Below, piece by piece: positions 1-64,000 of a stretch of 64,000 nt of DNA; the first letter of the stretch is position 1, and every line of letters begins with the position of its first letter. Source of the stretch: Enteroscipio rubneri. Lineage in GTDB: Bacteria > Actinomycetota > Coriobacteriia > Coriobacteriales > Eggerthellaceae. Made by a program: the position numbers and the translations under genes. The notes below the pieces were generated by a model. It searched no databases and was not told the origin of the DNA. It worked only from the letters and a program-made list of their open reading frames with translations. Location of the stretch: contig NZ_PPEK01000007.1 of assembly GCF_002899715.1 (NCBI RefSeq), positions 1 to 64,000 of the forward strand. Reading direction: 5' to 3'.

Positions 1-244
1 CCTCGTGCAAGGCAAGACCTTCCATGTAGTGCCATGCGTCGGGGTTCTCCGCAATCCACGTGAGAGCGCGAGAGCGCGCACGCGCCGCCTTCTGTGCGCG
101 CTTGGGCGTGGTAGACTTCGGGGAGGGCTTCGGCCCTGCTGATGGCGTCCGGCTCGCTGCTTCATGCTTTCCAGGGCTTGCGGCGTGTCCGGGCGCTTCT
201 TTCGGCGTTTCCTCGGCGTTGGAGTCGAATGCGAGTCTAGCCAT
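1..244 (-). CDS. Hypothetical protein of the integrated element, truncated by the window edge
   Basis: An open frame on the minus strand begins at the ATG at 244-242 and runs off the left edge. Its start overlaps the stop of the excisionase-like gene by 8 bp (ATGGCTAG), implying translational coupling. About 81 residues are visible: a Pro/Ser/Thr/Lys-rich disordered N-terminus, then an Arg/Ala-rich helix, then an ordered segment beginning TWIAENPDAWHYME. No family was recognised. Position downstream of an excisionase suggests a replication or transfer role, which is only inference. Confidence 0.55.
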   Translation of the reverse strand, partial: MARLAFDSNAEETPKEAPGHAASPGKHEAASRTPSAGPKPSPKSTTPKRAQKAARARSRALTWIAENPDAWHYMEGLALHE

Positions 245-506
245 TCTCCGCACCTCCCGTCGCGTATTCCACGAACTTGCACTTCGGCACGAACAGGCGG
301 CGGCCTATGCGGCACCCCGGGAGCCTCCCCGCGTTTATCTCCGCGCGGATGGTCTGCTCGGACACGCCGGTGAGGCGGTGCAAGTCTTGCACGCTGAGCA
401 AATCCGGCTCGCCAGCGAGCATTTCCGGCGCGTCGGCGGGGGGCTTCTCGGAGAGGTACACCATGCGGCATCTCTGCGGCTCTAAGGCCGCTTTCAGCGG
501 GAGCAT
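237..506 (-). CDS. Excisionase-like / MerR-type helix-turn-helix protein
   Basis: An 89-residue protein. The central segment LSVQDLHRLTGVSEQTIR followed by AGRLPGCRIGRRLFVPK is the winged-helix pattern of excisionase/helix-turn-helix type 17 families, where the first part forms the recognition helix and GRRLFVP the wing. Such proteins bend DNA at att sites to direct excision, or act as small transcription factors. It lies just downstream of the XRE repressor gene with no overlap (stop at 508, start at 506), and its own stop overlaps the next gene. The 30-residue N-terminal tail is not explained. Confidence 0.7.
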   Translation of the reverse strand: MLPLKAALEPQRCRMVYLSEKPPADAPEMLAGEPDLLSVQDLHRLTGVSEQTIRAEINAGRLPGCRIGRRLFVPKCKFVEYATGGAENG

Positions 507-507
507 G

Positions 508-723
508 CTACGCCTCTACCAGTTCGAGCAATTGATTCGGGTCGTCTACGCCCAACGCATTGGCTAGCTTTTTAAGTTGCGAATCATAGGGTTTGAATCG
601 GCCTTCCTCAATCCATCCTATGATGTTGCCTTGCATCTTTGCACGTCGCGCCAGCTCCGCTTTTGTGATGCCCCTGCCGTTATCGGCTTTGTGACGTTGG
701 TTTTCAAGCTGGGTTATCTTCAT
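508..723 (-). CDS. XRE/Cro-type transcriptional repressor
   Basis: A 71-residue protein with one lambda-repressor-like helix-turn-helix: ITKAELARRAKMQGNIIGWIE is the helix 2-turn-helix 3 segment, followed by PYDSQLKKLANALGV. The ATG at 723 is preferred over the upstream in-frame TTG at 735 because GGAGG lies five bases before it. It probably represses its own promoter and the divergent gene at 815, since the intergenic region carries repeated TACTTGTA motifs. It is most likely the maintenance regulator of the element. There is no peptidase or dimerisation domain, so it is not a LexA/CI-type cleavable repressor. Confidence 0.78.
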   Translation of the reverse strand: MKITQLENQRHKADNGRGITKAELARRAKMQGNIIGWIEEGRFKPYDSQLKKLANALGVDDPNQLLELVEA

Positions 724-814
724 TTCAGCCTCCAATCCTTACTTGTACTTGGCCTTATAAAAGTGTAAAATATAAAGACGTACTTGTAAATATATACTTT
801 ATAAGGACATTAGC
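724..814. promoter_or_regulatory. Divergent AT-rich promoter with repeated operators
   Basis: The spacer between the XRE gene and the gene at 815 is far more AT-rich than the chromosome. TACTTGTA occurs at 740-747 and 781-788, and the pair CCTTATAAAAG (753-763) / CTTTATAAGG (797-806) forms an imperfect inverted repeat. These are candidate binding sites for the adjacent XRE repressor. AAGGA at 803-807 is the ribosome binding site for the start at 815. Confidence 0.6.
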
Positions 815-1756
815 ATGATAAATTTCCCTGTGATTGAAATGAGCAAAACGCGCGCTCGGCTAGAGCGTCTAGATGGCAGGTTGTATGAATACCATCAGAT
901 GCCGGACGCCGATACTCTGGATGCACTTATCCATGCCGACACGGACAAAAAACTTTCACAATTTGCTGACAAATGGCAGCCGCTTTTCTATTATGCCGGG
1001 AATGAGTACATTGCCTTCCCGCCAACAAGCGGTGAGCATGGCGAGTTTCATGGAACAACGCTTGACGATTACAGAGATGCGCGAGCTTTGCTAGTGCTTG
1101 CAATGAATTTGAGGGCGTTTCTCGATAACGATGAATGTACGATAGAAAACCTTGAGCACATTGGCCTTGTCTTTGACCATTTCGAAGCGAACGATAAAAA
1201 AACCGGATGGTATGAAGACGACGATGGGCTTCAGCTTAATCACCGCAGATCACTAATCGGAAAAAACTACTTTGTCTATCTTGATGGGGCGTCCGGAGAT
1301 TTAAACACTCCTTTAAATGAAAACGAGCTAATAGGCGTATCGAGATGGGAAAAAGACATGCGAGAGTGGTGGAATAACACCGCACCTGATCATGCGCTTA
1401 AATTGAGCACCGAAGAAGAAAACGACGGCATCTTTTATCTCGCGACTATCGCTTTTCCAAACAATAGAGACGGTTTGAGGCTTTTGGTTGAGCAGGCTCT
1501 TGACGAGCTGATAACTGTTCATTTTTACGATATCCGAACAACCACCACCAATGGAGGGCATGAATATAGAAGGTGCGGCAGTCTTCTGTCATCGCTTTGG
1601 TATTGCATGGTACAAAGCTTTGAAGGCGGTCGAACGGGTAGATGCGAAGTGTGCGGGAAGCCGTTCATATCGAAAGGCGAGCGGGGAAAGCCCCGGAAGT
1701 ATTGCAGCTCGGCATGCTCAAAATGGGCACAGCGAAATCCCGGCAAAACAAGGTGA
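815..1756 (+). CDS. Protein with C-terminal CGNR-like zinc finger, element cargo
   Basis: A 313-residue protein whose last 37 residues hold four cysteines (C277, C280, C297, C301) spaced as in a treble-clef or CGNR-type zinc finger, with the surrounding GERGKPRKYCSSAC typical of that group. The N-terminal 270 residues are acidic and show no recognised domain; CGNR proteins often carry a ligand-binding ABATE domain there, which would make this a transcriptional regulator. Base composition is markedly AT-richer than the integrase next door and the chromosome, a sign of separate acquisition. AAGGA seven bases upstream supports the start. Confidence 0.6.
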   Translation: MINFPVIEMSKTRARLERLDGRLYEYHQMPDADTLDALIHADTDKKLSQFADKWQPLFYYAGNEYIAFPPTSGEHGEFHGTTLDDYRDARALLVLAMNLRAFLDNDECTIENLEHIGLVFDHFEANDKKTGWYEDDDGLQLNHRRSLIGKNYFVYLDGASGDLNTPLNENELIGVSRWEKDMREWWNNTAPDHALKLSTEEENDGIFYLATIAFPNNRDGLRLLVEQALDELITVHFYDIRTTTTNGGHEYRRCGSLLSSLWYCMVQSFEGGRTGRCEVCGKPFISKGERGKPRKYCSSACSKWAQRNPGKTR

Positions 1757-1829
1757 CCAATCCCGCCTGCTGACCCGGGCGCGTTGGATATAGCCAGGCA
1801 GGTGCAAATCATAGGAAGGGGGTAATACC

Positions 1830-3122
1830 ATGGCAAAAGGAGACGGAAGCATAACGGAGGTGCGGCGCGGCGTGTGGCGCGTGCGCATCGATTTCGGAAC
1901 CAACCCTGTTACAGGCAAGCGCACGGTGGTGTCCCGTAACGTCCACGGCACGAAGGCTGAGGCGAGAAAGGTGCGTGACCAGATACGCCGGGAGCATGAG
2001 AGCGGCCTAACGGTCGATGGCGACAAGCTGACTTTCAGGGAGTTCGCTGACTCATGGCACTCTTCGCGCGTTGACGCGGGCGAGGTAAGTTCGATCAGGC
2101 TTGACCGAGAGCGCAATCAGATCAAGCTGCTTAGCGGCTATATCGGCGATCAGCGTTTACGCGACATAACTCCGCAAACGGTGGAATCGCTCTACGCCGC
2201 CATTCGTCGCGACAAGGTAAAAGCTCGCGGCAAGTGCAGTGGCACAACGATGAACCAGATACACAAGCTACTGAAACAAATAATGAAGAAAGCTGTTGAC
2301 TTTGAACTGATCCTAAGGAACCCGTGCGACCGCGTGAGGGCACCGCGGTGCGAAACGCCGGAGCGGCGTTCGCTCACGGTTGATGAGGGCATTAGGCTGC
2401 TGGAGTGCGTCGGAAGGGAAGACGCCGAAGCCTACGCCGCCCTAACTGACAAAGAAGCCCGCCAGACGGAGCGCGGCAACCTGTTCGGGCGCTCCTATCT
2501 GCGCGGGTTGAGCCGTGTCGGCAACGTCGTGGCCGTGCGGATAGGGCTTGCAACCGGCATGCGCCGAGGTGAGGTGTTCGGGCTTACGTGGGGTAGCGTT
2601 GCCCTGAACCAGGCGGGTATCAGCAGTATCAGCGTTCGGCAGGCCATCACTGCTAAAGGTGAGCTAAAGGCACCCAAGGGCAAGGATGAAAGCAGTATCC
2701 GAGTGCTGTCAATCGACGCTTGCACCGCCGATCATATGCGCGAGTGGAAAATGCGTCAAGCATTAGAGCTGCTTAAACTGGGCATCAAACAAAACGATAG
2801 CACGCCGGTGTGCTGCTCGGACAAGGGTGGCTATATGAACCTGGCGAACTTCGAGCGGTGGTGGAGGATTTTTCGGAACAAGTACGGATTCGATGATTTG
2901 AAGTTCCACGAGCTGCGCCATACCCAGGCGACCCAGCTATTGGCGAACGGCTACGATGTGAAAACGGTGCAGACGCGTATGGGGCATGCGTCGGCCACGC
3001 TCACGCTGAACCAGTACGCCCATGCGATACCGGAGAACGACGAAAGCGCCGCGCGATTCATCGGCGACTTGTTCACCGCCAAGCCCGTCAAGGGACGTTT
3101 GATAGAGCTGAAAACAGCCTGA
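1830..3122 (+). CDS. Tyrosine recombinase / site-specific integrase
   Basis: A 430-residue phage-type integrase. The N-terminus (about 1-55) resembles the arm-type DNA-binding domain, residues about 65-165 the SAM-like core-binding domain, and the rest the catalytic domain. Catalytic residues are visible: R245 in ATGMRRGEVFGL, H360-x-x-R363 in HELRHTQ, H386 in MGHAS and nucleophile Y396 in NQYAH. A stretch of about 40 residues between the core-binding domain and R245 is an insertion. It points toward the tRNA-Val gene, its probable target. A GGAAGGGGG run at 1814-1822 lies upstream of the ATG. Confidence 0.93.
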   Translation: MAKGDGSITEVRRGVWRVRIDFGTNPVTGKRTVVSRNVHGTKAEARKVRDQIRREHESGLTVDGDKLTFREFADSWHSSRVDAGEVSSIRLDRERNQIKLLSGYIGDQRLRDITPQTVESLYAAIRRDKVKARGKCSGTTMNQIHKLLKQIMKKAVDFELILRNPCDRVRAPRCETPERRSLTVDEGIRLLECVGREDAEAYAALTDKEARQTERGNLFGRSYLRGLSRVGNVVAVRIGLATGMRRGEVFGLTWGSVALNQAGISSISVRQAITAKGELKAPKGKDESSIRVLSIDACTADHMREWKMRQALELLKLGIKQNDSTPVCCSDKGGYMNLANFERWWRIFRNKYGFDDLKFHELRHTQATQLLANGYDVKTVQTRMGHASATLTLNQYAHAIPENDESAARFIGDLFTAKPVKGRLIELKTA

Positions 3123-3223
3123 TTTTCGCGCGTTGTGTCCTGATTGTGTCCCGGACGGTTTTCCACCGGCTCAAAGAAAAACAGGCCACCCGGAAAAAGT
3201 ACCCGATGACCTGCTGTATTTTA

Positions 3224-3250
3224 TGGTGGCCGGTACAGGATTTGAACCTG
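3224..3250. other. Presumed attachment site core (att) within the tRNA 3' end
   Basis: Tyrosine integrases that lie next to a tRNA normally recombine within its T-arm and 3' acceptor end, leaving a duplicate of that segment at the far end of the element. The duplicate would be outside this window, so the exact core cannot be defined here. Confidence 0.5.
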
Positions 3251-3298
3251 TGACCTTGTCCTTGTAAGGGACCTGCGCTCCCGCTGCGCCAACCGGCC
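3224..3298 (-). tRNA. tRNA-Val (UAC anticodon)
   Basis: The reverse complement folds as a cloverleaf: acceptor GGCCGGT/ACCGGCC, D arm GCGC/GCGC, anticodon loop CTTACAA, T arm ACAGG-TTCAAAT-CCTGT and an encoded CCA at 3226-3224. The anticodon TAC reads valine GUA/GUG codons. The outermost anticodon-stem pair is G-A rather than Watson-Crick. Its 3' end faces the integrase gene. Confidence 0.93.
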
Positions 3299-3666
3299 GT
3301 TCGCCTTGCGGCGATTTTCCATTCTCCCATAGAACGCTTGAGTGCGCAACGGCTCATCGCATGAGTTGCCTTTCTTTGCGCATTCGCGGTTCAGGTCGTT
3401 CGTTCGCGCCTGCCGCATGCGTCAGCCGCCCTCCTGCGCTTGCGATGCGCACCGTCGCCCGCATTTCCTGTGCGTGTCGGATCCCTGCTTGATTTTCGAA
3501 AGAAGCGCATCGGATGCGCGCCGAACCTGCATTAGCCGCGTGCAGGAACGGGGTGCATGGGAAGTAGGGGCGAAGCTTGATCGAAGCGACTATCCGAGGA
3601 GAAACGCGCCATGGAGCTGCTGGGGACGCTGTTCATACTGGAAAGCGTAGCGGAAAGGCGGACGAC
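3299..3666. other. Intergenic region between tRNA-Val and the Tad operon
   Basis: No convincing gene. Open frames here lack ribosome sites and coding signal. It must contain the tRNA-Val promoter (minus) and the start of the Tad operon transcript (plus), but no near-consensus promoter was seen for either. Confidence 0.5.
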
Positions 3667-4395
3667 ATGAAACGAAACAGAACGGCGTTCGCAGGTATCG
3701 TGTGCGGGTTCCTGTGCGCGGCGTGCGTGCTCGCTTACACGCAAGGTGTGCGGGGGGAGGCGGAGGCGGCGCGGGCGGAGGCGCTTGCCCGCTACGGAGG
3801 CGAGCAGCTGGAGGTGTGCGTGGCGAAGCGGGATATCGCCGCCGGTGAGACAGTGGATGCAGCGGCGGTTGAGATTCGGATGTGGGTGGCGGATTTGCTG
3901 CCGGCTGAGGCCGTGCGCTCGGTCGACGATGCGGTGGGCAGGAAGGTCGCCTCATCCATCGTCGCGGGCGAAGTCATGACCGAGCGTAGGTTCGGAGAAG
4001 TGGGAGCGGAGCTTGATGTGCCCGAAGGACTGACTGCCGTGAGCGTGCCTGCGAAGGATGTTCAGGCGGTCGGCGGGACAGTGGGCGCGGGATCGCGGGT
4101 GGACATGTATGCGACGGGTGGGACTTCGACCGACGTTATCGCTCGGAGTGTGCTCGTGCTGGCAACAAGCGCGGGAGGCTCGACGTCGGATACGGGCGTG
4201 ACATGGATCGTCGTGGCGGTCGCTCCCGAATCCGTACAGGAGGTCGTGACCGCGGCGCAAAAGACGGAGTTGTACTTCACGTTGCCGGGAGACGAGATGT
4301 CGGCGAAGTCCGACGCCGAGAAGCTTGGAGACGCCGGGGGAGGAGCGAGCCTCGGTTCTCGTGTCGAAGAAACCGAGGAAGGAGCGGAGCGATGA
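3667..4395 (+). CDS. cpaB: CpaB/RcpC family Flp pilus assembly protein
   Basis: A 242-residue protein with an N-terminal membrane anchor (about residues 8-24, FAGIVCGFLCAACVLAY), then a SAF domain (VAKRDIAAGETVDAAAVEIR, about 44-105) and the CpaB C-terminal domain with VPEGLTAVSVP and GSRVDMYAT. CpaB is the periplasmic or wall-facing component that organises the Tad secretion channel. The ATG at 3667 follows AAAGGCGG, while the upstream in-frame ATG would add a tail ahead of the membrane segment. First gene of the Tad operon; its stop overlaps the next start (ATGATGA). Confidence 0.88.
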   Translation: MKRNRTAFAGIVCGFLCAACVLAYTQGVRGEAEAARAEALARYGGEQLEVCVAKRDIAAGETVDAAAVEIRMWVADLLPAEAVRSVDDAVGRKVASSIVAGEVMTERRFGEVGAELDVPEGLTAVSVPAKDVQAVGGTVGAGSRVDMYATGGTSTDVIARSVLVLATSAGGSTSDTGVTWIVVAVAPESVQEVVTAAQKTELYFTLPGDEMSAKSDAEKLGDAGGGASLGSRVEETEEGAER

Positions 4396-5732
4396 TGTCT
4401 CACGTTGCACTATGCGCCGATATGGCGTGCCTGCAGCATCCGGAAACGCTCGGGCTTGCGGGCGAGAACCTTGCGGCGCAGGAGTGGCTGCGCTTGTTTG
4501 CAACGGCGACGGAGGCCCGCAGGTTCTTGCGCGACGATCGTTCGGTGGATGAAGTGTGGATTGCGTCCTGCGATGATGTCGCCCCTATCAACCTGGCGGC
4601 CACGCTGAAGCGCGATCGGGTGGATCGGCGCGTGTGCCTCGTGGCGTTCGAGGGAACGGGGTCGCTCAAGAGCCGTGCTTCGGCTGCCGGCATCGACGCC
4701 TCGCTTACACGCCAGGCGTTCCTTGCCCGTTACGCGCAACGTAAGCGGTCTGCGCTCGATGCACGTTGCGAGCATGAAGCGCGTGCCCGGGAACAAGCGC
4801 TGGCAAGTCTCGACGGCCCGTCCGGCACGGTCATGGCGCCGCCGGCGAAGGAGGTCCCGCCGCGCGTCTGGTCGGCGGCGTGCGCGGCATCGGAGCAGGA
4901 GGCGAGCGGCGTTTGCAAGCGAGCAGGCTTTCTCATGCCCATTGTAAGCGGCAGTGGCGGAGCCGGGAAGAGCACCGTGTCAGCTTTAAGTGCGCTCCTG
5001 TGCCAGCGCCTCGGCTATCGTACGCTCTTGCTCGATTTCGATCTGCAGTTCGGCGATATGCCCGATCTGCTCGGCGTGGAGCGTCCTCCGACGGTCGACG
5101 AAGTGCTGTCGACGCCCGCACGCATCGAGCACCTTGCTCCCGAGGGCGATCTTCCAGCGCTGCTGGCTGCCCCGAGGCGGCTTGAGCAGTCCGAAGCCGT
5201 GGCCGGGCATGCGTCGGCGCTGCTCGATTGGCTGCTCCCGCGTTTCGACGTGGTCGTCTGTAACACGGGGGCTTCGTGGGCCGAGCAGCATGCCGTCCTG
5301 CTCGAGCGCAGCTCGAAGGCACTGTTCCTCATCGATCAGCGCGCCTCCTCTTTGCGGGCGTGCCGCCACGCTCTCGACCTCTGCGCTCGATGCGGCATCG
5401 CAACGGGCCCGTTCTCGTTTGCAGTGAATCGATGTGCGAAAAACGCTCTGTTCACCTCTATCGACGTCTCGTGCGCTTTGCGAGGGGCTCCTGTTGTCGA
5501 GCTTGCTGAAGGCGGTCGGGAGGTCGAGGAGCTTTTGGGAATGGGGCTTCCGAAGGAGCTTTTGTCGTCGCGCAATGCATTGTGCGGGAGCCTCGAGACC
5601 CTGCTGCGCGACATGCTTCCGAGCGCGGGCGCATCGCCCTCGGCCGCAGAGCCTGCGCCGCGCAGGACAGGTCTGGGATTGCGAAGAGGCAAGCGTCCGC
5701 GCAGGAGGGGAAGGGAGGCGGCATGTCTTTGA
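4392..5732 (+). CDS. tadZ: TadZ/CpaE-like pilus-localising ATPase
   Basis: A 446-residue protein with an N-terminal receiver-like region (about 1-110) and a MinD/ParA-type ATPase domain. The deviant Walker A SGSGGAGKST (K193) is followed by LLLDFDLQFGDMPDLLGV, the form typical of CpaE/TadZ. These proteins place the Tad machinery at a cell pole and recruit the other subunits. The C-terminus is Arg-rich. The start at 4392 overlaps the cpaB stop by 4 bp and the gene overlaps tadA by 10 bp, so translation is probably coupled. Confidence 0.85.
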   Translation: MMSHVALCADMACLQHPETLGLAGENLAAQEWLRLFATATEARRFLRDDRSVDEVWIASCDDVAPINLAATLKRDRVDRRVCLVAFEGTGSLKSRASAAGIDASLTRQAFLARYAQRKRSALDARCEHEARAREQALASLDGPSGTVMAPPAKEVPPRVWSAACAASEQEASGVCKRAGFLMPIVSGSGGAGKSTVSALSALLCQRLGYRTLLLDFDLQFGDMPDLLGVERPPTVDEVLSTPARIEHLAPEGDLPALLAAPRRLEQSEAVAGHASALLDWLLPRFDVVVCNTGASWAEQHAVLLERSSKALFLIDQRASSLRACRHALDLCARCGIATGPFSFAVNRCAKNALFTSIDVSCALRGAPVVELAEGGREVEELLGMGLPKELLSSRNALCGSLETLLRDMLPSAGASPSAAEPAPRRTGLGLRRGKRPRRRGREAACL

Positions 5733-7045
5733 TGGAACGCGCGGCGAAGGCCGGCGGGTGCTCTCAAGGGGCGAGTAGTCAAGGAGAGCAGGATTTGGAG
5801 ATCCTGAAAACCCAGGTGCATGCCATGGTGCCCGTTGACGATATCGCCGCCATGATACGAGAAAACCCTCGTCGGGCGCGCAATGAGCTGAAAAGTGCTT
5901 GTCGCCGTGCGTTTGAGGACCCCTCCTGGGCAGCGCTTTCGGATGACCGTCGCCGCGGGCTTGTCGATGAGCTGTTGAATGCGACATTCGGTTTCGGTCC
6001 GCTCGAAAGTTTGCTCGCCGACAGCTCGGTCACCGAAATCATGGTCAACGGGCCGCGCGACGTCTATTTCGAGCGCGAGGGGCGCCTGCACCGCAGCGAC
6101 CGGTCGTTTGTCGACGAGGGCCAGGTGAGAGCGCTTATTGACCGCGTCCTGGGGCCTCTGGGACGGCGCATCGACGAGGCGTCTCCCTTGGTGAATGCGC
6201 GTCTTCCCGAAGGCCATCGCGTGCACGCGGTGATACCGCCGCTCGCGCTGGATGGCCCCGTGTTGACTATCCGCAAGTTCGCCCATCGGGTTATGACGCT
6301 TGAAGCAATGAAGGCCGCTGGCTCAATGGACGAGATCATGCTCGCGTGCCTGACGTGGGCGGTGCGTGCGCGCAAATCTATAGCCGTCTCGGGAGGGACG
6401 GGAAGCGGCAAGACGACGCTGCTCAATGCGCTATCCTGCGTCCTGCCTAAGGATGAGCGCATCATCACGATCGAGGACTCCGCAGAACTGCGCTTTCTTG
6501 AACATGCTCACGTGGTACGGCTGGAGGCCCGACCGCGCAATGCAGAGGGCACAGGGGAGGTAACCATTCGCGATCTGGTCATCAATGCGCTCAGGATGCG
6601 GCCTGACCGCATTGTTGTTGGTGAGTGCCGCGGGCCTGAAGCGCTCGATATGCTGCAGGCCATGAACACGGGGCACGACGGATCGATGACAACTCTCCAT
6701 GCGAACTCGCCTGCCGATGCCGTTGCCCGCCTGACGACAATGGTGCGCTATGCGGTCGAGCTACCGGTTGACGTCATTGAAGCGAATGTGGCGAGCGCGT
6801 TCGATCTGGTTGTGCAGACGTCTCGGGCGCTCGACGGCTCTCGGTTCATCTCCGAGGTGGCCGAATTCTCCTTTGACGAGGATCGGCGTCGGTGCGTTGC
6901 AACGTCGCTGTTCAGACGTCCGATTACCCGACAGCAGGGAAGATGGGTGCGCAAACCGTCATGGATCGACGGTTTGGCGGAGTTGGGCGTTGCGAGTGGA
7001 GAAGAGGTGCGAACGTGGACGCGCATGTGCCTTTTGCCGGAATAG
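5723..7045 (+). CDS. tadA: TadA/CpaF secretion ATPase
   Basis: A 440-residue hexameric ATPase of the type II/IV secretion superfamily that powers Flp pilus assembly from the cytoplasmic face. Walker A is [10 protein letters not shown] (K230), followed by [12 protein letters not shown] (Asp box), [20 protein letters not shown] (Walker B region) and the His box [15 protein letters not shown]. The N-terminal segment [21 protein letters not shown] is characteristic of the CpaF subfamily. A GGGAGG box six bases before the ATG at 5723 decides the start, inside the end of tadZ. Confidence 0.95.
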
Positions 7046-7983
7046 GCGCAGCTGCGGCGTTCTTCTTCGGTGCGTTGACGGTTTCGGCGGTTGGTGCCGG
7101 CGCGAGACGCAGGGGCGCTTCAGCCAGGGCCGTCGATGCGGCTTCCGTGGGCCGGATGCAGTGGTGGCTGCGTCGCGGCGTGGGGTGGGCGAAGCCGGCG
7201 GCGCGTGCGGCGGTGCGCATCCGCCCGGTTGCCGAGCTTGCGGAGGAGGCCGTTGCGGCGCTGGATGCGCGCGGCATAACGACGACGCCGGAAGCGCTGC
7301 TGTCCGTCGTTGTCGTGGCCCTCGCGCTCGCGATGCTCGCCTCGTCGTGGGTTTCGTCATCGATCGCGTGCGGTTTGGCAGTGGGCGCCTGCACGTGCGC
7401 CTGTGCGGCGACATGGCTGCGGGCGGCGCAGGATCGCCGCCGCGAGGCTTTGAGGGAGGCGGTTCCCGATGCCCTGCGCTCGATGAGCGTTTGCTTTCAG
7501 TCGGGGCTGTCGCTGATGCAGACGCTTCAGCAGACGGCCGTCGAGACGAAGAAGCCGCTCTCGATCCTATTCGAGCAGGCAGCTCATCGGCTAGAAATCG
7601 GCCGCGGGGCCGAAGAGGCGCTTTCGATCCTGCACGGATCGGCTTCGGTTCCGGAACTCGCGTTCGTAGCCGTCGCTCTCGATGTGCAGCATCAGGCAGG
7701 AGGTAGCATGAAGCGAGTGCTTGACGCCGCGCGCGGTTCCGTCGAGAGCCAGATCGAACTGCGTCGCTCTCTGCGCGTGCAAACGGCGCAGGCGAAGCTC
7801 TCTGCGCGCGTGGTGAGCGTGATGCCGTTCGTTTTGATTGCTCTGTTCTCGCTCGTGAGCGACGGGTTCCTGGAACCGTTCTTCGAGAGCGCACTCGGCC
7901 TTGCGACGCTGGCCCTGGCGCTGGGTATGCAGGCTGCGGGCATAGCCATGGTGCGCCGCATGCTGAAGGTGGAGGTATCCTGA
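7015..7983 (+). CDS. tadB: TadB inner-membrane platform protein (T2SSF domain)
   Basis: A 322-residue polytopic protein. There is a membrane segment at the N-terminus, a pair in the middle (LLSVVVVALALAMLA and SIACGLAVGACTCACAATWL), and two at the C-terminus around the T2SSF domain, which contains PDALRSMSVCFQSGLSLMQTL. TadB and TadC form the platform on which TadA acts. A GTG start at 7015 with GAGG seven bases before fits best and overlaps tadA by 31 bp. The overlap with tadC is a single base. Confidence 0.85.
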   Translation: MDAHVPFAGIGAAAAFFFGALTVSAVGAGARRRGASARAVDAASVGRMQWWLRRGVGWAKPAARAAVRIRPVAELAEEAVAALDARGITTTPEALLSVVVVALALAMLASSWVSSSIACGLAVGACTCACAATWLRAAQDRRREALREAVPDALRSMSVCFQSGLSLMQTLQQTAVETKKPLSILFEQAAHRLEIGRGAEEALSILHGSASVPELAFVAVALDVQHQAGGSMKRVLDAARGSVESQIELRRSLRVQTAQAKLSARVVSVMPFVLIALFSLVSDGFLEPFFESALGLATLALALGMQAAGIAMVRRMLKVEVS

Positions 7984-8924
7984 TGTCGACGTCGCTTGCG
8001 GTGGAGCTGCTCGCGATGGCGTCCGCCGTTGCTGCCGGAGCCGGAGGGGCATGCCTGGGGGTTACGTGGACGCGCAGGCACTTCGCGCTCGAACGCAAGC
8101 GCCGGCTACGCTGCCGCCTCGGGGCGGCAAGACGCCATGGCAGTGAGGGTTTCGCTGCTCGTATCGTCGCGTACGCGGCGGATCTGACCCAAAAGATCGC
8201 GCTCGGGGCTGCGTCGCCGTTACTGCGGGGTCTTGGGGCGGCACGCTCCGAACGGTGGCTTGCGGCGCACGCGGGCAAAGCCGGCATCGGGGGATCCGTC
8301 TCGCCGGCGGGGCTTTGCGAAGCGGCTATCCGACTCGCGGCGGCTGCCTCCTCTGTGGGCGCACTCGTCGGTGCATCGTTCTCTGCTGAGCTGGCAGTAC
8401 TCGGCGCAGCGGCAGGCGCGACATGGGGAGCATCCGTTGTCCCCCGATCTATCAAAAGGCTCGAGCGCGAGCGCGCAGAGGGGCTTGAGCGCGACCTCTC
8501 CGAGATGCTCGAGGTGGTATCGCTCGGCCTGCGCAGCGGCCTCTCGTTCGACCGGAGCTTCGACTTGTATGCGGCCCACTTCGATTCGAAGTTCGCGAGC
8601 GCATGCGAACAGGCGTTGAGAACATGGTCGTACGGTTTGGCGACGCGGGAGCGGGCTCTGCGCGAGCTTGCCGCGTCATACGATTCGGCGCTGCTTGCAC
8701 GCGTAGTCGAGGGCGTCGTGCGGTCCCTGCGCTTTGGATCGTCGCTGGCCGAAGGACTCGAATCGGCCGCCGTCGAGGCACGCGCCGAGCATCGGGCTCA
8801 CGTAGAGGAGCGAGTGGCGAAAGCTCCGGTGAAGATGATGGTGCCCACAGGCGCTCTCATCCTCCCCGCCATGCTGCTGCTTGTGCTCGGGCCCGTGTTG
8901 CTTGAGTTGATGGAAGGGTTCTGA
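7983..8924 (+). CDS. tadC: TadC inner-membrane platform protein (T2SSF domain)
   Basis: A 313-residue membrane protein paired with TadB. The T2SSF domain spans about residues 165-290 with SEMLEVVSLGLRSGLSFDRS, the counterpart of the TadB platform motif, and the protein ends in a hydrophobic helix LILPAMLLLVLGPVLLEL. The ATG shares its A with the tadB stop (TGATG), so the two are translationally coupled. This order (A, B, C) is standard for tad loci. Confidence 0.86.
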   Translation: MSTSLAVELLAMASAVAAGAGGACLGVTWTRRHFALERKRRLRCRLGAARRHGSEGFAARIVAYAADLTQKIALGAASPLLRGLGAARSERWLAAHAGKAGIGGSVSPAGLCEAAIRLAAAASSVGALVGASFSAELAVLGAAAGATWGASVVPRSIKRLERERAEGLERDLSEMLEVVSLGLRSGLSFDRSFDLYAAHFDSKFASACEQALRTWSYGLATRERALRELAASYDSALLARVVEGVVRSLRFGSSLAEGLESAAVEARAEHRAHVEERVAKAPVKMMVPTGALILPAMLLLVLGPVLLELMEGF

Positions 8925-8943
8925 CCAATGAGGAGGATCGACT

Positions 8944-9144
8944 ATGAAAACGTATCGGAAATGGCTCGCGAAGGGAACCTGTCGGGCGTTGGGCTTGTTG
9001 CGTCGAGAAGACGGGCAGGGCACGACGGAATACGCCATTCTTGTCGGCGTCCTCGTTGTGATCGCGATCCTGGCTATCACGGTGTTTCGCCCGAAGCTCC
9101 AGGAACTGTGGAATGCCATCGCAGAGGGTATCAATGGACTCTGA
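8944..9144 (+). CDS. flp: Flp-family major pilin
   Basis: A 66-residue prepilin. A basic leader (about 1-24, KTYRKWLAKGTCRALGLLRRE) precedes the class III cleavage motif in DGQGTTEYA, with the invariant Glu and Tyr after the cut, followed by the hydrophobic polymerisation helix ILVGVLVVIAILAITVF. Cleavage by the prepilin peptidase at 14294 would release a mature pilin of about 40 residues, which would polymerise into thin Flp fibres. AGGAGG at 8930-8935 precedes the ATG. Confidence 0.9.
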   Translation: MKTYRKWLAKGTCRALGLLRREDGQGTTEYAILVGVLVVIAILAITVFRPKLQELWNAIAEGINGL

Positions 9145-9356
9145 GAAGGCTCGCGTGGCGTCGACAGGCCGCGGACGGGCAGTCGACGGTTGAGTTTGCG
9201 CTCGTGACGGCGGCGCTGCTCGTCGTCGTGCTCGTGAGCGCTCTGCTGTGGCGGCAACTCGAGGAGGGGCTGTTCGTGGAGCATGCGCTCTCGTCCGCGT
9301 CGCACCATGTGGAGTCGGCGGCCCCCGGAACGATAGCCGACGTGTTTTTGTATTGA
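9108..9356 (+). CDS. Short TadE-like pseudopilin
   Basis: A small protein in a different frame, overlapping the end of flp. It has an Arg-rich leader then DGQSTVEFALVTAALLVVVL, the TadE-type cleavage site and hydrophobic helix. The start is uncertain: a GTG at 9108 gives 82 residues, with AGGA only three bases before it. Likely a minor pilin cleaved by the prepilin peptidase. The mature part after the helix is only about 35 residues. Confidence 0.68.
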   Translation: MECHRRGYQWTLRRLAWRRQAADGQSTVEFALVTAALLVVVLVSALLWRQLEEGLFVEHALSSASHHVESAAPGTIADVFLY

Positions 9357-9370
9357 TATGGGGGCGGGAC

Positions 9371-9922
9371 ATGATGAGAGGGTCGAAGGTGCGCATTGGG
9401 CGTAGGTTGAAAGAGCTGTTGGAGCGATCGAAGCAAGGGCAGGGTACGGTCGAGGCGGCCTTTCTCATACCGGTCGTCTTCATCGGGTTGCTGCTCCTCA
9501 TACAGCCGGGCGTGATCCTGTACGACCGCATCATCATGGGCGCCGCCGCCGCGGAGGCCTGCCGTTTGCTTGCTACGAAGACCGATGCGGCGGGCGACAT
9601 GGACGACGGCTGCGAGGCGTTTGTCAGGCATCGGCTTGGGGCCGTGCCCCCCGTACCCTGCTTCCACGTGCATGACGGCGGTTGCAGCTGGGACATCGTG
9701 CTTGAGGGCGATGAGCAATCGGAAACGGTGCGCGTTGTCATCCACAACGAAGCGCAGCCGCTCCCATTGCTCGATGCGGGTGGGGTCCTGCTCGGCATTG
9801 TGAACGACGCAGGGAATTTCGAGATCGAAGTGGCGGCGGAGCAGCGGACGCAGCCCGCATGGGCTGACTCGGCGGACGCCGGTCGTGATCCAGCGGGATG
9901 GATAGGAGCGTGGTATGCGTGA
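9371..9922 (+). CDS. TadE-like pseudopilin
   Basis: A 183-residue protein with a basic leader, cleavage motif QGQGTVEAAFLIPVVFIGLL and a hydrophobic helix, followed by an extracellular domain with several cysteines (CRLLATK, GCEAF, PCFHVHDGGCSW) that could form disulphides. TadE-like pseudopilins are minor components that initiate or adjust Flp fibres. The ATG at 9371 is followed by a second in-frame ATG and preceded by a G-rich run. It overlaps the TadG-like gene by 4 bp (GTGA). Confidence 0.8.
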   Translation: MMRGSKVRIGRRLKELLERSKQGQGTVEAAFLIPVVFIGLLLLIQPGVILYDRIIMGAAAAEACRLLATKTDAAGDMDDGCEAFVRHRLGAVPPVPCFHVHDGGCSWDIVLEGDEQSETVRVVIHNEAQPLPLLDAGGVLLGIVNDAGNFEIEVAAEQRTQPAWADSADAGRDPAGWIGAWYA

Positions 9923-12069
9923 AGCGATCGGTTGTATGCAGGCGGTTGGAATCGATGAGCGTCTTTCGGTGCGAAGACGGCTTCACGACGGTTGGTATGG
10001 TGATCGCTCTGCTGGTCACGCTCTCGCTCGTATTTACTGCAGCGCAGGTATACCGCCTCAACGCGGCATCGTCGAAGGTGCAGAATGTTGCGGATGCGGC
10101 GGCGCTGGCAGCTCAGAACGAAGTCGCCGAATTCATGATCATTGTGCATGCCTGCGATGCCGTTGTGCTTTCCCTGTCGCTTACGAGCCTTGTGGCGACG
10201 GGACTTGGCGCTGCCGCGCTGTGCACACCGGCGACTGCTGCGGCTTCCGATGCGCTTCTGAAAGCGGGTAGGGAGGTGGCGCGGGCGCGTGACGGCTTCG
10301 CGGAGAAGGCCTCAGCCGGTCTCGACCGTCTTCAGCGCGCTCTGCCGTTTTTAGCTGCGGTGAATGCCGCCTCGGTCGCCTCCGCGAACGATCGCGGAAC
10401 CTCGAACTATCTTGCGCTTGCAATGCTCGTTCCCGCGGAGGGGGAGGAGATTGCCGTGGGTGAGGCTGCTGGAGCGGCTGAACTGGAGGATGCTGTGGAT
10501 CAGGATGCAGAGGAGGTCAAGCGGGCGGCCGAGGAGGCCGAGCGCGCGGCGGCGCGTGCCAACGAGGCGAAGCTGCGTGGATTCGAGCATGATTGCGGCG
10601 CGAATCCGTCCTACTGCATGTACGAACGCGCGCAGTCGCTCGCTTCGCTTGCGGGGGATGAGAATCCGTTGTTCTCGAGCGTCGATACCTGGTCTTTTTC
10701 GGTGGCGCTCGAGCGCGCTCAGGCGTACTATCCGGCTCGGCTCGCGCTGGAGGCGCCCGAGGGCTCGTCGGTCAGAGAGCATGCGCGTTCGGAGTTGCGG
10801 AAGCGGTTCTACTCCTTCGCGACCGAAGAAGTGGGAAGAGGATACGTGCATGAGGAAGAAGGATCCTTCGAGGCGTTGTTCCCCCATCTTCCGAAGAACA
10901 CGGAGGAGATGCGCGCGACGACGCTCTACACCGAAGCCGTCTATCCCGTCACGCGCAATGCTTCGGGCTCGTTCGTTATGCATGCGTGGGCGGGGTGTCC
11001 GGTCGCAGTGGGAGCCGGATCGTTTGGCTCGATCGCTCAGATGGAGGCAGGATCGTACCCTGTCTGCGACCGGTGCGAGTTCACAGCTGCGAGTATGGGG
11101 AAGGTGGCGGCTGCGTCGACCTCCATCCAGAATGGGTTCGAGTATCAGTACGAAGCCACTGCCGATGCTGCGAGCGAATACGCGAAAGCGCGCGCTGAGC
11201 TGGATCCGCTCGCATCCGAAGTCAAGCAGCAAGCGGGCGGGCTGTTCGATCGCGTCGAAGAAGCGCTTGGCGCTGTGTCGGGCATGCGCATCGATGCGCG
11301 GCCGCCCGGTTCGCTCGGTGTCGTGGTCCTCGCGGTGGATCGCGGCCGCGAAGCGGCGTCTACCGGGTTCGAAAGCTCATTCGTGCGCTCGACAGGCATC
11401 CTGGGCGCCCGCGCCGCCGTCTCGTCTGCGACGCTGCTTGCGGAGCCGGCGAACGAGGGCGCGAACGTAGTGTCGTCATTGCTTGACGGCTTGTCGGGCG
11501 AGGGCGGGCAGGCGGTCGGCGTGTTGGGCGCGGTGCTCGATTGCTGGTCTGCATTGCTCTCGGCGTATGCTGAGGGGCAGGAGGTGCTCGACGGAGCCGT
11601 TGCCGAGGCGCTCGACGCTCTGCCGCTTGCAAGCGCGAGCGGGCTCGGCACCTGGGCTGCCGGCGCCTTGCGCGAAGCGGTCTCCGCTGCAGGTCTGGAG
11701 CCGGCAAAGCTCGATGCGCTCAAACCGGTTCTCGTTAATTCGGCTCACGTGGCGCAGGCTGATGATGGCGTGGTTTCGGCTCGGCTGCTGTTTTTGAAGG
11801 AGCAGGCTGTCGCCAATCCGCTTGCATCGAACGATGTGTTTTCCTCGATCGTGAGCTCGTTCGAGCAGACCGCCGTTGAGGGTATCGAATCGTTCGAGGG
11901 CACGCTCGAGATTGCGGTCGTCGAGCTGTGCGAAGGAGGTCCCGCCGTGACGATCGAGGTGTCGCTTCCTGCCGCTGCGAAGCATGCGGCAAGCGATTTT
12001 GTACAACGCATCGCGGATGGTCTGAGATCAGTATACGCGCAGATGACGGGGGTGAGGGCGTGGGATTGA
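9919..12069 (+). CDS. Large TadG-like pilus-associated protein
   Basis: About 716 residues. The N-terminus has CEDGFTTVGMVIALLVTLSL, a pseudopilin-like leader and membrane helix, then KVQNVADAAALAAQNEVAE, the signature of the putative Flp assembly TadG N-terminal domain. The remainder is a long Ala/Glu-rich extracellular region with predicted coiled coil around residues 190-225. TadG-like proteins are anchored by the N-terminus and may act as tip or adhesin. The GTG at 9919 is preferred over the ATG at 9898 because it makes a 4-bp GTGA overlap and has AGGAG ten bases before. Confidence 0.75.
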   Translation: MKRSVVCRRLESMSVFRCEDGFTTVGMVIALLVTLSLVFTAAQVYRLNAASSKVQNVADAAALAAQNEVAEFMIIVHACDAVVLSLSLTSLVATGLGAAALCTPATAAASDALLKAGREVARARDGFAEKASAGLDRLQRALPFLAAVNAASVASANDRGTSNYLALAMLVPAEGEEIAVGEAAGAAELEDAVDQDAEEVKRAAEEAERAAARANEAKLRGFEHDCGANPSYCMYERAQSLASLAGDENPLFSSVDTWSFSVALERAQAYYPARLALEAPEGSSVREHARSELRKRFYSFATEEVGRGYVHEEEGSFEALFPHLPKNTEEMRATTLYTEAVYPVTRNASGSFVMHAWAGCPVAVGAGSFGSIAQMEAGSYPVCDRCEFTAASMGKVAAASTSIQNGFEYQYEATADAASEYAKARAELDPLASEVKQQAGGLFDRVEEALGAVSGMRIDARPPGSLGVVVLAVDRGREAASTGFESSFVRSTGILGARAAVSSATLLAEPANEGANVVSSLLDGLSGEGGQAVGVLGAVLDCWSALLSAYAEGQEVLDGAVAEALDALPLASASGLGTWAAGALREAVSAAGLEPAKLDALKPVLVNSAHVAQADDGVVSARLLFLKEQAVANPLASNDVFSSIVSSFEQTAVEGIESFEGTLEIAVVELCEGGPAVTIEVSLPAAAKHAASDFVQRIADGLRSVYAQMTGVRAWD

Positions 12070-12503
12070 CAAGTGCGGGCCGCAGCGGTGAAAACGGTCA
12101 GATGACTGTCGAGCTGGCCGTTGCGTTGCCGGTGCTGCTGGCGGTCGCCGCCATCGCCGTTAACGCGCTGCTGTTCTTTTCCGAATGCTCCGCGTTTGAC
12201 GTCGCCTCTCGCGATGCGGTGCGCATACATGCCGCATCGCCTGCGTACGGCCAGGATCTGGAGCAGAGCAGGGCGCGCGTGGCCGCTGCGTTGTCCGAGT
12301 CTTTTGACCGCCCGTACACAGCGTCGAGCGTGGCAGTCGAAGGCGCGGCGGGTGGCCATGCCACGTTCACATCGACCCTCGAGTTCTCTTCGACGCTGTT
12401 CGGCATGGGCTTGAAGACCTCGGTGTTCGGCGTTGCGTTACCGAAGATCGCGCATGCCATTTCATTCACCGTGGACTGCTACAAACCGGGGGTGCTGCTG
12501 TGA
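12060..12503 (+). CDS. TadE-like pseudopilin
   Basis: A 147-residue protein with the leader and helix SGENGQMTVELAVALPVLLA, matching a prepilin cleavage site with Glu at +5, then a soluble domain of about 110 residues. The GTG at 12060 lies within the end of the TadG-like gene, preceded by GGTGAGG. Third TadE-like protein of the operon, giving it an unusually large set of minor pilins. Confidence 0.75.
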   Translation: MGLTSAGRSGENGQMTVELAVALPVLLAVAAIAVNALLFFSECSAFDVASRDAVRIHAASPAYGQDLEQSRARVAAALSESFDRPYTASSVAVEGAAGGHATFTSTLEFSSTLFGMGLKTSVFGVALPKIAHAISFTVDCYKPGVLL

Positions 12504-13096
12504 GCGCTGTGCGATTCCATGCAGCTCCGAGCGCTCGTGTGACGGCGACTCGGAGGCGACTCCGCGCATCTGCCCTCGCAGGGGCGCCGGCGCACCATGC
12601 GCCCTCGATGCGCGTGCGAGCATTGCGCTCCTGTGCGATTGTCGTCGTGGCGCTGCTCGCGGTGGCGCTCGCCGGGGGCTTCGGAGGGGCTTCTGGCACC
12701 GGCGTGCTTCGCGAGGCTTCCGACCTCTCGATTCGGTCTGTTGGCGAAGAGTCTCCCAGCTTCATGTCAAGCGCCGGTACACCAACTTGTCAATCCGATG
12801 CGCCGGTATCGTTCGAAGAGGAGTTGTTCACGCTGGATGGTCGTGACGATCTGCGGGTAGATGCCCGTGCGGGCATCGTGGGATTCACGGTGGAGGACCC
12901 GATCGACCGCGCATTCGCCCAGCTGTCCTCCGAGCTCGAGGCGAAGGGTTGGTCGCGCGTCGGGAGCGGATCCTCCGCGTACGGGACGTTCGTGAAAAGC
13001 GGCGGCGCATACCGCTGGGCGCTCGCGTCTTGCGTGAGGAGCGGAACTGCGACTTGCGTTGTCGTGCAGGTCGTGCCATTAGATGAAGGAGCGTGA
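12500..13096 (+). CDS. Hypothetical membrane-anchored exported protein of the Tad operon
   Basis: A 198-residue protein with an Arg-rich N-terminus (about 1-42) and one hydrophobic segment (CAIVVVALLAVALAGGF, about 45-61), followed by an exported domain with cysteines near residues 97, 174 and 182. No family was recognised. The GTG start overlaps the preceding TGA by 4 bp and the gene ends in a GTGATG overlap with the next, so it is an integral member of the operon and may be a periplasmic or surface assembly factor. Confidence 0.65.
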   Translation: MSAVRFHAAPSARVTATRRRLRASALAGAPAHHAPSMRVRALRSCAIVVVALLAVALAGGFGGASGTGVLREASDLSIRSVGEESPSFMSSAGTPTCQSDAPVSFEEELFTLDGRDDLRVDARAGIVGFTVEDPIDRAFAQLSSELEAKGWSRVGSGSSAYGTFVKSGGAYRWALASCVRSGTATCVVVQVVPLDEGA

Positions 13097-13584
13097 TGGG
13101 TATGGAGCGCGAAAAGAAGGCACGTTGCGCGGCACTCGGCTGCATCGGAGACGTGCAAGGTCGAAAAGAGCGTCTCAAAAGAGAGGAACGCTCCGACGGC
13201 GCGTTGCCCAGCGAAGGGCAGCGTCCTGCCGGAAAACCGCGCCTCGCCGACGAACTCTGCGATTCCGCCCGCGCGCCGTTGGCGATAGCCTCGGGCGCAA
13301 CGGCCAGGCTGCGCGGGCTCTTGCTGTCGCGTCCGAATGACGAGATGCTGTTGCTCGTGCCGTGCAGCGATGTTCACACGGTGGGAATGCGAAGGAGGCT
13401 CGACATCGCCTTCGTCGACGTTGCAGGCCGCGTGATTGAAGCCCATCGCGACGTGGGGCCGATGCGTCGCTTGCGCAATCGCAGTGCTGCCGCTGTGCTC
13501 GAGCGCTTCTCCTCGTGCTCAAGCCCGTGGTTTTCCGAGGGCGATCGGCTTGGAGTCGTGCGGATCGGGGAGGTGGAGGCATGA
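13093..13584 (+). CDS. DUF192 family protein
   Basis: A 163-residue protein whose C-terminal 100 residues match DUF192: RLRGLLLSRPNDEMLLLVPC, then HTVGMRRRLDIAFVDVAGRV, equivalent to the family core around a Met-x-x-x-L-D-x-x-F segment. The function of DUF192 is not established. The first 60 residues are charged and probably disordered, with no signal peptide, unlike many exported DUF192 proteins. It starts by GTG overlap with the previous stop (an ATG lies three bases later) and ends in an ATGA overlap. Confidence 0.7.
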   Translation: MMGMEREKKARCAALGCIGDVQGRKERLKREERSDGALPSEGQRPAGKPRLADELCDSARAPLAIASGATARLRGLLLSRPNDEMLLLVPCSDVHTVGMRRRLDIAFVDVAGRVIEAHRDVGPMRRLRNRSAAAVLERFSSCSSPWFSEGDRLGVVRIGEVEA

Positions 13585-14291
13585 AGGCATGCCCGATATG
13601 CGCTGCCAAAGCGTTCGACGACGCCGAGGTGTGCTATGGCTGTCTGTACCGATTCGAGCGAAGCTCGGGCGTCCTCCGCGTGTCGGATGTGCCGGACGCA
13701 TCGGCAAACCGGCGGGTGCATGTTCCTATTGCGTCCGCGACCGACTTCGGCGAGCCCCTGTGTTCGGAAGCGCCGGCGTCGTGCCCTTCGACATCCGTGC
13801 CGTTTTCGTCGCTACGCGCGTCGCAACCGGTCGGGGTTTCGCGAGGGACGTCGGCTCTCGCGTCCGCGCGGCCTGCGACATGCCTCACGTCTGCGGATCA
13901 GGCGGCAGAAGCGCCGAGCGCAAGCGTGAGCGTGCAGTCAACCGGAGACGACGTGCACGTCGAGCCGTCGGGCATGCAAGGCTGGACGGTGACGTTCGAG
14001 CTGCCGGGGGTCGACGTCGTCGGACAAGATCCCCCGGTCCCCATCGCCGATATCGAGTCCGCAGAAAGAGCGGGCGAAAGCGAAATCATGGAGGGGCGGC
14101 ACGGTATTCGTCGTGCGGCATGCAATGTCGTCGTGCGCGTCGCAGCGCCGCCGTTCGTCGAGCGCCGCCCCGAATGCGCGAGCGCTCCTGCTCGGTTCGT
14201 CGTCGATCGCAGCGACGTGCGGGGCACCCATGCCCGCGAGCACCAGTCGGACGGCCTTGTCGTATCGAAGTCCGTCATCGGCGGTGCATAG
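13581..14291 (+). CDS. Zinc-ribbon protein of the Tad operon
   Basis: A 236-residue protein beginning MKACPICAAKAFDDAEVCYGC, a four-cysteine zinc ribbon with two CxxC knuckles. A Ser/Pro/Ala-rich linker (about 35-130) is followed by an ordered segment GWTVTFELPG. The layout resembles zinc-ribbon plus C-terminal FHA or FHA-like proteins, but no FHA motif could be confirmed. It may be a cytoplasmic regulator of pilus assembly. Translation is coupled by ATGA to the DUF192 gene. Confidence 0.6.
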   Translation: MKACPICAAKAFDDAEVCYGCLYRFERSSGVLRVSDVPDASANRRVHVPIASATDFGEPLCSEAPASCPSTSVPFSSLRASQPVGVSRGTSALASARPATCLTSADQAAEAPSASVSVQSTGDDVHVEPSGMQGWTVTFELPGVDVVGQDPPVPIADIESAERAGESEIMEGRHGIRRAACNVVVRVAAPPFVERRPECASAPARFVVDRSDVRGTHAREHQSDGLVVSKSVIGGA

Positions 14292-14293
14292 CG

Positions 14294-14752
14294 ATGATTC
14301 CATGCGAGCTTGTAACCGTTGGCGCAGTCTGCGCATGCGCGATTGCCATGGCGGTAGCTGTCGTGTGCGATCTGCGCACGCGAACCATACCCGTTGCGGC
14401 TTGTGCGGTGCTTGCGATCGCAGGCACGGTTTTCCGCGCCTGCGAAGACGGCGTGGAGGGGGTGGCGGCGGGGGCGGTGTGCGGGATCATCGTGGTTGCG
14501 GGCTGTCGCGCGGCGAATCGCCTGTTCCGGCGCGACGATTCCAAGCCGATCGGCTCAGGCGACATCCGCTGCATGGGCGCGCTCTCGCTGGCCAGCGGCG
14601 CCTACGCGCCGCTGGGATTCGCTGCATGCTATGGAGCTGCCGCCTGCGCAGCGCTCGTAGGCCTGGCTTCTCGTCGGATTTCGCTGCAAGACGGCATGCC
14701 CATGGCGCCGTTCTTAGCGCTGTGGCTTGCATGCGCAGCGCTCTGCCGATGA
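14294..14752 (+). CDS. Prepilin peptidase (A24 family, TadV/CpaA type)
   Basis: A 152-residue polytopic membrane protease that would cleave the leaders of Flp and the TadE-like proteins. Both catalytic aspartates are visible: VCDLRTRTIP in the first cytoplasmic loop and GSGDIRCMGAL in the second, corresponding to the D-x-R and GxGD motifs. Its short length fits the TadV subfamily, which lacks the N-methylase domain of PilD. Last gene of the Tad operon; it converges with the ABC permease gene ending at 14771. Confidence 0.85.
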   Translation: MIPCELVTVGAVCACAIAMAVAVVCDLRTRTIPVAACAVLAIAGTVFRACEDGVEGVAAGAVCGIIVVAGCRAANRLFRRDDSKPIGSGDIRCMGALSLASGAYAPLGFAACYGAAACAALVGLASRRISLQDGMPMAPFLALWLACAALCR

Positions 14753-14770
14753 CGTCGGGTCGTGCGCTCC

Positions 14771-16000
14771 CTACGCCCCCGTCATGCTCGCCGCGGCGTT
14801 GCCGCCGGCCTCCGCAGACCGCATGCGTACGCGGCCGGCCACCAGGGCCACGGCGAACAGGGCGGCGGCGAACAGGGCCACGACGCCCAGGTTGGCCAGC
14901 ACCGGGGCGGCGGAGGACAGCGTCACGTCTGTCAGGTGGACGCTCTTGCTCACGGCCTCGGTGTACCAGGACGTGGGGATGAACCGGGAAAGTGTCTGGA
15001 TCTCGGGGCCCATGAGCTCGATGCTGATCCACGCTCCGCCCAGAAACGACATCACCATGCCGGCGATGTTGCCCACGGCGTTCGCCACCATCTCGCTCGC
15101 GCCCAGCTGTCCCAGCAAAAAGCCGATGGTCAGCGGCACGAGCGCGAACACGAGCGCGCCGCCCAGCGCCAGCGCGACGGCCGCCGGGGGCACTCCTGCG
15201 AGTGACGAGCCGAATGCGGCCAGGCCTATGCCGCAGGTTATCGCCCATACCAGAGCCGTGACCAGCAGGCTGGCCGCGGCCTTCTGCATACCCAGCCGCA
15301 GGCTGCTCATCGGCGAGACGAGGTTGCGGCGGTACAGGTCGGTGCGGTTGAACGCCGCCATGAGCAGTCCCACGCACACCACGATGGCGGCTGTCATGGT
15401 GTAGGTGCCCCACTGCAGGTAGAAGGCGAACTGGTCGGCCGGCTTCGACGAGTTGGGCGTCTGCACCGTCTCCACGTCGGCCGCCTTGGCGGCCGCCTCG
15501 TCAGCGCGCGCCAGCACGGACGCCATGGAGGCATCGGGTTCGAGCGCCGCGGCGGCCCGCACGAGGCCCAGGTACTGGTTCACCTGCTCGTCTACCAGCG
15601 TGCCGGCCATGGTGCCGTAGCTGAACGTCGATTCCAGCACCGGCTCCTCGGCCCCGGTGCGTGCGGACTCTATGAACTCGTCGCCGTATCCTTGCGGCAC
15701 CACCAACAGGTAGCGCGCCTGGCCGGTGGCCACGGCGTCCTGCAGGGCGAAGGGATCGTCGGTCACTTCCACCCGCTCGCCCTGCTCGCCCAAGAAGGCG
15801 GCCAGGCTCTCGGACAGCTCGCTGGAGTCCCGGTCGATAACCGCGAAGGGCGCCTTCGACGCGGTGAACTCCGAGCCGTCGATGCCAAGGTTGATGCTGC
15901 TGGTAATGAAAACGCCCATGAGGCTTAAGAACCCGACGTACACCAGCAGGTACACGGGATGGTCCATGACGACGTGCAGGGCGGCTTTAAAGGCTTGCAT
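14771..16000 (-). CDS. ABC-2 type transporter permease (second subunit)
   Basis: A 409-residue membrane protein with one N-terminal helix (VYLLVYVGFLSLMGVFITSS), a large extracytoplasmic domain (about 40-215) and five or six C-terminal helices, the architecture of ABC-2 exporters such as YhgE/LinJ-like permeases. It overlaps its sister permease by 14 bp. The pair with the ATPase at 17175 forms an exporter whose substrate is unknown; a role in resistance to a drug or antimicrobial peptide is inferred from the adjacent two-component system. Confidence 0.85.
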   Translation of the reverse strand: MQAFKAALHVVMDHPVYLLVYVGFLSLMGVFITSSINLGIDGSEFTASKAPFAVIDRDSSELSESLAAFLGEQGERVEVTDDPFALQDAVATGQARYLLVVPQGYGDEFIESARTGAEEPVLESTFSYGTMAGTLVDEQVNQYLGLVRAAAALEPDASMASVLARADEAAAKAADVETVQTPNSSKPADQFAFYLQWGTYTMTAAIVVCVGLLMAAFNRTDLYRRNLVSPMSSLRLGMQKAAASLLVTALVWAITCGIGLAAFGSSLAGVPPAAVALALGGALVFALVPLTIGFLLGQLGASEMVANAVGNIAGMVMSFLGGAWISIELMGPEIQTLSRFIPTSWYTEAVSKSVHLTDVTLSSAAPVLANLGVVALFAAALFAVALVAGRVRMRSAEAGGNAAASMTGA

Positions 16001-17165
16001 AGCGCTGTCTCCTTATGAACAGGGCGGACACGGCGAACAGCGCGGCGGCCATCGCCAGCAGGATGCCGATTTTCTGGGCAAAGGGCATGAGCGAGTCGTA
16101 GTAGTACAGGCTGTAGAACACATCTGTGATCACCTTCGCGGGGTTGATCGAGGCGAGCGCCGGGAAGCTCCGCGCGATGCTGTCGGCCAGCGCCATGCAC
16201 GGCTCGCCGTACAAGCCCGCGAACAGCGAGAGGAAGCAGGTGAGCGCGGTGAGCAGGCCCGTCTTCACACCCAGGCCCACCTTCGGCAGCGACCCCAGAA
16301 GCGTGCCCAGCGCGGTGGACAGCAGCGCCGCCGCGGCGATGGCCGCCACGCAGAGGCCTTCGCGCCCCGAGAAATCGATACCCACGGCGAAGCGCATGTA
16401 CAGAAACGCCACGATCAGGCACGCGAACGAGACAAGCCAGCTGGCCGCCAGCGTGGCTGCGAGCGTCTTGCCGCGGCTCGTGGCGCCAAGGGCTCGGCGG
16501 GCACCGAGTGCCGACAGGTTCGGCTGCGTCTCGCAGATGGCCAGCATGCCCACCTGCCCGCAGAACAGCGCGGCCATGCCCAGCAGCGCGTAGTAGTAGC
16601 GCACGGACTCGGTCGGCGCGGCATGCGTGAGCGAGACCTGTTCGGTGACGCTGCCGCGAGAGAGCGCTTCCTCGACGCGGTTCGGATCGGCGAGCGCCAG
16701 CGGGTTGTCCGCGGCTATGCCGGCGACCAGGTCGGCGTTGCGCACGTAGGTGTCCACCACGGTGCCCAGGACGGTGCGCCCTATCTGCTCAACGCCCACT
16801 CCGCCAGAGCTGGGCGTCACCACGAGCAGCGGCGTCCCCTCCGCATCGACCGAGACGATGCCCAGCACATCCCCCGCGGAGAGTGCCTCACGCGCCTCGT
16901 CGGCGGTTGCGAAGGCGTGCACGGCGAGCAGCTGGTCGTCGCCGGAGGCGCCCAGCTCGTCGACCACGTCGGCGAACGCCGATCCCTTGTAGGCGGCGTC
17001 GGCCACCACGCCCGTGGGCACCGGGTCGAATGCCGTCGAGCTGTCCAGGTTCGAGAACATGAACATGAACATGGTGGACAGGATGATGGGGAAGGCGAGC
17101 GACCACACGAACAGCTCCCGCTTGCGCGTGAGCACCGTGAGCGCCCCCTTGAACACGTTCCACAT
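15987..17165 (-). CDS. ABC-2 type transporter permease (first subunit)
   Basis: A 392-residue permease with the same architecture as its neighbour: N-terminal helix (LFVWSLAFPIILSTMFMFMF), a large external loop, and a C-terminal membrane block starting near residue 180. The two permeases are probably a heterodimer. It lies 9 bp after the ATPase gene. The final part of the coding sequence, RRQRYASL, overlaps the start of the second permease. Confidence 0.86.
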   Translation of the reverse strand: MWNVFKGALTVLTRKRELFVWSLAFPIILSTMFMFMFSNLDSSTAFDPVPTGVVADAAYKGSAFADVVDELGASGDDQLLAVHAFATADEAREALSAGDVLGIVSVDAEGTPLLVVTPSSGGVGVEQIGRTVLGTVVDTYVRNADLVAGIAADNPLALADPNRVEEALSRGSVTEQVSLTHAAPTESVRYYYALLGMAALFCGQVGMLAICETQPNLSALGARRALGATSRGKTLAATLAASWLVSFACLIVAFLYMRFAVGIDFSGREGLCVAAIAAAALLSTALGTLLGSLPKVGLGVKTGLLTALTCFLSLFAGLYGEPCMALADSIARSFPALASINPAKVITDVFYSLYYYDSLMPFAQKIGILLAMAAALFAVSALFIRRQRYASL

Positions 17166-17174
17166 GGCAGCCCC

Positions 17175-18113
17175 CTAGTCTCTGAGCTCTTTGCCGGTGA
17201 CTTCCAAGAACACGTCGTTCAGCGTGGGCGGCTCCGCGTAGATACGGCCGGTGGCCACGCCGTGCGTGGCCAGCACCGCCAGCACGTCGGCTACGTTGTG
17301 TTGGCCGTTGCCGCAGGTCGTCTCCAGCACGGCGCCGTCGAACGTCGCCCCCGCCACGCACGGCAGCGCGCGCAGCGCCCGCAGCACGGCGTCGTCGGCA
17401 GCGTCCACCTCCACGCGGATGCGCTCGCCCGTGCCGATCATGGCCTTCAGCTCGTCGTTCGTGCCGGTTGCCAGCGCGCGGCCCTGATCCATGATCATGA
17501 TGCGCGTGCAGATGTCCTCCACCTCCTCCATGTAGTGGCTCGTGTACACGATGGTCGACCCTTGCGCGTTCAGGCGCAGGATGCCCTCCAGGATGGCGTT
17601 GCGACTCTGCGGATCCACGGCCACGGTGGGTTCGTCGAAGAAGATGAGCTCGGGCTTGTGCGCGATGCCGCACGCGATGTTCAGGCGGCGCAGCAGGCCG
17701 CCCGAGAGTTTCCGCGGGCGGAACCTTACGTAGTCCTCCAAGCCCACGAAGGCGATGGCCTCGTCAACGAGTGCCGCGCGGCGGCCCTTGTCCGGCACGT
17801 ACAGCGCGCAGAAGTAGTCGATGTTCTGCCTCACCGTCAGCTCCTCGAACACGGCTACGTTCTGCGGCACGATGCCCACGCGGCGTTTCAGGTCGTAGCG
17901 GACGGGGGTCATGGACTCGCCGAACAGGCTGATGGAGCCCTTGTCGTAGGTGAGCAGCTGCAGCATGCAGTTGATGACGGTGGTCTTGCCCGAGCCGTTC
18001 GGACCCAGAAGGCCGAACACCTCCCCCGGGGCTATGTGCAGGTTGAAGTGGTCGAGCGCTATCACGTCGCCGTAGCGCTTCACCAGGTTGTCGACGGCGA
18101 TGATGTCCTCCAT
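17175..18113 (-). CDS. ABC transporter ATP-binding protein, multidrug exporter type
   Basis: A 312-residue ATPase. Walker A is GLLGPNGSGKTT, the signature motif is LSGGLLRRLN (Leu instead of the usual Gln after LSGG), Walker B is LIFFDEPTVAVDP and the switch is YTSHYMEEVE. The roughly 90-residue C-terminal extension is the regulatory domain seen in DrrA-like exporters. First gene of a three-gene operon with two permeases, and divergent from the kinase gene at 18337. Confidence 0.92.
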   Translation of the reverse strand: MEDIIAVDNLVKRYGDVIALDHFNLHIAPGEVFGLLGPNGSGKTTVINCMLQLLTYDKGSISLFGESMTPVRYDLKRRVGIVPQNVAVFEELTVRQNIDYFCALYVPDKGRRAALVDEAIAFVGLEDYVRFRPRKLSGGLLRRLNIACGIAHKPELIFFDEPTVAVDPQSRNAILEGILRLNAQGSTIVYTSHYMEEVEDICTRIMIMDQGRALATGTNDELKAMIGTGERIRVEVDAADDAVLRALRALPCVAGATFDGAVLETTCGNGQHNVADVLAVLATHGVATGRIYAEPPTLNDVFLEVTGKELRD

Positions 18114-18324
18114 TGCGGTTCCTCTCTCGAAGGCGCCCGCCCGCCAAAGCGGGCGAGGGCGGGCGGCGCGGCCGCTCGGGCGGCACCGGATGCTGGAACC
18201 ATCATCGCGCGTCGGCGGGCCGCCCGCCAGTGAGCGGCGTCATCGATCGTCGCCCGCGGGGTGACAAATGTCACGAATTCCACGCGCCGCCGCCGCGCGG
18301 CGCGTGGGGCGGCGCGCAACCTGC

Positions 18325-18336
18325 TACCATGGCCCC
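18325..18336 (+). promoter_or_regulatory. Extended -10 element, possible leaderless promoter of the kinase gene
   Basis: TG-C-TACCAT (hexamer 18325-18330) ends six bases before the ATG at 18337, so transcription would start at or next to the start codon. No ribosome binding site precedes that ATG. No clear -35 is visible, as is common with extended -10 promoters. Confidence 0.45.
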
Positions 18337-19449
18337 ATGGAAAGAGCCGTCGACAAAGCCATCGTGCTCGTCTGCTGCCTGGCAGGCCTCGTCATGGTGC
18401 CCTGGGAGCCCGCCTTGATCGTGGCCCTGCTCGTGGCCGTGGTGAGCGCCGCCGCGGCCGAGGTGCTGCCGCGGCGCTGGGGCGTTCTGCCGCCTGTGGC
18501 CTTCGCGGCCATCGCGCTCGCGCTGCCGCCTTTCGCGCTGTTCCTGCCGCTTGCCGTGTACGACCTGGCGCGCGACGACCATCCGGCCCTGCGCGTGTGC
18601 TGGACGGTGCCCGCGCTCGCCGCCGCCGTGCGCCTGCCGCTCGATGCCGTCGTCGTCGTGCTGCTGGCCTGCGCGGTGGCCTTCCTGCTGTCGTTTCGCA
18701 CCTCCCGTTCCCAGGCGGAGCAGGCTGCCTACCGTCGCCTGCGCGACAGCGTGCAGGAGACGTCACTCGCACTGGAGGAGAAGAACCGCGGGCTGCGCGA
18801 CAAGCAGGACCTCGAGGTGAGACTGGCGACGCTGGCCGAGCGCGGCCGCATCGCGCGCGAGATCCACGACAACGTGGGACATCTGCTCACGCGATCCATC
18901 ATGCAGGTGGAGGCGCTGCAGGTGGTCCACCGCGACGACGAGCGGGTGCGCTCGGAGCTGGCGCAGGTGGGGGCCACGCTGCACGAGGCCATGAGCACGG
19001 TCCGCGCCAGCGTGCACGACCTACATGACGACGCGTTCGACCTGGAAACGCAGATGAGGGAGGCGGCCGAGGCTTTCACGACGCTCGCCGTGGACATCGA
19101 CTACCGCGCGTCCGATGTGCCGCCCGACGTGGGCTACGGCTTCTTGGCCATCGTGCGCGAGGCGCTTTCGAACGCCTCTAAGCACTCCGACGCCAGCCGC
19201 GTGTCCGTGTCGGTGGCCGCCTACCCGGCGTTCTACCGGCTGGCCGTGCACGACAACGGCTCCGTGCCGCCTCCCGCCTCTGTGCTCGACCGCCAAGGAG
19301 CCGACTCGGTGCCCGCCTCCGGGGCTGCGCGGGGCATCGGGCTGGCCACCATGTCCGACCGCGCCCGCGCGCTGGGCGGCATGCTCCGCGTCGACTACGA
19401 CCAGGGATTCAAGGTGTTCGTCACCGTACCGAAGGGGGATCTCCCATGA
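18337..19449 (+). CDS. NarL/LuxR-type sensor histidine kinase (HisKA_3)
   Basis: A 370-residue kinase. Three or four membrane segments (about 5-125) are followed by a coiled coil and a HisKA_3 dimerisation domain: ERGRIAREIHDNVGHLLT with phospho-acceptor H177. The HATPase_c domain follows (IVREALSNASKHSDA, VHDNGS, GIGLATMSDRARALGG). No extracellular sensor domain is present, so it resembles intramembrane-sensing kinases that detect envelope stress and control adjacent ABC exporters. It overlaps the response regulator by 4 bp. Confidence 0.9.
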   Translation: MERAVDKAIVLVCCLAGLVMVPWEPALIVALLVAVVSAAAAEVLPRRWGVLPPVAFAAIALALPPFALFLPLAVYDLARDDHPALRVCWTVPALAAAVRLPLDAVVVVLLACAVAFLLSFRTSRSQAEQAAYRRLRDSVQETSLALEEKNRGLRDKQDLEVRLATLAERGRIAREIHDNVGHLLTRSIMQVEALQVVHRDDERVRSELAQVGATLHEAMSTVRASVHDLHDDAFDLETQMREAAEAFTTLAVDIDYRASDVPPDVGYGFLAIVREALSNASKHSDASRVSVSVAAYPAFYRLAVHDNGSVPPPASVLDRQGADSVPASGAARGIGLATMSDRARALGGMLRVDYDQGFKVFVTVPKGDLP

Positions 19450-20192
19450 GCGAGGAGAAGGCCGCGGATCCGTCCGCGGCACAGGAGGGGCGCATCCGCG
19501 TGTGCATCGTGGACGACGACCCGTTCGTCACCACGTCGCTCGCCACCATCCTGGCCGCCGAGCCCGATGTGGCCGTGGCGGGCGAGGGCTGCGACGGCGA
19601 GGCAGCCGTGGCGCTGTTCGAGCGCGAACGGCCCGATGTGCTGCTCATGGACATCCAAATGCCGGGTACGGACGGCCTTGCGGCGGCCGAGCGCATCCTG
19701 GCCGCGCACCCGGAGGCGCGCATCGTGTTCCTGACCACGTTCTCCGATGACGAGTACATCGTGCGGGCGCTGCGCCTGGGCGCGAAGGGCTACCTCATCA
19801 AGCAGGAGGTGGCCACCATCGCCCCGGCGCTTCGCTCGGTGACGTGCGGACAGAGCGTGCTGGGCGGCGAGGTGCTCGGCCGCGTGGAGGCCCTCGTGCA
19901 GGGCGGGGGGCCGCGGTTGTCCGGCGCGGCGCGGCTGGCACCCGCTGGCGTTGCCGCGGGGTCGCCGGCCCAGAGCGCCGAGCAGGCGCATGCCGCCGCC
20001 GCGCTCGAGCTTTTGTCCGAGCGCGAGCACGCCATCGTGGAGCAGGTGGCCGAGGGCTTGGACAACAAGGAGATAGCCGCCGCCCTCTACATCAGCGAGG
20101 GCACCGTGCGCAACCACATCAGCGCCATCCTGCAGAAGCTCCAGCTGAAGAACCGCACCCAGCTGGCCATCGCATACTACCGCGCACGGTAG
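19446..20192 (+). CDS. NarL/FixJ-family response regulator
   Basis: A 248-residue regulator. The receiver domain begins RVCIVDDDPFVTTSLATIL and has the phosphorylation site D69 in DVLLMDIQMPG. After an Ala/Gly-rich linker, the C-terminal LuxR-type helix-turn-helix reads LLSEREHAIVEQVAEGLDNKEIA then EGTVRNHISAILQKLQLKNR. It is the partner of the kinase just upstream (ATGA overlap) and probably controls the divergent ABC exporter operon. Its 3' end overlaps the convergent LuxR gene by 16 bp. Confidence 0.92.
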   Translation: MSEEKAADPSAAQEGRIRVCIVDDDPFVTTSLATILAAEPDVAVAGEGCDGEAAVALFERERPDVLLMDIQMPGTDGLAAAERILAAHPEARIVFLTTFSDDEYIVRALRLGAKGYLIKQEVATIAPALRSVTCGQSVLGGEVLGRVEALVQGGGPRLSGAARLAPAGVAAGSPAQSAEQAHAAAALELLSEREHAIVEQVAEGLDNKEIAAALYISEGTVRNHISAILQKLQLKNRTQLAIAYYRAR

Positions 20193-21772
20193 CCGGGCTC
20201 CGACGCCTCTCGATCGTCCTCGCCCCGTGCCACGCGCTCGGCGAGCGAGATGAGCTCCTGCTGGGACTTCACGCCGGTCTTGCGGTAGATGCTCGAGATA
20301 TGCGAGTTCACCGTGCCGGTGGATATGAACAGGGCGTCCTTGATGAATGGTCGGTTGCGTCCCGCCAGCAGCAGCCGCGCCACGTCCGTCTCGCGCGGCG
20401 AGAGCGCGTAGCGTCCGGCCAGCTTGTCGACCGCGCTCTCAGCCCCCGCCGCGCGCCCGCCCGTCGCTTCCGGCGCGCCCGCGGCGGGGGCGGGCTCGAG
20501 CGCGTCTGCGATGATGAGGTTCCCGAAATCGGTGACGTAGCCTTGCGGCGGCCTTGTCTCGCGCACCTCCACAAACAGCTTGTCGAAGTCCTCCAGCTTG
20601 ATGGCCATGGCGCAGGCGAACAGCAGGATCAGGAACAGCAGCGGCGCCGTCACCGGTATGACGCCTCCCGTGAACAGGCACGACCACTCTCCCAACGCCA
20701 CGCCCGCAAACAGCCCCACGCCCTTGACGGCCAGGTAGGCTAACAGCGGTACGTTGGCGCGGCTGCGCCCCTCCTTTACCGTCTGGTACCAGAAGCTCCA
20801 GGCCAGCGCTTCGAGCGCGATCATGCATGCGAAGCAGAACGCGAATGCGATGGTGGCCAGCAACGGGTTGTAGAACCGCACGTACAATATGAGGTAACTG
20901 ATGGCGAACGCAACCACGGCGAAGCGCACCTGCCCGCGCTGGTGCTTCCGAAGTGCCGACAGGCGCACGACCAGGAGGATGGCCGCCAGCGCCACGAGTG
21001 TGGTCACGAATACCGATGGGTAGTACCACGACCGCGACGCGAAGTCCCACGGCGCAGCGATGATCCGGAAGAACGCGAAGTTCAGCCAGATGATGAAGAT
21101 GAACGCGGAGGCGCTGTTTACCAACAGCGGCCTGAGCGAGAACGAGGCCGCCGTCTGCTCTCGGCCGACGGACCGTTCGCGCTCGAGCGCCGGCTGCCGT
21201 GCGCTCAGCAGCAGGAAGGCCACGGGAGCCACGGTGCAGAATGCGACGGCGGCCGGCGCAGGCAACAGGATGAACAGCAGGTAGATAAGCAGGGCCAAAA
21301 GGAACGCAAGCCCGAAGAACGTGCCCAGGAACGCGGCTTCCAGCTGCGGGAAGTGGTGCACGCGATGCAGGTACAGAAAAGGCAGCGCCAGCCCCACGAG
21401 CCCGGCGCACACGTAGGGCGCCACTTCGGCGTACACGTCAAACGTGTACAGCAGGTAGATTCCCAGGCTGCACGCCCCCATGAGTACGGCGGCCGACAGC
21501 GTCAGTCTCTCCGTGAAGCGCAGGGATCCGCGCTTGCGCGCTGCGAGCAGCCCGAGCGAGCAGAGGGCTGCGACGAGCCCGGCGGCTGCCCAGCAATGTT
21601 CAGGCAGACATGGGCTGGCCACCGTTGCTTTCCTGGTGAGCGCGCTCGAGAAGAACGCCAGGTACTCCCATGCGTACAACAGTACGAACGCCAGCAGCGC
21701 GCGTCGCAGCTCCCCCGAAGCGAACACGAGCCGTGCAGGCCCCATCACGGAAGAACACAGTTTGTCCGCCAT
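20177..21772 (-). CDS. Membrane-bound LuxR-family regulator (Eggerthellaceae type)
   Basis: A 531-residue protein with about 12 hydrophobic segments (about residues 15-410) and a C-terminal LuxR helix-turn-helix, LSPRETDVARLLLAGRNRPF then STGTVNSHISSIYRKTGV. This fusion of a transporter-like membrane domain to a LuxR DNA-binding domain is expanded in Eggerthella, where such genes sit beside molybdenum reductases and respond to their substrates. The ATG at 21772 follows GGGGGGAG. It is divergent from the molybdoenzyme at 22144, its likely target. The membrane part would be the sensor; the ligand is unknown. Confidence 0.9.
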   Translation of the reverse strand: MADKLCSSVMGPARLVFASGELRRALLAFVLLYAWEYLAFFSSALTRKATVASPCLPEHCWAAAGLVAALCSLGLLAARKRGSLRFTERLTLSAAVLMGACSLGIYLLYTFDVYAEVAPYVCAGLVGLALPFLYLHRVHHFPQLEAAFLGTFFGLAFLLALLIYLLFILLPAPAAVAFCTVAPVAFLLLSARQPALERERSVGREQTAASFSLRPLLVNSASAFIFIIWLNFAFFRIIAAPWDFASRSWYYPSVFVTTLVALAAILLVVRLSALRKHQRGQVRFAVVAFAISYLILYVRFYNPLLATIAFAFCFACMIALEALAWSFWYQTVKEGRSRANVPLLAYLAVKGVGLFAGVALGEWSCLFTGGVIPVTAPLLFLILLFACAMAIKLEDFDKLFVEVRETRPPQGYVTDFGNLIIADALEPAPAAGAPEATGGRAAGAESAVDKLAGRYALSPRETDVARLLLAGRNRPFIKDALFISTGTVNSHISSIYRKTGVKSQQELISLAERVARGEDDREASEPGYRAR

Positions 21773-22143
21773 GCGCCGCTCTCCCCCCGGTATCGCCCAG
21801 CTGCCACCCCGTTCGATTTTATAGTATACCGGAGTACTGATAGTTGGAAACCCGCATCGTCCTCTCAGGTCCCCAACAGCCGAAATCGGAAAATCATTGA
21901 CATTCAATGAGGGTGTTTCCGCTCGGCGTGCGCCTTCCATTGTATCCCACCGATGCGCGTTCGGCATCCGCCCGCATAGGCTGGAACCTGCACTCGTTGG
22001 CACGCCGCCGCCAAGCGCGCACCATCGGCGCCGACGCGTACGGTTGCCCTCTGGATGCACGCGCCGGCGGCATCGGCGAGCGCGTCGCCGCCTCCTTCTG
22101 CAGGACGCGGTGAACGATGGAAGAGGAGAAGGAGGATGGTTCT
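21773..22143. promoter_or_regulatory. Divergent control region of the LuxR regulator and molybdoenzyme
   Basis: The 371-bp spacer has no convincing gene. On the minus strand TATACT (21828-21823) is a near-consensus -10 for the LuxR gene. A perfect 7-bp dyad with a 3-bp spacer, TCATTGACATTCAATGA, lies at 21894-21910 and overlaps a TTGACA (21897-21902) facing the molybdoenzyme; it is a candidate LuxR-type operator. AAGGAGG at 22129-22135 is the ribosome site for the start at 22144. Confidence 0.55.
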
Positions 22144-25100
22144 ATGGCTATCACCGATCTGTCGAGAAGGCGCTTCACGCAGCTGGCCGGCCTGACCGGC
22201 GCTGCGGCGCTCGCGGGGCTCGGGCTGCCGGACGCTGCTGAGGCCGCCGAGCAGGCGCCCGTCGATCCGGAGTTCCCGGTGTCGGGCCGCGGCCGCAAGC
22301 TGGAGGCTGCCTACGACCCGAATACGGACGAGATTAAGGTTAACGACGAGGTCATCGTGCGCTACAGCAATTGCGTGGGCTGTTACGCCATGTGCGGCGT
22401 GCGCTTGAAACTCGATCGCGACTCGCGCGAGATCCTCGCGCAGGGAGGCAACCCCTACAACCCGTGCAACGCCTATCCCGTGCTGCCGTTCGACGAGCCG
22501 CTCACGGAGGCCTACCGCACCATGACGCAATCGCCTACGAAGCAGACCGGTGCGGCCACCTGTTGCGGCCGCTCGCTCGGCGCGCTCGATGTGTACTTGA
22601 ATTCGTACCGAATCACCACGCCGCTCAAGCGTGCGGGCAAGCGTGGCGAGGGTAAGTGGGAGCCCATCAGCTGGGACCAGCTCATTGAGGAGACGGTGGA
22701 GGGCGGCAAGCTGTTCGCACACCTCGGCGAGGATCGCGAGATCGAGGGCTTCCGCGCCGTGCGCGACTTCGATACGCCGCTCGTGCCCGACGCTCCCGAG
22801 TTCGGCTCGAAGGCGAACGGCCTCATCTACTGCGGCGGCCGCACCGACGGTCGCGGGCAGACGTCCACGCGTTTCCTCAGCATGTACGGCAGCTCGAACA
22901 AGTACTCGCACCACTCGTCGTGCTACGGCGCGAAGGGTGTGTACCCCTACCAGTCGGGCGACGGCGATGACCTCGGTATCGACGCTGAGAATAACGAATA
23001 CGCCATCTGGATGGGCACGTTTCCCGGCGCCAACGGCGGCAGCGTGATGAGTGATCTGAAGCGCGTGGCCGCCACCATCGAGAACAAACAGGCCAAGATC
23101 GTGGTGTTCGACCCGAATCTGGGCAACGGCGTGGTCACTCCGGCGCAGGACAACGCCGTGTGGTACCCCATCAAGCCGGCGACGAACTCGGCGCTCACCA
23201 TGGGCATGATCCGCTGGATCATCGACAACGAGAAGTACAACGAGGGCTTTATGTGCGCCCCGAACCTGCCCCAAGCTATCAAGCTGGGCTTCAACGCGTG
23301 CACGAACGCCACGCACCTCGTGATCGTGGACGAGGCGCACCCGAACTATCGCCACATGATGCATCCCGAGGATGCGGGCCTTACGCCCTCTTCGGCCGAG
23401 AACGCCTTCGAGGATCAGTACGTGTGCATCGACGCCGCCACGCAGCAGCCGGCGGTGTCGCTCGACTGCGACAAGGGGCTCATGGAGTGGGAAGGCGAGG
23501 TCAACGGCGTGAAGGTGCGCACGGCCTACCTGTTCCTCAAGGACAGCGCGAACGAGCATACCATCGAGGAGTACTCCGAGATTTGCGGCGTGCCTGTCGA
23601 CGTCATCGAGGAGGTTGCGAGCGAGTTCGTGGCTCACGGCACGAAGTCGTCCGTCAACGGCGCGGGCGGCGTCACGTCCGCGAACGGCACGGATGCCACG
23701 AGCTGTTACTCGACGCTGGCCGGTCTCACGGGCGCCATCTGCATGAAGGGCAGCATCATCGCCACGTTCGTGGGCGTGACCGGCCCCGGCAACGGCGAGC
23801 GCTACCTGCTGAGCAAGGCCGAGGGTATGCCGAAGGACAAGCCCGACGCGCGCGTCGACCGCACCGGGTTCGCCTGGGAGGATACGAGCGAGTACAAGCG
23901 CCGCACGGCCGCCGGCGAGAAGGACCCGAAGCCGCTGCTGCCGTGGTATCCGGGCGGCGTGGGCACGTCGGACAACCAGATGGTGCTTTCGCTGGCCAAC
24001 GGCTACCCGCACAAAGCGAAGATCCTGCTCACGTGGCAGTGCAACCCCATCAAGGCCACGCCGGGCGCCCAGCGCGAAGAGGTCATGGCGGCGTTTAAAG
24101 ACCCCGATATCATCCCCTTGGCCATCTGCTCCGACGTGGTGGAGGGTACGTTCGCCCATATGGCGGACTACATCGTGCCCGACACCATGTACCGCGAACA
24201 CTTCGGCATCTCCCAGCACGCGGCCTGGTGGCCCCACAAGGGCAACTTCCTGCAGTGGCCCATGGTGGAGCCGAAGTCGATGAAGCTGGATGACGGGCGC
24301 CACGCCAGCTTCGATGTGTACCTCTGCGACGTGGGCCGCAAGCTGGGCCTGCCCGGCTACGGCGATGAGGCGCTGTTGTCCGCCACGGGCGAGAAGCTTC
24401 CGTTCAACGACGCGTGCGACTACTACGTGAAGGCGCTCGCGAACGTGGCGTACGAGGACGGTGTCATCGAGGATCTCTCCGACGAGGAGATACGGATGCA
24501 GGCGCTCGACACGCTACCCGAAGCGTGGAAGAAGGCCGTGACGCCCGAGGAGTGGTCGAAGGTGCAGCGCCTGCTCAGCCGCGGGTGCCGCACGTGGCCC
24601 GAGGCCGACACGTGGGACGATCAGGGTCGCCAGACCTACGCCGGCGCCTACATGGTGAACTTCTACTCCGAAGAGCGCGGCTCGGTGAGAAACCACTACA
24701 CCGGTAAGTTCTACGAGGGCGCCCTCGGCTGGCATGCTGAGACGTTCAGCGATGGCACGCCCATCGCTGACGTGTACTCGCGCGAGGAGTACCCCTTCGG
24801 CGCCGCCAGCCACAAGCCGTACTTCCGCTGTGTCACCATGCTGTCCGATAGCGCGCTTCTGCGCGAGCTCTCGCCGCACAACTACCTGGAGATCAACATC
24901 GAGGATGCGCGCGAGCTGGGCATCAAGGATGGCGACACGGTGCAGGCGATAAACCCCTCCGGCGACGTTATGGAGGGCGTGGCCATGCTGCGCGGCGGCA
25001 CGGCGCGCGGGAACATTGGCATCTCATTCGGCTACACGCAGGACGCCTACGGCTCCACCGACCTGACGGTGGGCGACGAGACGGTACCGGGCAACCCGGC

Positions 25101-25239
25101 CATCAACACTGGCGTCCAGCTGTGCCAGATGCTCGACCCCCAGGTCGGAGAAGGCGCTATCTTCGCCTTTTCCGACCCCGAGGCGTCCACCCCGGGCCGC
25201 AACGGCGGCATGTTCAAATTGGTGGTTCCGACGGCTTGA
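22144..25239 (+). CDS. Tat-exported molybdopterin oxidoreductase catalytic subunit (DMSO reductase family)
   Basis: A 1031-residue enzyme with a Tat signal (SRRRFTQLAGLTGAAALAG, about 8-27). An N-terminal [4Fe-4S] site is intact: C77-x2-C80-x3-C84-x23-C108. C260 in HHSSCYGAKG is the likely molybdenum ligand. Length and Fe-S pattern resemble tetrathionate, arsenate and catechol-dehydroxylating members, so the substrate is open. It would reduce a terminal acceptor outside the membrane, taking electrons from the ferredoxin subunit at 25416. The ATG at 22144 has AAGGAGG eight bases before; the upstream in-frame start is disfavoured because it would bury the Tat motif. Confidence 0.9.
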   Translation: MAITDLSRRRFTQLAGLTGAAALAGLGLPDAAEAAEQAPVDPEFPVSGRGRKLEAAYDPNTDEIKVNDEVIVRYSNCVGCYAMCGVRLKLDRDSREILAQGGNPYNPCNAYPVLPFDEPLTEAYRTMTQSPTKQTGAATCCGRSLGALDVYLNSYRITTPLKRAGKRGEGKWEPISWDQLIEETVEGGKLFAHLGEDREIEGFRAVRDFDTPLVPDAPEFGSKANGLIYCGGRTDGRGQTSTRFLSMYGSSNKYSHHSSCYGAKGVYPYQSGDGDDLGIDAENNEYAIWMGTFPGANGGSVMSDLKRVAATIENKQAKIVVFDPNLGNGVVTPAQDNAVWYPIKPATNSALTMGMIRWIIDNEKYNEGFMCAPNLPQAIKLGFNACTNATHLVIVDEAHPNYRHMMHPEDAGLTPSSAENAFEDQYVCIDAATQQPAVSLDCDKGLMEWEGEVNGVKVRTAYLFLKDSANEHTIEEYSEICGVPVDVIEEVASEFVAHGTKSSVNGAGGVTSANGTDATSCYSTLAGLTGAICMKGSIIATFVGVTGPGNGERYLLSKAEGMPKDKPDARVDRTGFAWEDTSEYKRRTAAGEKDPKPLLPWYPGGVGTSDNQMVLSLANGYPHKAKILLTWQCNPIKATPGAQREEVMAAFKDPDIIPLAICSDVVEGTFAHMADYIVPDTMYREHFGISQHAAWWPHKGNFLQWPMVEPKSMKLDDGRHASFDVYLCDVGRKLGLPGYGDEALLSATGEKLPFNDACDYYVKALANVAYEDGVIEDLSDEEIRMQALDTLPEAWKKAVTPEEWSKVQRLLSRGCRTWPEADTWDDQGRQTYAGAYMVNFYSEERGSVRNHYTGKFYEGALGWHAETFSDGTPIADVYSREEYPFGAASHKPYFRCVTMLSDSALLRELSPHNYLEINIEDARELGIKDGDTVQAINPSGDVMEGVAMLRGGTARGNIGISFGYTQDAYGSTDLTVGDETVPGNPAINTGVQLCQMLDPQVGEGAIFAFSDPEASTPGRNGGMFKLVVPTA

Positions 25240-25387
25240 CGGCCGTCGGAACCGGTCGACGCTGCGGCTTCCCGTGGCACCCGACCTCGTGGCGAGGCCG
25301 AGGACTCGCGTATGCAAGTACGCTTCGCCCTCGCCCTCCCCACGATCTTGGGCACCACGGGAAACCCTCGCTGACTTTGCTGGACCT
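25224..25387 (+). repeat. Structured intergenic repeat, copy A
   Basis: Hairpin 1 is a perfect 12-bp stem (25224-25235 with 25242-25253) spanning the stop codon of the reductase gene. Conserved TCGACGCTGCGGCTT follows (25256-25270), then hairpin 2 with outer arms from CCCGTGG (25271-25277) to CCACGGG (25355-25361). Inside are GGCGAGG/CCTCGCC and the stem GCGTA/TACGC. Conserved AAACCCTCGCTGACTTT (25362-25378) and TGGACCT (25381-25387) close it. It shares these conserved blocks with copy B at 44539, while arm sequences differ. Confidence 0.85.
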
Positions 25388-25415
25388 ACGAGATGACAAG
25401 AATAGAGGGTGAACC

Positions 25416-26060
25416 ATGCAAAGAGCTGAGACGAAATCGGGCAAACGGCCGTTCATGCTGGTGGACGTGTCGCTGTGCATCGGGTGTCACGCGTGTGTGA
25501 ACGCGTGCAAGTTCGAAAACGAGCTGGAGATCAAGCAGTTCAACACGTGGATCGAGACGTGGGATGCGGGCGAGTACCCCAACGTGGTGCGGGCGAACGT
25601 GCCGCACCTGTGCAACCACTGCGATGACGCGCCGTGCCTGGCGGTATGCCCCACGGGCGCCACGTACCGCAACGACGACGGCCTCATCCTCGTGGATCAG
25701 GAGAAGTGTATCGGCTGCAAGTACTGCATGGCGGCCTGCCCCTTCTCCGTGCGCTGGCAGAACGACGCCGGCGAGGTGGAGAAGTGCACGTTCTGCGTGA
25801 ACCGCACGTCGGCCGGGCTGCTTCCGGCGTGCGCGGGCAACTGTCCCACGCATGCGCGCCTGTTCGGCGATCTGAACGACCCGAACAGCGAGGTGGCGAA
25901 GAAGGTGGCCGAGCTGGGCGCCGAGAGCATGCTGCCCGAGCTGGGCATCGGCACGAACACGTGCTACGTGGGCCTGGCGGAGACGAATGCGCTGCCGAAG
26001 TCGTCGTCGGTGCTGCACGGCGGCCGCGTGGCCGTCAAACTCGAAGAGATGGGAGCGTGA
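25416..26060 (+). CDS. Ferredoxin-like electron-transfer subunit (DmsB/NrfC/TtrB type)
   Basis: A 214-residue protein with four [4Fe-4S] cysteine groups: CIGCHACVNAC, CNHCDDAPCLAVCP, CIGCKYCMAACP and CTFCVN...CAGNCPTHA. It passes electrons between the NrfD-type membrane subunit and the catalytic subunit. No signal peptide is present; it is presumably exported by piggy-back with the Tat substrate. The structured repeat separates it from the catalytic gene, an unusual gap of 176 bp within the operon. Confidence 0.92.
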   Translation: MQRAETKSGKRPFMLVDVSLCIGCHACVNACKFENELEIKQFNTWIETWDAGEYPNVVRANVPHLCNHCDDAPCLAVCPTGATYRNDDGLILVDQEKCIGCKYCMAACPFSVRWQNDAGEVEKCTFCVNRTSAGLLPACAGNCPTHARLFGDLNDPNSEVAKKVAELGAESMLPELGIGTNTCYVGLAETNALPKSSSVLHGGRVAVKLEEMGA

Positions 26061-26065
26061 TCGCC

Positions 26066-26941
26066 ATGGTATGGAACGAGCTTATCGTATGCTACCTGTT
26101 TCTTGCCGGGTTGGGAGCGGGGTCGTTTCTCCTTGCAAGCGTCACCGGATGGCTTTCCGGTTCGACGAAGAAGATCCGGCTTATCGGGTCGGTCGTTGGT
26201 TTGGCGACGGTTGCAGTTGGTACGCTGCTTCTCATGGTGGATGCAAGAGCGGGCCTGGGCAGTCCTGCACGCTTCTTCGGCCTCGTGTCGAATCTCGGTT
26301 CGCCTATGGCTTGGGGAGTGTTGTGCCTGAGCGTCTTTCTCGTGATTGCTGCGGCGTCCCTGATCTTTCAGCTTGCCAAGAAGAAGGTTCCAAAATTCAT
26401 TGACGTGCTGGGGATGCTATGCTCGCTTGGCGTCGCAACGTATACCGGCGTGCTTCTTGGGGCTGCGAAGGCGTATCCGCTATGGAACATGGCGATCCTC
26501 CCTGCATTGTTCGTCGTTTCCGCTGCTCTTGCCGGTTTCTCGCTCGTGTCGGCCATCGCTTACTTTTCCGCTCGCGACGAACTCCCTTCCTTGACATTCA
26601 TGCCCAAAGCCGAGGTTGTGCTGCCGGTGCTCGTCGGGGTTCTCTTTGCGGCGTTGCTTGTCGCCACCGCGGCCGTTCCCGGCGACTCGGCGCACGCTGC
26701 TGCGAGTTTGTCGGTGCAGCGCATGCTCGTGGGATCCTTCGCCTCTGTTTTCTGGATAGGGGTGGTGGTGTGCGGAATCGTCGTTCCCCTGGTCGCAGGC
26801 GTATGCCGCCTTATTTCGAAGCGGCGCGACGTGACGAACGTCGGCATGATCGGCTATGTGGCTTCCTGCATCGGGGAGTTCGCGATGCGCTACGTTATCG
26901 TGATGGCTGCGGTGAGCATCACCTTGGGGGCCGCTTTCTAG
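26066..26941 (+). CDS. NrfD/DmsC-type quinol-oxidising membrane subunit
   Basis: A 291-residue polytopic protein with about eight or nine transmembrane helices, beginning MVWNELIVCYLFLAGLGAG, the usual NrfD opening. It anchors the complex and oxidises menaquinol for the reductase. The ATG at 26066 has GGGAG ten bases upstream; a GTG at 26057 would overlap the previous stop but sits too close to that box. Codon usage (more TTG, CTT, GCT) is looser than that of the two GC-rich partner genes, hinting at a different history. Confidence 0.9.
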   Translation: MVWNELIVCYLFLAGLGAGSFLLASVTGWLSGSTKKIRLIGSVVGLATVAVGTLLLMVDARAGLGSPARFFGLVSNLGSPMAWGVLCLSVFLVIAAASLIFQLAKKKVPKFIDVLGMLCSLGVATYTGVLLGAAKAYPLWNMAILPALFVVSAALAGFSLVSAIAYFSARDELPSLTFMPKAEVVLPVLVGVLFAALLVATAAVPGDSAHAAASLSVQRMLVGSFASVFWIGVVVCGIVVPLVAGVCRLISKRRDVTNVGMIGYVASCIGEFAMRYVIVMAAVSITLGAAF

Positions 26942-26955
26942 CAGAATGATCATCA

Positions 26956-26989
26956 CGGCGAGCGTCCGCCCCCTCCCGGGCGCTCGCCG
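26956..26989 (+). terminator. Hairpin between the membrane subunit and TorD genes
   Basis: CGGCGAGCG (26956-26964) pairs with CGCTCGCCG (26981-26989) around a C-rich loop. No T-run follows, so it may be an attenuator or mRNA-stabilising stem rather than a full terminator. Confidence 0.4.
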
Positions 26990-27052
26990 ATCTGCCCTTG
27001 CGGCCAGAGGGGCGGGGCGCGACCCCGTCCCTCCTTCGAGAGAGGAAAAGCT

Positions 27053-27670
27053 GTGGAACAGATAGGGAACGACAGCCTTGCCGCGGCGAGCGTGTATGCG
27101 CTGTTCGCCTCCGTGCTGTCCAACGAGCCCGACGCGCAGCAGGTTGAGCGCATGGGTCTGTTGCTGGAAGCAGCGGGCGCGGAAGCGCCCGGCGACGTTG
27201 CCGTCGGCGAGGAACTGGTGCACCGCTTCCATGACCGCCTGGTCGTAGCAGTGTCGCCGTTGTACGTGCCGGCGGTGGAAAGCTGCATGGCCGATGCGCG
27301 CCAGGGCGAGGACGGTCGCCTGGAACCGGGGCACGTGGACGGCAGGCGCATGACCGAGGTGCTGGCCTGCTATCGCATGTATGGCTTCGACCCGCGCGCG
27401 CTGAACGGGTTCGGCCCCCTCGTCGGGTCGATGCGCCCGGATCACCTTGTGGCCGAGCTCGCGTTTATGGCGCACCTGCGCCGCGTGCAGGCGGCCGGGA
27501 ACGTGCGGGGGAGGGCGGCCGGCGCCTTCGCCGAGGAGTTCCTCGAGCGTCATCTTCGCCACTGGACGCCCACGCTGTGTGCCTTCGCGCGCCAGCGCGA
27601 CGACGACGTGTACGTGCGGTTGTTCGATGCCGTGCAGCGGTGGGTCGGACTGGATGCGGCAGCAGGTTAG
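27053..27670 (+). CDS. TorD/DmsD family molybdoenzyme chaperone
   Basis: A 205-residue cytoplasmic protein of the TorD/NarJ all-helical type, with AAASVYALFASVLSNEPDAQ at the N-terminus and ELAFMAHLRRVQ and FLERHLRHWTP in the C-terminal half, matching conserved stretches of the family. It would bind the Tat signal of the catalytic subunit and hold it until cofactor insertion. A GTG start follows GAGAGGAAAAGCT. Confidence 0.82.
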   Translation: MEQIGNDSLAAASVYALFASVLSNEPDAQQVERMGLLLEAAGAEAPGDVAVGEELVHRFHDRLVVAVSPLYVPAVESCMADARQGEDGRLEPGHVDGRRMTEVLACYRMYGFDPRALNGFGPLVGSMRPDHLVAELAFMAHLRRVQAAGNVRGRAAGAFAEEFLERHLRHWTPTLCAFARQRDDDVYVRLFDAVQRWVGLDAAAG

Positions 27671-27786
27671 TTGGTGCTGCATCCCTCGCGCCGGTCGCTC
27701 CAGGCGAGCGCCTGATGCCATGCCGTGCCAGACCTGAATCCCAGCAGGCGAGCGGGTTTGCCTGGGCGCGGCATGCGGGCTTCCCG

Positions 27787-28131
27787 CTAGCCCAGGATGC
27801 GGGCGAACTCCTTCTCGGCGTCTTCCTGAAGCTTCTTGTCGATGGCCATGTAGGCCTCGAGCAGCATGGCGCCGGCGTCGGTCAGGGTGCTGCCGTGCGC
27901 GCCGTCGCGATCAAGCAGCTGGATGCCCAGAGCCGCTTCGGTGTCCTTCACGATACGCCATGCCTTGCTGTAGGCCATGCCCATGCTTTTGGCCGACGAG
28001 TTGAGCGAACCCGTCTCGCGCACGCCTAAGCACAGGCTGGCGATGCCGCGTCCGAACAGCGAGCCGCTCTCGGAGTCGGGGTTCATGATGGACAGCCTGA
28101 TCGTCGGCTTCAGGTTCGCAAGTTCGCTCAT
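27787..28131 (-). CDS. ModE/LysR-type winged-helix regulator without sensor domain
   Basis: A 114-residue protein with the N-terminal ModE/LysR-like domain: GLGVRETGSLNSSAKSMGMAYSKAWRIV-like segment (about 33-60), then LGIQLLDRDGAHGSTLTDAG, the wing and following helix. The TOBE molybdate-binding domains of full-length ModE are absent. It converges with torD, so it may regulate molybdenum-enzyme genes in this island, or bind another ligand. Its trigger cannot be read from the sequence. Confidence 0.75.
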   Translation of the reverse strand: MSELANLKPTIRLSIMNPDSESGSLFGRGIASLCLGVRETGSLNSSAKSMGMAYSKAWRIVKDTEAALGIQLLDRDGAHGSTLTDAGAMLLEAYMAIDKKLQEDAEKEFARILG

Positions 28132-28181
28132 AGTCTATCCTCGTTCTTCTCCGGTCATAGCCGTTTTCGTTGCGGGAAGCG

Positions 28182-29756
28182 TCAGTCGTTGCGCGCGGAC
28201 GCCGTCGCGTCCAGCTTCTCCATGAAGCGCGCGGCCGCCGCCTCGATGCTGTCCGCGTCTCCCTCTATAACCTCGCCGAAGCGGATGGGTAGCGCGTCGA
28301 GCTCGGCCAGGCCGCGGGGGACGTCATTCGCCCCCGTCTCGCGTGCGATCAGGTCGTTCAGCTCGCAGCCGGAAAGCGCGGCCACGTCGTCGGGCAGCGC
28401 GGCGCCCGGCTCGATGCCGTGCAGCGCGCGATATACGTTGTCGCCGAACTTGGCCCAGTGCGCCGTGCTCGCGATGAGCACGGGGTTCTCGCCCCGGAGG
28501 TTCTCGGCGGTCTGGTAGGCCACGGCCGTATGCGGGTCCAGCAGGTAGCCGTGCTCGTCGAACACGCGCTTGATGGTGCGAAGGCACGTGGCGTTGTCGA
28601 TGGAGTCGGAGGCGAACAGCTCCCTCACGCGGGCGAACGTGTTCTCGTCCACGCGGAAGTGGCGCTGCTCGCGCAGGTCGGACATCCAGCCGGCTATGGC
28701 CTCGGCGTCGCGCCCCGTCAGCTCGAACAGCTGGCGCTCCAGGTTCGACGACACGAGGATGTCCATCGAAGGGGAGGGCGTCAGCACGAAGGGGCGCTCG
28801 GAGATGTCGTAGGTGCCCGTGTTGATGAAGTCGGTGAGCACGCGGTTCTCGTTGCTGGCGCAGTACAGCATGCCCAGCGGCACGCCCATGCGCTTGGCGT
28901 AGTAGGCGGCCAGGATGTTGCCGAAGTTGCCCGTGGGTACGCACACGTCCAGCTCGTCGCCCAGTCCCAACTTGCCGTCTGCCACCAGCTGCGCGTAGGC
29001 CGACACGTAGTACACGATCTGGGGCATGAGGCGCCCCCAGTTGATGGAGTTCGCGCTGGAGAGCGCCACGCCGTGCTCTTCCAACAGCTGCTCCGCGAAC
29101 TCCTCGTCGCCGAACACGTTCTTCGCGCCGGTTTGGCAGTCGTCGAAATTGCCGCGCACGCCCCACACCTGCACGTTGCGCCCGCGCTGCGTGGCCATCT
29201 GCTTGAACTGGATGTCGCTCACGCCGCCGTCGGGGTACATCACGCCTATGCTCACGCCGTCCACGTCGCGGAAGCCCTCGAGCGCGGCCTTGCCCGTGTC
29301 GCCCGATGTGGCCACGAGGATGAGGAAGTCGTGGTCGAGCTTCCCCTGTTCGCGCAGCTGGGCGGCGCTTGCGGAGAAGAACCGCGGCAGGCACTGCAGC
29401 GCCATGTCCTTGAACGCGCTCGTGGGACCGTGCCACAGTTCCAGCACGTGGGTGTCGGCCGTAAGCGACGTGATGGGGCAGATGCGCTCGTCGTCGAAGT
29501 TGTCGCCGTAGGCTTGGGCCATGAGCTCTTCGATGGTCTCGGCGGGCAGGTCGACGTCGAACACCCGGTAGATGCGCGCCGCGCGCTGGGCGTAGGGCAG
29601 CTGCGCTAGCGCCGCGATATCCTCCAGGGAAAGCTCCGGGATGCGCTCGGGCACGTACAGCCCGCCGCCAGCCGCTAGCCCGTCGACGACGGCTTCCGTG
29701 AACGTGACCGGGCGCTCGGCGCACCCGCGCGTGTCGATGTAATGGTTTTCAGCCAT
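28182..29756 (-). CDS. thrC: Threonine synthase
   Basis: A 524-residue PLP enzyme that converts O-phosphohomoserine to threonine. The N-terminal YIDTRGCAERPVTFTEAVVDGL is the threonine synthase lead-in, the PLP lysine lies in TSAFKDMALQ, and phosphate-binding ATSGDTGKAAL and PTGNFGNILAAY follow. Length fits the long (type 1) family. The ATG at 29756 begins the conserved domain; the upstream extension has no coding signal. The minus-strand TATACT at 29809-29804 is the probable -10, giving a leader of about 40 nt. Confidence 0.93.
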   Translation of the reverse strand: MAENHYIDTRGCAERPVTFTEAVVDGLAAGGGLYVPERIPELSLEDIAALAQLPYAQRAARIYRVFDVDLPAETIEELMAQAYGDNFDDERICPITSLTADTHVLELWHGPTSAFKDMALQCLPRFFSASAAQLREQGKLDHDFLILVATSGDTGKAALEGFRDVDGVSIGVMYPDGGVSDIQFKQMATQRGRNVQVWGVRGNFDDCQTGAKNVFGDEEFAEQLLEEHGVALSSANSINWGRLMPQIVYYVSAYAQLVADGKLGLGDELDVCVPTGNFGNILAAYYAKRMGVPLGMLYCASNENRVLTDFINTGTYDISERPFVLTPSPSMDILVSSNLERQLFELTGRDAEAIAGWMSDLREQRHFRVDENTFARVRELFASDSIDNATCLRTIKRVFDEHGYLLDPHTAVAYQTAENLRGENPVLIASTAHWAKFGDNVYRALHGIEPGAALPDDVAALSGCELNDLIARETGANDVPRGLAELDALPIRFGEVIEGDADSIEAAAARFMEKLDATASARND

Positions 29757-30142
29757 GTCCTGCGCTTTCTGGTCGAATTCGCACGTTTCGATTATCCATC
29801 CTAAGTATACTATGTTCCGAAAACAACCGGCGCGTCGCGAGACCCTGTTTTTCTTCCCGAAAACTCGATTTGACGAGAACCTGTTCGGCACATCGCCCGA
29901 GTATTGGTTGAACTTGCAGCGCAACACCGATTTGTGGGAGTCGCTCGACCTCCATCGCGATGATCTTGAGCGCATAGAGCCGCTCGCCTTGGGCATGGTG
30001 GGCTGAGCCTCTTTCGCCCGCCCGACCGCCTTGTTTCCGCTGTGCAACGGTTCGCCTCCGCACCCGCGCGATGCCGCTGTCGCGTCCTACCCTGGTGCTC
30101 GATAGCGCAGGCAGGGCAACTGATGAAGGCGAGGCGAGGCGG
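29757..30142. other. Divergent intergenic region of thrC and the CopB-type ATPase
   Basis: Contains the thrC -10 (29809-29804, minus) within the palindrome AAGTATACTAT. The rest shows no clear gene; an open frame through 29755-30006 lacks a ribosome site. No T-box, riboswitch or metal operator was recognised. Confidence 0.5.
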
Positions 30143-32275
30143 ATGGGCGGGCATGACGGCGAACGCGAGGACGGGCGGGACGGCTCTTCCGGAAAGGACG
30201 CCTCCGGGGGCGGCATGGCGATGCACGGGGCGAACCTCAAGCGGCGGTTCTTCGCGAGCCTCGTGCTGACGATTCCCATCCTGCTGCTGTCCTCGCCCAT
30301 GGGGATGGCGCTCCCCATCACGCTCGCGTTCCCCGGCTCGGACTGGGTCGTGGCGGCGCTCGCCACGGTGCTGTTCGTCTACGGCGGCATGCCGTTTCTG
30401 CGCGGGGCGGCGGACGAGCTCAGGCGCCGCCAGCCCGCCATGATGACGCTCGTGGCGCTCGGCATCACCACGGCCTACGCCTACAGCATCTACGCCTTCG
30501 TCCAGCGCTCCGTCCTGCACGCGGCGGGCATGCACATGGACTTCTTCTGGGAACTGGCCACGCTCATCGTCATCATGCTCCTGGGCCATTGGGTGGAGAT
30601 GCGGGCCGTCATGGGCGCGGGCGACGCGCTCAAGGAGATGGCCGAGCTCCTGCCGGCGCAGGCCCACGTGGAGCGGCCGGACGGCTCCTTCGCCGATGCG
30701 CCGCTGTCCGAGGTGCAGGTGGGGCAGACCGTCATGGTAGAGGCGGGCGAGAAGGTGCCCGCCGACGGCGAGGTCGTGCGCGGCGAGTCGCAGGTGAACG
30801 AGGCGCTCGTCACCGGCGAGGCGCGCGACGTGGCCAAGGGAGCGGGCGACTCCGTGTTCGGCGGATCGCAGAACGGCGACGGCACGCTGTACGTGCGCGT
30901 GACCGGCACGGGCGAGTCGGGCTACCTTGCCCAGGTCATGAAGCTGGTGTCGCAGGCGCAGCAGGAGAAGTCGCGCGCCGAGGTGCTGTCGGACAAGGTG
31001 GCGCGCTGGCTGTTCTACGCCGCCGTGGGCGTGGGCGTCGCGGCCTTCGCCGCGTGGCTTGCCGTGACGGGTAGCGTGGGCGACGCGCTCACGCGCATGG
31101 TCACGGTGTTCGTCATCGCGTGCCCGCATGCGCTCGGCTTGGCCATACCGCTCGTGGCCGCGCGCTCCACGTCCATCGGCGCGCGGCACGGCCTGCTCGT
31201 GCGACGCCGACGGGCGCTTGAGGTGGCGCCGCGCGTGAACGTGGTGATGATGGACAAGACCGGCACGCTCACCGAGGGCGACTTCCGCGTGGCGGAGGTG
31301 CGCGCGGTGGGAAAGCCGGGCTCCGGCGATGGCAAGGGCGATAATGCCGGAGGGGCCGCCGGCACGGTCGCGGTAAATGACGAGAAAAACGGCGGCGCAT
31401 CCGCCGACGACCGTGCCGATGACTGCGTGCTCGCGATCCTCGCCGGGCTCGAGCAGTCCTCGTCGCATCCGCTCGCGGCGAGCATCGTGGCCGCAGCACG
31501 CGACCGGGGCGTGCGCCCCGCGCCCGTGCGCGACGAGCACGCCGTGGCCGGCGTGGGCGTGGAGGGCACGCTCGAGGACGGGCGGAAGGCGCTCGTTGCG
31601 AACGCGCGCCACCTCGACGAGCGGCGCATCGTCTACGACCGCGACCTGTTCCAGCAGCTCGCAGGCCGCGGCCTCACGGTGAGCTTCCTCGTGATCGACG
31701 GCGTCGTGGCCGGCGTGGTGGCCCAGGGCGACGAGGTGAAGCCCACGGCGCGCGAGGCGGTGCGGCAGCTCAAGGAGCGCGGCATCGCGCCCGTCATGCT
31801 CACGGGCGACAACGAGGAGGCCGCGCGCGCCGTGGCCCGCGACCTCGGGATCGACGAGTTCCACGCTGGGCTCGTGCCCCAGGACAAGGTGCGCCTCGTG
31901 CAGAAGCGCCGCACGGCGGGCGACGTGGTCATGATGGTGGGCGACGGCATCAACGACGCGCCCGCCCTCGCGAAGGCCGACGTGGGCGTGGCCATCGGGG
32001 CGGGCACCGACGTTGCCATCGACTCCGCCGACGTCGTGCTCGTGAAGAGCGATCCGGAGGACATCGTGCGGCTGCTCGACCTGGGCACGAACACCACGCG
32101 CAAGATCAAGCAGAACCTCTGGTGGGGCGCCGGCTACAACATCGTGGCCATCCCGCTGGCGGCAGGCGTGCTGGCGCCCGCGGGCATCCTGCTGAGCCCC
32201 GCCGTGGGCGCCGTGCTCATGAGCCTGTCCACCGTCATCGTGGCCGTGAACGCCATGACGCTCAAAGACGACTGA
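30143..32275 (+). CDS. copB: CopB-type P1B ATPase (copper/silver exporter)
   Basis: A P-type ATPase of 710 residues from the ATG at 30143. The ion-binding helix has CPH (C327-P328-H329) rather than CPC, the mark of CopB/P1B-3 pumps. The phosphorylation site is D371 in MMDKTGTLTEG, the ATP-binding HP motif is SSHPLAA, and the hinge is GDGINDAPAL. The short N-terminus carries only a few His/Met residues; no CxxC metal-binding domain is present. An ATG at 30071 is in frame but lacks a good ribosome site. Substrate (Cu+, Cu2+ or Ag+) is inferred from CPH. Confidence 0.88.
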   Translation: MGGHDGEREDGRDGSSGKDASGGGMAMHGANLKRRFFASLVLTIPILLLSSPMGMALPITLAFPGSDWVVAALATVLFVYGGMPFLRGAADELRRRQPAMMTLVALGITTAYAYSIYAFVQRSVLHAAGMHMDFFWELATLIVIMLLGHWVEMRAVMGAGDALKEMAELLPAQAHVERPDGSFADAPLSEVQVGQTVMVEAGEKVPADGEVVRGESQVNEALVTGEARDVAKGAGDSVFGGSQNGDGTLYVRVTGTGESGYLAQVMKLVSQAQQEKSRAEVLSDKVARWLFYAAVGVGVAAFAAWLAVTGSVGDALTRMVTVFVIACPHALGLAIPLVAARSTSIGARHGLLVRRRRALEVAPRVNVVMMDKTGTLTEGDFRVAEVRAVGKPGSGDGKGDNAGGAAGTVAVNDEKNGGASADDRADDCVLAILAGLEQSSSHPLAASIVAAARDRGVRPAPVRDEHAVAGVGVEGTLEDGRKALVANARHLDERRIVYDRDLFQQLAGRGLTVSFLVIDGVVAGVVAQGDEVKPTAREAVRQLKERGIAPVMLTGDNEEAARAVARDLGIDEFHAGLVPQDKVRLVQKRRTAGDVVMMVGDGINDAPALAKADVGVAIGAGTDVAIDSADVVLVKSDPEDIVRLLDLGTNTTRKIKQNLWWGAGYNIVAIPLAAGVLAPAGILLSPAVGAVLMSLSTVIVAVNAMTLKDD

Positions 32276-32404
32276 GCCCGCACGGGGGCGTCCGGTTCTC
32301 GCCCCCGCTCCCGCCCACGTCCTCTTGCGCACGACGTCCCGTCAACGATTCCAAAAAATGTTAGCCAAGGCTTCCATTCTGCAAAAGTTTGCTATAAGAT
32401 ACTT

Positions 32405-32424
32405 TTGTTACATGAAGCTAACTC
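32405..32424 (+). promoter_or_regulatory. Candidate iron-regulator operator in front of feoA1
   Basis: GTTA (32407-32410) and TAAC (32419-32422) are separated by 8 bp, the same spacing as at 33359 and 36526. TATAAG at 32393-32398 is the -10, so the operator lies over the transcription start. A repressor here would block initiation. Confidence 0.55.
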
Positions 32425-32437
32425 GATGGGAGCCACC

Positions 32438-32743
32438 ATGGACAACGCAACGGTTGCAAGCATGCAGGGAACGGTCGGTCGTTCGGACGCGGGGTCTGCG
32501 CCCGGCATCGCGTGCCAGCAGATGCCGCTCTCGTTTCTGAGGGACGGCGAGACCGGCACGATCGCGAAGGTACGTGGTCGCGGTGACCTTCATCACCATC
32601 TGGAGAACCTCGGTTTCGTCGAAGGCGCGCAGGTGACGGTAGTCTCCGAGGCCGCCGGTGACCTCATCGTCGAGGTCAAGGGCACCCAGATTGCGCTCAA
32701 CCGCCAGGTTGCATCCCGCATCATCACGAACGCCGCCGCTTAG
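32438..32743 (+). CDS. feoA: FeoA domain protein (first copy)
   Basis: A 101-residue cytoplasmic SH3-like protein that assists FeoB. The domain begins at about residue 28: MPLSFLRDGETGTIAKVRG, then ENLGFVEGAQVTVVSEAAG, and ends RQVASRIITNA. The ATG at 32438 has GGGAGCC before it; an in-frame start at 32405 would lie within the operator. The N-terminal 25 residues are extra to the family. Confidence 0.88.
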   Translation: MDNATVASMQGTVGRSDAGSAPGIACQQMPLSFLRDGETGTIAKVRGRGDLHHHLENLGFVEGAQVTVVSEAAGDLIVEVKGTQIALNRQVASRIITNAAA

Positions 32744-32757
32744 CGTGTCCGCACCCC

Positions 32758-32859
32758 GCACGGTGCACCCTTCATAGCGAACATACTATGGCGTTCCGTG
32801 CACCGTACAACTGGTACAGCACGCACCCCGCAAGGAGCGCACCTCGCACGGTGCACCCT
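32758..32859 (+). repeat. Direct repeat pair GCACGGTGCACCCT
   Basis: Exact 14-bp copies at 32758-32771 and 32846-32859, each followed by CA within two bases. GGTGCACC inside each is palindromic, and an inverted relative CCGTGCACCG lies between them. The block sits in the non-coding region 32744-33055, just before two parS-like sites. Confidence 0.6.
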
Positions 32860-32931
32860 CACGGCGTGGATCCATGGTGCCATCTATAGCGTGCATCCCA
32901 TGGTGGGCATCGTGCGCTGTGCACGTGCGAA

Positions 32932-32947
32932 TGTTTCACGTGAAACA
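32932..32947. promoter_or_regulatory. parS centromere-like site (exact consensus)
   Basis: TGTTTCACGTGAAACA matches the bacterial chromosomal parS consensus exactly. The palindrome extends further on each side (CGAA before, TTCG after). ParB would load here for chromosome segregation. Confidence 0.88.
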
Positions 32948-32966
32948 TTCGTTCTAGACGAGCAGA

Positions 32967-32982
32967 TGTTCCATGTGAAACA
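32967..32982. promoter_or_regulatory. Degenerate parS-like site
   Basis: TGTTCCATGTGAAACA differs from the parS consensus at two positions and lies 19 bp after the exact site. Its flanks (GCAGA before, TCTGC after) extend the palindrome, as in the other sites. Confidence 0.65.
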
Positions 32983-33055
32983 TCTGCTCCGCACCGGCCG
33001 GAGCTTATCGAGTTGGCGTAATCGCAGGAAACATCAAGGAAAGGAAACGAGGCAT

Positions 33056-33292
33056 ATGGCAGAAGCTCAGGATCGAACGCTGCGCGACGTGGCCATCGGC
33101 AAAACCGCCACGGTCCGTCGTTTGAAAGGTGAGGGCGCGCTCAAGCGTCACATCATGGACATGGGCATCACCAAGGGGACGAGCGTGTTCGTCCGCAAAG
33201 TCGCGCCGTTGGGCGACCCGATCGAGGTCACAGTGCGCGGATACGAGCTGTCGCTGCGCAAGAGCGAGGCGGAGAGCATCCTCGTCGGCTGA
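33056..33292 (+). CDS. feoA: FeoA domain protein (second copy)
   Basis: A 78-residue FeoA: LRDVAIGKTATVRRLKGEG, MDMGITKGTSVFVRKVAPLG, DPIEVTVRGYELSLRKSEA. Tandem FeoA copies before FeoB are common in anaerobes; one or both would bind the FeoB G domain. The ATG at 33056 follows AAGGAAACGAGG. The parS-like sites lie in its upstream leader. Confidence 0.9.
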   Translation: MAEAQDRTLRDVAIGKTATVRRLKGEGALKRHIMDMGITKGTSVFVRKVAPLGDPIEVTVRGYELSLRKSEAESILVG

Positions 33293-33325
33293 CGTTGCCG
33301 GGCGAAAGCGCCAGACGACGAGGGT

Positions 33326-33350
33326 AGAGGCGCTGCGGCGCTTCTCTTTT
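33326..33350 (+). terminator. Probable rho-independent terminator after feoA2
   Basis: AGAGGCGC-TGCG-GCGCTTCT forms a stem with a T-rich tail (CTCTTTT). It would separate the feoA transcript from feoB, which has its own operator just downstream. Confidence 0.55.
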
Positions 33351-33356
33351 GAGACT

Positions 33357-33376
33357 AAGTTAGTAACAGCTAACTT
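33357..33376 (+). promoter_or_regulatory. Candidate iron-regulator operator in front of feoB
   Basis: AAGTTAG (33357-33363) and CTAACTT (33370-33376) form a perfect 7-bp dyad with a 6-bp spacer, the best of three related sites (32405, 33357, 36524). It suits a dimeric DtxR/MntR-type repressor. Confidence 0.65.
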
Positions 33377-33438
33377 ATAACAGGTCGACGGGGAATGGCA
33401 GACCCCTGGAAACTTCGAAGCAGATGGAAAGGCTGAAC

Positions 33439-35805
33439 ATGGGAATTCGCATAGCGCTTGCCGGCAACCCGAACTGCGGCAAGACGACGATGTTCAACGA
33501 TCTGACCGGCGCCAGCCAGTACGTTGGCAACTGGCCGGGCGTGACCGTTGAGAAGAAGGAAGGGAAGTACACCCGCGACAAGGACGTGGTCATCACGGAC
33601 TTGCCGGGCGTGTACTCGCTGTCGCCGTACTCTCCCGAGGAGATCGTGACGCGCGACTACCTGTTGGAGGGCGGCCCCGATGTTGTCGTGAACCTCGTGG
33701 ACGCGACGAACCTCGAACGCAACCTGTACCTGACCACGCAGATCCTCGACCTGGGCGTGCCCGTCGTGGTGGCGCTCAACATGATGGACCTCGTGAAGAA
33801 GAACGGCGACAAGATCGACGTGGCCGGCTTGTCGAAGCAGCTGGGCTGCCCCGTCGTCGAGACGACGGCGCTCAGGGGGCACGGCATGGCCGAGCTCATG
33901 GAAACCGCCGTGCACGCCGCGAAGGCCGGAAAGCCCGCCGAGCCGAAGATGCCCTTCGACGCGCAGGTGGAAGAGGCCATCGAGAAGATCGAGGGCATCC
34001 TGGGCAACCGCGTGTCCTCGGCAACCGCGCGCTGGTTCGCCATCAAGCTGTTCGAAGGCGAGGAGCGCACCGTTGCCGCCATGAAGCTCAGCGATGCCGA
34101 TCTCAAGGCGGTCGAGGCGATCCGCGAAGAGGTGGAGGGCAAGCTCGACGACGACGCCGAGAGCATCATTACGTCCGAGCGCTACAACGCCATCACGCAC
34201 GTCGTCGACGAGACGATGAAGCGCTCGCGCAAGGACATGACCACCACGCAGAAGATCGACCGCGTGGTGACGAACCGCTGGCTGGGCCTGCCCATCTTCG
34301 TGGTGGTCATGGCGCTCGTGTACTACCTGGCCATCTCCGTGGGCACGGGCGTGGTCACCGACTGGGCCAACGACGGCATCTCCGGCGACGGCTTTCTGTA
34401 CACCGGCGGCGCGGCCTACGAAGAGGCCGTGGGCGCATGGGAAGAGTCCGTGGCCGCCGCCGAGGAGGCCGGTGCGAGCGAGGAGGAGCTGGCGCTGTTG
34501 GCCGAAGAGGAGCCCGACCCCTCCGACGGCTCGTACGGTCTATGGATCCCCGGTTTGGGAGCGGTGATCGGAGGTGCCCTCGAAGCGGCCGACGTCGCCC
34601 CGTGGCTCCAGAGCCTCGTGATGGACGGCATCGTCGCGGGCGTCGGCGCCGTGATCGGCTTCATCCCCCAGATGATCATCCTGTTCCTGCTGTTGGCGTT
34701 GCTCGAAGGGTGCGGCTACCTGGCGCGCGTCGCGTTCATCATGGACCGCGTGTTCCGCCGCTTCGGCCTGTCCGGCAAGAGCTTCATCCCGATGCTCGTC
34801 GCGTCCGGTTGCGGCGTGCCCGCCGTCACGGCCACGAAGACCATCGAGAACGAGAAAGATCGCCGCATGACCATCATGACGACGACGATGATCCCCTGCG
34901 GTGCGAAGATGCCCATCATCGCGCTCGTGTTCGGCGCCATCGCCGGAGGCAATACCGAGCAAACCTGGTGGATCGCGCCCGCGTTCTACTTCTTGGGCGT
35001 CATCGCCATCATCGTCTCGGGCGTCATGCTGAAGAAGACCAGGATGTTCGCCGGCCCCGCGTCGCCCTTCGTCATGGAGCTCCCAACCTATCATATGCCT
35101 ACCGTGAAGTCCGTCCTGCTGTCCACGTGGGACCGCATCAAGGGCTACATCGTCAAAGCCGGTACGATCATCTTCCTGTCCACCATCGTCATCTGGCTGC
35201 TCATGAACTTCGGCGACGCGGGCGAGGGCTTCGGTTTGCTCGACACCGAGACGGACAACTACATCCAGTACAGCCTCATGGCGGGTTTGGGCAACGCGAT
35301 CGGCTGGATCTTCGCGCCGCTCGGCTTCGGAGACTGGCAGGCCACCGTCACGTCCGTCACCGGCCTTGTGGCGAAGGAGAACGTCGTGGCCACCGTCGGC
35401 ATTCTGACCAGCCTGGGCGAGGTCGGGGAGACCGATCCTGCCATGTGGGCCGCGTTCGCCGCCCTGTTCGCGGGATCGGTGCCGGCCATCCTCGCCTTCT
35501 GCGCCTTCAACCTGCTGTGCGCGCCCTGCTTCGCCGCCATCGGTACCATCTGGCGCGAGATGGGCAACGCGAAATGGACCTGGTTCACCATCGGCTACAT
35601 GACCGTCTTCGCATGGTGCATCGGGCTGATGTTCTACCAGTTCGGCGGCCTCATCACCGGCGAGCTGACGTTCAACCTGTGGACCGGCGTTGCGGTCGTG
35701 GTGCTGGCCGGCATGCTGTTCCAGATCTTCCGGCCCATGCCCGCCTTCGACAAGAAGAAGGGCGAGGTCGCAGGCAAGCTTGAAGCAGAGGGCGGCGTCG
35801 CGTAA
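33439..35805 (+). CDS. feoB: Ferrous iron transporter FeoB
   Basis: A 788-residue protein with a G domain at the N-terminus (Walker [10 protein letters not shown] at 9-17, switch [29 protein letters not shown]) and helical linker to about residue 265, then the membrane domain with two Gate regions ([33 protein letters not shown]). A loop of about 50 acidic residues between the first two helices ([18 protein letters not shown]) is longer than usual. The ATG at 33439 has AAAGG six bases before, better than the ATG at 33424. Confidence 0.95.
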
Positions 35806-35872
35806 GCGGCGCGACAGAGGTTGCTCGGGGGAGGGGGATCCCTCGGACCCTACTCGCAAGAAAGGAGTCGAG

Positions 35873-36103
35873 ATGCTCGGTTTGGAATTCACCCCGTCCA
35901 CGGTGGTCGTCGGACTCGTCGTGCTGGCGCTCGCGTTCCTCGCGATTCGACGCCTGGTGCGCAACGGCCCGTGCGATTGCCACAAGGGGGATGACATGCA
36001 CGGCGGATGCGCCGGCGGATGCGCGGGCTGCTCCGGCTGCGGTGCCGCCGACCGCATGGTGGCCGACATGCAGAAGCGCGCCGCGGCCGAGCCTCGCCGC
36101 TAA
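35873..36103 (+). CDS. FeoB-associated Cys-rich membrane protein
   Basis: A 76-residue protein with one N-terminal membrane helix (STVVVGLVVLALAFLAI) and a short cytoplasmic tail containing CDC, GGCAGGCAGCSGC. It matches the small FeoB-associated Cys-rich family that follows feoB in many anaerobes, where it is thought to bind iron or an Fe-S cluster. AAAGGAG precedes the ATG at 35873. Confidence 0.85.
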   Translation: MLGLEFTPSTVVVGLVVLALAFLAIRRLVRNGPCDCHKGDDMHGGCAGGCAGCSGCGAADRMVADMQKRAAAEPRR

Positions 36104-36137
36104 GCGTCGCGCAACCACACAACGATCAGCGAACGGA

Positions 36138-36153
36138 TGTTTCACGTGAAACA
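36138..36153. promoter_or_regulatory. parS centromere-like site (exact consensus)
   Basis: A second exact TGTTTCACGTGAAACA, 3.2 kb from the first, directly after the FeoB-associated gene. Its palindrome also extends outward (ACGGA before, TCCGT after) with different bases from the other sites. Confidence 0.88.
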
Positions 36154-36186
36154 TCCGTTTCGCCGCTTCCGGGGGCGGGCGAGAAT

Positions 36187-36343
36187 GGCAAGAAATCGCC
36201 GGATTTGGCAGATCGGTCGCGCGCTGCGGGTGTGCCGGCCTGCCTTCTTTTGTTTAGCTTCTGGTTGCAGCGAGGCCCTGCCCGGCGGGCGCGCTCCGCG
36301 CCCGCCGGAAGCGGCGCCGTTTCGAATTCGGCGATTTCTTGCC
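36187..36343. repeat. Long-range inverted repeat with internal hairpin
   Basis: GGCAAGAAATCGCCG (36187-36201) has a perfect inverted copy at 36329-36343. Between them CCGGCGGGCGCG (36282-36293) pairs with its complement at 36297-36308 around a CTC loop. The whole block is non-coding and flanked by parS and the dtxR operator. It could be a miniature mobile element or a structured RNA; no family was recognised. Confidence 0.65.
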
Positions 36344-36523
36344 GTTTCGACGAAAGGCTGCATGGAGGGCGCCTCGTGGGCGCGGGTGATCCGCGCTGTG
36401 CCAGGCAACGGCTCGGCTGTGCTCGCGCCTTGAGCGCTCGTGGGCGTGCGTGATTCCCGCCGATCCGTCTCGTCTGTGTGGAGAGATTGTAAACCTCAGT
36501 AAACTCCCATTGCAGTCACATAT

Positions 36524-36543
36524 AAGTTGACCTAAACTAACAA
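36524..36543 (+). promoter_or_regulatory. Candidate iron-regulator operator upstream of the DtxR-family gene
   Basis: GTTG (36526-36529) and TAAC (36538-36541) are separated by 8 bp, related to the operators before feoA1 and feoB. It lies about 210 bp before the gene at 36752; a second promoter-like TG-G-TACCAT (36721-36726) is nearer. The stretch 36544-36720 shows nothing else. Confidence 0.45.
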
Positions 36544-36751
36544 ATGTCAGGTAGGGCAAAGGAATCGAGTCCTCAGACATTTTTTATCACCAACACGGTG
36601 GTGGAGACTCCTCTCGTCTGGTCGTCCATCACACTGCGGCCAGCGAGGCCTCCCCCTTCCTCGCTGGCTCTTCCTTTCCCTCCGTACGGGCGCTCGATTT
36701 CGTCGGACCTTGTCGTGTGGTACCATGTGACGACGAACCGAAGGAGGCCCC

Positions 36752-37132
36752 GTGGAGAAGATGTCCAAGTCGCATGAGGACTATCTCGAAGCAATCGTCA
36801 TGCTGGGCGGCACGACGGAGGCGTCGGTGAGGTCTGTCGACGTCGCAACGAAACTCGGCGTGTCGAAGGCCTCGGTGAACAAGGCCATCGCCTCGCTGAA
36901 GGAGAAGGGCCTTGCGGACCAGCCTTATTATGGCGATATAACACTCACCGACGAGGGGTACGACTATGGGGTGTCCATTTTGGATCGACATCACCTGCTG
37001 TTCGCGTTCCTTACCAAGGCCCTCGGAATCCCCGCTGAGCGTGCTGAAGAAGAGGCCTGCCTCATGGAGCATGCAATCAGTGATGACTCTTTTGCAAAGT
37101 GGAGCGCTTACGTCAAGAAGCTCGACTTGTAG
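36752..37132 (+). CDS. DtxR/MntR-family metal-dependent regulator
   Basis: A 126-residue protein with the N-terminal winged helix (KSHEDYLEAIVMLGG, VATKLGVSKASVNKAIASLKEKGL) and metal-binding dimerisation domain (HHLLFAFLTKALGIP, EEEACLMEHAISDD). It lacks the C-terminal SH3 domain of DtxR and is thus like MntR/TroR in size. GTG start at 36752 with AAGGAGG four bases before. Neighbouring feo genes and shared operators suggest that it senses ferrous iron, though manganese cannot be excluded. Confidence 0.88.
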   Translation: MEKMSKSHEDYLEAIVMLGGTTEASVRSVDVATKLGVSKASVNKAIASLKEKGLADQPYYGDITLTDEGYDYGVSILDRHHLLFAFLTKALGIPAERAEEEACLMEHAISDDSFAKWSAYVKKLDL

Positions 37133-37363
37133 CATTGTCGCGGGCTCAGCGCGGTCTTATGCGGCAAGGCGCGTGCTGGTGCGCGGTGTATGCAAAGTAC
37201 CGATGGTTATCGATTCGGTTATCGCCTGGTTTCGAAGGAGCGCAGATATGTTGCAGGCTTCTGCATCGGTGGCAGAATCATGCTCAGTGTGCTATGCTGC
37301 ACCGAGCTTCCGGCATTACACACACCAGTAACGAACCACGATGCATAAAGGAGCGCATTCCGT

Positions 37364-38440
37364 TTGGCTAAACAGACGAATATTCTCTCGTTCGATGAGG
37401 TAAGGCAAGGCGTGCGCACACGTCCGAACTCGGAGCATGCTTCAAGCGCCCGTTCCTCGTATCGCCAAGAGAACCGCTCGCAACGCCCCGCATCTTTGGT
37501 TTCCACAACTTCTCGAGAGCGGGTCGGCGCCTTTTCCGGCTTGACGCCCGCCGCTTCTCGCCCGACCGCGACCTCTCGCCGTTTCGCATCCGACGCGTTT
37601 CCCGACACGACCGCCGCTTCGTCTTTTGGGAGTCGCGCTGTGCGTGCCGAAGCATCCGTTGCCGATCGGTATGGATTCCCATCGGATCGTGGAGCAAAAG
37701 CCGGTCGTGGTACGTCGGCTGGCCGCGGTATCGGAGACGCGCGTCGTGCCCGGAGCGGCACAGAGACGCGCCGGGCAGACGAGGGTTGCGACGACGATCC
37801 TGTGCAGAATGATTCCATTCGGCGCAAAGAGTCGCGTCTTGCCTCCCTGAAGCGCTCCCGCGCGAAGAACAAAGCCGGCCGCGCATATTCGAAGCAGTTC
37901 GGCGATACGGAGTCATCGGCTTCCCAAGGGGGACCGCGGGCTGCGGTATACAAGGGAGAAATGGGCGCGAAGCACCGGCAGGCAGCTCGCATGCAGGACA
38001 AAACCTCGACGCGCGCGGCGAAGCGCGGTTCGAAGGCGGCCTCCAGCCCGTCATCCGCTTCTGCACCTAAGTTCATAGCAAGCATGACGGTAGTCGTCTG
38101 CCTTGCGCTGTCGTGCTTGTTTTTGTATCCGTCAGTACAGCAGTATTACCAATCGGTGCGCGAACGTGATCGCCTTGCGGCCGAATATGCCGCCCTTGTG
38201 GAGCGCAACAATGCGATCCAGGGAGAGGTGTCCTCTTTGCAAACCGATGCAGGCATAGAGAATGCGGCTCACGATCAGCTGGGCTGGATCAAGGAAGGCG
38301 AGCAGACGGCCAAGGTATCGGGCCTCTCGTCTTCCGAAGAGAAGAGCGCGTCCGTGCACGCTAATATTGTATCGGGTAGCATAGCGGCGCCAGAAACCTG
38401 GTATTCGCCGATTCTCGATCCGCTGTTTGGCGTCGAGTAG
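37364..38440 (+). CDS. DivIC/FtsB-like septum formation initiator with long basic N-terminus
   Basis: A 358-residue protein. Residues 1-230 are Ser/Arg/Ala-rich and probably disordered. One membrane helix follows (MTVVVCLALSCLFLYPSV) and then a coiled coil with heptads (YYQSVRERDRLAAEYAALVERNNAIQ) ending at LGWIKEGE, the DivIC/FtsB pattern. It should be part of the divisome. The start is a TTG at 37364 with AAAGGAG ten bases before. The cytoplasmic extension is far longer than in usual DivIC proteins. Confidence 0.8.
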   Translation: MAKQTNILSFDEVRQGVRTRPNSEHASSARSSYRQENRSQRPASLVSTTSRERVGAFSGLTPAASRPTATSRRFASDAFPDTTAASSFGSRAVRAEASVADRYGFPSDRGAKAGRGTSAGRGIGDARRARSGTETRRADEGCDDDPVQNDSIRRKESRLASLKRSRAKNKAGRAYSKQFGDTESSASQGGPRAAVYKGEMGAKHRQAARMQDKTSTRAAKRGSKAASSPSSASAPKFIASMTVVVCLALSCLFLYPSVQQYYQSVRERDRLAAEYAALVERNNAIQGEVSSLQTDAGIENAAHDQLGWIKEGEQTAKVSGLSSSEEKSASVHANIVSGSIAAPETWYSPILDPLFGVE

Positions 38441-38448
38441 GGGGGCCG

Positions 38449-39477
38449 ATGATCCCGAACGGCAGGTGTGGAACAGCGATGAGCGCGCCGGGCCGCTACG
38501 CCGCTATCGATATTGGCACGGTCACATGCCGCATGCTCGTGGCCGACATCGATGAGCGGGGACGGCTGACCGAACTTGACAGAGAATATGCGATCACGAA
38601 TCTGGGTGAGGGCGTCGACGCTTCGGGCGTGCTTCGTCCAGAGGCGATGAGGCGCGTTGTCGATGCGATTGTGCGATTCCAAGAGGTGCTTGCAGCATAT
38701 AAGGCTCCTGACGCTCCGGACGTGCGGGTGACCGCTGTGGCCACGTCGGCCGCGCGCGATGCGGACAACTCCGAAGAATTCGGTGCGCTGCTGCGCGACG
38801 CCGGTATTGAACTTACGGTGATCCCCGGTGAGCGCGAGGCGGCGCTGTCCTTCGCCGGCGCTTCATGCGAGTTTGGCGGCGAACGGCTGATCGTGGTCGA
38901 CATAGGCGGCGGCTCCACCGAGGTCATCGTGGGAACGGCGGGCTGCGAGCCGGATCGCATGCATTCGTTCGACATCGGATGCCGTAGGGTGACCGAGAAG
39001 TTTCTCGCATCCGATCCCCCGAGCAAGGATGAACTCGCCGCCGCTCGTTCATGGATAGCGAAGGGCATGCATCCGTTCTTTGAGAGGCTGCGCGTTGCAG
39101 ACCATGTGCCAAATCGGCTGGTTGCAGTTGCTGGGACGGCAACCACGGTGGTGTCCGTCCACGAGCACATGAAGGTGTACGACGCAACGCGCGTTCACAA
39201 GGCGATCGTTGCGCGCCCGATGCTCGATAGCGTGTATGACGAGCTTCGCTGCGCGCCGCTGGCGGAACGCCAAAAGATCGTGGGTCTCGATCCCGGTCGT
39301 GCGCCGGTGATCGTGGCAGGTATGATCATCCTGCAAACCGTGCTCGATCTTGCCGGATTCGATTCATTCACCGTGAGCGAGACGGACATTCTCCACGGCA
39401 TTGTCTTGCGGGAGGCGGAAAGGGAGCAGGCGCGCACGTCAAAGATTGCAGCGTCGTCCGATGACGTGCTACCATGA
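38449..39477 (+). CDS. Ppx/GppA family exopolyphosphatase/pppGpp phosphatase
   Basis: A 342-residue ASKHA-fold phosphatase. Conserved parts: YAAIDIGTVTCRMLVADI (phosphate-1 loop), VTAVATSAARDADN, VDIGGGSTEVIVG (phosphate-2) and LVAVAGTATTVVSV. Length fits the short one-domain actinobacterial Ppx forms. Substrates could be polyphosphate or pppGpp. ATG at 38449 follows a G-run; an alternative ATG at 38479 is equally plausible. Confidence 0.88.
   Translation: MIPNGRCGTAMSAPGRYAAIDIGTVTCRMLVADIDERGRLTELDREYAITNLGEGVDASGVLRPEAMRRVVDAIVRFQEVLAAYKAPDAPDVRVTAVATSAARDADNSEEFGALLRDAGIELTVIPGEREAALSFAGASCEFGGERLIVVDIGGGSTEVIVGTAGCEPDRMHSFDIGCRRVTEKFLASDPPSKDELAAARSWIAKGMHPFFERLRVADHVPNRLVAVAGTATTVVSVHEHMKVYDATRVHKAIVARPMLDSVYDELRCAPLAERQKIVGLDPGRAPVIVAGMIILQTVLDLAGFDSFTVSETDILHGIVLREAEREQARTSKIAASSDDVLP
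39446..39475 (+). promoter_or_regulatory. Promoter of tRNA-Leu
   Basis: TTGCAG (39446-39451) and TG-C-TACCAT (hexamer 39470-39475) are separated by 18 bp. Transcription would begin near 39482, about 30 bases before the mature tRNA. Confidence 0.6.
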
Positions 39478-39510
39478 TTCCGGTCGCCGTTCAGCGAATC
39501 CGAACATCCT

Positions 39511-39595
39511 GGGGGCGTGGCGGAATTGGCATACGCAGGGGACTTAAAATCCTCCGCCGCAAGGCTTGCGGGTTCGAGTCCCGCCGCCCCTACCA
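39511..39595 (+). tRNA. tRNA-Leu (UAA anticodon)
   Basis: A long-variable-arm tRNA: acceptor GGGGGCG/CGCCCCT (first pair G-U), D arm GGCGGAATTGGCATACGC, anticodon loop CTTAAAA (anticodon TAA), T loop TTCGAGT, ending in encoded CCA (39593-39595). It reads leucine UUA and UUG codons. Confidence 0.95.
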
Positions 39596-39735
39596 TATTG
39601 GATTGTTTGCGAATACCGAACCTTGCCTCGGGATGTCCCAATGAGGTTCAAAAATAACGCAGCCCTGGGCGATATGCGGGAATAACGGAAAAATGCGCCG
39701 CTCGTGAAGCCGGTTCAAGTCGACTGCGGGCATTG

Positions 39736-39744
39736 TGATACCAT
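39736..39744 (+). promoter_or_regulatory. Extended -10 promoter of the polyprenyl synthase gene
   Basis: TG-A-TACCAT (hexamer 39739-39744) lies about 40 bp before the start codon at 39785. The match to an extended -10 is good; no clear -35. Confidence 0.5.
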
Positions 39745-39784
39745 GACCAACGGCCGTGCAGACGAACCCGTGTAGAGAAGAGCC

Positions 39785-40834
39785 ATGGACAACATCAACG
39801 AGATCATCGCAGCTGTTAAAGAGCCTCCTGAATCATTCGAAGAGTACTTGTCGCTATACGCTGATCGCGTGGGCGATCTGGTGAATTCGTTCATCCCGAA
39901 AGGCTCTCATCCCGATATGGATCGCTATCTGTACGATCCTCTTGTCGCGTACAGCAGAAACGGCGGAAAGCGTCATCGTCCGCTCATCTGCTTTGCCGCG
40001 TGCCTTGCGGTCGGCGGCGACATGGAACGCGCTACGAGCGCTGCATCCGCTATCGAGCATTTCCATACGGCAGCTCTCATCCACGACGATATCGCTGACG
40101 AGGCCGAGCTGCGTCGCGGCGAGCCGTGCATGCACCTCACCGAAGGGGTGGGCCTTGCCATCAATGCCGGAGATCTGGCGCTATCGCTTGTGAACGGGAC
40201 GGTCGTATCGGATACGGGACTCGATGATGCGACGAAAGTGCGCGTCATTACCGAGCTCATCGACATGACGCGTCGCACAATCGAAGGCCAGGCGCTCGAC
40301 ATCGGTTGGGCGCGCGACAGCCGTTACGATATCACGCCCGAGGACTACCTCGTCATGGCCACGCATAAAACGGCTCATTACTCCGGTGCCGTGCCGCTCG
40401 CCATTGGCGCCATCATAGGTGGCGGAACCGAGGCTGAGATTGAGGCGCTGCGCAACTATGGCTTGGACACGGGCCTGGCGTTCCAGATCCAAGACGACCT
40501 TCTGAATTTGATCGGCAGCGAAGAGTCCACGAAGAAGGATTTCCGTAACGATATCACGGAGGGCAAGCGCACGCTTATGGTGGTGCACGCGCTTCAGCAT
40601 TCCGATGAGCGCGATCGCCTTATCGAGATCCTCTCGTCGAAAGAGAAAGACCAAAGAGTGCTCGCCGATGCTGTTGCTATCATGGAGGCATCAGGCAGCA
40701 TCGACTATGCGCGCAGCTATGCCGAGAACCTTACGAGCATTGCAAAGAATCGCCTGATCGACATGGTGCGCCCCTCCGCTTCGCGCGATCTTCTGGTGAG
40801 CATGGCCGATTGGTTCGTGAACCGGTTGAAGTGA
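39785..40834 (+). CDS. Trans-polyprenyl diphosphate synthase
   Basis: A 349-residue isoprenoid synthase. The substrate-binding GGKRHRPLICF is followed by the first Asp-rich motif HDDIADEAELRRG, MTRRTIEGQALDIGW and the second Asp-rich motif FQIQDDLLNLIG. The enzyme condenses isopentenyl diphosphate units, probably to make a long-chain prenyl diphosphate for menaquinone or undecaprenyl-type lipids; product length cannot be told. Leader about 40 nt after the -10 at 39739. Confidence 0.92.
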   Translation: MDNINEIIAAVKEPPESFEEYLSLYADRVGDLVNSFIPKGSHPDMDRYLYDPLVAYSRNGGKRHRPLICFAACLAVGGDMERATSAASAIEHFHTAALIHDDIADEAELRRGEPCMHLTEGVGLAINAGDLALSLVNGTVVSDTGLDDATKVRVITELIDMTRRTIEGQALDIGWARDSRYDITPEDYLVMATHKTAHYSGAVPLAIGAIIGGGTEAEIEALRNYGLDTGLAFQIQDDLLNLIGSEESTKKDFRNDITEGKRTLMVVHALQHSDERDRLIEILSSKEKDQRVLADAVAIMEASGSIDYARSYAENLTSIAKNRLIDMVRPSASRDLLVSMADWFVNRLK

Positions 40835-40971
40835 TTCTGAGCGTTGCCGCGCGTCTTTCACGTTGCAGGACGGCCGATGCGACATGGGGGAATCTGAGGC
40901 AGCTTCAATAGTCGCTCTGTTGCTTTGGTGGAAGCGCCGTCCCGGTACAGGGCGGCGCTTTCTTTCTGCGG

Positions 40972-40984
40972 TACCATGACGACT
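40972..40984 (+). promoter_or_regulatory. -10 element next to the start codon, possible leaderless promoter
   Basis: TACCAT (40972-40977) ends seven bases before the ATG at 40985 and overlaps an upstream in-frame ATG at 40976. Initiation would fall at the second ATG, which has no ribosome binding site. Confidence 0.4.
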
Positions 40985-41881
40985 ATGGAAACCATTAAGC
41001 GACATGATACAGGTCCTGCGGTCGAGGACGTGCAGCAGCGCCTCGCGATCGTCGGCCTCCTCGACGAAGACGAGGTCGACGGCGTATTCGGCGAGCGAAC
41101 GGCGTCCGCCGTATGGGCGTTTTGCGAGCATGCGTGCCTGCCCGTTTCGGACGAGGTCACGGACAAGGTGTGGTCCGCTCTGGTAGATGCATCCTTTCAA
41201 CTGGGCGACCGCACGTTATATCTGCGAATGCCCCACTTTCATGGCCAGGATGTGCTCGAGCTGCAAGGTGCCCTCGGTGCGCTCGGATTCGCGTGCGGTG
41301 AGACCGACGGTATTTTTGGTGCTTTCACCGAGCTGGCTCTTCGCAAGTTCCAGCTGAATCTCGGCCTTCCGTCCGACGGTATCGCCGGCGCCTATACCTA
41401 CGCGGCGCTTCGCAACCTGCATCATTCCTGGGAGGGCAAGGAAGCTGTGCACGGCTCGAGCCACCTGGGCTTCGCCCGAGCTGCCGACGTGCTTGAGCGC
41501 AACGCCTTGTGCCTGTTCGGAACAAAGGAATTCACGCGCAGCGTGGCTTCTCGCATGTCGAATCTCGCGCTGGCCACAAGCCCTGCATCCAAGATTGTAA
41601 GCGCAGATTCTCTGTTGGTGGCGCCCGATAGCTCCATGCTGCTCGTTCATATCGTCCTGCCTGATGAGAATACGGCTCCGAGCGTCCCGCGGGTCAGCTA
41701 CGAAGGCGAGGAGACGTTGGCTTTGCGGCTGGAGACGGCTATCGGCGTCGCTGAAGAGTCGGCCCCGTCGCGGATTGCCGTTGAGCTGACGGGCACCGCA
41801 TGGGGAGACGCCGGCGAAGGACGTTCGGCGCAGCATTTCGCCATCACGTTGCTCGATGCGCTCTGTTCAGCCCTTTCCTAG
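40985..41881 (+). CDS. Protein with two peptidoglycan-binding domains
   Basis: About 298 residues. Two PG_binding_1-like repeats: VEDVQQRLAIVGLLDEDEVDGVFGERT (about 9-50) and VLELQGALGALGFACGETDGIFGAFTE (about 80-135). The C-terminal 150 residues contain VSADSLLVAPDSSMLLVHIVLP and resemble an amidase_3-like fold weakly, but no zinc ligands were recognised. There is no signal peptide, which is odd for a wall-binding protein. Confidence 0.72.
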   Translation: METIKRHDTGPAVEDVQQRLAIVGLLDEDEVDGVFGERTASAVWAFCEHACLPVSDEVTDKVWSALVDASFQLGDRTLYLRMPHFHGQDVLELQGALGALGFACGETDGIFGAFTELALRKFQLNLGLPSDGIAGAYTYAALRNLHHSWEGKEAVHGSSHLGFARAADVLERNALCLFGTKEFTRSVASRMSNLALATSPASKIVSADSLLVAPDSSMLLVHIVLPDENTAPSVPRVSYEGEETLALRLETAIGVAEESAPSRIAVELTGTAWGDAGEGRSAQHFAITLLDALCSALS

Positions 41882-42120
41882 CTAGAAGGCCTCGCTTAGA
41901 CGACTGCGTCTGGAGAACTCAATAAACCCGGACATGTTTCTACGCCAGATGGTGTATTTGCATGTCGGTTCGATGACGGGGCCGCATCGGTTCGCGCATG
42001 CCCCGTATACTGGCGCTACCAGGACGCTGCGAACCTATACGGTGCATTCATCTGACTGTCGGCCTTGAGACGACAGGACGGTTCGATGGTAACGACAGGC
42101 GAAAAGAAAGCAGGTGCGTC

Positions 42121-42600
42121 ATGACCGACGAGCAGAACAATCAGCAGCCTTTACAACCGACGCCTCCCGAAGCGGCTCCCCAGCAGCAGGCTGGTGCGTC
42201 GGTTCCCGATTCGGCCGGGTCGCAGATGCCAGCGTACCAGCAGGCAGCGCCGTACCAGCAGCCTCCGATGAACCAGCACGTGCCGCCGCAGCCGATGTAC
42301 GGAGCCCCGCAGCCCCAGCCCGTATACGCTCCCGCTCCGCTCATGCAGCTGACGGGGGGCATGAAGTTTGCCTGGCTCGTGGTGGGCGCCCTCATGGGCA
42401 TCCCAGGCATCATCATCGCCTGGCTTGTGAACGTCGACAAGATGCCGCAGGTGAAAAGCGACGCGCTCAAGTTCGCCATCATCGGCTTCGTGATTTGGAT
42501 TGTGATCGGCCTTTTGATCGGCTTGGCTATCGGCGGCATGATCTCTGCGGTTGCAGCAAGCGTCATGGGATACGGTGGTTACGGCCACGGCTACTACTAG
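42121..42600 (+). CDS. Small membrane protein with Pro/Gln-rich N-terminus
   Basis: A 159-residue protein. Residues 1-75 are a Pro/Gln/Tyr-rich low-complexity tail (TDEQNNQQPLQPTPPEAA, PYQQPP, PQPQPVYAPAP), followed by two membrane helices (FAWLVVGALMGIPGIIIAWLV and FAIIGFVIWIVIGLLIGLAI) and a Gly/Tyr end YGGYGHGYY. Such proteins are common in Actinobacteria; function unknown. A TATACT at about 42006 is a possible -10. No ribosome site near consensus beyond AAAGAAAGCAGG. Confidence 0.7.
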   Translation: MTDEQNNQQPLQPTPPEAAPQQQAGASVPDSAGSQMPAYQQAAPYQQPPMNQHVPPQPMYGAPQPQPVYAPAPLMQLTGGMKFAWLVVGALMGIPGIIIAWLVNVDKMPQVKSDALKFAIIGFVIWIVIGLLIGLAIGGMISAVAASVMGYGGYGHGYY

Positions 42601-42643
42601 GATGCGCGCTGTGCGACCGCAATCTGGAAAATCGCTTCTCTTT

Positions 42644-42670
42644 GAAGAGCCCCGCGGGGCTCTTCTTCTT
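42644..42670 (+). terminator. Rho-independent terminator before leuC
   Basis: A perfect 22-nt palindrome from GAAGAGCCCC to GGGGCTCTTC (42644-42665) is followed by TTCTT. It ends the transcript of the small membrane protein gene. Confidence 0.8.
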
Positions 42671-42688
42671 GTGCGCAAAAGCCAGTGG

Positions 42689-42728
42689 TACAATTGCCTC
42701 GTTTTCCATGTACCTGCGCGTGCGCAGG
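42689..42728 (+). promoter_or_regulatory. leuCDB promoter and leader hairpin
   Basis: TG-G-TACAAT (hexamer 42689-42694) is an extended -10 about 60 bp before leuC. The leader holds the dyad CCTGCGC-GT-GCGCAGG (42713-42728), an operator or attenuation-like stem. No leader peptide of leucine codons was seen. Confidence 0.6.
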
Positions 42729-42757
42729 CTTGAGACCCACCGCACAAAGGAGCACAC

Positions 42758-44026
42758 ATGCCACGTCCCATGACCATGGCGGAGAAGATCCTCGCCGCCC
42801 ATGCGGGGCTCGACGAAGTGGAGCCGGGTCAGCTGATCGAATGCGATCTCGACCTCGTGCTGTCCAACGACGTTACCGCCCCCATCGCCGTCAAAGAATT
42901 CCGCAAGATCGGCGTTGAGAAGGTGTTCGATCCCACGAAGATCGCGCTCGTGCCCGATCATTACGTCCCCAACAAGGACATCAAGAGCGCCGAGCAGGCC
43001 AAGATCGTGCGCGACTTCGCGCGCGAGCAGGGCATCACCCACTACTACGAGGTGGGCTGCATGGGCGTCGAGCATGCGCTGCTTCCCGAGCAGGGCGTCG
43101 TCGGCGCGGGCGACCTCATCATCGGCGCGGACAGCCACACCTGCACGTACGGTGCGCTGGGCGCGTTCGCCACGGGCGTGGGCTCCACCGACGCCGGCGT
43201 GGGCTACGCCACCGGCAAAGCGTGGTTCAAGGTGCCCGAGTCGCTGCTGTTCAAGATCGAGGGCGAGCTGGCCCCCGGCGTCACCGGCAAGGACGTCATC
43301 CTGCACATCATCGGCATGATCGGCGTGGACGGCGCGCTCTACCAGGCCATGGAATTCACCGGCAGCGCCATTCGGAGCATTGGCATGGACGAGCGCATGA
43401 GCATCTCGAATATGGCCATCGAAGCGGGCGGTAAGGCCGGCCTCATCGAGGTCGACGACGTGACGCGCGCCTATATGGACGGCCGCACCGAGCGCCCCTA
43501 CACCGAGTACCACTCCGACGCCGATGCGACGTACGCGAAGGTTTACGAGATCGACGCCGCCTCCATCGTGCCCACCGTGTCGTTCCCGCATCTGCCGTCG
43601 AACACGCGCCCGGCCGCCGAGGCGCGCGACATTAAGATCGACCAGGCCGTCATCGGCAGCTGCACGAACGGCCGCATCGTCGACATGCGCCAGGCCGCCG
43701 ACGTGCTGCGCGGGCGGAAGATCCACCCCGACGTGCGCTGCATCGTGATCCCCGCCACGCAGGCCGTGTACCGCCAGTGCATGGAGGAGGGCCTCATGGA
43801 CGTGTTCCTCGATGCGAACTGCGCCGTATCCACGCCCACCTGTGGTCCCTGCCTGGGCGGCTACATGGGCATCCTTGCCGCCGGCGAGCGCGCCATCGCC
43901 ACGACGAACCGCAACTTCGTCGGCCGCATGGGCGATCCCACGAGCGAGGTCTACCTGTCCTCGCCGGCCATCGCCGCGGCGAGCGCGGTGCTCGGCCACA
44001 TCGGCCTGCCGGAAGACTTGGACTAG
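42758..44026 (+). CDS. leuC: 3-isopropylmalate dehydratase large subunit
   Basis: A 422-residue aconitase-family enzyme for leucine synthesis, isomerising 2- to 3-isopropylmalate with the small subunit LeuD. The [4Fe-4S] ligands are in [25 protein letters not shown] and [10 protein letters not shown]. The length is that of the shorter, archaeal-like LeuC/HacA branch. It starts after AAAGGAGCACAC and is 14 bp ahead of leuD. A role in the related homoaconitase or citramalate routes is less likely given leuB next door. Confidence 0.93.
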
Positions 44027-44040
44027 GAGGGACTGCGACC

Positions 44041-44535
44041 ATGCAATTCAAAGGAACCGCGCACCGCTACGGGCGCGACATCGATACCGACGTCATCATC
44101 CCGGCTCGCTACCTGACCACGTCCGATCCGGCCGAGCTGGCGAAGCACTGCCTCGAGGACCTCGACACGTCGTTCATCGAGCGCGTGCAACCCGGCGACA
44201 TCATCGTGGCCGACGAGAACTTCGGCTGCGGCTCGTCGCGCGAGCACGCGCCCATCGCCATCAAGGCGGCTGGCGTCGACGTGGTCATCGCCAAGAGCTT
44301 CGCGCGCATCTTCTACCGCAACTCCATCAACACGGGCCTCGCCATCATGGAGTGCCCCGAAGCGGTGGACGCCATCAGCCAGGGCGACGTGGTGAGCGTG
44401 GACGCCGACGCGGGCGTCATCGTGAACGAGACGACGGGCCAGACCTTCGAGGCTCAGCCGTTCCCTCCGTTCATCCGCGAGATCATCGAAGCTGGCGGCC
44501 TGATCAACCGCACGAAGGCGAAGATGGGGAAGTAA
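44041..44535 (+). CDS. leuD: 3-isopropylmalate dehydratase small subunit
   Basis: A 164-residue swivelling domain partner of LeuC. Diagnostic segments: YGRDIDTDVIIPARYL, ENFGCGSSREHAPIAIKAAG and SFARIFYRNSINTGLAIME. Length fits the short archaeal-type LeuD that pairs with the short LeuC. AGGAGGGAC precedes the ATG. Its stop is followed within four bases by the first hairpin of the structured repeat. Confidence 0.93.
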   Translation: MQFKGTAHRYGRDIDTDVIIPARYLTTSDPAELAKHCLEDLDTSFIERVQPGDIIVADENFGCGSSREHAPIAIKAAGVDVVIAKSFARIFYRNSINTGLAIMECPEAVDAISQGDVVSVDADAGVIVNETTGQTFEAQPFPPFIREIIEAGGLINRTKAKMGK

Positions 44536-44538
44536 GTT

Positions 44539-44699
44539 GTTCCGCCGTTCTACGAACGGCGGAACGGCTCGACGCTGCGGCTTTCTGAGGCAGCCCGCCT
44601 CGCGGCGAAGACAAAGACTCGCGTACTGAAGTACGCTTTTCCTTCGCCTTCCCCACGATCCGGGCTGCCTCAGAAACCCTCGCTGACTTTATTGGACCT
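44539..44699 (+). repeat. Structured intergenic repeat, copy B
   Basis: Hairpin 1 is a perfect 12-bp stem (44539-44550 with 44554-44565, loop TAC). TCGACGCTGCGGCTT (44569-44583) follows, then hairpin 2 with arms TTTCTGAGGCAGCCCG (44582-44597) and its perfect complement at 44661-44676. The inner part has GGCGAAG/CTTCGCC and the palindrome GCGTACTGAAGTACGC. AAACCCTCGCTGACTTT (44674-44690) and TGGACCT (44693-44699) match copy A. The arms differ from copy A but remain paired. Confidence 0.88.
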
Positions 44700-44716
44700 G
44701 CAAAGTGAGGAAAAAC

Positions 44717-45826
44717 ATGGCCAAAACCTACAACATCTGCCTGCTTCCCGGCGACGGCATCGGCCCCGAGATCATCGCCGAGGGCGTCAAGGTGCTGGAC
44801 GCGGTGGGCGTGAAGTACGACACGGCGTTCGCCTACACCGAGGCGCTGCTGGGCGGGTGCGCCATCGACGCGACGGGAACCGCGCTGCCGGACGAGACGC
44901 TGCACGTAGCCGAAGCCTCCGACGCCGTGCTGCTGGCGGCCGTCGGCGGCCCGAAGTGGGACACCACGGATCCGGCGAAGCCGCGTCCGGAGCAGGGTCT
45001 GCTGGGCATCCGCAAGGCACTGGGCCTGTACACGAACCTGCGCCCCGTGCAGATCTTCGCCGCGCTGGCCGACGCGTCCACGCTCAAGCCGGAGATCGTG
45101 GACGGCGTGGACATGATGATCGTGCGCGAGCTGACCGGCGGGTTGTACTTCGGTCGTCGCGAACGCTTCTACGACGAAGAGGGCTGCGGCACCCACGGCG
45201 CCGCCGGCCAGCGCGCTTACGACACGCTCGAGTACCGCGAGTACGAGGTCGAGCGCATCGCGCGCCAGGCGTTTGAGGCCGCGCGCAAGCGCCGCAACAA
45301 GGTGACGAGCGTCGACAAGGCGAACGTGCTGGAGACGAGCCGCATGTGGCGCGAGATCGTGCACCGCATCGGCGCGGAGGAGTACCCCGACGTGGAACTC
45401 GAGGACCTGCTCGTGGACAACACGGCCATGCAGCTCATCAGCCGCCCCGTCGATTTCGACGTGGTGGTGACCGAGAACATGTTCGGCGACATCCTGTCCG
45501 ACGAAGCCGCCCAGATCACCGGCTCGCTCGGCATGCTGGCCAGCGCCAGCCTCGGCGACGGCACGGCGCTCTACGAGCCCAGCCACGGCAGCGCGCCCGA
45601 CATCGCGGGGAAGGGCATCGCGAACCCGCTCGCGCAGATCCTGTCCGTCGAGATGATGCTGCGCTACAGCTTCAACCTGGGTGAGGCCGCCGACGACATC
45701 CGCCGCGCGGTGACCGCCGTGCTCGACGAGGGCTGGCGCACCGGCGACATCAAGCAGGCCGACACCCCCGCCGACAAGGTGGTCGGTACCGTTCAGATGG
45801 GCGACCTCGTGGTGGCGCACCTGTAG
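44717..45826 (+). CDS. leuB: 3-isopropylmalate dehydrogenase
   Basis: A 369-residue NAD-dependent dehydrogenase that oxidises and decarboxylates 3-isopropylmalate. Opening is [19 protein letters not shown], the substrate loop [16 protein letters not shown], metal-binding [18 protein letters not shown] and [19 protein letters not shown]. The ATG at 44717 follows GAGGAAAAAC; the GTG at 44705 is less likely. Third gene of the leu operon, separated from leuD by the structured repeat. Confidence 0.95.
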
Positions 45827-45875
45827 GGATCCGGAGGTGCACACGGTGCACGGTCTCAAGCGGCGTGACGGCTTG

Positions 45876-45923
45876 CGCGAAACGACCCCTCCCGAGCGAA
45901 TGCTCGGGAGGGGTCGTTTCGCG
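45876..45923. terminator. Perfect 22-bp hairpin after leuB
   Basis: The arm at 45876-45897 (CGCGAAACG to CCCGAGC) has an exact complement at 45902-45923 around a GAAT loop. No T-run follows on either strand, so it is an I-shaped stem that may end transcription or protect the mRNA. Confidence 0.65.
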
Positions 45924-46094
45924 TATGAAGCCCGTTTCGGTTCCATGGCGGGACGGCGATAGCCTGTCTTTCCGATTTCTCGAAACGTGTCTACGGTAAA
46001 AAAGCGCGTTCTGGGAAATGGTGGATAGATGGATGAGGTCCGCTATCCTCGTCGAGGAGAAGGAGTGTCGCTCCATCCGTTGCCCATCCGCATA

Positions 46095-46143
46095 TTGACA
46101 ACATGCATGTATATGACGTATATATGTTTATGTCATATACATG
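46095..46143 (+). promoter_or_regulatory. Strong promoter with embedded palindromic operator of the PadR gene
   Basis: TTGACA (46095-46100) is separated by 18 bp from TATATA (46119-46124). A perfect 12-bp dyad, CATGTATATGAC (46106-46117) and GTCATATACATG (46132-46143), flanks the -10, so a dimer bound here would block RNA polymerase. AT-rich against its GC-rich surroundings. The natural ligand is the downstream PadR protein. Confidence 0.75.
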
Positions 46144-46182
46144 TCGTTCGCAGACAAAGCGGGCGCGAAAGGAGCGGGAAGG

Positions 46183-46626
46183 ATGATGCGCATGCCTCAC
46201 GGCGACTGCGGTGGGCCGTCCACTTCGACGCGCACGTCCTGTTGCCGTCGGCGCGGCGGCGGGGGCGGGGCGCTTGCGGAGCCGGCAGCGCTCGCCGCGC
46301 TGCTGCATTCGGGCGGCTACGGGTACGATATGCGCAAGATTATCCTAGACAAGACCGGTGGGAAAGTTGATGTGGACGTGGGCGGATTGTACCGGTCGCT
46401 ACGCCGCCTCGAAGAGGAGGGCGCTGTCGTTTCCCGATGGTGCGACGAGCAGGTCGGCCCGCGTCGCCGCGAATACGAGCTTACGCAGCAGGGTGCCGAG
46501 CTTGCCGAGCAGTGGCTCGACGTACTGCGCGACCGGCAGCGTTTGGACGAGCTGCTGGTCGATCTGCTTGAAAGCGGTCTGCACCAGCTGGATGAGAATA
46601 CGGAAGTACCGGAGAAGGAAGGGTAA
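46183..46626 (+). CDS. PadR-family transcriptional regulator
   Basis: A 147-residue PadR: LAALLHSGGYGYDMRKIILD then VDVGGLYRSLRRLEEEGAVVSRW and RRREYELTQQGAELAEQW, the winged-helix domain, followed by a dimerising helix (LDELLVDLLESGLHQLDEN). The ATG at 46183 with AAAGGAG eight bases before is preferred over the ATG at 46141, which lies inside the operator dyad. The N-terminus carries an unusual Cys/Gly/Arg-rich stretch. Probably autoregulated and controlling the adjacent NifX-like gene. Confidence 0.85.
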   Translation: MMRMPHGDCGGPSTSTRTSCCRRRGGGGGALAEPAALAALLHSGGYGYDMRKIILDKTGGKVDVDVGGLYRSLRRLEEEGAVVSRWCDEQVGPRRREYELTQQGAELAEQWLDVLRDRQRLDELLVDLLESGLHQLDENTEVPEKEG

Positions 46627-46627
46627 G

Positions 46628-47014
46628 ATGAACGAAAAGAAGATGATGAAGCTGGCGATTCCCACGATGGGTGCGGCCGGCCTGGATTCCCAGCGCGCGG
46701 GTCATTTCGGCCACTGCGATTGCTTCACGGTGGTCGACATTGTAGACGGCCAGATTGCAGGCACGTTCGAGGTTGCGAATCCTCCGCACGAGGAGGGCGG
46801 TTGCATGCGCCCCGTTGGTCTGCTTGCGAAGGCCGGCGTAGACGCCATCGTTGCGGCAGGTATGGGCATGCGTCCGCTTATGGGGTTCGATCAGGCGGGC
46901 ATCGCTGTGTACTTCGACAACGAACATCCTCTCGTGCGCGACGCCGCTGAGCATGTCGCTGCAGGCGAAGCTCCGCGCATGAGCGCGGAGCAGGCATGTA
47001 ACCATCATCACTGA
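46628..47014 (+). CDS. NifX/NifB-like iron-molybdenum cluster-binding domain protein
   Basis: A 128-residue protein with the dinitrogenase iron-molybdenum cofactor fold: LAIPTMGAAGLDSQRAGHFGHCDCFTVVDI, VANPPHEEGGCMRPVGLL, VDAIVAAGMGMRPLMGF. The two Cys/His-rich segments and a terminal CNHHH may bind a metal or Fe-S cluster. No nif genes are near, so it is one of the stand-alone family members in anaerobes. It follows the PadR gene by one base. Confidence 0.85.
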   Translation: MNEKKMMKLAIPTMGAAGLDSQRAGHFGHCDCFTVVDIVDGQIAGTFEVANPPHEEGGCMRPVGLLAKAGVDAIVAAGMGMRPLMGFDQAGIAVYFDNEHPLVRDAAEHVAAGEAPRMSAEQACNHHH

Positions 47015-47100
47015 GGGGGCGTTGTATCCTTTGCGGTCCGGTTTTTTCTCGTCCAGTCGAAACGCCGTGCTATGCTTTCGGTGACACGAAAGGAGCACGG

Positions 47101-49917
47101 GTGCGGCAGGTTGAGGAACGCGAAGGCGTCTATCGAATCGGCGCGGCGAAGGCGCTGCTCGGTACCGTGCGACGCGTACTACCCCATGCGTTGCCGTCCG
47201 TCGCGTTCGACTGCGGTGCGTTTGGCTGGATCGGAGGGGCGTGCCCGGCGCCGAACAAAAGCGATCGCTACGTGGTGGAATTTCTCGGTGCAAGCGAATT
47301 CCGTATTCTTGCCTATATCGATCGTTACGGGCGGGTGTTTGCGACGGATCGTCCGGTTCCGTCGCCGCCTGCTCGTCCGCCGGAGCTTGCGTTCGCTCGG
47401 TACTCCGAGCAGGATGGATCGAACGAGGAACGGGGAAGCGTCGAGGTGCACGATGCGGAAGGGAAGCGTCAGGTTGCGCAGTACGCATGCAGGCGCGGCC
47501 GCTATACGATTTTCGACTCCTGGTATGATTTCGGGCCGTACGGGGCCGATCTGGCCTATGACGATGTGATGGCTCGCGCCTTTCTGGCGTTTGTCCACCG
47601 GCCGCGAGCCTGCGACGCTCCCATGCCAACGCGCGGAGTCGATTTTGCTTTCTCGGTCCTGCGCGGGCAAAAGCTGCTTCCGGCGCTTCGCTCGATCGTT
47701 TCCGCGGTGGAAAGCGCTGAGGAGGATCCTGTGCTGCGGCCCCCTGCGCTCGCGTCAAGTTTGGCGCGGTGGCTTATCGAAGCCGGACTCGAGCGGATTG
47801 AGGCTCGAGGCGTGCCGGACGACATCTTGCGGCTTGTCAGGACCGCGCGCTACGCCGATACGTTCTTCATTGCGGCGGACGATGAGCATCCGCCTGTCAC
47901 CCGCCGTGAGATATGGGCCCTGGAGAGCGCGCTCAACCGATTTCTTCTAATGAACGAGGCGTTCAACGAACGGGCATCCTTTGCGAGCGATATTGATTGC
48001 GTGCGGTGGGAGGGGTATCTCGTCGACACGGCCGCTTCATCGTCGCTCGCCTTTGATCTGGCAAGCGACGCTTCGTCCGGCGAGGTCGGCGGAGAATGGG
48101 CGACACGATGCGCCGTGAACGCTGCGCTTGAACGGATGAGGCTCCCATTTCGCGTGGAGGCCTTGCTTCGCTGCGACGTCGGCGAAGGTGCAGCGGCGAT
48201 CGAGATTACGGTGCCTGACGCCGGGCTCATGCCGACGCGTCGCTGCAGCAACGCGTCGGCTGCGCAGGGTGCGCCTGCTTCGTCGGTTGACGGCTGGGCG
48301 AGCGCAACGGCGTCTGAACGGGAGGCTCAAGCGCGTTGCTATGCGATGCATGTCGGTCTCGCGTTGGCGCTCGCCGTTTTCGAATCGTCCGCGTTCCTTC
48401 AGCGCGTCGATCTCGTGGCCCGTCCCCTTGCTGTCGAGGATGTCGACCGCGTTCAGGCTCCCGATGGCGACCCCGTCGTATTCCGATCGGCGGAAGTCGG
48501 AGATACGCCTGCATATTACCAGGTTACATTTACGAGAGGCCTGTTTGAGCATCATGAGCTCATCCATGCGGCTCGGCTGGGAGATCCGACGTCCTTGTTC
48601 GCGTATGCGGGCGCGCTGTTCGATCTGCCGGCAGCCGACCCCTTCGCCGTCGTGAACGCGCTGTCCTCGGCCGTATCGCGTCGTGCGCTTCCCGAGAGCG
48701 CCGATGCGCTGATATCTGGTCAAGCTGCCGAGGTTCTTGCGGCGCGCGAGGCTCGCGACCTGCGCATTGAGGTTGATACCTACCGCCGTCGGATCGGCGA
48801 GCGTCTTGCGGATGGCATTGTGCGGGCCGAGACCACGATAGAGGCTATCCGTCTCGTGCGGGAGGAGCAGGATGCCGCAGAAGCGCGTGAAGATGCACGA
48901 ACGGTCGCGGCCTGTACCAGGCTGATGGCGGCATTGGCCGAAGGCTCGCTCGATATGGAGGAGCAGAACGCCATCGTAGGCCGTTTTCTCGGAGAAGATC
49001 GTTGTTTGGTTGCCCTCGGACGCGCCCGCACGCGAGCACCGCAGGATCCTGGAAGTGCTGCCTCGATCCTGATCGATGCCGTTGCGGAGGCATCGATGAT
49101 CGACGGGTACGCGGATGGCGCCGCGACCGTCTATCGATGCTTCGATTCGTATGCGGCACGCGTATGCTACAACCGCGCACGAGCCGCGGCGTGCGATGAC
49201 TGCGCTGTTCTCGCCGATGAGGCGAGCAAGATGCAGGGTGTCGGTACGGACAGCACGACGTCCTTCGTTCCGGATCTCGCGTCGCTTGCAGCAGCTGACG
49301 CGCACCGGCGCATCGAGCTCGCGCCCGATACGTTCTACCTCTGCCATCTGGAGATTGTGCGTCTGCTCGAACACTCTTTCGAGCGCACCGAAGAAGCGCT
49401 ACGCTTCGGTCGTCGAGCTATCGAGCTTGCGCCCGCGACGTCCGCCGGTTATCGACAGCTCGGTCGTGCGTTCATGCTTGTGGGTGATATGGAGAACGCG
49501 GCGAAAACGCTCGAAGGGGGTCTGGGTATCGCAGTGCAGCCCGACGACATTGCCATGGCGTACTATCAGCTGGCCTATGTGCGCTGGAATGCGGGTGACC
49601 CGCAGGTCGGCGCATTGTGCTATGTGAAGTCGCTCGCCACGTCGCCGGCGGTTGCTTTGCAGGCGACGGCCGAGCTGCATGAGCTTGTCGAGGAAACCGG
49701 CGTCGCGCTTCCCGATAAAGACAGCTTGGATGAGAAGCTCGCCGCCGCCGGCGTGCCGATTGCCCCGACGGCGGCCGTGCTCGACATACTGAATGAGAGC
49801 GCTGCTGCAGCGGCCGATGCGGGCTTGTTCCATGTGTCGCGCAATCTGCTTGCGTTGCGCTTGCGGTATCGTCCCGACGATGCGCTTGTGAACGTGTTGA
49901 AGTCGCTCGAGGAATAG
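47101..49917 (+). CDS. Large TPR-containing protein of unknown function
   Basis: A 938-residue cytoplasmic protein. No signal peptide or membrane segment. Residues about 560-650 are coiled-coil-like (RDLRIEVDTYRRRIGERLAD), and TPR-like helices occur around 745-860 (HLEIVRLLEHSFERTEEALRFGRRAIELAP, YRQLGRAFMLVGDMENAAKTLEGGL). The N-terminal 500 residues match no family recognised. GTG start with AAAGGAG six bases before. Large helical scaffold; the partner is unknown. GC-content is like its neighbours. Confidence 0.7.
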   Translation: MRQVEEREGVYRIGAAKALLGTVRRVLPHALPSVAFDCGAFGWIGGACPAPNKSDRYVVEFLGASEFRILAYIDRYGRVFATDRPVPSPPARPPELAFARYSEQDGSNEERGSVEVHDAEGKRQVAQYACRRGRYTIFDSWYDFGPYGADLAYDDVMARAFLAFVHRPRACDAPMPTRGVDFAFSVLRGQKLLPALRSIVSAVESAEEDPVLRPPALASSLARWLIEAGLERIEARGVPDDILRLVRTARYADTFFIAADDEHPPVTRREIWALESALNRFLLMNEAFNERASFASDIDCVRWEGYLVDTAASSSLAFDLASDASSGEVGGEWATRCAVNAALERMRLPFRVEALLRCDVGEGAAAIEITVPDAGLMPTRRCSNASAAQGAPASSVDGWASATASEREAQARCYAMHVGLALALAVFESSAFLQRVDLVARPLAVEDVDRVQAPDGDPVVFRSAEVGDTPAYYQVTFTRGLFEHHELIHAARLGDPTSLFAYAGALFDLPAADPFAVVNALSSAVSRRALPESADALISGQAAEVLAAREARDLRIEVDTYRRRIGERLADGIVRAETTIEAIRLVREEQDAAEAREDARTVAACTRLMAALAEGSLDMEEQNAIVGRFLGEDRCLVALGRARTRAPQDPGSAASILIDAVAEASMIDGYADGAATVYRCFDSYAARVCYNRARAAACDDCAVLADEASKMQGVGTDSTTSFVPDLASLAAADAHRRIELAPDTFYLCHLEIVRLLEHSFERTEEALRFGRRAIELAPATSAGYRQLGRAFMLVGDMENAAKTLEGGLGIAVQPDDIAMAYYQLAYVRWNAGDPQVGALCYVKSLATSPAVALQATAELHELVEETGVALPDKDSLDEKLAAAGVPIAPTAAVLDILNESAAAAADAGLFHVSRNLLALRLRYRPDDALVNVLKSLEE

Positions 49918-49996
49918 GCTTTCGCGTCGACATCCGCCCGTCCGGTCGCTCGAATCGCCGGAAAACCTCGGACGCATGCAGCCCGTTCCGATGCGC

Positions 49997-50002
49997 TACA
50001 AT
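49997..50002 (+). promoter_or_regulatory. -10 element of hisS
   Basis: TACAAT lies 40 bp before the hisS start codon. Compare TACAAT at 42689 and 52397. No T-box, no leader peptide. Confidence 0.5.
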
Positions 50003-50041
50003 AGCGGGCAATCGAAACGCACGATACGAAAAGGAACCTCC

Positions 50042-51418
50042 ATGACAATCCAATCTCCCGAAGGTACGCGCGACCTCCTGCCCGACGAGGCGAAGTTCTG
50101 GGCGCACTTCAAGGCGGTGGCGTCCGACGTGTTTGGCGCGTACGGCTACGTGCCCATCGAGACGCCCGTGTTCGAGCAGACGGACCTGTTCGTGCGCGGC
50201 ATCGGCGAGGCAACCGACGTGGTTTCGAAGGAGATGTTCATTGCCCTCTCGGGCGAGAACCTGAAACGGCTGCTCGACGGCGGCGCCGTGAAGGCGAAGA
50301 GCCGCCTGTCGCTGCGACCCGAGGGCACGGCCGGCGTTGTGCGCGCCGTGGTGCAGCACGATCTGGTGCCGCAGGGCGCGCCTCCGGTGAAGCTGGTGTA
50401 CGCGGGTCCGATGTTCCGTGCCGAGCGCCCGCAGAAGGGCCGCCAGCGCCAATTCAACCAAGTGGGCATCGAGTGCCTGGGCGCCGAGGAGCCCAGCGTG
50501 GACGCCGAGGGCATCATCATGCTCATGCGGTTCTACGCGGCCATCGGCATTCCCGTGGAAGCCACCGAGCTGCTGGTGAACTCGATGGGCTGCGACGCGT
50601 GCCGGCCGCCCTACCGCGACGCCGTGAAGGCGTACATGGACGCGCACGCCGACGAGCTGTGCGACGAGTGCAAGCGCCGTGCCGACATCAACCCGCTGCG
50701 CGCGTTCGACTGCAAGAACCCCGGCTGCGCCGCCGTCATGGAGGATGCACCGAAGATCACCGACCACCTGTGCGACGACTGCCGCGCTCACTACGGCACT
50801 GTGAAGGCGTACCTGGACGGTGCGGGCCTCGCGTACACGGAGGACCCGAAGCTCGTGCGCGGCCTGGACTACTACACGCGCACCGTGTTCGAGGTGCAGG
50901 TGACGGAGGGTATGGGCAGTCAGAACGCCATCGGTGGAGGCGGGCGCTACGACAAGCTGGTCCAGGAGGTGGGTGGACGGCCCACGCCCGGCTTCGGCTT
51001 CGCACTGGGCTACGAACGTTGCGTGCTGGCACTGCAGGCGGCAGGCTACGCGTTCCCGCCGGCCCGGCGCTGCGACTGCTTCGTGGCGTGCGTCGACGAC
51101 TCGGTGCGCGCGGAGGCGTTCTCGCTCGTACAGGCGCTGCGCGACGCCGGCCTTGCTAGCGAGATGGACCACCAGCACCGCAGTCTGAAGAGCCAGTTCA
51201 AGCTGGCCGACAAGCTGGACGCCGCCTTCGTGGTCGTGATGGGCCCCGACGAGCTTGCTGCTGGCCAGGTGAAGGCGCGCAACATGCAGACGCACGAGGA
51301 GCATCTGGTCGATCTCGCGGCGGCGAAGTCGCTGCTCGCCTGCCTAGCCGCAGAGCCTTCCGGTACCGAGCCCCTGGGTATCGCCGAGGTGTTCGGCGGC
51401 ATCGGCGAGGGCAATTAA
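50042..51418 (+). CDS. hisS: Histidine-tRNA ligase
   Basis: A 458-residue class II synthetase. PEGTRDLLPDEA is the N-terminal motif; motif 2 is YAGPMFRAERPQKGRQRQF; the histidine A and B motifs are LVRGLDYYTRTVFEV and GGGGRYDKLVQEVGG; the anticodon-binding domain occupies the last 100 residues. A Cys-rich insertion (CDACRPPYRD, CDECKRRADINPLRAFDCKNPGC) as in many Gram-positive HisRS is present. The ATG at 50042 follows AAAGGAACCTCC. Confidence 0.95.
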   Translation: MTIQSPEGTRDLLPDEAKFWAHFKAVASDVFGAYGYVPIETPVFEQTDLFVRGIGEATDVVSKEMFIALSGENLKRLLDGGAVKAKSRLSLRPEGTAGVVRAVVQHDLVPQGAPPVKLVYAGPMFRAERPQKGRQRQFNQVGIECLGAEEPSVDAEGIIMLMRFYAAIGIPVEATELLVNSMGCDACRPPYRDAVKAYMDAHADELCDECKRRADINPLRAFDCKNPGCAAVMEDAPKITDHLCDDCRAHYGTVKAYLDGAGLAYTEDPKLVRGLDYYTRTVFEVQVTEGMGSQNAIGGGGRYDKLVQEVGGRPTPGFGFALGYERCVLALQAAGYAFPPARRCDCFVACVDDSVRAEAFSLVQALRDAGLASEMDHQHRSLKSQFKLADKLDAAFVVVMGPDELAAGQVKARNMQTHEEHLVDLAAAKSLLACLAAEPSGTEPLGIAEVFGGIGEGN

Positions 51419-51530
51419 GGCCGCCAATTAAACCTGGCCGATTCAATCGACCAAAGTGCTGGCATAGTTGCAGCTCTCTTCCATTGCATGTATAATTCAT
51501 GCTATAGACATGCGTTGAAGGAGGCTACCT

Positions 51531-51923
51531 ATGCCGGCACTACAAGTGAGGGATTTCCCGGACGATCTGTACGAGCAACTGAAAACCTACGCCGCCAGCC
51601 AGCATCGTAGCGTCGCCCAGCAGACCATCGTGGCCGTGGAGCAGATGCTGGCGCATCAGGACGCCTCCCACTTCTGGGACGGCGAGCGGCTCTACCGCGC
51701 CGTACGCCCGCGACCCCTCGACTTCGACACCGAAGCCCAGCGAGCCGCCCGCATCGAGAAGCGCAAGGCGCTGTTTGAGGAAATCAAGAAGCTGCCGAAG
51801 GTTGAAATGACCGCCGATGATATTGTCTCGATAATTCATGAGGGCAGGGAAGAGCGCTCGCGCACGATCCTTGAAGCGTGTGGCTTCTACGAGGAAGCGG
51901 GTCGGATGAGGGAGGCGCTATGA
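51531..51923 (+). CDS. VapB/FitA-like ribbon-helix-helix antitoxin
   Basis: A 130-residue protein with an N-terminal ribbon-helix-helix: PALQVRDFPDDLYEQLKTYA then HRSVAQQTIVAVEQML. FitA-type antitoxins bind the operon promoter and the cognate PIN toxin through the C-terminal half. The stop overlaps the toxin start (ATGA). AAGGAGG at 51519-51525 precedes the ATG. An AT-rich stretch TATAATTCATGCTATAGAC lies just upstream as promoter and operator. Confidence 0.82.
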   Translation: MPALQVRDFPDDLYEQLKTYAASQHRSVAQQTIVAVEQMLAHQDASHFWDGERLYRAVRPRPLDFDTEAQRAARIEKRKALFEEIKKLPKVEMTADDIVSIIHEGREERSRTILEACGFYEEAGRMREAL

Positions 51924-52330
51924 TAATCCTCGATTGCAATGCTGCGCTTGCCATCACGCAGGAGCATGCGGAGGGGTGCGCCTTTCAATCCCTGATGCTC
52001 GAGGGCGAAGAAACGGTGGCGCCTCGGTTCTTCAAAGTTGAGCTGGCGAATGCGCTCTGGAAACTCGTGCGAGCTGGTGTGATGGACCAAGATGGAGCGA
52101 AGGGCCATATCGAGGCTGCGAATAACCTTGTGAGCGAGTTTTGCGAGGATGACGAGCTTGTCGTCGAGGCGCTGTCGGAGGCCGTCCGTCTGAATCATCC
52201 GGTGTACGACCTGATGTATCTCGTGCTCGCGCGGCGACACGCGGCCACGTTATTCACGCTCGATCGCAAGCTGCAGCAGCTGTGTTTGGACAACGGGGTG
52301 AACTGCGTGCTGACGGATACGGAGTTTTAG
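51920..52330 (+). CDS. vapC: PIN-domain ribonuclease toxin (VapC family)
   Basis: A 136-residue PIN-domain protein. Acidic catalytic residues are visible in IILDCNAALA (Asp4), FKVELANALWKL (Glu), HPVYDLMYLVLARR (Asp) and LFTLDRKL (Asp). VapC toxins cleave tRNA or rRNA and are held by the VapB protein. It overlaps the antitoxin gene by 4 bp. The pair sits between hisS and aspS. Confidence 0.88.
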   Translation: MIILDCNAALAITQEHAEGCAFQSLMLEGEETVAPRFFKVELANALWKLVRAGVMDQDGAKGHIEAANNLVSEFCEDDELVVEALSEAVRLNHPVYDLMYLVLARRHAATLFTLDRKLQQLCLDNGVNCVLTDTEF

Positions 52331-52374
52331 AGGGGCCCTCGCGCGCATTTTGCATGAAAAGACGCGATCAGGGG

Positions 52375-52402
52375 TTTGTTTCCCCTCGTTGGCCTGTACA
52401 AT
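52375..52402 (+). promoter_or_regulatory. aspS promoter
   Basis: TTTGTT (52375-52380) and TACAAT (52397-52402) are 16 bp apart. The leader to aspS is about 75 nt. Confidence 0.55.
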
Positions 52403-52484
52403 GGCTAGGTTTGAGTAACGCCTGCCGCGTCCTGAGCGGACGGCAAATGCAGATAGCATCGCCAAGGAGCAAGGAACCACCACT

Positions 52485-54263
52485 ATGACGGACTTCATGA
52501 ACGAATACTGCATGCACACCGCCACGTGCGGCGAGCTACGCCGTGGCGACGTCGGCCGCGAGGTCGTGCTCACGGGTTGGGCGTGGCACAACCGCGACCA
52601 CGGCGGCCTCATCTTCATCGACCTGCGCGATCGCGCGGGCTACACGCAGGTGGTCGTCGACCCCGACTGCGTGAGCGCCGACGACTTCGCGAAGGCCGAG
52701 CACCTGGGCCGCGAGTACGTGCTGAAGATCGCGGGCACGGTGCGCGACCGCGGCGCGGAGGCCGTGAACCCCGACATGGCCACGGGCGAGATCGAGGTAC
52801 TGGCGAAATCCGTCGAGGTCCTGAACACGAGCGTCACCCCGCCGTTCGCCATCGAGGACGGCATCGAGACGGACGAGACCACGCGCATGAAGTGGCGCTA
52901 CCTGGACATCCGCCGCCCGGAGATGTTCGAGGCCCTGCACCTGCGCCACAAGGTGGCCCAGGCCATGCGCGGCGCGCTGAACGAGCGCGGCTTCCTCGAG
53001 GTGGAGACGCCCATCCTGGCGAACTCCACGCCCGAGGGCGCGCGCGACTACATCGTACCGAGCCGTCCGAACCCGGGCCGCTTCTACGCGCTGCCGCAAA
53101 GCCCGCAGCAGTTCAAGCAGATGCTCATGGTGGGCGGCATCGAGCGCTACTACCAGATCGCCCGATGCTTCCGCGACGAGGACCTGCGCGCCGACCGCCA
53201 GCCCGAGTTCACGCAGGTGGACATCGAGATGGGTTTCGTGCAGGGCGAGGACGTGATGAACCTCATGGAGGACGTCATGGCCGAGACGCTCGCGGCCGTG
53301 GGCGTCGACCACGCGTTCCCGCTGCAGCGCATGCAGTACCGCGAGGCCATGGACCGCTTCGGCAATGACCGTCCCGACACGCGCTTCGGCATGGAGCTCG
53401 TCGACATCACCGACATCGTGAAGAACACGGGCTTCAAGGTGTTCTCGAGCGTGGCGCAGTCCGGCGGCGTGGTGAAGGCCATCAACGCGAAGGGCGCGGG
53501 CGACTGGAGCCGCGGCGACGTGGAGAAGCTGGCCGACATCGCGGCCGAGAACGGCGCGAAGGGCATGGCCTGGATCGCGTTCACGACCGACGGCAAGGAG
53601 AAGAGCCCCATCATCAAGTTCTTCAGCGACGAGGAGTTCGCCGCGCTGAAGGAAGCCATGGGCGTGGAGCCAGGCGACCTGCTGCTGTTCGCCGCCGACA
53701 CCTACGAGGTGGCGAGCGCCGTGCTGAGCGCGCTGCGTCTGCACATGGCCGAGGCGCTGAACGTGCCGCGCGAGGGCCATCAGCTGCTGTGGGTGGTGAA
53801 CTTCCCCATGTTCAAGTACGACGAGGACGAGAAGAAGTACGCCGCCGAGCACCATCCGTTCACTCACGTGCTGGACGAGGACGTGGACAAGATCGAGAGC
53901 GACCCGCTGGCGTGCGGCAGCTACAGTTACGACCTCGTGATGGACGGCTTCGAGGTGGGCGGCGGCACCATCCGTATCCACAACGCCGACGAGCAGCGCC
54001 GCGTGCTGCGCGTGTGCGGGCTCACCGACGAGGAGATCGAGCAGAAGTTCGGCCACCTCATCCACGCGCTCGAGCTGGGCGCGCCGCCCCACGGCGGCAT
54101 CGCGCTGGGCCTCGACCGCCTGGTCATGCTGCTTGCGGGCAAGGCGTCCATCCGCGACGTCATCGCCTTCCCGAAGACGAGCAGCGCGTCCGACCCGATG
54201 ACGGGCGCCCCGAGCGCCGTGACGGGCCGCCAGCTCAAGGAAGTCAACCTGCGCACGCTGTAG
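52485..54263 (+). CDS. aspS: Aspartate-tRNA ligase
   Basis: A 592-residue bacterial-type AspRS. The OB-fold anticodon domain is at the N-terminus (REVVLTGWAWHNRDHGGLIFIDLRD), motif 2 is YYQIARCFRDEDLRADRQPEF, a GAD insertion domain spans about 280-410, and motif 3 is GGIALGLDRLVMLL. It charges tRNA-Asp; whether it also charges tRNA-Asn cannot be told. AAGGA is present upstream, but the ATG at 52485 has the spacing AAGGAACCACCACT. Confidence 0.96.
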   Translation: MTDFMNEYCMHTATCGELRRGDVGREVVLTGWAWHNRDHGGLIFIDLRDRAGYTQVVVDPDCVSADDFAKAEHLGREYVLKIAGTVRDRGAEAVNPDMATGEIEVLAKSVEVLNTSVTPPFAIEDGIETDETTRMKWRYLDIRRPEMFEALHLRHKVAQAMRGALNERGFLEVETPILANSTPEGARDYIVPSRPNPGRFYALPQSPQQFKQMLMVGGIERYYQIARCFRDEDLRADRQPEFTQVDIEMGFVQGEDVMNLMEDVMAETLAAVGVDHAFPLQRMQYREAMDRFGNDRPDTRFGMELVDITDIVKNTGFKVFSSVAQSGGVVKAINAKGAGDWSRGDVEKLADIAAENGAKGMAWIAFTTDGKEKSPIIKFFSDEEFAALKEAMGVEPGDLLLFAADTYEVASAVLSALRLHMAEALNVPREGHQLLWVVNFPMFKYDEDEKKYAAEHHPFTHVLDEDVDKIESDPLACGSYSYDLVMDGFEVGGGTIRIHNADEQRRVLRVCGLTDEEIEQKFGHLIHALELGAPPHGGIALGLDRLVMLLAGKASIRDVIAFPKTSSASDPMTGAPSAVTGRQLKEVNLRTL

Positions 54264-54317
54264 CGTACTGGGCGGCCGTCGGCCAAGACTGCCTGATCCG
54301 TCCTCAGCCTGTACACA

Positions 54318-54351
54318 GCAAAAGCCCGTCGACGGTTCGGCGGGCTTTTGC
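54318..54351 (+). terminator. Rho-independent terminator after aspS
   Basis: GCAAAAGCCCG (54318-54328) pairs with CGGGCTTTTGC (54341-54351), with the T-run inside the right arm. It works in both directions. Confidence 0.8.
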
Positions 54352-54426
54352 GTGCGCGGAACCGCTTGAAACTCTGCGGCATCGGCTTCATAATCGATTC
54401 CGGAGAAAACGATAAAGGAGGGTTCC

Positions 54427-56424
54427 ATGGAACAGCGTTATCCGCATATCTTCGAACCTCTGACGATCGGGGATATGACGCTGAAAAATCGCATCGTCAT
54501 GTGCCCGATGGGGAGCAACTTCGGCAAACTGAGCGGCGAGATGAGCTTCGAGCATATCGAATACTACGCGCAGCGCGCCCGCGGAGGCGTCGGGCTCATC
54601 ATCATGGAGAACGCAAGCGTCGACTCGCCGACCGGCTCCAACGGCACGACGCAGCTGCGGCTCGATCATGACGGGTTTATCCCCCGCTTGCACAAGCTGT
54701 GCGAGACGGTGCACCTGGCCGAAGGCCGCATTGCCGTTCAAATCAACCATGCTGGCGCGTCGGCCAGCTTCAGCCGTACCGGCGTCCAGCCCGTATCCGC
54801 GTCCGATGTGCCGACCAAAGACGGCGGCGATATCCCGCGTCCGCTTGAGGTCAAGGAAATTCACGAGATCGCTCGGCGCTACGGCGAGGCCGCCAAGCGC
54901 GCAGTCATTGCCGGGTTCGACGCAGTCGAGATTCACGGCGGCCACTCATACCTTATCAGCCAGTTCCTTTCGCCACTCACCAACCATCGCACCGACGAGT
55001 TTGGCGGAAGCGCCGAGAACCGTGCCCGTTTCCTCGCGCTCGTCGCGCGCGAGGTGCGCGAGCAGGTGGGTCCCCGTTTCCCGGTTCTCTGCCGCATCAG
55101 CGCAGACGAGTTCCTGCCTGGCGGTAACACGCTTGACGATTGCCTCGAATACCTGCGCTTCGTCGAAGAGTACATCGATGTGTTCGATGTTTCGGCGGCA
55201 CTCAATGCATCGATGCACAAGCAGCTCGATTCCCCGTTCTTTCCTGACGGCTGGCGCTCGTACATGGCCCGAGCGGTGAAGGAGCGTTATGGGAAGCCGT
55301 GCATTTCGGTGGGCAACTACCGCGACCCCGAGGTGGCCGAGCGGGTGCTCGCGCAAGGCGATGCGGATCTGATCGGCATCGGGCGTGGGCTCATTGCCGA
55401 CCCCAACTGGGTGCGCAAAGTATGGTACGGACGGGAAGGCGAGATTCGCAAGTGCATCTCCTGCAACATTGGATGCGCAGGCAATCGCATTTCCAGCAAT
55501 ATCCCCATCCGCTGCACCGTCAATCCCGACGTCGTGGGCGGGGATGCCTATTTGCAGCGCCGGGTGAATAAGCCGTGCAATGTCGTTGTCATCGGCGGTG
55601 GGACGGCGGGCCTCGAGGCGGCATGCACGGCGGCCGAGGTGGGATGCAGTGTCTTTTTGCTGGAAGAGAAGGAGGAGCTCGGCGGGCTTTCGACTGTCAT
55701 CGCGAAGATCCCCGAGAAACGTCGACTGGCCGACTTTCCCCACTATCTCGTACAGCGTGCCGCGAAGCTCAAGAACCTGTACGTTTTCACCGGGACGAAG
55801 GCGACCGCCGACGCTCTCGCCACGTTCCACCCCGACATCATCGTGAACGCCACGGGTTCGAAGCCGTTGCTGCCGCCTATCGCAGGTTTGCATGAGTTCA
55901 TTGACCTTCCGGGCGGCGCGGTCAAGTCGATCCAGGGTATGATCGACTCGCTCGACGAATATCCAGACGATGCGGCTGGCAAGCGCGTGGTGGTCATTGG
56001 CGGGGGAGCGGTGGGATTGGACGTTGTCGAGTTCTTCGCCAACCGCGGCGCCGATTGCACCATCGTCGATATGCTGCCCCTCATCGGCAACGGACTCGAC
56101 CCCGTCTCGAAGGTTGCATTCGGCACGATGATGCGCGAAAACGACGTTGAGCAGCTTGTCAACACGGCTTTGATGGAAGTGCGCGCCGACAGCTTTGTGG
56201 TGAAGACCGAGGAAGGGGAGCGCGAGCTGCCCTTCGATTACGGGTTCGTTTGCCTGGGTATGAAGGCCTTCAAGCCTGTTTTGGAGGACTTGGAGCAGAT
56301 CTACGCCGACAATAGTGTGAAAATTATCAACATCGGTGACAGTAGTCGCGCGCGGCGCATCATCGAAGGCACTGAGGAAGGGCGCAATGTGCTGATGGCT
56401 CTGGAGAAGCGCGGCTTTCTGTAA
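54427..56424 (+). CDS. NADH:flavin / 2-enoate reductase, Fe-S flavoprotein (OYE family)
   Basis: A 665-residue flavoprotein like 2,4-dienoyl-CoA reductase, 2-enoate reductase and bile-acid BaiCD/BaiH enzymes. An N-terminal Old Yellow Enzyme TIM barrel binds FMN (about 1-360: QINHAGASASFS, EIHGGHSYLISQFLSP), a four-cysteine cluster site follows (CISCNIGCAGNR...RCTVNP), and the C-terminal half holds two Rossmann folds for FAD and NAD(P)H (VVVIGGGTAGLEAA, VVIGGGAVGLDVVEFF). The substrate is not readable. It is a single-gene unit; AAAGGAGGG precedes the ATG. Confidence 0.9.
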   Translation: MEQRYPHIFEPLTIGDMTLKNRIVMCPMGSNFGKLSGEMSFEHIEYYAQRARGGVGLIIMENASVDSPTGSNGTTQLRLDHDGFIPRLHKLCETVHLAEGRIAVQINHAGASASFSRTGVQPVSASDVPTKDGGDIPRPLEVKEIHEIARRYGEAAKRAVIAGFDAVEIHGGHSYLISQFLSPLTNHRTDEFGGSAENRARFLALVAREVREQVGPRFPVLCRISADEFLPGGNTLDDCLEYLRFVEEYIDVFDVSAALNASMHKQLDSPFFPDGWRSYMARAVKERYGKPCISVGNYRDPEVAERVLAQGDADLIGIGRGLIADPNWVRKVWYGREGEIRKCISCNIGCAGNRISSNIPIRCTVNPDVVGGDAYLQRRVNKPCNVVVIGGGTAGLEAACTAAEVGCSVFLLEEKEELGGLSTVIAKIPEKRRLADFPHYLVQRAAKLKNLYVFTGTKATADALATFHPDIIVNATGSKPLLPPIAGLHEFIDLPGGAVKSIQGMIDSLDEYPDDAAGKRVVVIGGGAVGLDVVEFFANRGADCTIVDMLPLIGNGLDPVSKVAFGTMMRENDVEQLVNTALMEVRADSFVVKTEEGERELPFDYGFVCLGMKAFKPVLEDLEQIYADNSVKIINIGDSSRARRIIEGTEEGRNVLMALEKRGFL

Positions 56425-56575
56425 GCCGGAAGCGAGGTGCTTGCCCGCGCTGGTCCGAGCGCTTCCGGCGCGTATATGCCGAACCTCTGGGGTCTGTGTG
56501 CTTTTGATTGCTTTCAGGCGGGAAGGGGAGCGGGGAAGATTCTCCTTCGTTTATACTTGACCGGTGTTATGAGAA

Positions 56576-56680
56576 GTATCCCGGATGGGCCGGGGCGGCG
56601 CCATGTTCCGAACCTGGTCAGGTCCGGGAGGAAGCAGCCATAAGGGACCGCTGACGAGCGCCCCTGCCTATCCGGGATAC
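56576..56680 (+). ncRNA. ffs: Signal recognition particle RNA, small bacterial type
   Basis: The conserved apical domain reads GGTCAGGTCCGG and GGAAGCAGCCATAAGG (56617-56645), the SRP domain IV signature. The ends GTATCCCGGAT and ATCCGGGATAC close a rod-like stem. TATACT at 56552-56557 is the -10. It binds Ffh for membrane targeting. Confidence 0.95.
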
Positions 56681-56711
56681 TCGTGTATCAAAGCGAAACC
56701 AAAGGGCGTTT

Positions 56712-57392
56712 GTGGATATCATCAACTTTTTCGTCAACCTGCTCTCCGATCCTCGGGGGGCGATTGCTGGTTGGATCATCGCGCTCGGGCCCCTCTGGGT
56801 GTACTCCCCGCTGTTCCTCATCGTGTTCGTGGAGACGGGGCTCGTGTTCTTCCCGTTCTTGCCGGGTGACTCGCTGCTGTTCGCGGCCGGCGTGTTCTCG
56901 GCAGATGGCGGCGGGCTGAATGTCTGGGCCACACTGATCGTGTTCTACGTCGCAGCCATTCTTGGCAACACCTCGAACTACTGGATCGCTCGGTTCTTCG
57001 GTGCGCGGATTATCGATTCGGGCAAGGTGAAGGCGCTCACGCCCGAGCGCATGGCCAAGCTCGACCACTTCTTCGCGAAGTACGGCGGCCTCACCATCGT
57101 CATCACGCGCTTCATGCCGTTCTTCCGCACGTTCGCCCCGTTCATTGCGGGTACGGGCCACATGAATTTCGGCAAGTTCACGCTGTTCAACTGCATCGGC
57201 GGCATATCTTGGGTAAGCCTGTTCGTGCTGGTGGGCTACTTCTTCGGCGGCATTCCGTTCGTGCAGGAGCACTTTGAGGTCATCGTGCTGGGTATCGTGG
57301 CCGTGAGCGTAGCTCCGGCCATCATCGGTGCGATCAAGGCGGCGACGAGTTCTCGCAAGGGTAAGCAGGCCCCCAAGGCCGACACGGAGTAG
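56712..57392 (+). CDS. DedA-family membrane protein
   Basis: A 226-residue polytopic protein of the DedA/SNARE-associated family, probably a lipid transporter or flippase for undecaprenyl phosphate or phosphatidylethanolamine. Typical parts: FVETGLVFFPFLPGDSLLF, ILGNTSNYWIARFFG, ITRFMPFFRTFAPFIAG. GTG start after AAAGGGCG. The C-terminal Lys-rich tail is cytoplasmic. It lies 31 bp downstream of the SRP RNA. Confidence 0.9.
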   Translation: MDIINFFVNLLSDPRGAIAGWIIALGPLWVYSPLFLIVFVETGLVFFPFLPGDSLLFAAGVFSADGGGLNVWATLIVFYVAAILGNTSNYWIARFFGARIIDSGKVKALTPERMAKLDHFFAKYGGLTIVITRFMPFFRTFAPFIAGTGHMNFGKFTLFNCIGGISWVSLFVLVGYFFGGIPFVQEHFEVIVLGIVAVSVAPAIIGAIKAATSSRKGKQAPKADTE

Positions 57393-57460
57393 CCGCGCCA
57401 AAGCGCCTGCTGATGCTGTGAGGGCGGAGAAGGCTGCCGCCGCGTGCGGGGCGATTCTTT

Positions 57461-57466
57461 TATACT
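57461..57466 (+). promoter_or_regulatory. -10 element of the dnaX operon
   Basis: TATACT lies about 48 bp before the dnaX start codon at 57514. The -35 region is weak. Confidence 0.5.
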
Positions 57467-57513
57467 AGGTGCGAGAACTTGAAACGCCTATGGGAAAGCG
57501 GGATCCACGCGTC

Positions 57514-59916
57514 ATGTCAGAGGCACTGTACAGAAAATACCGGCCGCAGATCTTCGAGGACGTCGTCGGCCAGGAGCGCATTGAGCGCACGATCAAAAAC
57601 GCCATTGAGCAGGATAAGGTAAGCCATGCTTATCTGTTCACCGGTCCGCGCGGCACGGGCAAGACCACCACGGCACGCCTGCTGGCAAAGGCGCTTCTGT
57701 GCGAGCACGGACCCACGTCTGAGCCGGACGGAACCTGTGACGACTGCGTGATGATTGCCAACGGCGAGCACCCCGACGTCTACGAGCTGGATGCTGCAAG
57801 TCGTACCGGCGTGGAGAACGTGCGCGAAGAGATTATCGGCCGTGTGCAGTTCGCGCCCACGCGCGGCCGGTACAAGGTGTATATCATCGACGAGGTTCAC
57901 ATGCTGTCGACGGCTGCGTTCAACGCGCTGTTGAAGACGCTCGAGGAGCCACCGAGCCATGTGGTGTTCATCCTGGCCACGACGGATCCCCAGAAGGTGC
58001 CCGAGACCATCCACTCGCGCTGCCAGCGATTCGACTTCCGCCGCATTTCGGCCGAGGCCATTGTATCGCGCCTTGGCGCTATCTGTGTGAGCGAGGACGT
58101 GGAGTTCGAGGGGGAGGCGCTCGATCTCATCGCGCACCGTGCCGAGGGCGGCATGCGCAACGCGCTCACCTCTCTTGAGCAGCTTATCGCGTTCGGCGAA
58201 GGGAAGGTCACGCTCGAGGTTGCTGAACGGCTCCTGGGCGGCGTGGACACGAACGATCTTGCAGAGATCGTCCGCTTTATCGGCCAACGTGATGTGGCGG
58301 CGTGCTTTCGCTGGACGGCGGAGTATGTGGAGACAGGAGCCGACCTCGCTCAATTCGCACGCGATCTGTCCGAGCACGTGCGCAACCTCTACGTGATGTC
58401 GCTCACCGATGCCGATGTGGCGCTCGAGGTGGGCGCCACCGAGCGCCGCCAGTTGACGGGCGAGTTGCCCTTGTTCGGGTCCGACCGTCTTGCGCGGCTG
58501 CTTGGCGTGTTGGGCGATCTGTCGGCCGAACTCAAGACGTCCACGAATCCACGCCTGTCATTCGAGATCGCGCTTACGCGCATGGTGCGTCCCGATTCCG
58601 ACCTCACGCTGGCCGGGCTTGCCGAGCGCGTGGAAGCGCTCGAAAGCGGTTATTCCGCTGTCGCGCATGTGACGGGTGCGGATCCTGCCGGCGACGGTTC
58701 GCAGATTGCGCGGTCCGCGCCGCCGATCGCCTCCTCGCCAGCATCGAATACGGCCGCCCTCGCTGCGCAGGCAGCATCGACGGGCGTTGCGGACGAGCCG
58801 TTTTCCATGCCGCGCGGGCAAGCTCCTTCCGCCGTCCAGAACGGGCGAGGTGAGTCGGACGATCCTGTGCAGACGCTGGTTCAAACGCCCTCGGCTGTCT
58901 CCGATCCTGCTGCCCCTCCCGTCCCGGCCTCAGGATCTGTTGCGCCCGAGCCGAGTGCTGCGGAGCCCGCTGCGGCCCCCGCCGTCCCGGCTGCTGCGTC
59001 AGTCGCTCGGACGGGGAAAGGCCCCTCTGATCAGTTGATCGCCAGCTTGCGCAACCCCGCTGCGTTGCAGCGGGTGTGGCAGGCCGCACTCGTCGCGCTC
59101 AAGAAAAACAAGGCGGCGTACGGCGTGCTCTTCCTCAACACAAAAGCCATCTACGACGAGGCGAAGTCCTTGTTCGTCATCGAGTTTCCTGCGGAGAACG
59201 CTTTTGCCTTTAAAGCCGTGCAGAAACCCGATGTGCAAGATGCCGTATCAGCGGCTCTCGTTCAGGCGACCGGAGAGACCCTGGCGTTTGCCTACACGCA
59301 GAACGGAACGTCCGTCCCCCCGGCGCCGTCGGCGGCTCCGGTAGAGACGCCGACGATGTCGCCGAGACCGATCGCTCGCGCGGCATCTTCCGCGCGAGCA
59401 CAGGCCGAAACAGCCGTCTCGCGAGCTGCGCAGCCGCCTGCATCTTCGAATACCGGCGCGCCGATCGCACCGGTCGCCACCTGCCCGGCTTCCGCTCCAG
59501 CGCAGCCGGCGAGAGCATCAGTGCCTCCCGCTGCTCCATCGCCGTCAATGTCAGTCGATCCCGACCAGGTGCCGGTCGACCTTTACGACGATCTTCCTCC
59601 GTACGAGGACGAGCGTGTGCCCTATGATGACGAGTTCGCACCCGCGCTCGCAGGAGCTTCCGCCGATCGATCGGCGCCTGCGCCCGCCAGGTCTCCCCAG
59701 ATCCCCGCAGCTGCGCCTGCGGCTTCTGCATCCGCGCCGCTTCCGAGCGTCGGCAGTGCAGCTCCTGCAGCTCCCGATCCCGCTGTCGCAACCGCGCAAG
59801 AGGGGGTTCGCGCCCCCGTGTCGGCGGATGCGGTTCTCGACTCGCCTGACGATTTGCGCGCCGTGCTCGAGGCGAGCTTCGGAGACGGCGTCGTTGTCGA
59901 GGAAGTGCGGGAGTAG
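57514..59916 (+). CDS. dnaX: DNA polymerase III gamma/tau subunit
   Basis: An 800-residue clamp-loader ATPase. SEALYRKYRPQIFEDVVGQE is the usual N-terminus, so the ATG at 57514 is preferred over upstream starts. Walker A is GPRGTGKTT, a zinc module is C-EHGPTSEPDGTCDDC, Walker B is VYIIDEVHML, and SRC is IHSRCQRFDF. Residues about 400-520 and 610-770 are Ala/Pro-rich linkers. No canonical AAAAAAG slippery site was seen, so a frameshifted gamma form is not evident. Confidence 0.93.
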   Translation: MSEALYRKYRPQIFEDVVGQERIERTIKNAIEQDKVSHAYLFTGPRGTGKTTTARLLAKALLCEHGPTSEPDGTCDDCVMIANGEHPDVYELDAASRTGVENVREEIIGRVQFAPTRGRYKVYIIDEVHMLSTAAFNALLKTLEEPPSHVVFILATTDPQKVPETIHSRCQRFDFRRISAEAIVSRLGAICVSEDVEFEGEALDLIAHRAEGGMRNALTSLEQLIAFGEGKVTLEVAERLLGGVDTNDLAEIVRFIGQRDVAACFRWTAEYVETGADLAQFARDLSEHVRNLYVMSLTDADVALEVGATERRQLTGELPLFGSDRLARLLGVLGDLSAELKTSTNPRLSFEIALTRMVRPDSDLTLAGLAERVEALESGYSAVAHVTGADPAGDGSQIARSAPPIASSPASNTAALAAQAASTGVADEPFSMPRGQAPSAVQNGRGESDDPVQTLVQTPSAVSDPAAPPVPASGSVAPEPSAAEPAAAPAVPAAASVARTGKGPSDQLIASLRNPAALQRVWQAALVALKKNKAAYGVLFLNTKAIYDEAKSLFVIEFPAENAFAFKAVQKPDVQDAVSAALVQATGETLAFAYTQNGTSVPPAPSAAPVETPTMSPRPIARAASSARAQAETAVSRAAQPPASSNTGAPIAPVATCPASAPAQPARASVPPAAPSPSMSVDPDQVPVDLYDDLPPYEDERVPYDDEFAPALAGASADRSAPAPARSPQIPAAAPAASASAPLPSVGSAAPAAPDPAVATAQEGVRAPVSADAVLDSPDDLRAVLEASFGDGVVVEEVRE

Positions 59917-59994
59917 GGGCGGTTCGGCGAGCAAGTGGCGCCCGCAGGAGAAATCGGGCGTTCGAACATACCAATGAGACCGAAAGGCAAGACC

Positions 59995-60303
59995 ATGGAC
60001 ATGAAGAAGATGATGAAACAGGCCCAACGCATGCAGGCTGAACTCGCCAAAGCGCAGGAAGAGATCCAATATCTGGAGTTCGAGGCTACGGCGGGCGGCG
60101 GAATGGTCAAGGCGGTGGCAACCGGCGATATGGCCGTGAAGAGCATCTCTATCGACCCCGAGGCGGTTGATCCCGACGACGTTGAGATGCTCGAGGATAC
60201 GGTGCTCGCTGCCGTCAACGAGGCTCTGCGCGGTGTTTCCGAGGAAAGCTCGCGCCGCTTAAACACCGTGACCGGGGGCATGAACATCCCCGGGCTCATG
60301 TAG
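59995..60303 (+). CDS. ybaB: YbaB/EbfC nucleoid-associated protein
   Basis: A 102-residue DNA-binding protein: DMKKMMKQAQRMQAELAKAQEE then GGGMVKAVATGDMAVKSISI. It forms dimers that bind and bridge DNA, and nearly always lies between dnaX and recR, as here. ATG at 59995 follows AAAGGCAAGACC. Confidence 0.93.
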   Translation: MDMKKMMKQAQRMQAELAKAQEEIQYLEFEATAGGGMVKAVATGDMAVKSISIDPEAVDPDDVEMLEDTVLAAVNEALRGVSEESSRRLNTVTGGMNIPGLM

Positions 60304-60319
60304 TCGGAGCGTTTAAGCC

Positions 60320-60916
60320 GTGCATGCAGCGCCGTCCATTCAAAAGCTCCTTGATGAGCTCGAGCGCCTACCCGGCGTCGGGCCCAAATCCGCGCAACGG
60401 ATAGCCTATTGGATCCTCAACGCCGATAAGGCGACGGCGCTGCGTCTATCGGAGGCTATTTCAGAGGTGAAGGAGAGCGTGCGGTTCTGTGCGCGGTGCT
60501 TCAATTACGCCGAGGACGAGCTGTGCGAAATATGCCGCTCGTCCAATCGCGATGCGCGCTCCATCTGCGTGGTCGGCGAGCCGCGCGATATTCCGCCCAT
60601 CGAGCGAACAGCCGTATACTCGGGGCTGTATCACGTGTTGGGTGGGGAGCTGTCGCCCATGGAGGGCGTCGGTCCGGACAACCTCCATATTGCCGAGCTT
60701 ATGAAGCGCTTGGCCTCTGAAGATATCGAAGAGGTTGTGCTTGCCACGAATCCCAACGTGGAGGGCGAGACGACGGCCGCCTATCTGGCGCGTCTCATCA
60801 AGCCGCTTGGCATTCGCGTCACGCGTCCGGCAAGCGGCCTTCCCGTTGGCGGCGATTTGGAGTTCGCTGACGAGGTGACGCTTGGGCGCGCTCTCGAGGC
60901 GCGTCGAGAGCTGTAG
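60320..60916 (+). CDS. recR: Recombination protein RecR
   Basis: A 198-residue protein acting with RecO and RecF in gap repair. The helix-hairpin-helix ([20 protein letters not shown]), the zinc finger ([17 protein letters not shown]) and the Toprim domain ([34 protein letters not shown]) are complete. GTG start. The dnaX-ybaB-recR order is conserved in bacteria. Confidence 0.95.
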
Positions 60917-60984
60917 GCTTTTGACGGATGGCGAGTATGCGAGGCGCACCCGTTCTGCAGCGAGGTGGTCAAGCTGCATAAGAA

Positions 60985-61020
60985 GCGGGCCGGATGCTTG
61001 GCATCCGGCCCGCCCGTTTT
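60985..61020 (+). terminator. Rho-independent terminator after recR
   Basis: GCGGGCCGGATGC (60985-60997) pairs perfectly with 61001-61013 around a TTG loop, followed by CCGTTTT. Confidence 0.85.
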
Positions 61021-61247
61021 ACGAAAGAAAAAGGGTCCTGCCCCCTCCAAAAACAGAACCCCTTTCTTTAGCGAAGCATCGAAGCCTCTTGTAAAACAGA
61101 GCATATTATAAAACAATCTCCACGAAATCACAACAATAGTTTTCGGTGAGCTGTTCTGCTTGCGTGCGGGCGCGCCGGATGCTAAGCCTCACGCGTCGAA
61201 GAGGGACGTCATGCTATACTGTGCGCCGAATGCAGAGGGGGGAGCGC

Positions 61248-62633
61248 ATGGTGTACATTCCCAGCCCGGCTGTTGCCGTCGTCGGACGTCACAATTCAGG
61301 CAAGACCACGCTCGTCGAGCGGCTCATCGCTGAACTCGTCGCGCGTGGCTTGGATGTGGGCAGCGTGAAGCACCACAGCCATGCGGGCTTCGATATCGAC
61401 TATCCAGGCAAGGACTCGTACCGCCACCGCGCCGCGGGCGCGCGGGAGACCGTCATAGCCGCTCCAGGGCAAATGGCATGCATCAAGTCCATCGAAGGTG
61501 AGCTGGAGTGTGCGGACATCGTGCGCGGCATGCCCGGTCACGACATCGTCGTGGTGGAGGGCTACCGAAAAAGCGGCTTGCCCACCATCGAGATCATGCG
61601 TGCGGCCAACGAGTCTGATGCGCGCGCGGCTTCCGTGTTCGCCGAAGGTGCGCGGTGCGGTTGGCCGCTCGGCGCCGATTTCACTCAGCTTGCGCGCGAG
61701 CGCGTCGTGGTGGAGCGCGGGGCATACAGGGCTGCCCTTGGCGCGGGAAGCCTCGATACAAGTGCGTGCGAACTGGCGGCTTCGGGCGCGTCTGACGACG
61801 TCCTGGGCGCGCCCGGCGAGGGCGATGACCGATCCTTGCCGTCGGGTATCGACTGTGTCGATATTGTAGGCAAGCTGCCTACGGCAAGCACGGTCGCTGT
61901 CGTCACCGATATCGACGAGGCTCGGCGTGCCGCAGTATCCTACGGCGTGCCGGCGTTCGATCCGGACGACGTGCGTGCGCTGGCAGACTTTCTCGAACAG
62001 CGTTTCGCGCGGCCCCGAGTGACGGTGGTCATCCAGGCGGGCGGGGAAAGTCGCCGCATGGGCCGCAGCAAGGCGACGGTGGCCTTTGCCGGTCGGCCGC
62101 TCATCTGCCGGCTGGTTGAGCGCCTTGCTCCAGCGGCTGACGAGCTGATCATCACGACGAACGAGCCGGAGAATCTTGAATTCTTGAAAGAGCGGTATCC
62201 GGAGCACGGCATCCGGCTCGTGCCCGATGCTCGCACCGTGCGCGGTGCGCTCCCGGGACTCTACACGGCGCTTCTGGCGGCGAGCAATCCGTACGTGGCC
62301 GTGGTGGCGTGCGACATGGTGTTTGCCAGCGCGTCACTCGTGGTGGCCGAGTCGCTTGCCATGAACGAATCGGGTGCGGACGCCGTTGTTCCTTCGAACA
62401 AGCACGGTTTCGAGCCGTTTCACGCGCTCTACCGGAGAGCGGGATGCTTGCCGGCCGTGCAAGCGGCGCTTGATCGGGGCGAGAAGCGCGCCCAGGCGTT
62501 CTTTTCCGAGGTCAACGTGTGTGAGTTTCCGCAGGAGCGGGTGCTCGAAGCTGAGCCGATGGGCGGCTGCTTCATCAATGCGAACACGCCGGAGGAGCTG
62601 CGCTCCATCGAGGAATCGTTCCTCGGAAAATAA
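61248..62633 (+). CDS. MobB-MobA fusion, molybdopterin-guanine dinucleotide synthesis
   Basis: A 461-residue fusion. The MobB GTPase half has Walker A VGRHNSGKTT and VKHHSHAGFDIDYPGKDSYRH. The MobA guanylyltransferase half starts near residue 258 with VVIQAGGESRRMGRSKA and has VACDMVF and GCFINANTPEEL. MobA attaches GMP to molybdopterin, needed by DMSO-reductase family enzymes such as that at 22144. Between the halves are about 90 residues of linker. TATACT (61215-61220) is the -10 and GGGGGGAG precedes the ATG. Confidence 0.9.
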   Translation: MVYIPSPAVAVVGRHNSGKTTLVERLIAELVARGLDVGSVKHHSHAGFDIDYPGKDSYRHRAAGARETVIAAPGQMACIKSIEGELECADIVRGMPGHDIVVVEGYRKSGLPTIEIMRAANESDARAASVFAEGARCGWPLGADFTQLARERVVVERGAYRAALGAGSLDTSACELAASGASDDVLGAPGEGDDRSLPSGIDCVDIVGKLPTASTVAVVTDIDEARRAAVSYGVPAFDPDDVRALADFLEQRFARPRVTVVIQAGGESRRMGRSKATVAFAGRPLICRLVERLAPAADELIITTNEPENLEFLKERYPEHGIRLVPDARTVRGALPGLYTALLAASNPYVAVVACDMVFASASLVVAESLAMNESGADAVVPSNKHGFEPFHALYRRAGCLPAVQAALDRGEKRAQAFFSEVNVCEFPQERVLEAEPMGGCFINANTPEELRSIEESFLGK

Positions 62634-62700
62634 GGACGCGCATGTTAGTCTCCTCGGGGGCGAGTGTGAAAAGGAACGAAGAAAGGCGGAATGGGCGGGC

Positions 62701-63846
62701 ATGCCGAATCTTGTAGATATCATGGAAGTGGCCGAGGCGCTCGAGAGTAAAGCGGTGTATCTGGCGGTAGACCGCTGCGTTGCCGTTCGCAACCGCCATG
62801 CATCGTGCCGCAGATGCACCGATGTCTGTCCGATGGATGCCGTGCACGCCGAGCACAACGTGCTCTCGATCGATACGGAGCGCTGTGTTGCATGCGGCGC
62901 TTGCACGACCGTCTGCCCGACGGAGGCTCTCATTCCGCTTCAGCCGCTCGACGAGGATTTGGCGTCGGCTATTGCCTCCTCGGTGGTTGCCGCAGGCGGA
63001 TCGGCCGTATTCGCCTGCGCGCGCATCGCTTCGAAGCATCGAGGCGATCCTTCGAAGTATGCAGAGGTTCCTTGTCTCGCGCGTCTTGAAGAGAGCGTGC
63101 TGCTGGGCCTCGCCGCCCGCGGGGTGGACGAGATCCTGCTGGTGGACGGCACGTGCGATACGTGCCGGTTCCGTTCGAACGTGGCGGGCATCGACGCCAC
63201 GGTGAAGTCGGCCAACAGCCTCATGGCTGCGCAGGGCTGCGCCGTCCGCGTGGAACGGGCCTCGGATTTTCCCGAGCATATCGTGCTGGAAGACAAGCGC
63301 AGCCTGCTGGGGGCTTCACGTCGCGGGTTCTTCTCGCAGGCGCGCTCGCGTGCGAAGGACGCAGCCGAGAAGACGGTAGAGGTGGCTTTCAAGAACGAGA
63401 AAGAGGGCGCGCCCACGCTGCGCGATCGACTGCGCATGTCCGATTCCGGCACACTTCCACAGTTCAACCCGCAACGAAGGATGCGCGTGCTCGACGCGAT
63501 GGACGGATTGGGCGTGCCGGTTGCGGACGAGATCGATACGCGCCTGTTCGGTACCGTTGCCATCGATCTTGAGGCGTGCAGCTCCTGTGGCATGTGCACG
63601 GTGTTCTGCCCTACGGGCGCGCTCGCCAAAAGCGATTTGAAGCCCGAGGAAGGAGATGGAAGCTTCCTCGAGTTTTCGGCGGCTGACTGCGTGCAATGCG
63701 GGTTGTGCGCCGACGCCTGTCTCAAGGACTGCCTCGAAGTCGACTCCGTCGTCTCCACCGACGAGCTGTTTGATTTCGAGCCGCGCCTCATTCACCTGCT
63801 GAATCCTCCGGCACGCCCAGCCATCCTTTCCAGTTTGAAGCGCTAG
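62701..63846 (+). CDS. Multi-cluster [4Fe-4S] ferredoxin-type protein
   Basis: A 381-residue protein with N-terminal and C-terminal pairs of [4Fe-4S] motifs: CRRCTDVCP, CVACGACTTVCP, then CSSCGMCTVFCP and CVQCGLCADACLKDC. The middle 180 residues include EILLVDGTCDTCRFRSN, reminiscent of MvhD/hydrogenase delta-subunit cysteines but not a clear match. It follows the MobBA gene in one transcript and could feed electrons to molybdoenzymes, which is inference. No signal peptide is present. AAGAAAGGCGG lies upstream of the ATG. Confidence 0.75.
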   Translation: MPNLVDIMEVAEALESKAVYLAVDRCVAVRNRHASCRRCTDVCPMDAVHAEHNVLSIDTERCVACGACTTVCPTEALIPLQPLDEDLASAIASSVVAAGGSAVFACARIASKHRGDPSKYAEVPCLARLEESVLLGLAARGVDEILLVDGTCDTCRFRSNVAGIDATVKSANSLMAAQGCAVRVERASDFPEHIVLEDKRSLLGASRRGFFSQARSRAKDAAEKTVEVAFKNEKEGAPTLRDRLRMSDSGTLPQFNPQRRMRVLDAMDGLGVPVADEIDTRLFGTVAIDLEACSSCGMCTVFCPTGALAKSDLKPEEGDGSFLEFSAADCVQCGLCADACLKDCLEVDSVVSTDELFDFEPRLIHLLNPPARPAILSSLKR

Positions 63847-63881
63847 CCGGCTCGGTTCGTGGATATCTTGTCGACGGGTAA

Positions 63882-63931
63882 ACTGTATCTAGCTTCTGTA
63901 CAGAAAATACTGTATAAATGATGAATACAGT
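63882..63931. promoter_or_regulatory. Operator-like cluster of ACTGTAT motifs
   Basis: ACTGTAT occurs at 63882-63888 and 63909-63915 and inverted as ATACAGT at 63925-63931, with the palindrome CTGTACAG at 63896-63903 between. TATAAA (63913-63918) is a possible -10. A dimeric repressor of the next gene probably binds here. Confidence 0.5.
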
Positions 63932-63961
63932 TAGGTTGCAAAGTGCCGTCCGAGGTTCAGC

Positions 63962-64000
63962 ATGCGCACCGCGGAAGAATCCGAGCGGAAGTGCTTGCGC
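63962..64000 (+). CDS. Start of a gene cut by the window edge
   Basis: An ATG at 63962 with GAGG six bases before opens a frame of 13 codons, MRTAEESERKCLR. It lies downstream of the ACTGTAT operator cluster. Nothing can be said about its function. Confidence 0.4.
   Translation, partial: MRTAEESERKCLR

Follow-up and report, generated by a model that had tools for sequence, protein, structure and literature searches.

A palindromic sequence in a molybdoenzyme operon of Enteroscipio rubneri (copy A) has a relative in a second operon, between leuD- and leuB-like genes (copy B). Both lie within the 64,000-nucleotide stretch of DNA that was analysed here and is called the window in the following. 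A reading made from the sequence alone had proposed that the structure of the two copies is under selection, either as an RNA element or as palindromic mobile DNA. The question is therefore what kind of element the two copies represent, and on which molecule selection acts.

Architecture of the two copies and size of the family

The whole unit comprises about 165 nt (Table 1). Hairpin 1 takes up about 28 nt; a spacer, mostly 5-6 nt long, separates it from a core of about 117 nt, behind which lies a tail of roughly 13-21 nt. The core is bounded by GACGCTGCGG and CCCTCGCTGAC and contains the long hairpin 2. The shared blocks described in the sequence-only reading are indeed identical: TCGACGCTGCGGCTT occupies 25256-25270 in A and 44569-44583 in B, and AAACCCTCGCTGACTTT starts at 25362 in A and at 44674 in B. 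Likewise, the outer as well as the inner arms differ between the copies and still pair within each of them, as had been claimed. The extent given to the unit was too small, since it also takes in a separate near-perfect hairpin 1 on the 5' side of the conserved block and, at the other end, a tail reaching to about 25396 in A and 44700 in B. Both copies had also been placed directly after a stop codon; this is correct for copy B, which follows a native TAA, but not for copy A, where the TGA is situated in the loop of hairpin 1. The predicted fold of copy A has an energy of -96.6 kcal/mol compared with a mean of -64.1 for dinucleotide shuffles (z -7.3), that of copy B -82.3 kcal/mol compared with -50.0 (z -8.4), and for either copy 0 of 200 shuffles were as good.

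Table 1. Positions in the window of the two copies, their parts and the adjacent genes
Feature	Position	Strand	Basis or remark
Copy A, hairpin 1	25224..25253		12-bp perfect stem, 6-nt loop holding TGA 25237-25239
Copy A, stop codon of the molybdoenzyme gene	25237..25239	+	within the hairpin-1 loop, away from the native stop position; empty site in G001 ends ...IVKA* ahead of the next gene
Copy A, core (hairpin 2)	25258..25375	- (best-folding strand)	covariance model R1 match 25255-25378, minus strand, 114.5 bits
Copy A, tail	25376..25396		end estimated via the empty site
Gene upstream of A, molybdopterin oxidoreductase	22117..25239	+	Pfam PF00384, PF01568
Gene downstream of A, 4Fe-4S ferredoxin-type subunit	25416..26060	+	Pfam PF13247
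Copy B, hairpin 1	44539..44565		12-bp perfect stem, 3-nt loop
Copy B, core (hairpin 2)	44571..44687	- (best-folding strand)	covariance model R1 match 44568-44690, minus strand, 122.6 bits
Copy B, tail	44688..44700		end approximate
Gene upstream of B, small subunit of an aconitase-family hydratase (leuD-like)	44041..44535	+	Pfam PF00694; native stop TAA 44533-44535
Gene downstream of B, isocitrate/isopropylmalate dehydrogenase (leuB-like)	44717..45826	+	Pfam PF00180

A and B are two members of one large dispersed repeat family. Searches with a covariance model built from 60 sequences, whose counts are lower bounds because the large searches were strictly filtered and the E-values of the model are rough, gave 33 copies in the E. 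rubneri genome, 48 full-length copies in one complete Gordonibacter chromosome (G058), and members in 44 of 61 Eggerthellaceae genomes. For the class Coriobacteriia the figure is 131 of 300 genomes, with carriers from other families of the order among them. The further copies in relatives which the sequence-only reading had suggested looking for are thus numerous, with tens per genome in many Eggerthellaceae and related gut bacteria. The copy number is uneven, with 3, 33 and 41 copies in related genomes and 5 versus 29 inside one genus. Scanning the E. rubneri genome with a single motif gave six true copies, A and B among them, and one chance match. A gapped motif was found in at least 118 stretches of genome contigs, mostly from Eggerthellaceae and other Coriobacteriia; the matches listed come from Gordonibacter, Adlercreutzia, Eggerthella, Paraeggerthella, Slackia, Ellagibacter and others, and also include a minority of unrelated chance matches. 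The gapped motif had no match in viral contigs, and viral carriage is unsupported. Rfam gave no match at A or B in the window at the gathering score; the matches of copy A were all sub-threshold.

Selection on the fold and the strand that carries it

In the 60-sequence alignment 27 of the 33 base pairs show two-sided change. Pairing is possible in 94.1% of the alignment cells, compared with 68.8% in column shuffles, which leave the relatedness of the sequences in place, and with at most 50% when the partners were slid, a control which removes relatedness. Covariation, which had been proposed as a check, exceeds both controls by far. Compensation is also found at the orthologous copy-A site, where the apical stem GCGTA/TACGC of E. 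rubneri is GCATA/TATGC in genome G048. Selection on structure is therefore borne out by the covariation in the alignment and by the compensation at this site. These data show that evolution keeps the folded shape of the element and not its sequence; the arms change fast and yet stay self-complementary. Strong intergenic covariation in these bacteria need not imply a riboswitch.

The complement of the displayed strand folds better than the displayed strand itself in 106 of 113 cores, with a mean gain of 13.6 kcal/mol, and flanking sequences show no such bias (59 of 112). The paired positions of the displayed strand include 126 C·A, each equivalent to a G·U in the complement, as against 40 G·T; this count disregards two positions at which the complement has a conserved tandem UG/GU. 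In the complement alignment hairpin 2 has 108 G·U against 34 A·C in 60 related sequences; counted per sequence, 41 of these related sequences lean one way and 9 the opposite way. In hairpin 1 the wobble asymmetry is small (30 versus 20). Where the displayed strand has a conserved T·C/C·T loop, the complement forms a tandem G·A; the apical loops seen most often in the complement read C(UUCG)G or C(UUUG)G. Taken together, the wobble asymmetry, the tandem G·A, the better folding and the apical loops place the selected fold of hairpin 2 on the complement strand. The strand displayed in the sequence-only reading is the poorer folder.

G·U wobbles, tandem G·A and loops of this kind are typical of folded RNA, and they would suit a family of small antisense RNAs transcribed from this strand and acting, once folded, in cis or in trans. 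We regard this as improbable: on the would-be promoter side no sequence is conserved, the tails vary between subgroups, copy B sits in a tight operon, and there is no Rfam match. A riboswitch or operon-specific leader RNA was rejected, as the gene classes vary across the loci and the complement folds better than the mRNA strand.

Insertion sites, placement and modules

At the B junction of several relatives (L197, L201, L202 and L203) leuB begins a few nucleotides past the leuD stop and the element is absent, and in Paraeggerthella (G008 and G070) this junction holds a relic with hairpin 1 and without hairpin 2. The element-free A junction of G001 reads ...ATCGTTAAAGCATAGGGGAGGGTGAATAATG, and that of E. 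rubneri reads ...TTGGTG, followed by the element and then by CAAGAATAGAGGGTGAACCATG. This comparison places the entry about 6 nt ahead of the native stop, with the hairpin-1 loop now giving TGA; the final residues KA of the molybdoenzyme are replaced by VPTA. The net length difference is about 169 nt at A and about 176 nt at B. G048 carries copy A at the identical site and lacks copy B. Comparing copy A with the empty site, at the species level, we saw neither terminal inverted repeats nor a target-site duplication. Judged from such comparisons between species, the copies are insertions, with empty sites known for both A and B. The empty sites support palindromic mobile DNA, the second alternative of the sequence-only reading.

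Genes at the loci were called by a codon-usage gene finder trained on the loci. These had been selected for carrying the element, except for the complete set of the Gordonibacter chromosome G058, which serves as an unbiased check. Among intergenic copies with a called upstream gene, this gene is on the same strand in 87 of 92. The stop codon is located 30-43 nt before the core, that is, just ahead of hairpin 1, in about 60 of the 87, and exactly 19 nt before the core, inside the hairpin-1 loop, in six copies. On the G058 chromosome the upstream gene is on the same strand in 35 of 38 cases, and the same distance clusters appear. A preference for a certain stop codon as target was discarded: TAG, TAA and TGA occur 31, 21 and 10 times, compared with 201, 131 and 105 in the background, with no clear difference. 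The genes at the loci differ and the copies follow many unrelated genes. The position after a stop codon is a rule of the whole family and nothing peculiar to these operons. The idea of an RNA element of the molybdoenzyme operon is unsupported, given the unrelated upstream genes, the patchy copies and a best-folding strand that is antisense to the upstream gene.

Some copies are located within genes. On G058 these are 8 of the 48 full-length copies, all on the gene strand and in a single frame (8 of 8); of the 9 in-gene copies in the broader set, 8 agree in their frame, two copies being common to both sets. Open frames were rejected as the source of this bias, as in intergenic copies the other frames are open about as often. 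Some annotated protein C-termini are element sequence. The leucyl-tRNA synthetase genes of three genomes (L120, L153 and L140) contain a translated copy at nearly the same point, following RSEGAE.DF; the peptide encoded by the element there would read DAAAF...ETLADS.

The orientation follows the replichore in 44 of the 48 Gordonibacter copies, the replichores being inferred from the orientation switch itself. Replication direction was rejected as the primary cause: the gene seems primary, because three discordant copies (in G001, G058 and G073) follow a head-on gene. Four copies are reversed relative to the neighbouring genes. Orientation switches at two chromosome points in G058, G001, G135, G153 and G250, as expected if the element follows co-oriented genes, and could act as a replichore marker.

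The same junctions are occupied across several genera. The junction ahead of a gene start resembling MKVSLKWL, probably that of pheS-pheT, has very different copies in several genera (L112, L127, L180 and L092); it is either an old site or a recurrent target. In L046 and L155, which come from different genera, one and the same gene has a copy on either side, and in L174 only the first copy is present. This first copy follows a T run (AGGACAGGTCTTTTTTT), which resembles the end of a leader terminator.

The near-fixed position behind stop codons on the gene strand, the junctions shared by several genera and a hairpin 1 that is near-perfect in almost all copies speak for a cis-acting mRNA element, in which hairpin 1 after the stop and hairpin 2 behind it would make the message of the upstream gene more stable, act as a barrier to exonucleases or Rho, or cause the genes of an operon to be expressed unequally. 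However, the displayed strand, which is the mRNA strand, has the C·A mismatches and T·C loops and folds worse than the complement, the element is patchy among relatives, some copies are in open frames and four are reversed. We consider this explanation rather unlikely.

The two hairpins vary separately. Gordonibacter cores which are at least 95% identical at unrelated loci have hairpins 1 that are only 72% identical, the baseline for unrelated cores being 63-67%, and their tails often differ. At orthologous sites hairpin 1 is conserved sometimes better and sometimes worse than the core. Cores that are almost the same thus have unlike hairpins 1. Hairpin 1 is decoupled from the core of hairpin 2, be it through exchange, separate spread or refitting. 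An independent existence of hairpin 1 as a REP was rejected, with one core-less hairpin of the GTTCCG type against 61 with a core. Seven short forms in G058 (L235-L241) have kept hairpin 1 and both core ends and have lost hairpin 2, as expected from palindrome deletion; two of them, L237 and L240, are within open frames.

In L119/L193 one arm of hairpin 1 is the host coding end VYTPI*, as seen from the element-free relative L106, and both arms change together; in L034 the arm is the host sequence VEEL*. Such host-derived arms with matching opposite arms (also in L032) would be explained if the arms were complementary without any functional selection, purely through self-conversion of the palindrome by template switching, as proposed for nematomorph mitochondria; repeat conversion has a precedent there (PMC6649704). 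Conversion would not keep the conserved mismatched positions, and because it treats both strands alike it leaves the asymmetry of 108 versus 34 in hairpin 2 unexplained. We therefore hold it to be very unlikely.

Several variants were observed besides. L154 has, near 4440 on the minus strand of the match, a hairpin 1 directly behind an apparent tRNA 3' end and with a T run after it, so that a terminator may serve as hairpin 1. Hairpin 2 of L049, L059 and L064 is enlarged by a block of about 60-80 nt that itself forms hairpins (CTGATCAGC...GGGCGCGCCCTC...CAGTCC.CAGGACTGTT), possibly a second repeat inserted into the first. Nested elements are present near the apical loop in L068 (also L086) and in the outer stem in L091 and L167. 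In genome G012 repeats such as CGTCATTGCGGGCTTGACCCGCAATC, which resemble CGTC-tagged REPs, are found just downstream of the element (L052 and L054; also L025).

Possible mode of spread and comparison with known systems

We consider it reasonably likely that copies A and B represent a mobile element of the Coriobacteriia which is palindromic, dispersed and non-autonomous and which behaves much as REPs and RPEs do. The folded complement strand of the core would be the substrate of a mobilising enzyme, as single-stranded DNA or, less likely, as RNA, and the enzyme would copy or exchange the core between sites. Copies would survive where they are least harmful, either close to a stop codon or, when read in frame, within protein loops that tolerate them, and selection on the complement-strand fold would keep the arms complementary, perhaps together with arm-to-arm conversion. 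Several points run counter to the mobile-element reading: no mobilising enzyme was found among the Y1 transposases, reverse transcriptases and integron integrases examined, no target-site duplication was seen, the insertions are deduced from comparisons between species, compensation this strong may signal a host function, and the copies are more sharply placed at stop codons than mere tolerance would lead one to expect. For the host, the element is probably nearly neutral; an operon-specific regulatory role is improbable, and a role in host mRNA is possible.

Two types of mobiliser were rejected for want of association with copy number. Y1_Tnp (RAYT) is absent from the high-copy genomes G000, G001, G053, G058, G060 and G018, and RVT_1, the mark of a reverse transcriptase, is absent from most high-copy genomes. 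A more specific proposal, which we regard as doubtful, is that the core of about 117 nt spreads on its own without a known transposase and acts through the folded transcription template strand; it would be delivered where translation ends, for example at an R-loop edge fixed by the terminating ribosome, and hairpin 1 would be exchanged or remade at each site, sometimes from host sequence.

With this analysis the common gut Coriobacteriia gain a large family of mobile, structured palindromes that apparently has not been described before; the open-licence literature searched contained no relevant report about palindromes of Eggerthella or structured RNAs of Coriobacteriia, and a survey of REPs names no Coriobacteriia (PMC3733652). 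With its many natural compensatory changes the family is a good test case for distinguishing whether selection acts on the structure of DNA or of RNA or whether palindromes convert themselves, and the tie to the stop codon together with the decoupled hairpins makes the origin of REP-like elements at gene ends testable.

Among known systems the geometry of integron attC sites is close: structure is conserved over sequence, and the element lies behind a stop codon in gene orientation, with variable arms between conserved ends and a fold on the bottom or template strand. An integron-like recombination site used on its folded bottom strand is nevertheless largely refuted and most improbable. The attC boxes RYYYAAC and GTTRRRY are not found at the invariant ends, which read AGTCAGCGAGGG and CCGCAGCGTC and are without GTT/AAC boxes; the integron integrase TIGR02249 was above cut-off in 0 of 6 high-copy genomes; and the flanking genes are resident operon genes rather than cassettes. 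MITEs are likewise small, non-autonomous and present in many copies, but here, at the species level of comparison, neither mutual inverted repeats at the ends nor a target duplication was seen. The coding palindromes of nematomorph mitochondria (PMC6649704) are also inverted repeats in coding sequence with arms kept matched, template switching having been proposed, whereas the present palindromes form a dispersed family with conserved motifs.

REPs, both the GTAG-tagged RAYT-associated and the CGTC-tagged ones, are dispersed palindromes that adjoin gene 3' ends and are sometimes located within genes (PMC3733652). The stop-codon placement of the present family is sharper than this precedent, yet still within it. 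REPs have 20-40 bp, one short stem and a defining tag, and CGTC REPs an unpaired CGTC tag, a stem of 8-9 bp, a loop of 4-5 nt and a CCA tail (PMC3733652). At the hairpins of the present family there is no conserved GTAG tag, and the core alone has about 117 nt compared with the 20-40 bp of a REP hairpin; the complement strand has CAGCGTC at the core edge, with stem lengths and a unit size that do not fit a CGTC REP. The unit of about 165 nt also differs from REPs: it has two hairpins, a core motif is conserved at either end of hairpin 2, covariation is strong, and one orientation is preferred. No dedicated transposase was found for it, and CGTC REPs lack one as well (PMC3733652). The Rickettsia palindromic elements (RPE), to which the family is likened by description and not by sequence, are palindromic, about 150 bp long and inserted in frame in unrelated genes (PMC10969869, PMC2635572); in contrast, most of the present copies are intergenic at stop codons and have two separately varying hairpins. 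The family lacks those defining features of RAYT-REPs and attC sites that were tested, and behaves in a REP/RPE-like manner.
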